Shown: one piece after another, positions 1-64,000 of the stretch | Layout of the letters: every line of letters starts with the position of its first letter | Numbering within the stretch: position 1 is the stretch's first letter | NCBI GenBank assembly: GCA_000310025.1 | Contig: FN649755.1 | Coordinates: 616,137 to 680,136, forward strand | Length of the DNA: 64,000 nt | Source: Ectocarpus siliculosus | Taxonomy: Eukaryota; Sar; Phaeophyceae; Ectocarpales; Ectocarpaceae | Reading direction: 5' to 3' | The notes under the pieces: generated by a model | Databases searched by the model: none | Seen by the model: the letters and a program-made list of their open reading frames with translations, nothing else | What the model was told of the DNA's origin: nothing | Program-made: the position numbers and the translations under genes

Positions 1-2234
1 TGCAGCTCAAATTAAGAACCATTAGCTCCTTGAGACCTCGAAGCGTTTCAGGGATAGTCCCTGCACAGAATAGGAAACCAACGAGGTCAGACCGATGAAC
101 CATGTTGAAGTGCTTTCCATGCTATGAGCCTCGCCCACGCGTCGGCGCAGCAAATGACAATGTTTCGCACGTTCGGCATCTCCCACACCACCAACCTGGC
201 ACCTGTTACGCCCTGGCTAGACCACCCGGCTGGGGCTCCAAGTTGCTAATCGATGGGTTCGCGCAAATCTCGAAGCGGAGAGCAGGCGCCACCATACAGG
301 TTATTACTTTCCAAACTACAGGAAATGGCCCTTTGTCAAGGTCTCAAGATTGTTCTACAAAGAATATGACCATGTCTGCGATGCGATGCCGAAAACGCCT
401 GCAAACCAAATGCCCAGTTAGAACCTCGCTCTCACCAGCCAAACCAGTGTCGAGGAGCCGGAGCTCTTGAAACTCGAATCACAAACTAACATGGCGCAGT
501 GTAAAACGCCTACGATTACAAGAACATACGAAAGCCTTCTTTCGGGATAGGGAGGCAACGCCTTTGCCGGTTCTTTCGAAATTTCGGATCAACCACGTGG
601 TACCTCGGTGCTTGAGGAAGTCGAAGTCTGCACAAGCTTCTGGCGAATGGGACTATACATCGGTGTTTTTTGTCGTATGGAGAAACGAATATTTTCCCGG
701 TAAGGCCCACCCTCATCGAAAGCGTTTTTTTCCCCACCGCGGAACGCGAAGACTGCCCGCGGAAAAGAAAGGAGCATCAAGCCCAGAAGGCCTCGATGCG
801 TATTTCGTTATTCTTGAGGGAAACGTACTATGAGCGTTGCCCAAATATTTCAGGGCCCGCTCGTTTCACGTTTCACGGCAACTCAACTGCCACTTCACGG
901 TGAAAATTCTTTTGATAAAAACGGGCCTATGTTTCAAATGCTATTGCCCCACCAAACAAAACACAGTGGCCCCGGTGGTTCGGTTGTTAATCTCGTCACT
1001 CTTGACTCTCTCGATTGCGCGTTGGAATCTCTCCGGAAGGAAAAATTACGCGATGTAGTCGGGGAAACAACATATTCGCGGCAAATCACAAAAGGAGGTA
1101 ATGGATTGCTGAACCCTCCCCGCTTTAAGAATGGAAGGCGGGGACCGCAGGAGGAAAGGTAGATAAAAACGAAAATGGTCAAGTGTTTACCTTCCTCCTG
1201 CGCAACCCCAGCTCGTGAGTCAAACACAGGCACATGACCGAAAGATCGATGTAAATTGGCGCCAAGAACAGATGAAATGTAGACACATACGCATACGCAT
1301 GAATTGAAAATAACAAAAAACACGCGAGATAGAATGCGGTCAGGTCTCGAACAACAACCTGCGCGTAGACACATGGTGCTCACACGCAACATATCCTGCA
1401 CCAATAATTGTTTGAATGTCGCGTCGATCTACGTTCCTTTTAAGGGGATATTTTGCCGTTAACTCTTCCCGTGATTACGCTATTGGCGTACCTTTGAGAA
1501 AGGCGTCTCTAGCTGACAGGCAGACTTTTCGAGTTCGTGTGGTCAAAGATCAAAATCACACCGTTTGCCACATATCTGCGTGCGAGGGTATGCACCTGGT
1601 ACACATATTGTTTGCACGGTGCGATTTGTCACGAACCCTTTATGCTATGCTTCAAGGTACCGGTGAGGGGAAACCTTCTGACGTTTCGAACCAACTGCGG
1701 GATATCTCGGGTGAGAAATTCGAGACATTTCGGGGCGTCCTAGCTATTCTCGGCTTGACCATGTTGCCATACCCCACTGTAAAAAAAAGCTGCGTCATTT
1801 CATGTCGTTCGAAGTAGCTATCATGATGTACCGTTGTGATACGAAGTACATAACTACGCTTCATTGTCAAGTTATTGGCCGACACATAGTTGGACACAAC
1901 CAATCTCCTGCGCATCAACCATAAGATTCTTAAAACCGGCACTTTTAATACAATAACCGCTCGTGGTGCGATGGGCTCTGGGCGCAGGCCAATCACACCG
2001 TCAAGTGAGAGCGGCAGGCATCTTCACAAAACTTCGGAGTACGCTCAATATATGCATACCTCTGAGGTTGTTGTTATTCAGATCCAGCTCCACCACTCGA
2101 CCGTGTTGGTTGACTTCCACTCCGTGCCATTTCGAGAGGTCAGCATCTGTCGCCCAGTTGGCGTTTAAAATCCAGCGAGTCCCGCCGGTAGACCGAAACA
2201 GGGCCACCAGTGCGGCACGATCCTCAGACGACAT
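1..2234 (-). CDS. LRR protein gene A, 5' part (partial at left edge)
   Basis: Exon 1 is 2060-2234. It begins ATG with MSSEDRAALVALFRSTGG, continues through a TDADLSKWHGVEV stretch, and ends with the LRR-like LDLNNNNLR before a GTATGC donor. This is the N-terminal cap typical of plant-type LRR proteins; no signal peptide is visible, so an intracellular protein is likely. The next clear exon, 1-60, is a 24-residue LRR cut by the window edge (TIPETLRGLKELMVLNLS), with acceptor tgtgcag at 61-67. The intron between them, about 2 kb, contains a decayed LRR exon near 436-481 and a SINE at about 963-1165. Exon 1 is 175 nt long and ends in phase 1, which fits the phase-1 72-nt LRR exons. The start was chosen because gene B's duplicated exon 1 has the same ATG and the same length. 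The ligand or partner is unknown; such proteins are candidate recognition receptors in brown algae (family knowledge). Confidence 0.75.
436..481 (-). pseudogene. Decayed LRR exon in gene A intron 1
   Basis: The plus strand carries the same ctcaccagcc...gtgtcgaggagccggagctc block as the other three remnants. The front half of the LRR and its acceptor are absent. Confidence 0.45.
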
Positions 2235-2430
2235 GGCAAACTGAGGGGGTGACCGCAAAACGAGGCAGAAAGTGAGGTAATGGGGGCAAGGCGCGACGAC
2301 GGAGTGGTAGCAGAGACAGACACAGCCTGACACCGATGCGCGGAGGGGGTTGTCGAAGGCTTACTGAGGTGTTCAAAAGACTGCATCCGTGGCGGTGTAC
2401 CCTCCGCATGACCTACGCATGTTTCCTTCA
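500..2430. repeat. Segmental duplication, copy 1 (gene A 5' region)
   Basis: This stretch, from LRR intron 1 through exon 1 into the 5' flank (ggtgttcaaaagactg), matches about 22000-23870 in the same order and orientation with moderate divergence and small indels. Confidence 0.75.
963..1165 (+). mobile_element. SINE copy in gene A intron 1
   Basis: Head gtggccccggtggttcggtt, B-box relic gcgttggaatctc, and body attgctgaaccctccccgct then ttaagaatggaaggcggg. It is inverted relative to the gene. Confidence 0.6.
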
Positions 2431-2908
2431 CTCTGCTGGCACCGCTAGAGCCATTCTAAAGCATGCAATACGGGCCTGCTACAAATCACCAGCAAAGAAG
2501 TACGCAGCGGATTATGATGGGAGGAACAAAGATATGGCACCAAGTATCACGACGCCAACTAACCCCCTGCACACATTCACCTCGAATCCATCAATTTAAC
2601 GACAAAAATGGTGGGCTCCTGATCAGGCGCACACGAATCCTAGAAAGCAATCTGACAGCAGCTAGGGTTTGGTCAATCCATGATGTATCGATCCATCGGA
2701 ATACACTGCGCTGGCTTGAAGCCCACGAGCATCCCGCATGCTAACGGTAGCAGCAGAGAATCTCTCCAGCTTCTGTGCTGAAGTACTCTTAGTCTGCAGC
2801 CAGTGCCACAGGCCTACGGTATGATAGGAGCACCAAAGAACCGCGGCCGCGGCCACAACAACACATGTTCTCGTTTGGCTCTTGGAATATCCTGTGAAAT
2901 TGTTATGA

Positions 2909-2955
2909 AGCACGATGTACTAGTCAGCGCTGACTATAGTAGTGGTCATCGTTCT
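2909..2955. repeat. Degenerate copy of the 60-bp hairpin
   Basis: agcacgatg, a perfect palindromic core tagtcagcgctgacta, then gtggtcatcgttct. A weaker fragment is near 3197-3240. Confidence 0.5.
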
Positions 2956-3868
2956 TCTAGAGAAAATCATATTTTGTCTGTGGTTCCAATCTCCCCTTGA
3001 ACACATTTCTTTGCGCCCGAAGCATGAGGAGAAAAAAATCTGTGAAAACCGGCTTCGCAAAGGAAACCCATGAACATCTTGTACCGATGGAATTCTCCGG
3101 GCAAAACAGCGCTGATCACAGGGATGGCAACCCTGGGGGCACGTGATCGTGGCTTGAAAGAAAGCTTGACGGACTCGGGGATTAACCTTTGTATAGAAAC
3201 ACGATGACGATGACCACGCTGCCTAGTCTAGCGGTCACTGTGTTTGTTATCATTCCCCGACACCGTCACCTTTGCCTGTGTCATACACTGCTCCTGAAAC
3301 TTGCAGAGAACAACGTCTGCTCCCATCAATGTCGTACCGGCCCGGACTCCCTTTGAGGGCATCCAAGGAGTGCGCCCGGCGAAGATACCAGGACCATAAT
3401 GTCTGGGGACCCTATCGCCGGTTGTGCACCGGCCTCTCTCCTCACGCTTGCTGCTCCAACCGCCCAAGATGGTCCCACAGCTGTACTACACTATTTAGAT
3501 GGCTGCTGCTGACCCTCCTTGCTTTTAGGACGACAGCAGTGTGCTTGCTGACACCACGTAGACAAGTGCAAGGGCATCGACCGGGGCCCAAACGCAAACA
3601 CAGACCTACATGTTGGTACTCTCCAGCCCCCCTGCACACCTAAAGCAGCATCCCGCTGGTGAATCGACGTCGTGATCGTCCCAGATTCAACAGTTTCGCG
3701 CCCGAGAGAGAGGCGCCTGAGCCATTTGTTCGTTTGTCCTAGGCTCTAGTCTAATGGGCTTCCAAAAAACAAATCTCCTCGAGACGCAAACAAGGGTTCA
3801 GTGGTCCGTTTTCCTCCCTTCGTCGATGAAACTACAAAAGACGCTTCCCACCGCGCAAAGTGTTGGAG

Positions 3869-3871
<3 letters not shown>

Positions 3872-3912
<41 letters not shown>
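3872..3912 (+). repeat. (GA)n microsatellite
   Basis: A pure AG dinucleotide run of about 40 bases in an intergenic stretch. Confidence 0.9.
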
Positions 3913-3917
<5 letters not shown>

Positions 3918-3983
3918 GAAAGTACAACCTATTACACTTCTGTACTGGCAGCGTGCAGAAGGCAGAATACTACAGCAGTACAA

Positions 3984-4174
3984 GATACCACACCCCCTGG
4001 ACCGATTTCCAATGCTTGACTACATTACGAAGAGCACACCAAAACCAAATGATATGCATATGTCTTCGGAACGGCACTAACGAGACGATTTCAACGCTAC
4101 CGTGTCTGACGCCTCCACTCTTCCTGCTGTTGAGGAGTCGAGGTGTGAGAGATCGATCCAGGGGGTGTGGTATC
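3984..4174. mobile_element. MITE-like element with inverted ends
   Basis: The left end is gataccacaccccctggacc and the right end is its inverse (ggatcgatcc region, reading ccagggggtgtggtatc). No transposase is present. It shares ends and the internal block ttcctgctgttgaggagtcg with the copy at 52493. No clear target-site duplication was seen. Confidence 0.6.
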
Positions 4175-7100
4175 CTGGTGGTGCTGCTGTACAAGACAGC
4201 AGTGGTCCAGAGGAATTTGCGTGTGGTGGATGTGGTGACGTAGCGTTCATGACTCTCACGCATCCTTTGGTCGGTGTGGACTGTCTCTGTCAGTTGCTTC
4301 TGGGCACAGCCAGAACAGCAGAGGAGGGGACACTCGGCATACCGTAGGTGATCAGCGTTGACTTGTTTCCGGCGATAAGCACAGACTGCTTTGATTTTGT
4401 ATCGAGCGCGGTGATGCGGTGGGGCCGCAATGCAACGACCACGAGAGTCACTCAAACAGCTTTGCGGGGGTACATATTGTTGTAGCAGCATCTGCTCTGA
4501 ATTCATGTACCACCTCTTGGAAGTCTGCGGGTGGTGCCATGTTAACACCCGTAGGTGTGTTGGAAGGCAGATGGAGAGGGCGAGAAGCTTGCACTGCTGT
4601 CGTACAGCAGTGTACGCGTGTAGTTCCGCAACTACTGCGGTGTTGAACTGCACTCGAGCGCAAACCTTGGCGAAAGTATGAAAATACACCAAGCGGACTT
4701 GCGTGCTCACCTGTGATCTCCGTTCCAGGGGTATACGCTTAGAAGGCGGGGGTGGGGTTGAAAAGAGGCGGAGCTAAGCCCTGTCGTGATTATACCTTGG
4801 CACACTCTAATGTCGTCGCTCTTGTTGCCATCTGCCCTCTTGCCTCTTGCTGCAGAGTTCTTGGAGAGTCGTCTTCGAACCGTGCGGAGGAATCGGAACC
4901 AGCGCTCCTTCCCAGGACCGGGCGCCAGAACGATCCTCGAACTTTCTTCGCGCGCCCGAGAGGCTCGACGGAACTGTTTCTTCACTACCCAAAAAACTCC
5001 ACCAATCATCACTCTACTTTCGAGCTCTCCCAACTCCCCACCAACCAACAGCAGATACACCAATCCCCAAGGTTCACATCAGCTAGCTGTGTCTGCCAGT
5101 TCTGTACTGCACCACGCGCGAACATCTTCACGCTGATTGACTGCATATCTCCCTGGCAATGCATGCCGCACTGCTGTACATTGAACAATGTCATGCCGTC
5201 CGTGGACAGACGATCGGATATGATCCGTGTTCAACGGGCGGAAGATCGGGCGATGCCTTCTGAGCAAACGGCAGTATAGAGAGGGCCACGTTGGATGAAG
5301 AGAATACGTAGACGTTTCCAGCAGCAGCCTGCTCCAGCGTGCTGCGTGCAGCGGCAAAACGTTGGTACTGAAGGTCAGGGTTGAGTTGAACCAGCCAGAC
5401 AAGACAGACGCGTCCAGCAGGAGGACCGGGAGAGAGATTGCGCTTACAGTTTTCACTGCGTTGATGATCGCCGCCGTGCTGAACGTAGCACACACGTCCA
5501 GCACATTGTGAAGAATTGTGTTCGGGGCTGATATGTAAAGTGTTGCTTAATATATTACACAACGGTAAATGTTTTGGGCCGCAATAACCAATCGGTAGCA
5601 CACGCATCGCAGCAAGTACTGGCTTCTGTGTAGCACAAACTCGTGGTGTCGTTGTGTTGCCAACAACCGTATATATTAGTCTAGCGCTATAACTTCGAAG
5701 AGTTTCTCTCTACATTTGTATCCGCCCCGTTTTCCTTCACGGTAGGTTAAACGAATGGTGTACTTGGGACTCTGACCAAAAGTCAATTGATGACTGGTGA
5801 TCAGTACAGTCGTTTCCGATGCATTGCATACCATACGAACGATCTCTCAGTACCCACAGCGACACCGAGCGATCTGATTGTCCGGCTTCGACATGCATAC
5901 AAATATTGAAGAAATCCATGATTGCGCGGAATGACCGCCAAGCATCTCGCCTTTACCGGTGCCTGCCGCGGCGGTCGGTTGGTAGTGATGCGAGTCTGGT
6001 GCTGCTAATGAGGATGGCGGTTGGAGTTGAGGAAACGCCCTGCGGGGACAGCAGGCGGGTGTCGTTCGTGCGACCGTATATATATCGTCGGAAGAACAGG
6101 TACAGAGTAGCTGCCGACCTCTCTGGATCACTGCAGGCTTTTACAAGGTTTGCCTCTGCTGTCGAGAGGATGTTGAAGCATGTACGGTATGGTGAGATCT
6201 AGCCTACGTATCTCCCGTCACTGCGAAGATCAGGCGGACGGGACGCACAATATATTGGCCTGGCTGCACAAAAAGAGGAGGCGTTCCACGCAAGGCGAAA
6301 GGAAAATGAATGTAGTTGTACAATTCGATCATCTCTCCATCGTGTTGCATCGGAGTGCGCTGCATCCAGACATCGTTATTTCTGGGGGTGACTTGAAATC
6401 TCTGGTATCTTGTCCGTGCGTTGTTATCCGTTGGGTAGGTATGTGACAGGCTTTCTTGCACGACATGACGGTTGTTCGATAACTTCTGTGCCGGAGACAA
6501 GTAGCGGTAGCTGTCTCAGGCCCAGTCGACGCTGTTTCAGCAGGAATGCACGCACCACGCGAAAGATCGGAGTATATGTTTCCCAATCCATGGGGTATTT
6601 GGTCCGTGGTTCAATTGATAAAAGCTGGGCCCAACATTCATTTGCAGACGCATTCAACGGATTTCGGAGAAAAAGATGCCGACGTTACGCTACATGTTAT
6701 CATACATCCACAGAAGGCAACACTCCTTAAGGAACCTCTCATTCGTCCCGGAGGCTCGTTTCTTGCTTACTCTGCAGTGTTACCAACCCAACAGCGACTG
6801 ACTCAACTTCGTTAGGTTTTAGAACACGATGCTTCCCTCACCACATGTACGTTTTTATGATCAAACTCTCAAACTTCTCTTTCATCTCAAGCCGGAATTT
6901 CGTTGAACTCCCAGGATACAAGAATATGACGTAGCATGCGCGAAATGCTTCTTGACCAGGTCATATACCCACATTCCGTCGGGCGCATCGATTTCACCCG
7001 ACATTGGACGTCAGGATTGGTGTCTGTCGCATTGGAATTTCCAAACTCTGATATGGGAAGGCCTTTTGGGCCACCTTGTTCCACAATGACTTCGATCGTT

Positions 7101-7262
7101 TGTGCCCTCCCACCGACCCTTGCATCCACATCATCGAGAGATCAGATGTACCAAAAACGTACAGTGCCACCGCAACTCTACTCCATGCGCGCATGACACA
7201 AGACGCCTCACTGAAGTGTTTCCTCCTTTATGTCTATGAAACAAAATCTATACGGGGGATGA

Positions 7263-10200
7263 TCATCGCCTAGGGGTCCCTTCGTGGCCACTCTTCGCCA
7301 TGCCAAGCTTCGGTAGCTGTCGAATCACGTCAGCAATGGCGGCGCCCGCGTTGTGAGAAACCCTTCTTTTTCCCTGCGAACGGTCGAAAACGAAGACGGT
7401 CCATTGGACACGACGAGGTTGGCGATTGGCGATAGTGTCAGCGTGCGGTGAGCAGTTGCAAAAACGAGCAAGGTTGGTGCTCTCAGTGTAAACATCGTAT
7501 TGCGGTGCCAAGCTGTGTGTGTACGCTTGCCTGCTTGCTGTTTTTCGAGGGCAGCAAGTCGTGCCTCCATAAAGTCCACCCGATCGTCGACATCGTCCAC
7601 ACGAGCTCGGGTGTCTCGTGTCTCCACTTGGTGTTTAGCGGGGGTGAGAGTTCCCTGATCTCTAGCACCGGCTGAGGCAGAACGGGCACGGCGAGAGAGG
7701 GGGCTAGACCAATCAGCGTCATTTTCAAGATACACGAGCGTTCCACGTTGTGAGCCAAAGGAACAACCAATTGAAATCAATCTGGGCATGCCTTTTCGAT
7801 GAGCCCAGACCCAAGCGCGACGCACGACCAAGTGTGGCACGGCAATTTACGGCACTGGACTCTTCCTAGCAACCGGTCCTGTTGCACAGGACCCTTTGGG
7901 GGCAGCCATGCTTGTTTAATTACCTTTTCCCACAACCAAGTCAGAGTGCTCGTGTGTTCCAAGGACTATCGACGAACTTGTTTAATCCTTTGACAAAAGC
8001 TTCAAACACAGACACCAAGACGACTACCAAAGGTCCATCCACAGGTCCTCTCTCGCTTTGGTGGGGGTAGTTCTAAAGGCGGTTCAATGAAGCACCGAGC
8101 TGCATTAACGTGTATTCACCTGCATTCTCCTTTCGCTGCCAAAATGTCTCCAGGTCCTCCTTCATCTCGAGCTTCTGCTGGAGAACTTGTCTTCCTTCTG
8201 CAAACAGCGATCATCCAACACGGGAGACAAGTACGACGAGTACGACAACGGGAAAAACAACGTTCAAGGACGAATATTCCACTTTTTCCAGGCAGAAAAG
8301 ATCGAAAAACACCTGGCCTCCCAAATCCTACTTCGTTGGATGAGAATTCTACGCGTGGTTTGGAAGCAAACTAGCTGACCAATATCATCACCTAACTTGC
8401 TTTTGGGCTACTGTCTGAGTTTCGTCATGTCAATTGCCACCATATCACAACTCCGCTTACCGGCATTCCCCCTGTCGCACGGCTCGCAGTCACCTTCTGG
8501 CACTCGCTTCTCCATCGCTGCCACCTACAATAGAAAGATACGGCAAGGGAGCATGATGCCTGTGGGACATACTAGGGAGTAGAGGGTGGTTTCCGAGACA
8601 CTTGACTCGCCATACGTACGGCAGAAAGCTTGCAACGTAGTTAAAAGTCATGTAGTCTTGAAATGTTCCTTCACCAGCACGGTAGTGCTGAACAAAGCGT
8701 GGGCGAACGCACAGATACGTGGCGGATATTCAAAGAAATCCCGAAAGAGTCGTAGGGATGGAACCCCCGTGTGAGCGTTTTTTGTAGCGTATTTCACAAA
8801 CCAGGGGGGTACCAGTGGCGAAAAGGGGAGTTTTGGAAACATGTCGTCTAGGGATTTCCTGAGAGGTATCGGTTGGTGTTTGCACCCTCCTACTTGTGGA
8901 GAAATAGGCTGAACGAAAACGCTAACACGAGGGTGCCATCTCTCCGACTCTTACGGTATTGCTCCACAACCCAGTGGGTCCCAACATCCGACAGACAAGT
9001 GCAGGGAAATGCTTTCGAAGAGATCGTCCCACGAGCACTTCTGTAGGCAGTGTCGACCTTTCGTGTGGGGTGCCTGTGCAGTGCGCGCCCTTCCACGGCA
9101 CCTCCAACGCGTGCTACAGCGTCGGGTCTGTTCACCTTTTCTCGAAGCTGTTTGTTGCGGGACTCCACTGCTTCGATTTTCGCTAGCTGCTCTTCCAGGT
9201 CCTCTTGCTGCTTGTCCTTGGCGGCTTGCAACTGTTCCAGCTCTGCTTGCTGCGTTTCCCTGTCGAACTTCAAAGCTTCCAAAGCTGCTTGCATGGCTGT
9301 AAACTCTGCCCTTGACGGCAACCCGCCGTCGTGGGCGGGCGTCACAACAGGAGGAGATCGGACGATCACTTCCTTCGGCGTACTCAACGTTGCGGCAAGG
9401 CTAGTATCAGCCTCGGGAAGAATCTTCAATACAAGGACCTCAATCTGCTCGCAGCATGAACAACACCAACACGATGTCCAAGATGAGACGAGAGTGTCGA
9501 CATTTTTCTACGGAAATGGCGTAGTTTAGGCATTTCCTCACATGACACTACACAAAATGGACCGTAGGGTGGTTCCGCTAGAGACGACAAGGTCTCCACC
9601 TCTACAGAGCTTGGCGTCTGCATTCCCGTTCCATGCAAACTCTTTCTCTTCAATACCCGTCAGTCCCACGAGTTGCTCCAAAGGCCAACAGCCCCCAAGG
9701 CAAAATGAACCCAGACTACGTACACCTGGTGCTCGGAACACATGCGAGCCCTTACCTTTTGTTCGGTGCCATTTGAGCCGTCAAGGGAACCTCGCTGAAT
9801 AGCTTTCAACAGCTTGCGAAGGTGCTTCTTGCCAAGTCGCACCCCGCCCTAACGAAAAGAGAGGGATGCATAGTCAACCATCATTTAGCGTGACACCCTT
9901 GATAATTCAGGAAGACGTATTCGCGTGTTAAAACTTCCTTAGCATAGACGACGATGGTATGGCCACACAACCTTGACACAACGGCAAAAAAAAACATACA
10001 AATTTCGTCGGTCGTGTTTCATGGACTCACATGATCGTTGCGTTTGTAGCTGGCCACCTCTTCAAGCAAGTATTCAAAGACGTCCTCTTCGCTCATGTCC
10101 CCAGGTGTCATATCAGCGCCACCTGAGATACACGAAAACATTCGCGTTGTCACGAGCAGTAACTAGGTTAGAAACTTGGTCCATGGATAATTGACACTCG

Positions 10201-11780
10201 TCTTGGCTCAGAGCAGCGCGCTTGTACTACCGCTGGCGATGGCTAGAACAACGATAAATATGTGAGGTGACCGAAGATATTCATTCCAACCCCCAAGGAT
10301 TAGAAGAGAGTCCACGCCACTGAACAATTTGACGGATTTCAACATCTCAACATGCAGACATGCGTCGGCGCTGTTCCGCCACGAACAAAACCAAGTGCAC
10401 AATCCAAACGGCACTGCTAGATGCAGTCCTCTTTCCCACCGCACCGTTCATGCCCGCCGTGGTGTCCACACGAACTTCGTCCGCATTGTCGGCCGTGGCG
10501 CCGGCGTCGTTTCGGAGGCCGTCGGTTAGTTGAAGGGCCAGCCTTCTCGCCAGAAAGCAACAATCCACCGCGTCAGAAGCCATAGCCGTGATCTGCCAAG
10601 TATCGAATGTGGACGCAGGTGTCGTTCATACTCGTTTTGAAAGGCTAGGTTACGAGGGGTGTTTAGCGCACCGCACACGGCAACGCTACATAGGAGCAAG
10701 CATGCCTTACGACGGACTCACCTTTACCAATCGCCGAGTTTGGAGGTAGTGGTCTCCGGCCTCCAACGCTTTGCCTGCTAGTTCCGGCAGTCCACCGACC
10801 ACAGGAACGGCGCTAGACATCAGCTTCATGGCCGCCCCTGCCTGAAACGCGGCAAAGAAAATACCAGGGCTTCAAAATGACTGGCAGAGAGCATTCCATC
10901 TCGACTGCAATTGCAGAGAGTGCAAGTCCCACACAACTCACAGACTTTGATCCTAACGCGGAACCTACCTTCCCCATGCCACCGGTCTTGCTCGTTGACA
11001 CCCAGTCACTGTCGATGACGCTAGCAGCGAGGTACGCCTGGCATAGACCGCTTCTGACGGCAGAGTAGTATGCGTTGGAAAACGCAGGCAAGGCTAGCTC
11101 CTTCCGCTGGATGTTCATGTCCTCGGTGTGCCTCAACTGCGTACACGGGCAACATTGCGTAATGGGCGATTATTATGGTCGACTTACCACATTCCATTTT
11201 CGACATCAATTTCTCATCGCAAAGCTCGTCTAGCCATTGCTGGTACATCGTGAGGGAATCGTGCCATGCACAGGACTCACCGCAACCTCGCCTAGCGCCG
11301 TCGACATGGTCACCAACGTGCCAAGCTTCCGGCGCCCGTCGATGTCGCTTAGCTTGTCGTCGGGAGAAACGCTTCCCGCGACTGTTGATTCAATGACCCG
11401 TTGGATATCCTCCAGAGCTTTAGGTTTCTCCCTGATGAGTGAATCTAACCCTGCAGAGGACGAAAGCTGAGCACTGAACAATCGGTCCATTTCTTCTGCC
11501 TTCCCTGGGGACAAGGAAGCACGTTCCGGAGAACGGGCCCGTTCCCACACCGCCTCCTCTCTTTGGTTGGGGAAGCCAAGCGGCACGGGATTATCCTTCT
11601 CGTTTCCGTCGCCCTCGCCTGTCTCCTGCTGCTGTGGTAGCAAGACGGGACGGGGGGGGGGTGGAGGTACGGGAGCGTCCTCCTCCTTTTCGTCACCCTT
11701 GAGCGTTTGCGGCTTTGTCTCTTGTTTCGGCCGGATTCGTGCCCTCCACGAATCAAGCCCCTCGCCCTTCGCCGGTCCTC
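7263..11780 (-). CDS. Linker and coiled-coil protein, possibly gene B C-terminus
   Basis: Function unrecognised. Exons with consistent phases: 11281-11780, 10969-11136, 10722-10841, 10445-10592, 10031-10122, 9756-9848 and 9136-9444. The first is low complexity (EEDAPVPPPPPRP), then charged (DKLSDIDGRRKLGTL). The next read ALPAFSNAYYSAVRSGLC, AVPVVGGLPELAGKALEAGD and PGDMSEEDVFEYLLEEVASY. Exon 9136-9444 is a strong coiled coil (QQAELEQLQAAKDKQQEDLE, then QLAKIEAVESRNKQLREK). A further coiled-coil exon, 8120-8197 (LQQKLEMKEDLETFWQRKE), and C-terminal blocks around 7560-7749 and 7263-7370 (ending GHEGTPRR-stop) are likely, but their joins are not resolved. The first exon enters in the phase that LRR exon 12780 leaves, so this may be gene B's C-terminal half. 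No catalytic motif was seen. Confidence 0.5.
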
Positions 11781-12779
11781 CTGTATGAGAATAGGGTCAA
11801 GAGAGGACCGTAAGCCACGTTTCTTGCGCGTGGACTACGATCGTAGAGATGGTGCACGAGCCGGGAATCGCCATGTCAGACCCGCACAAAACCAAAGAGG
11901 TCATCAATATCCTCGCCTTCCCCTTGTGACCTTGGTCATGCTATAACGGAACGATTCATCTGATCTCCGCGGGAAAACAAAAACGTTGCACAATAATCAA
12001 CAGGGGGCGAGGTTGACACAATGTTTCTACGTCATGCGGCACAGGACGTATTCTGCCAGCAGCGACGAACACGTTTCTCTGTTGTGATCAGGGCTCATCA
12101 ACACATAAACCAACGGAGGACAAACAAACACGAACCGAAAACCGTTGTCAGGACGCAGAGGGACGAAGTTATCGACGAAGTCGCACAATGTGATACAGCC
12201 GTCGTTCCTGAGGTCTGCGACCACATAGCATCAAGTCATGCCAACGATACAAGGAGATGGTCTGGAGATAAAGAAGCCAAGTTGGGCCGAAAGTTGCCGT
12301 TGTTGGGGTCAACTTGGTTTCGACCATTCACCGACGTGCTTGGCATGGCGATTACCACAAAAACAAAATTTGATACAAAACCTGAAGCCCCTTTAGGGGT
12401 TCGATAGAACCAATGACAAGGTACTCGGACACGGGTAAGAGCCTGCGTATTGCACAGTGAACGTGTCTGTGAGAAAGCAAGACTCAGGATTCAATCTTGG
12501 CGGAATCCGTACCACATTTGGTCGGATAAAACACGTAAAAGAATTTTGTACTTCGTCGTACGCTGAGAGTCCCGCCCCTATTGGAATGCCCACTGCTGGT
12601 GCAGTCTAAAAACCGGAGCTGACGGGGCATCGCTTACTACTGAGCTTTGAATCAAGTACATTGATCCGATATATAATTGTTCGATGTGTTTTTCACAACG
12701 CCTGTACAAGGCGGTGTGCCCCATCACCATTGACATTACCGATTCGTTGACCTGTGTTTTCTCCATGCTTTGTACTCAC

Positions 12780-12881
12780 CGGTAAGCTTGTTGCCACGCC
12801 GCAAGAAGGCCTTTGATCCTGTGTTCTTCAACCCAAATTTCGAAAGAGCACTCAAGTTTGCCAGCTCCGTCGGGATGGCTC
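12780..12881 (-). CDS. Gene B 34-residue LRR exon with 30-nt insertion
   Basis: The exon reads AIPTELANLSALSKFGL, then ten extra residues (NTGSKAFLRR), then NKLTG, with acceptor gtgcag and donor gtgag. It is 102 nt instead of 72, so the 30-nt insertion keeps the phase-1 symmetry. The insertion falls on the variable side of the repeat just before the conserved Asn. It is the last recognisable LRR before the linker/coiled-coil exons. Confidence 0.7.
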
Positions 12882-15800
12882 CTGCACAAGCAGCGTTTTG
12901 GTGGTCAGAAAGAGAAAAAGGTTATTTGTACCAATCACCGCATAGACAGCTCTGCCATCGAGGACTGAAACCCGTACGTAACCAACCTGGTGCTACATGC
13001 GTGCGTACAAGAAAGGCTGGTGACGGTTGCAAGACGTACGTTGTTGGATCGTGTCATCTGTACACCATAACCTAGGACGTAGAATGCCAATTTCTCCCAG
13101 ACAGAGGGTAATGCTACACTGGAGTCGCTCCTCCGCGGCATCAGCAGACTAGCAAAGGGCCACGGTCAACGTACACCAAGCTATTCTAAACCTCTTCCAG
13201 GTGTCCGCGGGAGGTCGGTGATTGCTCGGGGAAGGACGCAAGTATCGGTACAGCTGATACAGTGCGTGTGGGGAGATCGACAATTTCCACGTGTACTACG
13301 TACGCACTCCGAGAGAGCAAACGTGTTGGAAAGGCTGAACACAAGGGTCGCCGGTATTTCGTGGGAGAAAATACAACGTTTGTAGGCATAGGGGATAGTG
13401 ATTCATGTGTCCCTCGGTGAGATGGTACTCAAATCGTGTGATGGGTCGTGCGGGGAATCACGCGGCTGCATCGAGACCGCGGCCTATTTTACGTTTTGTT
13501 TCCGGTCTTGTGCGATAGCTCCACCGACGGAGGTTCCATAGATTGTTCAAGTTCGAAACGTTTCAAATTCAGCAAGCCGCCCACCCGACTACATTGATAT
13601 GTACCTACCGCTAGGACTGTACACCGAAACTGAGCGACCGGTGGGCTCTAAAACTATAAATGTTGCGGTGAACCGGACGTGAAATAACGCCCGTGTGTGT
13701 CGATACCACTTTCTCGAACAGTGAAGACATGTACATCACGGACTGACAGGCTAGCCTGTGTTGTACCACTCGTACCTGTCAGTTGATTGTCCTGCAGATG
13801 AAGCCGTTGCAGGTTCTCCAAGTTGCCTAGCTCCTTGGGAATGTGTCCTGAGGTTTGCATCATCGAAGCAATATCCAAGAAGTAGCGGTCGAATGGCACC
13901 AGAAGTCAATGCAGACCACCTTTCGCGTAACGTGCAAACCTACAAATTTGGTCTATCAACGCGCTTGTCTAAAATGGGTAACCAGTACTCTATGGTTGTC
14001 ACCGACAGCTCTGCTGAACGAAAACTTCGCGTCATGAGAGTTGTCTGCAGACAACAGCAATTCCTTGCAAACAATGTTTTTCGAGCAACTGTTGGTTAGA
14101 CAGGTCTAAAACTAATTGTCGCCAAGTGTCTGCAGACACGCTTGGTCGCACTATCCGCGTCCATGCAGTTACAGAGTACTCCAAGTGCTCCTTGTTGAAG
14201 TTTTGCACAGCTGGACCCAGGCAAGCAAAGGTTGAAGACACCATGCATAATTGTCTCTGTACACTATATCTTGAAACCCTGGCACGCGGTCAGCACAGCC
14301 TATGCTCGTGAACATGAACGCATTTCGTGTGCATGGGTTGTGTGTCTTCCAACGGAAGTAGCTGACATATGTTCCCCGCACCGATGTTGGGAATTTCTAC
14401 GTGGAATGGAACGGTCTCCACGTTGTCCATGTGTGAATACTCGGGGAATACAGCTATAATGGACAGTCATAGGCCAGGTACTTGATTGGGAAGAACCGAT
14501 TGCCATCCTGATACATGGATCCACCTTGGCATTGATTTAAGTGTAGAATCCCGCATACTCCAGCAAAACCCGACTGCGGTAGACATGGCATGATGCCGTT
14601 CTGTGATCGTAGCACATGTCCTGCCAGGACCACCGTCGAATGCACTGGATGTGACGATCTATTTGACCCATCCTCTCTTACCGACAAGCTGATTGCCATT
14701 GAGCTCAAGCATGTGCAACTTGCTTAGAGATCCCAGATATGTCGGGATGGAATTTGCGCAAGCATTCAGCACAAGAAAAAAGTGGCTGTGGCGCACAGCT
14801 TCAGCAATCGTTGCGTCGGCACGCGCAAGCTGCTGTCGGTGTCTGCCACAGCGTGGGTAACACACGTCGTCTGAAACGATCTTGCTCTCCTTGTCGTATC
14901 CCCTCTCACCCGTGATCTTGTTGTCGTCCAACCAAAGAATCGTTAGCTCCTTGAGAGCTCCAAGCGCTTCAGGGATAGGCCCTGTACAGGCAAGGGACGA
15001 TCGGACTCAGACCGGTGAAACAAATCAAGTATTCTCCGAGACACGAGTCTCGTCCACGCGTAAGCCCAGCACATGATTGTAGCACATTCGACACCTCCCA
15101 CACCAAAAGCTGGTGAATGTCACACCCAGGCCTAGCCAGCTTGACGAGGGCTCCGAGCTGTATAAGCACTCGAATAGTTGGCGCAAATCGCACAGCCGCT
15201 TGACACAACAGAGAGCAAGCGCCGCCATACAGGTTATAACGTTCAACGCTCTAAACTACAGGTAACGGCCATGTCGACACCGGAGATGGCCCGTCTAGGG
15301 CATTGTCGACCAAACTGCGATCAATAAACCTCACTCATACCGAACGCCCCATATCGTGTACACCACAAATGCCGAGCGCAGCATAAATGATTTAGCACAG
15401 TTGGTATCGCAGTGCCCCTTGAGGAATGAGGAATGGGGTGAAATCGCCATGCTTCAACGCCCCCAAATGTCATGCGGGCGGGGCTGTCGATCACACCGGA
15501 ACCAATACAATCTCGTCCATGCTGAACTCCGAGCATTCCATCTCCCACGAATGCCAATCGCAACAATCGGAGTTGTGGACGCCGTTGAACCTCACTTTTG
15601 GTTACGAACACGAACACGACAACAAGGTTGATAATCGCTACTTCTTGCTTCAACGCTCAAGCGGTGGCGCTAGGGACGAAAGTTGGTCTCGGTCCATCAC
15701 CGACTTCGTGATAGGCTTGAAAAGGTGGAATTGTCAATGTGATTCCTGCTCAACCACGATATGTGTACGTTTGTATCACTCATCCCGAAATGTTTTGACA

Positions 15801-18800
15801 GATATGGGAAGTGGCCTTGTGCGATCGTAGCTATCAGTTGGCTGGTGTCGAACCAACTGGATTCGACGATCCTTTTGACTCGTTCCCCTCTCACCGGTCA
15901 GGTGGTTGTTGGAGAGCCCAAACTGTCGCAATTTCTTTAGAGATCCCAGCCATGCCGGGATGGAGCCTGCGCAGGTATTGAGCACGTAAATCTAGCTGTT
16001 ATAGTGAAGCTTGTTCGTGAGATAGACCATGCCATCCTTGCGAAGGCTGCGGTAGTACCCATGTGTGGTGGTTTGTTGAAAAGTGAAAGTGACCATTCCA
16101 CGAAAATAGGTCTTCGGGGCATCATCCGATGTGTATCGCTGGCAACTTGTGGAGTACATATTCTGGTTGCATCTCGCCAACCGTGAAGCTCTTGCGACCG
16201 TTGCGTGATCGGTTGTCATGCACCTGGTGTTCACTCTCCGCTCTTTCCTGTCCCCAAAGGTCAACCTAACAATTGACTTTACCACCTCGAAATCTCTTCA
16301 CGCCTGTCGAATGGGCCAGCCTTGCTCGTGCAGCAGCACCAGGCTTCGGGTCAATCAACAAAGAAAGCTCATTCACTGCATCGAACCATGCAGGCTGCCG
16401 TCAACATTTCGTGGAAAAGACACATCTTCTAAGCAGTCATGCTCTGGTCAACAATATTTTCTCACCCGTGAGCTTGTTCCAGCCTAAACCAAGAATCGTT
16501 AGCTCCTTGAGAGCTCCAAGCGCTTCAGGGATAGACCCTGCACAGACAAGGGACGAACGGACTCAGACCGGTAACCGCCAACATTTCGTGGAAAAGACAC
16601 ATCTTCTAAGCAGTCATGCTCTGGTCATCCATATTTTCTCACCCGTGAGCTTGTTCCGGCCCAAACCAAGAATCGTAAGCTCCTTGAGAGCTCCAAGTGT
16701 TTCAGGGATAAACCCTGCACAGACAAGGGATGAACGGACTCAGATCGGTGAAACAAAATCAAGTGTTCTCCAAGACATGAGTCTCGCCTTCTCGAAAGCG
16801 CCGCACATGATTTTAGACCAAAAGCTGGTGAATGTCACACCCAGGCCTAGCCAGCTTGACTGGGGCCCGAATTGCTAATCGATAGGTTGGCGCGAATCGC
16901 AAAGCCGCTTGACACAACAGAGAGCAAGTGCCACCGTACGGGTTACAACGTTCTAAACCATGGGAGCGACCTTGCGACACAGGAGATGGCCCGCTAGGGC
17001 ATTGTCGATGAAACTGGGACTAACGCAATCTTGCTTTTGCTAAACGCCGAATATTCTGTCCACCAAGAATGGCGAGCGCAGCAATCGAACGAGTACAAAA
17101 CGTTGTTATCGTAGTGACCGCTAAGACAAGGGGGGATGCGGTGAAATCGCTATGTTTCCAAGCCCCCGCGGTGGCCCTAGGGGTGAAACTTAGCCAATAC
17201 CGGATCTGACGACAGCCTCCGCAGCTCGAATTGCCAACGTTCAACGTCCTCAACCTGGGTTTAATCCGGACAAACAACAATATTCCAACACGAACTATTG
17301 TGGAAGACACGGAACGTGACCGTTCTGTGCTCGTAGCTTATGTACTGCCTGGGCCGCTGTCGAACCAAACGGATTCGACGATCCCGTTGACTCATTCTCT
17401 CTCACCGACCAATTGGTTGCTGTGCAGCCAAAACTGTCGCAATTTGACTAGAGATCCCAGCCATGTACGCATGGAAGCTGCACAACCATGCAGCACATGA
17501 AACAATATGTCATCACGCAGCTGGTGTGTTCCTTGTGTCCAAACGAGTAGGCTGCTGCCGCCAGGGCCTCGTACCGCATGGGAGAGGCACGTCTTCGATC
17601 TTCCAAAACAATCATGCTCTACTCACGGCATGCTCTCTTACCCGTGAGCTTGTTGCTGTACAATTTGAGTTCGTTCAGCTTCGTGAGAGCTCCAATCGCT
17701 TCAGGGATAGTCCCTGCACAGAAAAGGAACAACGAACGAAGTCAGATCGGTGATGCATGATCAAACGTCCTTCAAGACATGCGTCTTAGCACACGTGACG
17801 GCCGCACATGATTCTAGCACGATCGACATCTCCCCCACCGCTTAGCTGGTTCCGTTCACCCCCTTGCGTAGCTAGCCTGGTTGAATCTCCAAGCTGCTAG
17901 TAACAGGTTTATGAAACAATCCACAGCCACTAGACGCGACAGAGTCAAAGGTCAATATCAAAGTCTCAAGAATTTTTGCATTCGCAAGCGACCATGTCCG
18001 CGATGTGATGACGAAAACAATTGCAATTCGAATATCCTCTTGGATCTCGCTCTCACCAGCCAAATGAGTGTCGAGGAGCCGGAGCTCGTGCAACTCGCTC
18101 AAGAAAACAGCAAAACCTTAGGAAAAAAGCCAACGATTACAAGAACGGACCAAACTCTGTGGGGACGGGGAGGCAGCGCGTTATTTCGCCGGTTCTTTTG
18201 AAGTTTCGGATTAACCATCCCCACCGTGGTGAATGGCGCTCGGCAACGTCTGTACAAGCTTACGGCCATGGGACTATATATTGGCTGTTTTCTCGTTTGG
18301 AGAAACATAGTTTTCTCGATAAGGCCCACCCTCATCGAAAGCGCCTTTTCTACCGCCGCGGGGCGCGAAAAAGAAAGGAGCAACACGTCCAGTAGGCCTC
18401 GAGGCGTATTTCGTTGTTCTTGAGGGAAAGGTACCATAAGCGTTACCCAAACATTGCAGGGCCTGCTCGTTTCACATTTCACTGCAACGCAACTCGCCCT
18501 TCGCAGGAAGAGTGCTATCGATAAAAACGAGCCTACAAGTTCCGCATGTCATTTCCCCACTGAACACGGTGGCCCCGGTGGTTCTGTTATTTCCTCGTCA
18601 CTCTTTGGCTCTCTCGATTGCGCGTTCGAACCTCTTCGGAGGGAAAATTGGCGAATGTAGGTAACCATAACATTCAAGCAAAAGCACCAAAAGAGTGACG
18701 GGACTGCTCAAACCTCGCCGTGTTAACGAAAGGTGAGATAAAAACGAACATGGCCAGTGTTTACCTTCCTCTCTTTCCGGTTTCCAAAGGACAACCTAAC

Positions 18801-21800
18801 AAGTGACTTTACAACCTCTCTGTCTCTTCACGCCTGTCAACTGGCTCAGCCTTGCTCGTCCAGCAGCACTAGGTTTCGGGTAGAGCTGACGCATTCATTG
18901 CATCGACCCGTACAGGCTGCCGACGACATTTCCTACGGCGGGCGAAAGACAAGTCTTCAAACCTATCGTGCTCTCATCAACCACGTCTTCTCGCCAGTGA
19001 GCTTGTTGTCCCACAAGTTCAGATGCGTTAGCTCCTTGAGAGCTCCAAGCGCTTCAAGGATACGCCCTGCACAGAAGAACAACCATGCTCTACTCAAGTC
19101 ATTCTCTCTTACCCGTGAGCTTGTTCTTGTACAAGTTGAGGTCGTTCAGCTTCGTGAGAGCTCCAATCGCTTCAGGGATAGTCCCTGCACAGAAAAGGAA
19201 CAACGAACGAAGTCAGATCGGTGGTCCATATTAAAACGTCCTTCAAGACATGCGTCTCATCCACCGGTGACCGCCACACATGATTCTAGCGCGTTCAACA
19301 TCTCCCCCACCGCTTAGCTGGTTCCGTTCACCCCCTTGCGTAGCTAGCCTGGTTGAATCTCCAAGCTGCTAGTAACAGGTTTATGAAACAATCCACAGCC
19401 ACTAGACGCGACAGAGTCAAAGGCCAATATCAAAGTCTCAAGAATTTTTGCATTCGCAAGCGACCATGTCCGCGATGTGATGACGAAAACAATGGCAATT
19501 CGTACATCCTCTTGAATCTCGCTCTCACCAGCCAAATGAGTGTCGAGGAGCCGGAGCTCGTGCAACTCGCTCAAGAAAACAGCAAAACCTTAGGAAAAAA
19601 GCCAACGATTACAAGAACGGACCAAACTCTGTGGGGACGGGGAGGCAGCGCGTTATTTCGCCGGTTCTTTTGAAGTTTCGGATTAACCATCCCCACCGTG
19701 GTGAATGGCGCTCGGCAACGTCTGCACAAGCTTACGGCCATGGGACTATATATTGGCTGTTTTCTCGTTTGGAGAAACATAGTTTTCTCGATAAGGCCCA
19801 CCCTCATCGAAAGCGCCTTTTCTACCGCCGCGGGGCGCGAAAAAGAAAGGAGCAACACGTCCAGTAGGCCTCGAGGCGTATTTCGTTGTTCTTGAGGGAA
19901 AGGTACCATAAGCGTTACCCAAATATTGCAGGGCCCGCTCGTTTCACATTTCACTGCAACACAATTCGCCCTTCGCAGGAAGAGTGCTATTGATAAAAAC
20001 GGGCCTACAAGTTCCGCATGGTATTTCCCCACAGAACACGGTGGCCCCGGTGGTTCGGTTGTTTCCTCCGTCACTCTTTGACTCTCTCGAAATCGCGTTC
20101 GAACCTCTCCAGAGTGAAAATTGGCGAATGTAGGTAACCACAATATTCGAGGAAAAATGCCAGAAGAGAGACGGGACTGCTCAACCCTACCCGCGTTAAG
20201 CATGGAAGCCATAAATCGCAGGGGGAAAGGTGAGAAAAAAAACGAACATGGCCAGTGTTTACCTTCCTCTCTTTCCTGTCTCCAAAGGCCACCGTAACAA
20301 GTGACTATACAACCTCTCTCTGTCTTTTCACGCCTGTCCATTGGGCCAGCCTTGCTCGTCCAGCAGCACTAGGCTTCGGGCCAGTCAACCAAGCTGACGT
20401 AATTCACTACGTCGAACGCACGCTGCCGACAACATTTCATACGGTGTGGGAAAGACACGTTTACCAAACTATCATGCTCTGACCAACCATGTTTTCTCAC
20501 CCGTGAGCTTGTTGTCCCACAAGTTAAGATGTGTTAGCTCCTGGAGAGCTCCAAGCGCTTCAGGGATACGCCCTGCACAGAAGAAGAACGAACATAATCA
20601 ATTGTTGTCCAAGACACGAGTCTCACCCTCTCGAAAGCGCCGAACATGATTGTAACACATCCGACACCTCCCATACCAAAAGCTGCCACCTGTCACGCCC
20701 TGGTCTAACCAGCCTGACATGGGCTCCGCGTTGCGATTAATAATCGATCGGTTCACGCAAATCGCACAGCCGCTTGACACAACAGAGAGCAAGCACCACT
20801 ATACAGGTCTTGACGTTCTGAACTACAGGAACAGCCCATTCGACACAGGAAATGGCCCGCCTACGGCATCGTCGATCCAACTGTGACCAATGCGTGTTGT
20901 TCACGCTGAACCCCCCGTATGTTGTCCACCACGAATGCCGAGTGCAGCATTAACAATTCTGCACAAACTTCGAATAGCAGTGACCGTTAAGGAAAGGAGA
21001 ACGCGGTGAAATCGCCATGTTTCAAAGCCCGCGCGGTGGCGCAATGTAGGGATGAAATTTGGTCTTGGCCAATCGCGGATCTAATGATCTATTCCAAAGG
21101 TCGAACTGCCAACATTCAACGTGCTCAACCTGGGCATCAATGCTTTTCAAATAGCCCCCAATATCACAGCACACACCATTGTGGCAGACATGGAACATGC
21201 CCGTTTCGTGGTCGTAGTCCATATAATATCAGGGCCGTTATCGCACCAAATGGCTTCGACGATCCATTAGACAAATTCTCTCTCACCGACCAGCTGGTTG
21301 CTTTGCAGCGAAAGCTGTCGCAATTTGGCTAGAGAACCCAGCCACGTAGGCATGGCAGCTGCACAGGCATCCCGCACATCAAACAATGGGTCATCGCGCA
21401 GGTGGTGTTCCATTGCGTCCAAACGAGTAGGCTGCTGCCGCCAGGGCCTCCTATGACGTGGGAGAGACGTGTCTTCGAAAACAACCACGCTCCACTCACG
21501 TCATTCTCTCTTACCCGTGAGCTTGTTTCCGTACAAGTTCAGTTTCTTCACCTCCTTAAGAGCTCCAACCGCTTCAGGGATACTCCCTGCACAGAAATGG
21601 AATAACGAATGAAGTGAAACCGGTGGTCCACGTTCAAACTTTCTTGAAGGCATGCGTCTCATCCACGTTTGACCGCCAAACATGATTCTAGCGCGTGCGA
21701 CATCTCCCACACCGCTTAGCTGGTTCCTATCAACCCCGGTCCATGTAGCTACCCTGGCTGAAGCTCCACGCTGCTGCTATACAGGCTCATGAAATGACTC

Positions 21801-23705
21801 ACAGCCGCTAGACGCGACAGAGTCAAAGGCCAATATCAAAGTCTCAAGATTGTTGTGCGAAGCGAACGATCATGTCCGCGACACGATGCCGAAACACACT
21901 GCTCATCGAGTGCCCATTGTGACTCTCCCTGTCACCAGGCAGACGAATGTCGAGGAGCCGGGGGAATTCCAAATTGCTTAAGAAACAACACGCATATGGA
22001 AAAAGCCCAATGACAATTAGAACAGACGACAGCCCTCTGTGGGGAAGAACAACGCTTGCGCCGGTCCATTTGAGATTTCGGACCAACCATCCCCATCCCT
22101 ACAACAGCGTGGTACCGTGGTGCTCTAGGAATTAATTCTGCACAAACTTCTGGCGATGGGACCATATCTTGGCGTTTTCTTCGGTTGGAGAAAAATGCAT
22201 TTTCTCCGTACAGCTCACCCTCATCGAAAGTGCTAATTTCCCAATCGCGAAACGCGAAGAATGCCCGCGAAAAAAGAAAAGAAGTAACACGTCCAGTAGA
22301 CCCCGAGGTGAATTTCGACATTCTTGAGGTAAACGAACAGTGAGCGTTGCCCAAATTTTTCAGGGTCCGCTAGTTTCACGTTGCAATACAACACAAATCG
22401 CACTTGGCGGGAAAGGTGCTTTCGATTAAACCACAGAACCCCGTGGCGGGTGTTAATCCCTCGTCACTCTTGACTCTCTAGATCGCACATTCGCGTCTCT
22501 CCGTAGGGAAAGCTGCGCAATTTAATCTGGGAAACCTTTTGTTGGAGGAAAAAAACATACTGAGGGACGGGATTGCTGAACCCTCCTCGCTTTAAGAATG
22601 GAAGGCAAGGACCGCAGGGGGATAGGTGGAAAGAAAATGAAAACGCCCAGTGTTTACTTTCCTCTTGCGCGACCCCAGCTCGGGAGTAAACACAGGCACA
22701 TGGCCGAAATATTGATGCGAATTGTCGCCAAGAACAGACGAAATGAGTTCACATGCGCACAACTAGAAAACACCATGTTCATACGAGAAAAATGCGGTCT
22801 AGAACAGTATTGTCGGGTCACACGCCCCCACAACAACGAGCACGCAGACACATGGTGCTCACACGTCACATACCGCACACCAAATATTGTAATTTTGCGT
22901 CGATCAGCGTTCCTTGCCAGGGACGTTCTGCCGTTTGTTCTTTCCGCTATTGAGCTATTTACGTACGTTTCGGAAAGGCGTCTCTAGCTGACAAGCAGGC
23001 ATTTCTTAAGGATAGTTGTGCTGTGATGTACATGGAAAGTCACAGCATTTGGTAGGTAACTGCGTGCGAGGCAATGCACCTGGCACACGTTTGTTTGTGC
23101 GGTGCGATGTGCCACGAGTCTCCCATGCTATCCTTCAAGGTACCGGTGAAGGGAAACTTTCGGACGATTCTAACCAACTGCGGGACACGTCGGGAGGAAA
23201 TTCCGAGCCATGTCGGGGCACCCTAGCCATTCTCGCCACGACCATGTTGCCTCGCCCCCAAAAAATACAAACTGCATATTTCCATGTCGTTCGAAATGGC
23301 AATCGCGAACTGTACTGTTGTCTTACATAACGACGGTTCATTTTCAAGAGATTGGCCGAAACGTAGTTGGAAACAATCGAATTTCCTGCGCATCAACCAT
23401 AAATTACTCAAAACCAGCACTTTCAAATTGTATAACCGCTGGTGGTGCGATGGGCTCTGGGCCAAGGTCAGGCGCAACATCTAGAGAGCAGCAGGCATCT
23501 TCAGAAAAGCGCGGAGTACCCTCAAGATACCTTCGAGATTGTTGTAGAATAGATCCAGCTTCACCACTCGGCCATCTTCGTTGACATGCACTCCGCTCCA
23601 CTGCGAGAGGTCAGCATCTGTGTCCCATTTATTGTTTCGATCCCAACGAGTCCCGCCGGTAGACCGAAACAGCGCCACCAGTGCCGCACGATCCTCAGAC
23701 GACAT
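12780..23705 (-). CDS. LRR array gene B (one LRR per 72-nt exon)
   Basis: Exon 1 (23531-23705) encodes MSSEDRAALVALFRSTGG followed by a plant-type LRR cap. LRR exons, in transcript order: 21515-21586, 21287-21358, 20501-20572, 19113-19184, 18995-19066, 17642-17713, 17406-17477, 16643-16714, 16466-16537, 15895-15966, 14910-14981, 14682-14753, 13776-13847, 12780-12881. Except for the last, each is exactly 72 nt, enters with two bases of a split codon and leaves with one, so any exon can be gained or lost without a frameshift. Two sequence types are mixed: TIPEALGALKELT..L.NKLTG and SIPAWLGSLKKLRQ..NNHLTG or NQLVG. No signal peptide and no GTPase P-loop were seen, so a ROCO protein is not shown. 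It is probably an intracellular recognition protein. The 3' end is unresolved; the next phase-compatible exon is at 11281-11780. Exons 14682 and 18995 have odd splice sites, so the real transcript may skip them. Confidence 0.78.
14682..14753 (-). pseudogene. LRR exon with lost acceptor AG
   Basis: The block reads SIPTYLGSLSKLHMLELN and then NQLVG with a good GTAAGAG donor. Where sister exons have gcgcag before the first base, this copy has gcgcaa, so the acceptor AG is gone. It may be skipped, which keeps frame because the exon is 72 nt, or a nearby AG may be used. It is probably a recently disabled exon. Confidence 0.55.
16460..16720 (-). repeat. 177-bp tandem duplication containing one LRR exon
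   Basis: Exons 16466-16537 and 16643-16714 and their flanks (aacatttcgtggaaaagaca...gctctggtca) repeat with an offset of 177 bp and very few differences. The intron left between them is 105 bp. This shows recent duplication of a single repeat exon. Confidence 0.8.
18056..18101 (-). pseudogene. Decayed LRR exon, tandem copy 1
   Basis: The 3' half of an LRR (ELHELRLLDTHLAG) is kept with a GTGAGAG donor, but the 5' half with the IPEAL pattern and a proper acceptor cannot be found. The same remnant recurs at 19528-19573, 436-481 and 21936-21985, always next to the same intron element. Confidence 0.5.
18560..18745 (+). mobile_element. SINE copy in LRR array
   Basis: Head gtggccccggtggttctgtt with B box gcgttcgaacctc about 45 bp on. 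The body is shortened. It is duplicated along with the 1,471-bp unit. Confidence 0.6.
18995..19066 (-). CDS. Gene B LRR exon with GC donor at a duplication junction
   Basis: It encodes RILEALGALKELTHLNLW and then NKLTG. The acceptor is tgtgcag. The donor reads ctg|gcgagaag, a GC donor rather than the GT of its sister exon 20501-20572, and the usual IPEAL proline is Leu. Only 46 bases separate it from upstream exon 19113-19184, because the junction of the 1,471-bp tandem duplication lies there. Confidence 0.6.
19528..19573 (-). pseudogene. Decayed LRR exon, tandem copy 2
   Basis: It is nearly identical to the 18056 copy and lies 1,472 bp from it, inside the second unit of the tandem duplication. 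The donor is intact and the front half is missing. Confidence 0.5.
20037..20235 (+). mobile_element. SINE copy in LRR array
   Basis: Head gtggccccggtggttcggtt, B box gcgttcgaacctc, tail ttaagcatggaagccataaa. Sister of the 18560 copy. Confidence 0.6.
21936..21985 (-). pseudogene. Decayed LRR exon in gene B intron 1
   Basis: The remnant reads NLEFPRLLDIRLPG with a gtgacag donor. It sits at the same place relative to exon 1 as the 436-481 remnant in gene A, so it predates the segmental duplication. Confidence 0.45.
22430..22640 (+). mobile_element. SINE copy in gene B intron 1
   Basis: The head is eroded (ccgtggcgggtgttaatc) and the B box degenerate. The body attgctgaaccctcctcgct then ttaagaatggaaggcaagga is clear. 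It is the positional partner of the 963-1165 copy. Confidence 0.55.
23531..23705 (-). CDS. Gene B exon 1, LRR N-terminal cap
   Basis: This 175-nt exon starts at ATG 23705 and ends at a GTATCTT donor. It encodes an acidic cap with the W-N-rich LRRNT pattern and one degenerate LRR ending LDLFYNNLE. It matches gene A exon 1 (2060-2234) in length, phase and most residues; the main differences are in the WDRNNKWDT / WILNANWAT segment and the LRR face. Homology continues upstream into the 5' flank and downstream through intron 1, so the two copies came from one segmental duplication. Confidence 0.85.
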
Positions 23706-26639
23706 TCCAAACTGCTGGGGATCCAAAGTGAGGGAGAAAGTGAGGGATACATGTAGGGCAACACGTGACGACTGGGTGGAAACGCAGAAGAGCACAAGCT
23801 AAACCCAGTGAACTGGCAGCATGTCATACGAGGGACTCCAAGGTGTTCAAATGACTGAGATTCTCTCCATGTAACGGAATGTGTGAAGACCCATCCGTAC
23901 ACATGGCCCCGGGGCGTTCGAAATGACAATGGTATCCATTCAGTGAGCGCATGCGGCCTTCGAAATTCGGTTTCTGTTGCGAATGCGGCAACACATCACA
24001 GTACGCTACGCTACCCTACTGCAGGCACGTGTGCACACGATACGATAAAGAGGGCATCCAAGCTTGTACACCAGCAGCAGCAGATACAAATTACACAGTG
24101 CTCGAGATTAACACACGTTTGGGTTAATTGTCATTGACGCTCTCGATACACGAAAATGATTACATCCAGCTCGGCTGGTGCTGCAATCAAGTGGTTTGGC
24201 TAAGAACTTGGTTTGTCTCCTCGATGTCGGTAGTTTGTGTGTCATGAAGAAGGTCTACTCAACCCACACATCGTCCCGAATCGGTGTGCGCGCAACCTAC
24301 ATGTAGCGAAGCAAAGTAAGCCATGTTTCTCTGACCACTCGGCCATACGGCCAATTTCGTGCCTCTGTTCTCGCCAACCTCCTAGGACGATGATTAGACG
24401 GGTGTATGAAAGGGCGAAATCTGATTGTAGGAAATCCCAACCGGAGAGTTTGAAACCGGCTTTTCGTCTCACAGAATGTGAGACTCGTATGCATATCTCA
24501 GGCGGTAAGCCCGCAAAGGACATCATGGAGCAGCGACGGGTGCGGTACGCTCAGATCTGTTGCTGGGGCCCGCACATCGAAAGCTGCCTCTGCAACATAA
24601 AGCTCCCCAACTCTGGGTTCAAACCAAACGTTCGCCAACTCGCAGGCACCCTTTGGGCTGATTCTCGCGGAATAGCTGTTGTTGATGTTGTGGTTGTTGT
24701 TGTTGTTGTGTGTGTCACTGTTGATGGTAGCATTTCATCGACCGCGAAAACTGGCTGTCAAACGAAAAACGTCATTCTCAGTGCGGCAAAAAAACAGAGC
24801 GTGCTCCTGAAGGCTATGAGTTGAGACCCCGTGAAAGGGCGTCATGGCGAGGGGTACGCTGCTCCTCTCCAGATATAAAAGACAGAAGCGGTAAAATCGC
24901 AAGGACGAGAACTGCAAGGGTCTATTCACCATGGCTGCAGCTTTGTAGATTCTCGTCTTCGTTTCTGCCCGCCTCGCATTGTTGCTGGTGCCCAATGGAT
25001 TCTGGCGGCAAGCTACAGCCGGGGTCACACAGGAATACAGTACCGCTATGGTACAGTACAGTACCACCCAACCACGACCACGCCACACAGACCTCACACC
25101 AACCGGTGGAGTAGGGGGTAGGCCTAGGCAGGAGGAAGGTCACACAGGGGCGTCTTATTTACTGCATTATATTTTTTGTGTTTCTGCCCCATCTACATGA
25201 ATGCTAGTCATTGGAAGTCCTTACTTCTATCACGAAGAGTTTGTTCTTCCTGGTTGAGGTTCGTCAGTATTTGACGCCCTTCTTAATGCGGGAAATAAGG
25301 TGCATGTGTCTGCATGGGCACGGAACTAAAAAAGGGGCACCAAAGAAGCGCAAACTGGCCTTCCTCAACAGAGGAAGAAGCCGTTGGGGGGATGGAAGCA
25401 ATATGTCTTCAGCTGGTTGCTGCTTCGTTGCTCTAACGGCTGCTTCTGCTGTTGCTCCAACAGCAGCACAGTTGAAAGTAGAAGCGGTACTGTGGTAGTA
25501 CTTTAGTAAAGGAGCTGCCGAAAAAAACGAGGTTGTGCCCATGATCCCCACCTCATCAGTCCCACTCTATGACTTCCTGCTACTGCTACTGCTGTTGTTG
25601 TTATTGGTGGTAGGGGTAGGGGTGGTGGTGGTGTTGTTGTTGTTGTCGTCGTCGTTGCTGTTGTTGTTCTTATTGGTGGTGGTGGTTTTGGTGTTTGTGA
25701 TGGTGGCGTCGAAGGGCTGCGCACAAACAAGAATGAGATGCATGCTCGTCATCGGGAGTTAGTTAAGTGGACATCATCCGTGTACAGCTGTACATCTCTG
25801 CATTGCGCACATCAGGATCTCGCGGCAGCACGGCCTCTCTCTACATGCTTGCTGGTTGGTCCAACCACCGCCGATAGTGCTGGTACACGTGCCAACCATA
25901 GAGTCATGGCCTTTGAGTGGAAGTTTGGGACGGAGGGGGGGGCTCAGGAATGGAAGGATCATGCATGCCACCATGAAGAGGTGCTGCTGCTCTAAAACAT
26001 GTCAGACAGATCGAAATGCTGTGCAGCTTCTACACAAACCACACCCGAACATTTATGCCAGGATTGCGGCACCCGGGTCGATGAGATCGCACGGATTGAG
26101 TGCCCCGCAGGAGGGCCCGGGGCCACTTTCCTGCCGCTGGTTTGCTAGGAGGACACAGCAGTCGTGCCTCCGATATACCAGAGGGTGGCGTGACTAAGTA
26201 TAACTATTGGCATTTCGTTATTCAGGGTACCGCTATAGTGGACCGTCGACTGTACTGCTGTACCTCAGAGGAACTATTTCTGACTCTCTGTGAACAAAAC
26301 GTCGCTGCTGGCGTGATTCACCACCACCTATTTTCTGGCCATGATCAACGGTGGTTCAGATTGCAACCGACTCTATCTACATAGTTGCGGATTGATGTCT
26401 CCTGAGCGGTTACTGTTTGGGCAAGTTAGCAGTGCCTCGTGAATCCTCTGACGCTCCATCTGCAGGTTACGTATGGGTTCGAATCTCTCCACGGTGATAA
26501 ATACCGGTCGTGGTACTCCGAAACTTCAAGGTGCACAGCTACAAGCAGTAGAACCACGGTATGGCGCTTACCGTAGACGACACAGATAACACACCCATAC
26601 AAGAAACCACACACCCCACAGAATACGACACCCCGGTGA

Positions 26640-28060
26640 TAATTTTTAGTGTTCCGTATCACACATCGGACGAGCGATATATGTTTGCGATATGCGATAG
26701 ATATATCGTATAGGATATCGCGGAAGAATTCTGGATATCTGGATATTATCTCATCATATCTCATATCATGCGATATGGATACGATATCTCGGTATTTATC
26801 CAATATCATGCGATATCGATACGATATCTCGATATTTTGCTTCCAAATCCTGCGACAACGCATGGCCATGAACGATGTTGTGGCTGAGTTTGTATACGGC
26901 GGTATTCGTATGCTCTTCTTTTTCACGCTCCACTAGAACAGAGCGTCTGCGTCATGGCAGTGGCCTATACACAAGATATCATGGTTTATCAGGTTCAGAT
27001 ATAAACAAGAAACGGAGAGACGTGGATTGCGTTGTGTGATTGCGTTTTGGGATTGATGTTTGATAACAACGTTCAGACAAGGAGACGTGAACGTTAGATA
27101 ATATCCCAACCGTCTTGTTTGCGACGTCGGCGCAAACTCGCGGGCTCGTTTCGAGAGAGAGAGTGTTAGTCTGGTGCACACAAAAAGAGCAGTGACAAGT
27201 TCCTTTACGTATTGATTGAGAGTTAACAGACATGGGAAGGAAAGTAGAGAGCCTTGTGCGTCAAGTCCATCAAACCCACAACAGCCATGTACAGTATGTA
27301 TCTCCCCCGGAGATCTCGGAGATCCGTATTGTGCCGAAGGCACACAAACACCCCCCTACTACTCGGTACGAGATACGATCTACGAAAAAACCCTCCTCAC
27401 GTATCACCAGGTAGTAAGCGGCAACATGTCTTTATCACCCACGATCCAGCATCAATCATTCATCATATATATCCAAAGAATCTCTTCACAAAACCTCTCT
27501 CAAGTCGGATTTATTTCAGATAAATACTGTAGTCCTCCTTCCAACATTGAACTTAACTAGAGTAATTGAAATATATCAACCGTCCAGAATATATCGTGAA
27601 AACAAAATCCCATGCAGTAAAACAAAAATGATCCTTGGAAAGGCTGCATGGTGGCTCGAGTTTATCCCGCCGGTTGTGTTTGTCGCCGCATGAATGAAGA
27701 TTCGCAAAACGTGGCTACCACACACAGCCGTTGGTTGGAACCACTACCGGTATGTGTGGTACGTGTGTGGTGTTGGAGACACTAGCGGATGACTGGTGCT
27801 CACTACTCTAGTCCCCGTTTGTTTCTGGCTAGTTCTCTGACTATTTTGTGCAACTTTGATCACCCCATGGATGATGTATATCCCATATCCTGTCGATATG
27901 ACCGGGATATCCGATATATATCCCGATATCGTATCGATATCGCATGATATGAGATAATAGATAATATCCAGATATCGGATCCATATCCCGACTTTTGGGG
28001 GTAGATACATCGATATCGTATCTTGGCGTTTTCAATTGCGATACGGAACACTAAGAATTT
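26640..28060. repeat. GATATC-rich inverted repeat pair (possible foldback element)
   Basis: About 26640-26850 and about 27870-28055 are inverted copies. Both start from a tgttccgtatc-type end and run through ggatatctggatattatctc and catgcgatatcgatacgata. About 1 kb lies between them, with no coding signal recognised. Confidence 0.6.
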
Positions 28061-28805
28061 TGGGCGTTTCTGACAAACCATTGATTTATCACCGGGGCTA
28101 CATAAGATAACACACCCCTTGAGGTTACGCCGCATACATTCACGGGGCCCCTCCTTCTACGACCGTGGTGATACAGCATCTGCCCCGTGGGTATGCGGGC
28201 ATCGCGCACACGCACAACATCTGCGAAACTCTCTTTTGGTCGCACCCAATAGCAAGGTATGCAGCAGCTATTTTTTGTGTGAGGGGGTAGGACGGTCGGC
28301 GCACTCTGTGGCCACCGAGGTCATGTGCTCAGGAGTTTTGTCTCCTCCGCTGAGCTCCTTTTTTTTTACAACATTCCGCAGAATCACAAGTCATGAAGTG
28401 TTCGTACAGGCATTGCTATCACACCCCCCAGCAATACCACACCCCTTCAAGTGTGCGGCAGCAGCGGTTCGACTCAACAAGCAGTCCAATTTTTTTCACA
28501 CACCCTCATGATCACACCCCCAAAACACACCCTGTGCGTGTTCGGACGTGCAATCACACCCCCTGGTTTATCACACCCCCTTAGGGGCCCGTGCGAGCTG
28601 CACTTTATCACCCGGGCTACATAAGATACCACACCCCCCACAGGATACCACACCCGATGATGAAAATTTTTAAGCCCAAAATGTTATCGCCGGGGTGTTT
28701 TATCTTGTGTCGTCTACAGTACAGCAGTCGTGAGAAAAAAATATTTAACAGGGAGGCAACTTGGAGGGGGTCCGAAAATTTATGGGGTTCAACAACTGAA
28801 GCAAA

Positions 28806-29112
28806 GTGCTGTGTAGTCGAGTTGATATCCTCTACACCTGCTTGGCCAGGGTCAGGGGTTGACTCCCAGCGTAACCGGGCTCTTCTTGCAAGTGTTTTTT
28901 CTCTCGGTTCCGTTCCTGGCCTGGATGGAAAGCGCTACATGTACGTAGTTCGTGTGGCACAAAGGAAAATGAGTGCAGCACTCTTCTCGCATGAAATTTC
29001 GAAGGAAAAGTACCGTAGCAGGGGTTGAGTAGGGGGCCACAGGGAGAGGAACCCTTCTGTGTGACCACGGGTTGGAGTAACGGCAATAAGTGCAAGCAGA
29101 TGTGCAGATGAC

Positions 29113-29145
<33 letters not shown>

Positions 29146-29150
29146 AGAAC
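28806..29150 (+). mobile_element. tRNA-derived SINE, second full copy
   Basis: It matches 51451-51744 throughout the body (gtcaggggttgactcccagc, actcttctcgcatgaaattt, tgtgtgaccacgggttgg). The B box has mutated to ggttgactcc. The tail is a (CAACAG)n run at about 29108-29150 instead of poly-A. Confidence 0.7.
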
Positions 29151-32100
29151 AAAGGCACCCGTGTTGCGTTGTTCACATTCCTTCTGTGTGGCCCGCACCC
29201 AGACTAAATAGATGGGACGAAGGGACGCCTGCGTGCAAGTGTACGTTCCCGCAATGGACATCTTCTCTCTCTTGCTGCTGTATGTGTGTACATCTTCTCT
29301 TGCTGTGTGTACATGCAGGGGGAGGCGGAGCGCACCAATAGAGCGGTGGGGCGGCGAAAGCACCGACCTTGCTTGGCCAGGTCACACCCACACCAAACCC
29401 TTTACATGGCTTGCAACGTGATTCCCAATGTTTCAATGTTTCTATGCATACTATGCCTGCTGCGGCTTGCACCATGTGCCTAGACTACTTGTCACAGATG
29501 CTGCAGGGTATATGTATGTACAGTAACAAAAATCATCAACGCTTCACGTCAGAAATAGGGCCCCCAACTTGCTGGACCGCCCACCTTTATGTGACGTCCT
29601 CGTCTTTGTCGAGAAGAAGAACGTGGGAATGCTAATGCTTGCCGCTTGGAGAGGTGCAGAGCTACAAGAGCTATTGTGCTCTCTTGGGGACGATATTGTC
29701 TCGCTCTTTGGAGTGCTCCCACTGCTCGCTGCAGCTTCCTTCTGCCCGCCGCTCCTGCTGTGTGCGCCACTCCTGCTGTGTCTGCTGTGTGTGTGTCTCT
29801 CTCTTTCTCGTGCCAACCAACAAAGTTACAACTGGTTACGAGAGGAGAGGACGGAGATTCTTTCTTCAATCAATCATATGTGCATATCACGCCTCTTTGC
29901 ATATTCCAGGGCACACACGCCGAATGTCCCCTACCACAGGTCCCTCGAGATCAACAGATCTATGTACAGCAGTATAGTAGTACTGCTGTAGTCGCTGTAT
30001 CTACATCATTATACACTACTTCCGGATCCAGTGCACAGCAGTAGTGTAGGTCCCTTGGTTGATGGCGGGAGAAGGTAGTGATGTACATACAATCCAGCAA
30101 GCAAGGTGACATGCAGCGGCATCATGCCGCCATCGAACCGCGGGCTTTGAGACCCTCGTTCAAATACCAAGTGGTCAGCGCGTTGAGATCGGGCAATGCC
30201 CTCTCTGAAGAAGTAGGGCCTTGGGATAAGAAACGAGACGGTTATGCTGCAAAAGACTTACCTCACCGGAAAAGGTGTTGTTCCCGGGTTTTCGTTTTAG
30301 GTCACACAACCAAGGTAATGGACTAGACTACAGTACATAGATAGAGTATACCGTTGGTGGCGTCCAAATAACGTACCACATACGGTCAGAGGCAGGAGTG
30401 AGTTGTAACGAACGGTGGTACCCACACGAACGGGGTACCTAGCGTATAGGAAATCCCTTGGATGTGTTCGCAAGAGTGTGTCTGGTGGGGTTGTGTGGTT
30501 TCGAAGTTGCACCGAATGGACACTACATGTAATTGATTGATCTGATGTGTTCGAGCGTGCGCACCTGTCTGCGGTTCTTGTGCCGAAGGTGCGTGGTCGA
30601 GAAAAAGGTGTTAACTACTGCCGTCGCTTTGAAGGCAACACCAATCCTCGGTAAGCCACGAGGTCCAGCAAGGATATTCCAATCAATCAATGTCATCCCT
30701 GACTCGTACCATATGTTTTCAAATGGCATATACTACTGCTGTGGTCTTCTGCATGTTGTGTGCGAAGAAAGCAAATTTTCTTGGAATACATGTACTTCAA
30801 ACTGAGAGAAGAAGAGCGAACACAGTAGAATATGGTAATGACTACCGTACATACATATATACAATACACATGCGTGCATCATCTACCCGTCTACATTGTT
30901 TTCAGATCGGGGGCAAGCTGCATAAGCATGTAGTTATGTAGCCGGCGAAAGGACGAAAGCCGAGCGCATCCGCATCAGGATAGACACACCCCAAGCAGCC
31001 ACGCGGCTGTACATGTATTCGTGTCATACTCTCACACTTATTGTGCTGCTGCTGTGTTTTCCCCCGCACCCCCGCACCCAACTTCGGAACAAAATGACAC
31101 GATGGGAACGTCCAAGAATACCATCTTTCCAGCAGCAGCGTAATTGCGCCGGCAGCACACACACGTCACGGCAGGCGGACGTCTGGACAAATACTGCATC
31201 GCGAACAACATATTCTGGCGAACAACGGTGAGGTGAGATGGTGACGATCGATCGTGGGTGGTGGCTCTGATAATGAGTGGATTAGATTCACTTCCGTGCA
31301 CCGAACTCAACAGACCGTTTGACAGGATTCAATGCACGTATGCATACGACGATACCAACATGACAGCATCACATGTAATGTGTAGGGGTGGTTCGAGATT
31401 CTTCAGCTTGAACTCATGTGTAGAACATGTGAAACTACACATACACAGGACATGGACATAATCTGCATGAAAACGCGTAGCAAGCAACTGGTGGTGATGA
31501 GTCCTCTGTCGGCATGCACTTCGTGCGAAGCCAGAATCACAAGAGACGCGGCGTCCGGGCGTCCTGGTTCTCAACGCACGTAACTAGAATATTGTGATTT
31601 TTTCTTCGGCGAAATGCATTCGAGAATTGGCGGACAGAGTTGGTGTTGAGACATCAGATCATCCGCCGTGCGATCATCAACCGACTACAAGCAAGCTTCG
31701 CCCTCGTTTCATTGGTATGTTTGTTGCCCCTAAAACACCGTAGGTCGTCCTACTGTAGACCGCAAGGGGCCTTGGCAATCTGTACGCGTGTAGTCCGGGG
31801 TGTCAGTTCGCCACCGGTGTGCGATTTGTTCTATTTTGGAGGTCTGGAACGGGTGAATCCTTCTCGGGACAACTATCAAGGCAACCACACCGCACCAGGA
31901 AGGCGGAGAAAAAAAAGTCACTCCTGTTTGGCCTTCCTCGTGTGTGACACCGGCTGGTGCGTCCAAGCTCGTACCTATAAGAAGGGTGTAAAGGCCGACG
32001 TACACACAGAATAATAGCGGTATGGCAACATGAACCTATTAGAGCAGTCCTCCAGTACCTTTTTCGCGCTTGCTGAGCTGCACAACGGACCAAATGCTGT

Positions 32101-33654
32101 ATGAACATTATACAGAAGAATGCGAACGTTCTGACAAATCAGCAAGAAGCATCACGAAGATCGTCCGTTCCACATTTTTTTCTCGTCCGCCGAAGAGACG
32201 AATTGGAGCTGTATGTAGGATCCGCCTACAAGATGTACTGTTGTACACACACACACTAATGTCTGCTCATCTTCCCACTTACAACAGAGAGAAAGCAGTG
32301 AGATACGAGCTTAGACTACACAATATTATGCGCTTTCAACATACGTAGGAGAGACGCACATGTTTTTGCTCTCCGGGCTGTGATGTACGTAAGTCAGGAC
32401 GGGCTGTGTTTTCAGATGATGGCAGCAAGAGCAACCGTCGTAGATTAAGCGGGGTGCTTGGAAACGTAAGACGTTTTTTGCTGAGGGCGTTGCCCCACGG
32501 TGACCACAAATGGATGGATTGTGTTCCCCTTTTGGGCGAACAGTCCGTTGCTTCCGGACCCCCTAAAGACGTTCACTACATACCCCCGTCCCGCTACACC
32601 ATTAGTTCAACAACATCATACCGTGGCGCATCTTTCTTCTCGTTCTGATAACGGTGTTTGTCATTCTTTGTGATTGGGCCGTTTGGTCGAGAACACTCCG
32701 TCCGGTACAACACACGGGTGAAAACCGACACCATCTTGTAAACTGGCTGTACGAACCACGGTCGGGACGAAAATGGCATTCACAACGCGCACGCTTGGCA
32801 CCAGGATCGGTTGCCGAGCTTTCCAGTTGCATCGTGCTTGAAAAGGTTTGATCGTGCTGGCCCACCAGCCAGTCGGCTGATTTCACGACATCGCCTGCGA
32901 CTAAGTGGGTTTTGATTATTTTCTTCAGAACGAGAAAAATAATAGACATCGGGAAGGCTGTGATACCGTGTGCAGTCACTCGGGCGGCAGCATTGACCTC
33001 CGCTCGCTGTGCCCATAGTGAACGAACAGAACACTCTCCTGGCAGTTAGTCTAGACTCGACCCCCGCGTGGTGCTTAATCCCACGCGCAGGCTCAGCGTG
33101 AAAGCGTTACCTCATTTTGCCATCGCGGTGGCGGCGTTTCGTTTTCCGCATCAGTGTCAGATGTTGTTCGCTGTGCGGTTCATTGTTGATCCCGCAATTT
33201 CCTTCGACTCAGGCCAGCGACCTCTTGACTCTCGCACAATACACGATGTCCAAACGGTGTGAACGTGTCTGCATCTGCGCACACCCTCGTCCCGTTTCAC
33301 GTGGAAATAAACCTGACGGCGACGAAGAGACGAGGGAGATTTGATGAAGTCGGCCCCTAGCGATGACCGCGGTCGGCGTGACTCAGGCCAGCACGTGAGT
33401 AGACGGCAACGAGTAGGAATACGATGTACCGTAGTCGCGTCTAAGGGATCAACCGCTCAGACGAAAAGGATTACGTTGACCTGACTGCCGCCAGTAGCAC
33501 GTAAGATGTTCCACGTTGATGCGGTCACCAACAACATGCATTTTCAGTCGCCTGCCGCTCCGACCACCCTTTTGTGATATGTTATTCCTCGAAAAATGGA
33601 TATCTGACCTATGGACAGACAAACGTTCACTTGACCGCTCTCCCTTCCATACAG

Positions 33655-49773
<16,119 letters not shown>

Positions 49774-51450
49774 CGTGACGCATTTGATTGTGAACCGTGT
49801 GCTGGTGATGATTACTGCTGCTGTAGTAAGCGCCACGTGAGAGGATGTACTGTGGTGCATCAGGCCGTAGCAAGGCAGAGGGATTACTTGCCTTGGAAAG
49901 TGAATGCTAGAACCTTGGGTTGCTATGGGGCGTGGGACAACAACAAGCCTTCCAGACAGTTTCTCCGGACACTTGTCGACAGTAGATCACGATCATCGAT
50001 GAGATGGTGTTTTCGCGCGTCATAGGGTGGTTCTAGAACTGGCCCAACTGGCCAATACATTCACCTGAGAAATTTAGGGACGAATCGATCGATTTTCGAG
50101 TTCAACGCTGCTGGGGCAGGAAGTCCGCTTCCACAAACGATCTTGGGGTTGTAAGCACTAATTATGCTGGACCATGTAGGGTATGCCCGGTACATGTATT
50201 TGAATAGCCCAATATTTTCGGTTTGTGCACTACAGTACACCAAATATATTTTGAGGTCGACCAGATACACAACGCACTTTTCGAAACTTCGTCAACCTTC
50301 GGGAGCTTCATTACTTTACGAAGACTTCTGGCAGTTGTGCGGACGAACATATGACTACATCGCTTAACCTTCCGCTTCCGCTTTGAGGCTGGTAGTGTCG
50401 TGGGAACCCCCCCCCCGGGAACGGTTCCGTTCAGGACACGACTCGTACGACCGGTGTTTTTTTTCTAGAGGGCACGTCAGACCATGTACATACAGACAGA
50501 TAGGATAGGCCCGCAGTATTTTTAGAAAGTAACCTCACAGAAAGACTGCCCGTTCGACTGGATATAACCTCAGTCGAAAGGGATCTGTTGAAGTCTTTCC
50601 CGTGAGTGGAATGAAACCGACATTTTTGTTCCGAAACAGAGGCTCACACATTCATTCACGAAAACAAATAAAAATACCTCGATCGACGCCACGACATAAC
50701 ACATATCCCGATAAGACATATACCAGAGTTGCAGGTGGATAGGTGGATGTCCACCACAACCACCTCACCCCTTCCTAAAATATACCCGGTAACCCTGCAC
50801 GTGCCCCGCCATGGATATTTCGATTTTTCTCACTCAGCTTTATTTACTAAACAAGGAAACTTCACGGCAGTGCACCACCGTCTCTCCCCAACCAGAGCCA
50901 ACCGTGAAGCGCACGCGAAAAAACCAGTACCATGAACCAGCTCCCTTTACTCTTTACCGTTGCAACCGCTGTATCTTCCCAGTTCCACCCGAGCCATGGT
51001 GCATATCATACGTGCTGCTTCAAGGGTGGATGGTTTGGGTGACCAACGCCCTCGCACCTTATACCGGTGCCGTCATGCTCGTATGTTGACTGCCGTTCAA
51101 GGGTTTGGAGGAACTGGTCTGTCACCTGGCACATGTATCTCGACGTTTCTTCTTGAAACGCCTTGAAATGGACCTGCCGTCGCTTCGCTTTGGCCTCGCG
51201 GCCACGCGATTGTTGGCGATTCGTGCTGACACCATGTTATTAACGACCACCATGTTGCACAAATCGGAGTCTGGTTGGGCTTGAGTGAGGTGTCGGTTGG
51301 GGGTGTACAACCAAATATTGTACCACTATACACTACGTACGGCGGTGCGGCGGTGCGGCTTCCGTGTCATGAATGCATGCACCTTTTGTTTGCTTTATCA
51401 AGGATGCCGAATTTCGAAACCGTCAGTTTTCGACGTCTTGTAGGGAGCCG

Positions 51451-51744
51451 GTCGCCCCGGTGGTCTAGTTGGTGTCCTCGAAACCTTCTAGAGGTCAGAT
51501 CAGGGGTTCGAATCCCGGCGTAATATAAGCGAGCTTTTCTTGCAAAGTGGGTTTTTCTCTCGCTTCCGCTTCTGGGCCAGAGGGAAGAGAGTGCTGAACT
51601 CTTCTCGCATTAAAAATCGAAGGCAAAGTACCGCAGGAGGGCAGGGCAGAGAGGGGTCCTTCTGTGTGACCACGGGTTGGAATAAACGGCACTAATAGTA
51701 GTGCTGTGAGCGCTGATTTGAAGTGAAGACAAAAAAAAAAAAAA
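51451..51744 (+). mobile_element. tRNA-derived SINE, best-preserved copy
   Basis: The head carries a pol III A-box-like tggtctagttgg and a B box ggttcgaatcc about 42 bp downstream. The body contains tgctgaactcttctcgcatt, aaaaatcgaaggcaaagtac and gtgtgaccacgggttgg, and it ends in 14 A at 51731-51744. The acceptor arms do not form a proper 7-bp stem, so it is not a tRNA gene. Confidence 0.75.
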
Positions 51745-52492
51745 TGGAAACCCGGCGAACCCTTGTGTTCCTCCGCGTTCCTTCCTTCCGCACACCACCC
51801 TCCCTCCGGCACACCCGGTACACCAACTGCCCCACTGCCCCACCCTTACATAAGCTTGCGGGACGACGCTGCAAAGGAGCGAAAGACCAGCGCAAAGGTA
51901 GGACGGGCCTTAGCACGCTAGTCGTTGTACGCTATATACCAGGTGCGCACATCTCCTGTACGTTTGTTGTGCAGACCGGCGTTCTTGAGAAAGGAGTGTG
52001 TACAGCAGCGCAGCCCGCGCGAGAAGAAATGGCCGTACACACAGCAGACAACAAGCAGAGGCGTGTAAACAACCCACCCCCTCCCGCTTCTTTTCCCGAA
52101 GGGTATCTACTGAACTTCCCATAACCGAAGTGCTCAAGAACCTACTATAGGGTCAGATAAAGAGCTCTCCGCCTGATGATGAAGGTTTGGAGCAAGCAAT
52201 CGAGGAGAGGGAGTCCCTGGCCTGCCGATTCAAACAGCAGTAAGTAATGTAGTCTACCCTCGGGTAGAATTTTGAGTTGAATGTGGGTGAAAACAACAGC
52301 AACAAAGAGTCGTCCGTCTAGCCGCTGGAGAGACAGCAGTGCTCTGCGGCGGAGCGGCAAAGCCTCCTGTGTCGATCGGCTTCAAGTTGAGCTCTTTCTA
52401 CATGTATGTGCACCCATGCGACGCTCTCTCAGGTTTGGTCAGCGGTGTTCGGGTGTTTCTTGGATTGCCGTAGGCGACGCAAGATACCACAC

Positions 52493-52656
52493 ACCCTGGA
52501 ACGATTTTCAAAGCTCGACTTCTAGACAATACAACGACGAGGATGCCCAACTCAAATGAAGCGATTTCGGAAAGATATCGGCACGAGATGCACCGCTACT
52601 TTTCCTGCTGTGGATGAAGTCGAGCTTTGACAATCGGTCCCGGGGGTGAGGTATGT
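52493..52656. mobile_element. MITE-like element, second copy
   Basis: Left arm gataccacacaccctggaac with tcaaagctcgactt. Right arm gaagtcgagctttgacaatc ending gggggtgaggtat, so the arms pair over roughly 45 bases. It is the same family as 3984-4174; single ends also occur around 28430-28660. Confidence 0.6.
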
Positions 52657-54301
52657 ATCTGATGTCACGTACGGTAGACAGTAGTTCTTGTAGGCGGAAG
52701 TCTGTTTTGCTTCAGCATGAGATCACCTGACATGATTGCATGATCAGCTGACAAAGAGGGTAAACGCAACGAACTATGTTGCTGTGTTGTGTGTACAACC
52801 ACGACACACCATCTATATACCAACCACACAGACTGCCACAGGCGATTTTGAGCAGATGTACGACCAGATCTTGCCATACTATACACCGCAGTCGTCATCG
52901 GGAAGTGCTCTTCACGCAAACACAGCAGTGCAAGAATTAGATTGTATTGTGCAATGACGACACACAATAGGTATCTCGAGAGAGCGCATCCCCAGCACCG
53001 TGACTTGGTTTTGACGGCGTAGTGTAAACCCAAGTGAGTCGCGACAAAAGCATCTCGACAGCGTCACTGTGGGAGGCGTTATTAGTCCCATCAGCAACTG
53101 AAACCGTCCGAACAGTTGCTCCTCTTCTGCACCCCATGAACACCGCATACGTGAGACATCCACTGCACAAGACTGGATGACATCTGCTGTAACAGTAGTT
53201 CCAACATATGCATCTCCACCCAATTTCAATAGGGAACATGCACGCGTTTGGTCAATCACGGTCCGGTGTCATCGGTTTTTGTGTCGGGTGTCGGCTTTAA
53301 CACAGTACGCTTAACGGCAGTATCCACTAAGCTAATCAGACACTCCTCCGCCGCGTTGCTCCGTGCTGACGTCGCCTGTATGCGAGATTTCGAAACCTTA
53401 AAGCAAAAGACGCAAAGCACATTCAGACAGAACCGATTTTGGAAAACGCAGGGGCTCACTTACGTACTCGAGTCATGCTTGCCGTGTGCAACAACCGCGC
53501 GCAATTGCACACCGCCAGTCATCACGTCTAGCGGCCTTCCGCGCGCAATCACCCCATAGGTCTAGTGCTTCACCTACGCCTCTCACACCCCGGGAAAACC
53601 TGTGGCCCCCTGTTTGATCGCATCAACCATGAGAACAATACAGCTGTCCGCAGTCATCCGCCCGAATTGTGTCGACTGGTCGCGCTTCGTATCGTGCGAC
53701 GGATCAATCGGCTGACGGATTCCCTCTGTCTTGCTGATGGGCCATGACACATCGTCCAGGTTTGGGCCCCTTTCCGATCAGACCGTTTCCGGTTTGATCT
53801 TTTCTGCACGTTGGTTTGCTCCATGCGGTTACGCACGGTCGTCTCGGCTGCGTCGGCGGCAAAAATTTCCGCCACCTTGGTCAGTCGATGATCGGTTTTG
53901 ATTCGCCGTTGGAGAGGACCCTTTCCGGTTTGTTCATTTTGGCTGTCCACCCAATAGGCCATCATCTCAGTCGCGTGGGTGAAAGCCCCAGAGCGAGTAA
54001 ACACCGTGTTGGCATTTATTCCTGGACCCAGGGGCAACGTCGTACATGGTCGAAAACGGGCGTTCGTCCCCAGTCCAAGCGCCATCGGAAAACGGCTTTC
54101 GTCATATACACGCCCACGTGTCGAGAATATTCTCTTCCTACGGAATCAGTTCAACTCCATCATCGGGAGTCCCCCCTACTTTGAGGCGTATGCGTTACAA
54201 CTTCGACCGCCGTTATATATTTGCCTGAAAATTACATTGATGAGCGTGACGGGTTTATCCGCCAAAACCTTACGTTTTCCATTGCTTCTGCGGTACCGCA
54301 G

Positions 54302-56471
54302 ATGGACGTCGACATCAACGAGCTTATCCGTCTGGAGGCCGAGCTGAAGACCTCATGTGAAAGTGAAACGTCGCCTGTTAGTCTAGACGCCAAGGTGAAT
54401 ATCCTCAAGTACCTTCAAGTCCAGACGGTATTGCGGTTTCAAGGACAGTACGACGGTCTGTACTACGAGCTGAACAAGACGGGCGGCCTTGAGTGTCTTC
54501 GGGGCATCGCCGCGGTTCGGTCGACGGAGCTCTTGCAGCCCAAGGTCTTGGGCCTACAGGACTGCAGTGAGGACGAGCAACTTGAAAAACAGCTACAGTT
54601 CTATCTTGCGGATGCTGAGCTTGCAAAGCCGAATTTGGACGAGCTCGTTACGAAGGTTGCGCACGACTCGAGCAAGTACGAGGTTCAACGCGCGGAGGTC
54701 AAGTCACGGGAAAGCACGCGACGGAAGGCCAGCAGAGAGCATGATGGGGACGTCAGAAAGGTCGCTGACATGGCTAGGGTGACCCTGATCTGTGCTAACC
54801 CGGAGGCCCTGAAAGAGGCGTACTCGTCTATCATGGAGATGCCTGAGGTGAGCAGGGCATCCAGACTTGACGACAACCCGCAATAATTGTGGAAGTTGTT
54901 CCATAAACGTTCGCTTGCTGTTTGATTTGACGTTGGTACTTGAAGCAACTTTCGAAAACCGATTGTGCCTCGTTGTGCTGCTTCGTTGTAATGAAGAACA
55001 AACGGCGATGACAATAATAGCAGAAGTGACTATTTCTTCTATTAGCTTCTATGGTTCTTGCACAAAAGTAGAAATGGTTGTTAACGACAATCTACTTGGG
55101 GTAGCTGTGTATCGATTGGGTTTTGGGTCACCGGGTGGAGATTTTTGTTGCTCTACCCTGAGGTCGTTTCAATTGGCCGTGGTGAATTCCTGCCCTGGGC
55201 CGTACTCCCTCCAACTGACGAGGCAGGAGCGTTGATTTCCTCGATGCCCTCATATGACTAGCGGCACCGAACCACTCCGATTCTCTTGCTGCTCATTCTC
55301 CATACACCTTGAACCAGTAGCATCGCAACGGGCTCTATCAAACGATTCCCGAGCTCCGACGGTACCGGCGTTAGGATTGGACACATCCGCCGAACAAATG
55401 CAGATAAAATTGGTGATCGGCCCGATGCGGCACCACCGTAGTAGCTGTTCTCGCCGCAGAATGTCAACCTCAATCTTGGATTTTCCTAAGTGCTTCCCAC
55501 GAAGCATTTTTGGACCCTCTAGGTTCGATAAATGCTGAGCGAACAGACGGTGCTCTTGAAAACGGACTTGCTGCCTGCATTTCCCAGATATGCGTGTCGA
55601 TACCGATGTTTTTGCGTGAATACTGCTTCACACCCTCAGGGACATGAAAATCCAACGCTGGTGGTGTGGAGGGCACACGTCGTGTCGATCGACCGGCCCC
55701 GCGGTTGGGCGTAGGTAGACGACTTTGGACTCCTCCTTGCGTTCGAGGCTTCCTTGAACTAGGGTTGATATGGTCAGCAATTGGGGCACCTGTGCATTGT
55801 TTGGCCTCATTCATGCTCTCGCCAGCAGGACAGAAAGATGCCTGCATACAACGCACACCTTTTTTCTAAAACCCGCCAAGTATCCAGCTAATAAATATCG
55901 ATGCACACTCTTAAAACGCAATCGCCCCCCCGAGCTAATGCGCAAAATTAGATGTCCTCTATGAGTACAGTTCAACCTCTATGCTACCCAAGGAGCTGTC
56001 CCCATATACTGAAATTTCCCAAGATGAGCAAGCGATCATTGACAACAATCCACCCACAACGAACAATTCATGATTCACCCTGTTTTCTGCTACCCTTGTG
56101 AACTGGTAAAATGGCTCGTGCAGCAACACGTTCTGCGGATTAAAAACGGCTTCAACTCCGACTGGATGCCTAGCGGCTATCGGGATGTGAAGCTGAACCC
56201 CGTCGTGAACGAGCACCTATGTGAGATTCAGCTGCACCTCCGCGAGTTCTTTGCATTGAAAGGCGGCCAGCACGAGGTGTACAAGTGGGCGCGGGATCTC
56301 AACGTCACTACGGGGATGCGCAGTGAAGACCTTATCAAAAATCTTTCCCCTGAGGTATCGAAGGAGATGCTGCACCTGGCTGGGGAGAACTGGCGTGGAA
56401 CTGCGTACGTTCTACCGGACCTACAGCTCGCTGCTGGACAATACGACCTGGCCGAGAAGAGCCACCGACAG
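54302..56471 (+). other. RelA/SpoT synthetase-fold domain
   Basis: Two exons joined in phase 0 give 298 residues. Hallmarks visible: K134-S138-K142 in [10 protein letters not shown] (pattern KxxxSxxxK), DMAR at 156-159 in [24 protein letters not shown] at 198-207 and EIQL at 216-219, the position of the catalytic Glu in (p)ppGpp synthetases. GYRD replaces the bacterial GYQSIH, as in the divergent 'region found in RelA/SpoT' group. No HD hydrolase domain is present, so it resembles small alarmone synthetases in being synthetase-only. Activity and product (pppGpp or other) are not shown. Confidence 0.78.
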
Positions 56472-59400
56472 GTAGCCGTGGGAATTGCAGTTTCGTCTCA
56501 CCCTTGTGTTTACACATAGGTTTGTGTCGGAGCGCGTCTTGAATGGGCGTGCATCCACAACATGAAATTGATTCCTGTGGAGGGACTCGGTATAGGACAG
56601 TGGCATCAAAGGGTGATGTAAGACTATCCATAGAGGCAGGCGACTGGACCAGCCCACAGCTGGCTGCCAGCGGCCAGATGTGACGCTTCCCAAGCCCAAC
56701 AGCCCACACAGCTAACATATTTTACTTGAAGAACCCAGCGACCCTCAACGAACCAACAACAACTACTTTCAAACATGTATTCAGTCTTGTGTAATGTGGT
56801 GACGGTTTAATTTCCGTTCACCTTCCAGACACTTGCGGATGCTGAGCACAAATTACGGGAGTTTGAAGACGACGACAGCAAGGAATCAAGATGGGCATTG
56901 CACCGCGAAAGCGCAGCCATGTCAAGACTTGCCTGTGTTCTGGATAAACAGGCAAGGCGAAGGAGCATCGATTCGACCGCCACACGTTTCACAGTTCGCC
57001 GAAACATTGTGCTTAGCGGCGAATACCCTTGGGAATCTTGGCCTGGAGATCGCGTTGCTGTGATCAATATGTGGTTCTTGTACAGGGTCAGGGAGATATT
57101 TTTTTTGTTAGGAGCACACCGCACTCGTGGGTGGTTCCTTTCATCAAAACTGTTTCCTTGGCCCCAAAACTACTGTACCCCAACCTCTTGCGGATGACCG
57201 AAATATCAGCATGCTGCCAATATCTTGTTTGGGAGACAGCAAACTCAGTCGTAAGGACCATCGTGGAGATATTCGGTCTATGATCATTTCTCAGAATACT
57301 CGGAACTCGGCATATTTGCTGAACTGGTAGCACGCCCCGCGTCTGGATGGATAAGGTTTTCTCCGAGCGCATGAGTCGGCTAGCAATTCTGCGGTGGGGA
57401 TGCCAAACCGCTACGAGCACACGACACATCTCATATGGTTTGCGGAACAGGCTAGCAGCATGACCTACATGCCAGCACGATATCTCCAGCACCACCATTC
57501 GTTTTGCGCCAGGGGGTAAGCCTCTCTCAGGCCTGACTATCTCGGGCCGTCTCTCTCTCCCTCTCATCTACCATGTTTACGCATCGTCTGCTTCCTGTCC
57601 CTCGCTTCATACTGGCTGAGGGAGGCACATGAAGCAATATTATCGTATTGTCTCTTCCCCACAACTGCTGCCGTCGCATGTAAAAGGAGTTAGGTTTGAG
57701 GCGGGTACATGCGTACGCTATTGCTGGTGCCTATGTACCACTCCTGTGGTGTACGGTGCTGCTCGCTCTTCATGTCGTGAAAATGTACCGCACCATACCT
57801 CTCCTTTCACACACCCCTAAATTAGGCCACGAGGCGATTTGCGTCACCAAAGCATTTTTCCTTTTTCTTTCCCGTGACATTCCAGGGCAAGTATAAGGAG
57901 GCGGAGACTCTGTTCAGGCGCTTGCTGGCTATCAATGAGAAAGTGTACGGTGCTGACCACCCGGAAATCGCTACAGACCTCAACAACTGGGCGGAGTTCT
58001 TGAGGAGTCAGGTGGGAGGAATCGAAAATTCATATTTCGTGCAATTTTAGTGGGTCCTACTCGTTGGTGAAGCGATGGTTCATGGCCAACGAATGGTCAC
58101 AAGCTACGTGTAGGAGAGGAGGCCTTGCGTTTGAGAATCCAGATGCGAGATATTGTAGGGTCCAACAATGATTGATGAAGAAATTTCGCAAGTCTCAGGC
58201 GATTATGAACATGGTAGGTGCGACGATGACGACGCACTTTATGAACGGTCAAGAGTCATACGAAAAAGGCGCTTGGTCAGGAGGACCGCGACGTGACCCA
58301 ATCGCTCAACAATCAGGTGGTGTTGTTCAGCGTGTGCTCGTCTGTAGTGAACTTGTCTCGCCTTGACCACGCCGCCATGACGCGTATCTTTCCTCTTCCA
58401 GGGCGAGTGTCCCGAGGCTGATCCTCTGTTCCTTCGAGTTATTGAGCTTGGAGAGAAAACCGTTGGGACCTGACCACCCAGCTCGTGCAGCACGGCTTAA
58501 CTACCGGGCGGGATTGTTGGCCATGTTTCCCACATGCAGCGTCACCAAACGAATTTGTCTCTTGCATTTCCTGTCACAGGGCAAGTATCAGGAGGCTGAG
58601 CCTCTGTACGTTCGGTCGCTGGCTATCGATGAGAAAGTTTACGGTCCTGACCACCCGGAAGTCGCTACCGACCTCAACAACTTGGCGGGGATCTTGGACA
58701 GCCAGGTGAGAGCCATGTACAATTTTTACTTCCCAGCAACTTTGGTAGGGCTACACTTCTTGGTGAATCGCTATTTCATGGCGAAGCTACTTTTTGAGGG
58801 TCACAGGCTGCGTGCATGTCTTGGAGAGAAGACCCTGCGACCGCAGAACCCAAATATGAACGGAATATAGTTAGTGAAGAAGTTTCGCTTTTGGTTTTGT
58901 ATCACTCCCTGACACCAACTCCCTGGTGGCCGTTGAAAGGGTGGTGCAACGAGGCCGAAGTGCTTCTTACTAAATATGAGAGAAAGCGCTCGGGCAGGAG
59001 CACCCATATGTGGCCCAGTCGCTCAACCTCCGGGCGCGGTTTGTTGAGCGTGTGGTCGTCCGCATTGAGTTTGTATTTCTCACTTTGACCACTCTGGCAT
59101 TCCCTTCCCCTTCCAGGGCAAGTATACAGAGGCAGATCCTTTGTACTTTGGAGCTGTGGAGAGGACCCGTTGGGCCCTGACCACCCAGCTCGCGCCACAC
59201 GTCTCAACTAGTTACCTGGCCCGGCGGATGTGTTAGCTATGAAGCCGTCGCATTTACAGCGTTACCGAATGAATCTCGCTCTTGCCTTCCTGTCACATTC
59301 AGGGCAAGTATGAGGAGGCCGAGCCTCTGCAAGTTCGGTCGATGGCCATCCGTGAGAAGATTTTAGGTCCTGACCACCCGACGGTCGCCGTTAGCCTCAA

Positions 59401-62400
59401 CAACTTGGCGGAGTTGTTGAGGAGTCAGGTGAACGCCATCGGCATTTTCGAATTTGCCATAAATTTCCTTGTAGGGTCAACACTTATTTGGGAATCGTAA
59501 GTTCATGGCGAAGCTGCTCTGTGAGCAGTCAAGGGATGCGTATAGCGGAGCAGAGTACGTCCTGCGTCCGAATAACCCAGCTGTGATAATTTCTAGGGTT
59601 CACATGGGTCAGTGAAGTGAGTACGTTTCGTTAATGGTGAACCCGTTGCACCCACTCCCTGAGTATAAATTCCAAGGTAGGTACGATGAGGCCGAGTGTT
59701 TTTATCGGTCAACAGTCAAGATGAGAGAAGGCGCTACAATAGATCAGGAGCACCCCGATGTGGCCCAGTCGCTCAACAATCGGGCGGGGTTGATGGGCGT
59801 GTATTCGTCCGCTATGAGCGTTTGTGGCCTAAACGACACTACCAAGACGCTATTCTTTTCCCTTCTAGAGGTATTATGCCGGGGTGGTTCCTCTATACCG
59901 TCGAGCTATTGAGGTTGCAGAACGGATAGTGGCGTATTGACGACCCACCGTTTGACGCTCGGCTCGCCAACCAGGCGGGGGTGTTGGCTATGGTTTTCGT
60001 TGCATTTATACCGTTACCGAATTAATCTCGCTCTTGGTTGCCTGTCACATTCAGGGCAGATATGAGGAGGCCGAGTCTCTGCATGTTCGGTCGATGGCCA
60101 TCCGTGAGAAGGCGTACGGTCCTGACCACCCGACGGTCGCCGTTAGCCTCAACAACTTGGCGGAGTTGTTGCGGAGTCAGGTGAACGCCATCGGCATTTT
60201 CGAATTTGCCATAAATTTCCTTGTAGGGTCAACGCTTATTTGGGAATCGTAAGTTCATGAACAAGCCACTCTAGGAGCAGCCAAGGGATGCGTCTAGGAG
60301 AGAAGACCCAGCGTCCGTATTATCCAGCTGTGAGATATTCTAGGGTCCACATTCGGTCAGTGAAGAACGTTTCGTGAACGGTGGGCCACTCCGTTGAACC
60401 CACTCCCCTTGTATTGGTACCAAGGAAGGTACGACGAGGCCGAGTGTTTTTAACGACCACAGTCAATGAGAGAACGCGCTACAAAATATCTGTAGCACAC
60501 CGATGCGGCCCAGTCGCTCAACAGCCGGGGGGGATTGACGGGCGTGTATTCGTCCGCAAAGAGCGTTTGTGGCCTTAACGACACTGCCAAGACGCTATTC
60601 TTTCCCCTTCCAGAGGTGCTATGCCGAGGTGGTTCCTCTTTACCGTTGAGCTATTGAGATTGCAGACACTATCGTGGCGCCCTGGCGACCCCGATCGTGA
60701 AGCTAGACTGGATTGCGTGTTGACTATGGTTCTCGTGGCATTTACAGCGTTCCCGGATGAATCTCGCTTTCGCCTTCCTGTCACAGGGCAAGTATGAGGA
60801 CGCCGAGCCTCTGTACGTTCGGTCGCTTGCTATCCATGAGAAGGTTTTAGGTCCTGACCACCGGTACGTCGCTGTTAGCCTCAACAACTTGGCGCAGTTG
60901 TTGAGAGATCAGGTGAGAGCCATGAGAACTTTCTAACTTTCCAGCATTCCGTACCATCAGAACTTGTTGGGGAAGCGTTGGTTCTACGCGAAACTGGTCA
61001 ATGAGTAGTTACAGGCTACGCCTCGGAGAGAAGACCCAGCGTCCGGAGTACCGAGCTGTGAGATATTCTAGGGCCCACATGTGGTCGTAAAAGACTTGTC
61101 CATTTCTGGTAAACCCTCGGTTACATCAACTCTCCGATGATCATTAACACGGTAAGCATGACCAGGTCGAGCATCACAGTCAGTAGGAAAGGTGCTCGGG
61201 CAGTGGCATGTCCACGTGGCCCTGTCGCTCAGCAACTGGGCGGGGTTGTTAACGCGTGTGTGTCTGTAATATCATTATTCACCTTGACAACACTGCGTTC
61301 ACGGTTTGTTGTTTCCCTGACTGGGGAAGCACTTCAGAAACGATCCTCGGTGCCTTCGAGCTATACGTTGGGCCTTGACCACCCAGCTCGTGCCGCACAG
61401 CTCAACCCGGCGAGGTCGTTGTCTACAAGTGTGGTTTCCTCGCACTCACAATGCCATCAAGAATCTTTGCTACTTCCTTTCCGATCACATTCCAGGGCAA
61501 GTATGAGGAGGCGGAGCCTCTGTGCGTCCGGTCGCTGGCTATCACTGAGAAAGTGTACGGTCCCGATCACACGGAAGTCGCCACGGGCCTCAACAACTGG
61601 GCAGAGTTCTTGAGAGATCAGGTGAGAGTCACAACGGTTCTTGTATTTCCCAGCAACTTTGGTAGGACCACGCTTGTTGGTGAATCGTTAGGCGACAGGC
61701 GAAGCTAGTTTGTGAGCAGTCACAGGATACGCATTGGAGAGAAGGCCCTACTTCCGCAGAACCCAGGTGTGAGTATTTCTAGGGTCCTCAAATGGCCGGT
61801 ACGGATCGTTGATGGTGGACCACTCCCTTGCACCCTATCTCTGGTGAATTGACAGGGTAAGTACGGCGAGGCTGGGCCGCTGTACCAGAGAGCACAGGAG
61901 ACAATGGAGAAATCGTTGGGGAAGGACCATCCAAACGTTGCCACAATTTTGAATAACCTGGGCTTGGTGTTGGAGAATCAGGTGAGAGGCCATGAAACGT
62001 TCATGGGAACTCGTAGAGCTCATGTTCATTTTCAATTGGTAGAACTCCCTTCTTGGGAACAACAATGTCGTGCTAGGCAGGTCAAATCCGAAGCGATGTA
62101 CAGTCTCTGACTACGAGCTACTGTGGGGCAGAATACGCTTGGCCCCGACCACCCATATTTGGCAGCACAGCTCAGCAACAGGGCGCCGTTGTTGCTTGCG
62201 GGTTTTGCGCGCACATTAGTCTAAGCATCGCCAAACGGATTCCGTTCTTTCCTTTCCTGTCATATTCCAGGGCAAGTATGAGGAAGCCGAGCCGTTGCAT
62301 GAGCGGTCACAGGCCATACGAGAGAAGATGCTGGGTCCAGAGCACCCTGATGTAGCCGTATCGCTCAGCAGCCGGGCGTCGTTGTTGCTCCGGCAGGTAA

Positions 62401-63410
62401 GAGCCAAACAATGCGTCTAGACGCTTCTATAAGAAATCATTCCGCGGTGGTCGAGGTTTCATTTTGACAGAATTCCAACTCTCGGCCGCGCTGTTCACCA
62501 CAGAGACCAAGCCACTACATGCGCGCTCAGAAACCATAACAAAGGGACGGTCTGTGTCTGTAGCACCGGAATGTCGCCCAGGCGCTCAACAACCGGGCGG
62601 GTGGGTTTGAGATGACGTTCTCCGCAGTTATAAACCCCCCATTGGCCTGACGCATCCAACTCTAACACGCTATGAACGACTGCACGTTTGGCTGATCCAC
62701 TCTATGCGCGTTGATAGTTGAACTTCGAAAGGGCCTTGGATTCCGAACCCCAGAATGTGGCAAAAGCCCTGAAACAACCGGGCGGGGTTGTTCACCGAGA
62801 GTTTTTCGATTTTTTTCGGGATTTCTCATGCAGTTCATACTCAGCGGTGAATCATTTAGTTCCGGGTAGATCACTCACAGTAACCCAATGCGAGGTACAC
62901 TGATGCCGGTCCATTCTACGAGCGATCATAAGCTGTTGGAAATGAGGTGCTGGGCTAGTGGCTGTATTTCCCGCTTGTGCTGAACTGGATATTCTGCGTC
63001 AATGCACGAACGACTGGATACCAAGGTGTGTACACCAAAAGTTGTGCCATTAGATGTGCGGGGCCTTGCGATAGACGAAAGGGGTCTTAGCTCTGAGATT
63101 GGCCGCAACCGACGAGGTATGTGTACGGATTGATCGACATTTTCACCGCCCAAGTCTGCGCATCACATGTGTTTCACCCACTGGATTCTGTCGCTCATTC
63201 CTGCATGTCAAACGTCGACAGGAGAAATACACGGAGGCAATCCCACTATTGGAGAGGGCCCTGTCAATCCGTACGAAGAGGCTTGGGAAAAATCACCCAC
63301 GCACAGTTGGGACTCGGAACAACCTCGAGTTTGGTCTAAGAAAGGTTCGTCCACCTCTGGACAATCTTGTAGGCAAGCCTCGTGCACAAAGCATTGACGA
63401 GAAGGACTGA
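54302..63410 (+). CDS. RelA/SpoT-like nucleotidyltransferase fused to TPR array
   Basis: Exons: 54302-54847, 56124-56471, 56829-56951, then TPR exons 57886-58011, 58580-58705, 59303-59428, 60055-60180, 60787-60912, 61496-61621, 61856-61981, 62271-62396, and terminal exon 63222-63410 (stop TGA). All joins are phase 0. Residues 1-298 form the synthetase-fold domain and the rest is TPR. ATG 54302 follows directly after an AG (ccgcag), so it could be the start or an internal Met with a missing 5' exon. Exon 56829-56951 ends CAG|gcaagg, a probable GC donor. TPRs usually bind protein partners, so the expected design is a nucleotide-second-messenger-type enzyme or pseudo-enzyme tethered to a variable binding array. 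Such RelA/SpoT-region proteins with TPRs occur in stramenopiles (family knowledge, recalled rather than checked). Confidence 0.8.
58402..58530 (+). pseudogene. Decayed TPR 'c' exon (frameshift)
   Basis: The acceptor cttccag is intact and the frame opens [20 protein letters not shown], then an extra base in gttgggacctgac shifts into a stop. Read in the other frame, [19 protein letters not shown] follows. There is no CAG|GT donor at the end. Confidence 0.6.
59674..59800 (+). pseudogene. TPR 'b' exon, open frame but no donor
   Basis: It encodes [18 protein letters not shown] and [16 protein letters not shown] without a stop, but the 3' end runs into GVYSS with no GT donor where the 'a' exons have CAG|gtgaga. 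It is therefore probably not spliced in. Its partner at about 60423 has lost frame. Confidence 0.5.
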
Positions 63411-64000
63411 TGGCGCTCAATGAATATTGTGTGGTCCACGTGGCCATGTGTGTGGGCGAGATTGAAGAAGCTGCCCACGGTGGTAGCGGTCACTGCAAGC
63501 AAACGCGATGAGCTAGACGAGGGGAAAGCTCCCGAAAGGCGAAAGGAAATTATGAAATTATCATCCAGCGTAACGAGACGTTGTTTATCTTTCTCACGTC
63601 CTTGCGTCTACGGATACTTGGCTGTGGTATTGATCAATCGTATATATCCTGTTGGTACGGTATGGATTGACCGTTGATGGATCGTGTTCGCTGCTAGGGT
63701 ACAGGAGTCTCTTGCCTACAGAGGATGGGCTTGTAAATGCTTGTATTTTCCTGTGGTTCTTCGTACGTGATGTGACCACCCTTCCTTCCCGTAGAAAAGG
63801 TGGACGACGCGCCTCCTAGTCTTGAGGCAAGGTGCTGAAGACACAGTCAGTCACGCTTGCCTACAGATGTTTCGGGTGTATATGATCATGCCGTTCGTTG
63901 TGTGGTTATTGCTGTCGTACTGTCTTTGCGACCAATCGATATTGCAGTGGCACATGGTCGTCAACTGGGTCGTGACGAACACAACGGCCTCTCATCAGTC
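63411..64000. other. 3' flank of the TPR gene
   Basis: Short open frames only, none resembling TPR or another known family. Nothing else is recognised. Confidence 0.5.

Follow-up and report, generated by a model that had tools for sequence, protein, structure and literature searches.

The window is the whole 64-kb stretch of DNA that was analysed. On its + strand, between positions 54302 and 63410, lies a chain of exons predicted to encode a RelA/SpoT-type synthetase (SYNTH) domain followed by an array of TPR repeats. The first exon, E1 (54302..54847, +), holds a start codon, the N-terminal part of the protein and the first half of the SYNTH domain, in an open frame of 182 codons that ends at a GT donor (GTGAGC). 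AG stands immediately 5' of its ATG, in the window as in 11 of 15 other copies of E1, and a leader exon upstream is therefore likely. The second exon, E2 (56124..56471, +), encodes the second half of the domain in 116 codons, between an AG acceptor (GTGCAG) and a GT donor (GTAGCC), in phase 0; the phase-0 join of the two exons gives 298 aa. The motifs named in the first-pass annotation (KxxxSxxxK, DMAR, GYRD and EIQL) were all recovered, with further domain residues beside them: in E1, KxxxSxxxK (K134-S138-K142) and DMAR (156-159, D156-x-A-R159), followed by C164; in E2, R187..N190-G191-F192, then GYRD (G200-Y201-R202-D203, positions 56175-56186), EIQL (216-219, E216-I-Q218-L), Q231-H232 and Y235. 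Residue numbers are those of an alignment of family members designated 'A1'. The window E1 is 34 to 77% identical to 15 other copies, and the window E2 48 to 86% identical to 14 other full copies.

Downstream, the phase-0 TPR exons that the same annotation had placed behind the enzyme domain were confirmed. Directly after E2 comes E3 (56829..56951, +), a divergent TPR-like exon of 123 bp (41 codons) with a GC donor (GCAAGG); its counterparts in loci C30a, C20 and C30b are 72.5%, 60% and 47.5% identical, and all three have GT donors. Eight TPR exons follow on the + strand, each of exactly 126 bp (42 codons), preceded by AG and followed by GT: 57886..58011, 58580..58705, 59303..59428, 60055..60180 (92% nucleotide identity to the third), 60787..60912, 61496..61621, 61856..61981 and 62271..62396. 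For the last two of these, the nearest exon among those read belongs to an NB-ARC locus (67% and 79% nucleotide identity, respectively). The last exon found (63222..63410, +) contains 41 TPR-like codons and then 21 codons to a stop; it may alternatively be spliced onward at GTTCGT (63345) instead of running to the stop at 63410, GTTCGT being present at the same point in all four last-exon copies inspected. Joined, the 12 exons are all open and make 738 codons, stop included, with no internal stop.

The array also shows up as seven direct repeats of 160 nt (57883..62427, +), spaced 694 to 775 bp apart and containing one intact TPR exon each. Tandem Repeats Finder, with a longest period of 500, listed no array in the window, and a TPR scan of both strands of five shuffled windows (two-base blocks permuted) gave no hit in any of them. 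Between the intact exons lie many decayed ones (for example 58402-58519, 59117-59208, 59676-59795 and 60424-60537), with stops, frame breaks or, in an instance that was checked, loss of the acceptor AG, so that the array of the window is only partly alive. Among the window repeats, dN/dS exceeded 1 in one of the 22 usable pairs (28 pairs in all), and clear positive selection on the TPR array is therefore unsupported.

By sequence comparison, E1 and E2 together encode a divergent SYNTH domain. The Pfam RelA_SpoT profile (PF04607) aligned its positions 3-98 (of 113) with residues 133-226 of the window domain at E = 3.2e-4, scoring 21.4 bits for a cut-off of 27; it matched 9 of 14 paralogs at a limit of E = 10 (best E = 8.6e-5), and was absent from the list returned by a Pfam scan of a 465-aa chain. 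In a profile search of the PDB, Tas1 (6ox6) ranked first (E = 3.3e-5), covering the first half of the domain only (profile 97-166). Tyrosyl-tRNA ligase matches in the PDB, at E = 0.11 and above, were weak and were set aside as chance. A model of the XopAD C-terminus matched 10 of 14 paralogs, the best at 2.3e-7. In profile-profile comparison with hhalign, bacterial toxin-type SYNTH domains reached 99.4%, small alarmone synthetases (SAS) 92.3% and long RSH enzymes, represented by four sequences only, 0.1%, which is no direct match; the controls (five shuffled, one reversed) reached at most 1.1%. The profile searches did not place 54302-56471 outside the RelA/SpoT fold, and by sequence the domain is of the RelA/SpoT type, as first proposed.

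A profile built from the algal sequences alone detected a domain in a 1556-aa, polymorphic-toxin-like actinobacterial ORF (E = 8.7e-13); this bacterial domain passes the Pfam RelA_SpoT cut-off, so that the algal domains are tied to the superfamily by way of it, and has a Gln_amidase toxin domain beside it. The same profile scored 35 to 49 bits on four toxin-type loci and 13 to 22 bits on three more, up to 19.5 bits on short SAS and about 6 bits or less on RSH loci; two of the seven toxin-type loci fell below the best short SAS. In a tree of 14 algal, 7 toxin-type, 21 SAS and 4 RSH rows (L120, FaRel, CapRel and Tas1 being absent), a split with support 100/99 separated algal and toxin-type rows from SAS and RSH rows, and the 14 algal rows formed one clade. 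The toxin-type and SAS rows had been picked with a profile made from one bacterial and nine algal rows, and their choice therefore leans towards resemblance; for the RSH rows, a motif search had given a domain in only 4 of 29 RSH loci searched. Among the sequences sampled, the domain thus appears nearest to toxin-type synthetases, not to plastid-type RSH.

The two plastid-type long RSH loci of the genome (C26 and C2) share the RelA_SpoT superfamily with the window gene and its paralogs. Identity of the window domain with a plastid RSH was rejected on the missing HD hydrolase, the missing long-RSH profile match and the tree grouping. HD_4 hydrolase matches occur in the genome only at the two RSH loci, and none in the window chain; as far as the HD_4 family goes, no off-switch is therefore evident. 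The motif reading behind the label 'alarmone synthetase' is right, but the domain is not an ordinary enzyme of that kind and is better called a toxin-type SYNTH domain. Since it groups with polymorphic-toxin domains and has no direct long-RSH match, (p)ppApp, (p)ppGpp and pyrophosphorylated tRNA are all candidate products.

Direct searches of viral contigs with E2, A1 and a bacterial domain, of prokaryote contigs with A1, and of phage records with the domain core gave no match. With PADLOC, a single member of the 14 matched a family, and only weakly; six of the 14 matched PHROG 7625 (head morphogenesis), near the PHROG C-terminus (best E = 0.0023), which is suggestive only. Single-sequence AlphaFold models of the separate exons reached pLDDT values of just 38 and 52. 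That of E1 showed one long helix at residues 90-165 where a strand was expected at DMAR; since each exon contains only half of the domain, these models are weak evidence.

A candidate active site could be delineated by carrying residue roles over by alignment from SaEAS (PMC12691689) and CapRel (PMC9712102). D156, R159, E216, Q218, Y201, K134, R141 and K142 are invariant in all 14 aligned paralogs. Of the SaEAS residues D121, R124, K154, N169, E182 and Q184 (PMC12691689), the mapping onto the alga covers D121/R124/E182/Q184; the distance from D to E is 60 residues in the alga and 61 in SaEAS. Y201 is plausibly the counterpart of the G-loop Tyr that CapRel requires (PMC9712102). The usual DxxGxR motif, found in the SAS rows, has its R replaced in the alga (DMARVT); an R at D+3 is also present in Tas1 and SaEAS. 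The median dN/dS was 0.38 for E1 (13 copies) and 0.22 for E2 (14 copies), with no value above 1, and a three-way subtraction with C30a and C20 gave about 0.5 (E1) and 0.2 (E2) for the window branch. These ratios indicate that the SYNTH domain is under purifying selection.

The window gene is a member of a family. At least 17 loci of the E1/E2 type ('Rel loci') were found in the genome, with both exons at 15, window included. The A1 alignment comprises 14 of these 15, C458 having been omitted for a frameshift. Also outside it are C24, which has DMAG instead of DMAR and a stop, and in which E2 was not found, and C15, an E2 fragment only. TPR arrays were read over at least 5 kb downstream at 11 of the 17 loci, and all 11 had 4 to 13 intact 126-bp, phase-0 TPR exons. 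At the remaining loci the stretch covered was about 1.5 kb beyond E2 or, at C24, beyond E1; within this distance C9a had one intact and one weak TPR match, C458 two degenerate ones, C24 one, and C33, C29 and C4 none.

The first-pass annotation had also proposed that the enzyme-TPR pairing falls outside the NB-ARC-TPR design, and this was borne out: none of the 27 NB-ARC matches in the genome (26 loci, two adjacent C6 matches being merged) lies at a Rel locus. The two kinds of loci nevertheless have exons in common. The last exon has 27 matches in the genome. Its 18 stronger matches (E up to 1e-6) fall behind 4 of the 17 Rel loci (4 matches), behind 7 of the 26 NB-ARC loci (8 matches) and behind neither kind (6 matches); of the 9 weaker matches, which may be ordinary TPR exons, 4 are behind Rel loci (3 further loci) and 5 behind neither. 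For all 27 matches together, the number expected behind Rel loci by chance is 0.03, and as controls we found no match upstream or on the opposite strand within 25 kb of these loci. As for the repeats, 96 TPR exons from Rel loci were compared, and 41 of them had their strictly nearest exon at an NB-ARC locus (7 more were ties), the NB-ARC set being only 14 exons read from two loci. When pairs of Rel loci were submitted to the same test, they were nearest for at most 25% of the rest (median 10%, 55 pairs). Over all 110 exons, the nearest one lay within the same gene in 20 cases (8 ties). NB-ARC exons possibly come out as nearest just through closeness to the TPR consensus. The Rel TPR exons are apparently drawn from the same pool as those of the presumed immune receptors of the NB-ARC-TPR type.

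We propose, giving it an even chance, that these genes encode soluble sensor-effector proteins in which a toxin-type SYNTH domain is held by a TPR superhelix, released by a ligand, and stops growth or kills the cell. The N-terminal SYNTH pyrophosphokinase domain would be silenced by, or through, a C-terminal superhelix whose building blocks are shuffled 42-residue exons. When a non-self or damage ligand binds the array, the SYNTH domain would be set free or clustered; with ATP as donor, it would then pyrophosphorylate a purine nucleotide or the end of a tRNA, so that growth stops or the infected cell dies. The parts of this scheme that come from sequence are the SYNTH-type domain with its invariant candidate residues and purifying selection, its physical chain to TPR exons, and the repeat exons and last exon common to NB-ARC loci. 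From these we infer splicing into one protein, a cytosolic location, catalysis and its product, autoinhibition and a ligand; an immune role is suggested by the architecture alone. A fast-evolving TPR array that sets partner specificity, as first proposed, is possible: the repeat exons are variable and resemble exons of other genes, but only 1 of the 22 usable pairs in the window has a dN/dS above 1.

Four other explanations were weighed. The first, which we find unlikely, is that the enzyme takes part in signalling within the alga's normal physiology, making a regulatory nucleotide when developmental or stress partners bind the TPR scaffold, with no defence role. TPR arrays commonly bind host partners, and purifying selection on the SYNTH domain would fit such an enzyme. 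So would the divergent SAS genes of diatoms, fungi and Dictyostelium (PMC3153485) and the C-terminal TPR of some green-algal RSH4 (PMC6881373). The domain, however, groups with the toxin type and not with RSH or ordinary SAS, and a receptor repertoire is rather what one would expect from at least 17 diverse loci whose repeat and last exons are common to NB-ARC loci. Secondly, the domain might bind nucleotides and be catalytically dead, serving as a switch or decoy ahead of the repeats, in line with the altered DxxGxR motif and the low Pfam score; this is quite unlikely, given that the candidate residues are invariant and that Tas1 and SaEAS have the same R at D+3. Thirdly, the window copy could be a decaying gene from which the full protein is no longer made, as the relics among its intact TPR exons, the GC donor of E3, the uncertain 3' end and the pseudogene-like relatives C24 and C458 might suggest. 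GC-AG introns are usable, however, all 12 exons are open, and the dN/dS of the window branch is about 0.5 (E1) and 0.2 (E2), so we regard decay as rather improbable. Finally, E1-E2 and the TPR exons might be separate genes lying side by side, the chain being known from DNA alone, with a first intron of 1.3 kb and 1.4 kb from E2 to the first 42-codon TPR exon; this is very improbable in view of the same-strand TPR exons at 11 of 11 loci read (C15 being an E2 fragment only), the phase-0 E3 directly after E2 in four loci, and the empty upstream and opposite-strand controls for the last exon.

Returning to the sensor-effector reading, its precedents are bacterial CapRel and the fungal NLRs headed by RelA_SpoT. 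Tas1 (Apk1), SaEAS, the XopAD C-terminus, MuF-SAS and the RelA/SpoT domains of polymorphic toxins belong to the same sequence family (PMC12691689 and PMC3482391). The algal domain shares the D-x-A-R signature with Tas1, the D/R spacing with SaEAS, and the GYRD...GH-x-x-E-[LI]-x-L and H-x-[LV]-Y blocks with bacterial toxin-type domains; in bacterial toxins, however, SYNTH sits behind a secretion domain, whereas in the alga it forms the N-terminus of an intron-rich eukaryotic TPR family. CapRel, a fused toxSAS immune protein, also has an N-terminal SYNTH-type domain and a C-terminal sensing region (PMC9712102). Its sensor is an antitoxin-like domain, whereas in the alga it would be an array of shuffled TPR exons, with predicted control by a ligand. 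With the NB-ARC-TPR receptors (cited in PMC11378527), the Rel loci share 126-bp phase-0 TPR exons, the last exon and similar repeats, but have SYNTH in the place of NB-ARC. Fungal NLRs with RelA_SpoT likewise place an N-terminal effector before a repeat sensor in a eukaryotic repertoire; their defining feature is a NACHT or NB-ARC domain in between (PMC4986451, PMC12258605), which the algal genes lack, and those listed have WD40 or an unknown domain at the end. The search of open-access papers turned up no algal version that is NB-free and exon-shuffled.

A domain otherwise seen in bacterial toxins, joined to TPR exons apparently from the receptor pool, suggests a new kind of sensor, whose output would be alarm nucleotides or a halt to growth. 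A broader proposal, which we hold more tentatively and at somewhat less than even chance, is that a multicellular alga has built an innate immune repertoire of the CapRel kind: a pyrophosphokinase from bacterial polymorphic toxins, acquired in a single capture since the 14 algal rows form one clade, would head about 17 loci with TPR arrays and a 3' exon as in NB-ARC receptors, so that one repeat pool would serve two unrelated heads, one of them poisoning nucleotide or tRNA metabolism. If true, a multicellular lineage distant from animals, plants and fungi would possess a family of NB-free receptors whose effector enzyme is a relative of bacterial toxins, and a single pool of sensor exons would serve two kinds of signal head. 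The purpose of TPR exon shuffling in brown algae would then be open to direct testing, since an assay can detect the predicted output, be it a nucleotide or a tRNA that has been pyrophosphorylated.

The first-pass annotation had proposed exons of an alarmone-synthetase-like domain followed by phase-0 TPR exons, and this arrangement was recovered. The synthetase (SYNTH) domain is encoded by E1 (54302-54847), the first exon recognised, and E2 (56124-56471), which join in phase 0 to give 298 aa. Downstream lie E3 (56829-56951), a divergent TPR-like exon, then eight TPR exons of 126 bp each with AG and GT flanks and, 3' of these, a last exon starting at 63222 with a possible stop at 63410. The joined chain has 738 codons including the stop, and no internal stop. 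At E3 the window has a GC splice donor; three paralogs have GT there. A splice-like AG abuts the start ATG of E1 (window 54242-54301), at the same place in paralogs: of 16 E1 copies, 12 have it immediately 5' of the ATG, namely the window copy and 11 of the other 15. E1 is therefore perhaps not the first exon, and a spliced leader exon is likely to precede it. At the other end, GTTCGT follows the last exon in all four copies inspected (the window, two paralogous loci and one NB-ARC locus), so that the stop at 63410 is a putative 3' end only.

A search of the genome (189 Mb, 492 contigs; the window is G000:C30:616137-680136) located E1/E2 exons at no fewer than 17 places, designated 'Rel loci'. 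Both exons are present at 15 of them; the C24 locus has E1 alone, carrying a stop and DMAG, and the C15 locus a fragment of E2 alone. Fourteen loci entered the alignment A1, where the residues invariant in 14/14 include K134, R141, K142, D156, A158, R159, C164, N190-G191-F192, G200-Y-R-D-V-K205, H213, C215-E-I-Q-L219, Q231-H232, Y235 and W237. Median pairwise dN/dS was 0.38 for E1 (13 copies, 73 of 78 pairs usable) and 0.22 for E2 (14 copies, 84 of 91 pairs usable), and no pair exceeded 1 for either exon. At the C10 paralog (L033, C10:347300-357299), both exon matches fall in one frame, the listed open frame being 448 aa; the intron there may thus be readable or retained.

The assignment of the domain to RelA/SpoT synthetases held for the family more than for the window copy: the RelA_SpoT profile matched 9 of the 14 members (best E 8.6e-5), but the window member scored 21.4 bits, below the cut-off of 27, and a Pfam scan of a 465-aa chain listed no RelA_SpoT match. 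In a PDB search with the family profile, Tas1 came first (E 3.3e-5), matching the first half of the domain only (profile 97-166); E was 0.0014 with the core profile and 0.011 with the window sequence alone. The C-terminal part of the NCBIfam XopAD model matched 10 of 14 members (best 2.3e-7), far under its whole-protein cut-off. Synthetase domains of the Tas1/Apk1 type are reported in XopAD and MuF contexts (PMC12691689), and RelA/SpoT is listed among polymorphic-toxin domains, XopAD included (PMC3482391).

The algae-only profile A1 was run against 396 genomes of a single bacterial phylum and matched two (limit 0.01). The one strong match (E 8.7e-13) falls within a 1556-aa ORF, of which the 693 aa read contain the toxin domain Gln_amidase together with a RelA_SpoT domain that exceeds the Pfam cut-off. 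Adding this bacterial domain to A1 gave profile A3, which matched 44 of 394 genomes of the same class (limit 0.001); six of these 44, the added one included, matched at E < 1e-15, each in an ORF of at least 1442 aa. In a second phylum, A3 matched a single genome among 395. Among six further toxin-type fragments, Gln_amidase was present in two and RelA_SpoT in all six at 0.01, above cut-off in two. The bacterial domain scoring best with the algae-only core profile (L119, genome G1008) is flanked by InPase and ddrB-ParB domains in a 1129-aa fragment, perhaps a phage- or mobile-element setting.

The same core profile scored the four best toxin-type loci at 48.7, 38.8, 38.0 and 35.3 bits and the other three at 21.5, 15.2 and 13.2, with short SAS (small alarmone synthetase) loci at 19.5 bits or less and RSH (long RelA/SpoT enzyme) loci at about 6 or less; loci L093 and L062 gave 8.1 and 7.0 bits. 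Profile-profile comparison by hhalign paired the algal family with toxin-type domains at 99.4%, with SAS at 92.3%, and with RSH, represented by four sequences only, at 0.1%; toxin-type against RSH reached 96.0%, and controls (five shuffled, one reversed) at most 1.1%. In a tree without root, which gives no direction of transfer, a branch with support 100/99 separated algal plus toxin-type rows from those of SAS and RSH. Grouping of the algal rows had 99/94 support, that of the toxin-type rows only 83/55.

SaEAS is reported to be inactivated by D121A, and its ATP-binding residues to include R124, K154, N169, E182 and Q184 (PMC12691689). Algal D156, R159 (D+3), E216 and Q218 (E+2) appear to fit SaEAS D121, R124, E182 and Q184, the D-to-E distance being 60 residues in the alga and 61 in SaEAS; this transfer is based on alignment and spacing rather than structure, and K154 and N169 fall outside it. 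Tas1 has DLARNT at the position of DMARVT in the window. Y201 of GYRD is the likely counterpart of the G-loop tyrosine that CapRel is reported to require (PMC9712102). Two single-sequence folds were too poor to be informative, with pLDDT 38 for E2 and 52 for E1, whose best-scored stretch was one long helix, without the expected strand.

Eleven loci, the window and C15 included, had >= 5 kb of downstream sequence read, and all of them showed intact 42-codon exons there, numbering 13, 11, 11, 11, 11, 11, 8, 6, 5, 5 and 4 per locus. Over 96 TPR exons, positions A6, G22, H25, A36 and Q42 are near-fixed, and entropy exceeds 3 bits at positions 17, 27, 30, 31, 37, 40 and 41. Of 110 TPR exons, 20 had their strictly nearest exon within their own gene, with 8 ties; with ties broken by order this became 24, compared to 8.5 under label shuffling. 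At an NB-ARC locus (L057, C2:8810000-8816800), two TPR exons 240 bp apart are 99% alike in DNA, by their sequence a very recent duplication.

The window array includes seven 160-nt repeats (57883-62427) spaced by 694-775 bp, each with one intact TPR exon; for six of the seven, the best match is one TPR type. The stretches between the repeats contain remnants of other TPR types, interrupted by stops or breaks in frame, and one remnant checked had lost its acceptor AG. The array is a graveyard of exons besides being a putative sensor; the dead exons may supply sequence for repeat conversion, or may simply be decaying. Elsewhere in the window, frames at 39029-41070 have a TTSGKIQRR-like end, which we take to be an AMP-binding enzyme motif (no Pfam match for such an enzyme was obtained), and a weak match to PF00550 (phosphopantetheine attachment, 22.1 bits); a synthetase gene of the fatty-acyl or polyketide type may lie here.

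Phase-0 TPR exons of 126 bp and NB-ARC loci have reportedly been described in the brown alga Ectocarpus, by Zambounis in 2012 and Teng in 2023, both of them cited in PMC11378527. About 26 NB-ARC loci were counted in the genome. For 41 of 96 Rel-locus exons (with 7 further ties), the strictly nearest exon came from an NB-ARC set of 14 exons from two loci, whereas the same test on 55 pairs of Rel loci gave a maximum of 25% and a median of 10%; the NB-ARC exons are therefore either a hub of the pool or merely closest to the consensus. The last exon had 27 matches. Counting a match as 'behind' a locus when it lay on the same strand within 25 kb, 8 fell behind Rel loci (7 of 17) and 8 behind NB-ARC loci (7 of 26); the other 11 lay behind neither. 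Chance expectations were 0.03 (Rel) and 0.05 (NB-ARC); in the controls, Rel loci had no match either upstream or on the opposite strand, and NB-ARC loci had 2 in each. The 18 matches at E <= 1e-6 divided into 4 for Rel loci (4 different loci), 8 for NB-ARC loci (7 loci) and 6 for neither; the four weaker matches behind Rel loci may be ordinary TPR exons. By local search, the array of two more Rel loci (C10, C5) also ends with an exon resembling the last exon. We conclude that the arrays behind SYNTH heads and NB-ARC heads are of one kind, and that several loci of each head have one kind of 3' exon.

In fungal NLRs, RelA_SpoT is given as one of 12 N-terminal classes; these receptors are defined by their NB domain (PMC4986451; also PMC12258605). 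Divergent SAS genes are reported from diatoms and fungi (PMC3153485), and RSH4 with a TPR tail from some green algae (PMC6881373); no description of the E1-E2/TPR family was found in the open-access PMC literature searched. An HD_4 hydrolase search of the genome returned two RSH loci only, hence no dedicated antidote was seen. That the algal domain shares its D-x-A-R signature with Tas1 and SaEAS, both of which make (p)ppApp, is mild evidence for an adenosine product. In the most likely mechanism, drawn by analogy from CapRel and NLR-type receptors, the TPR superhelix would keep the SYNTH head silent until ligand binding, after which the head would add pyrophosphate to a nucleotide or tRNA.
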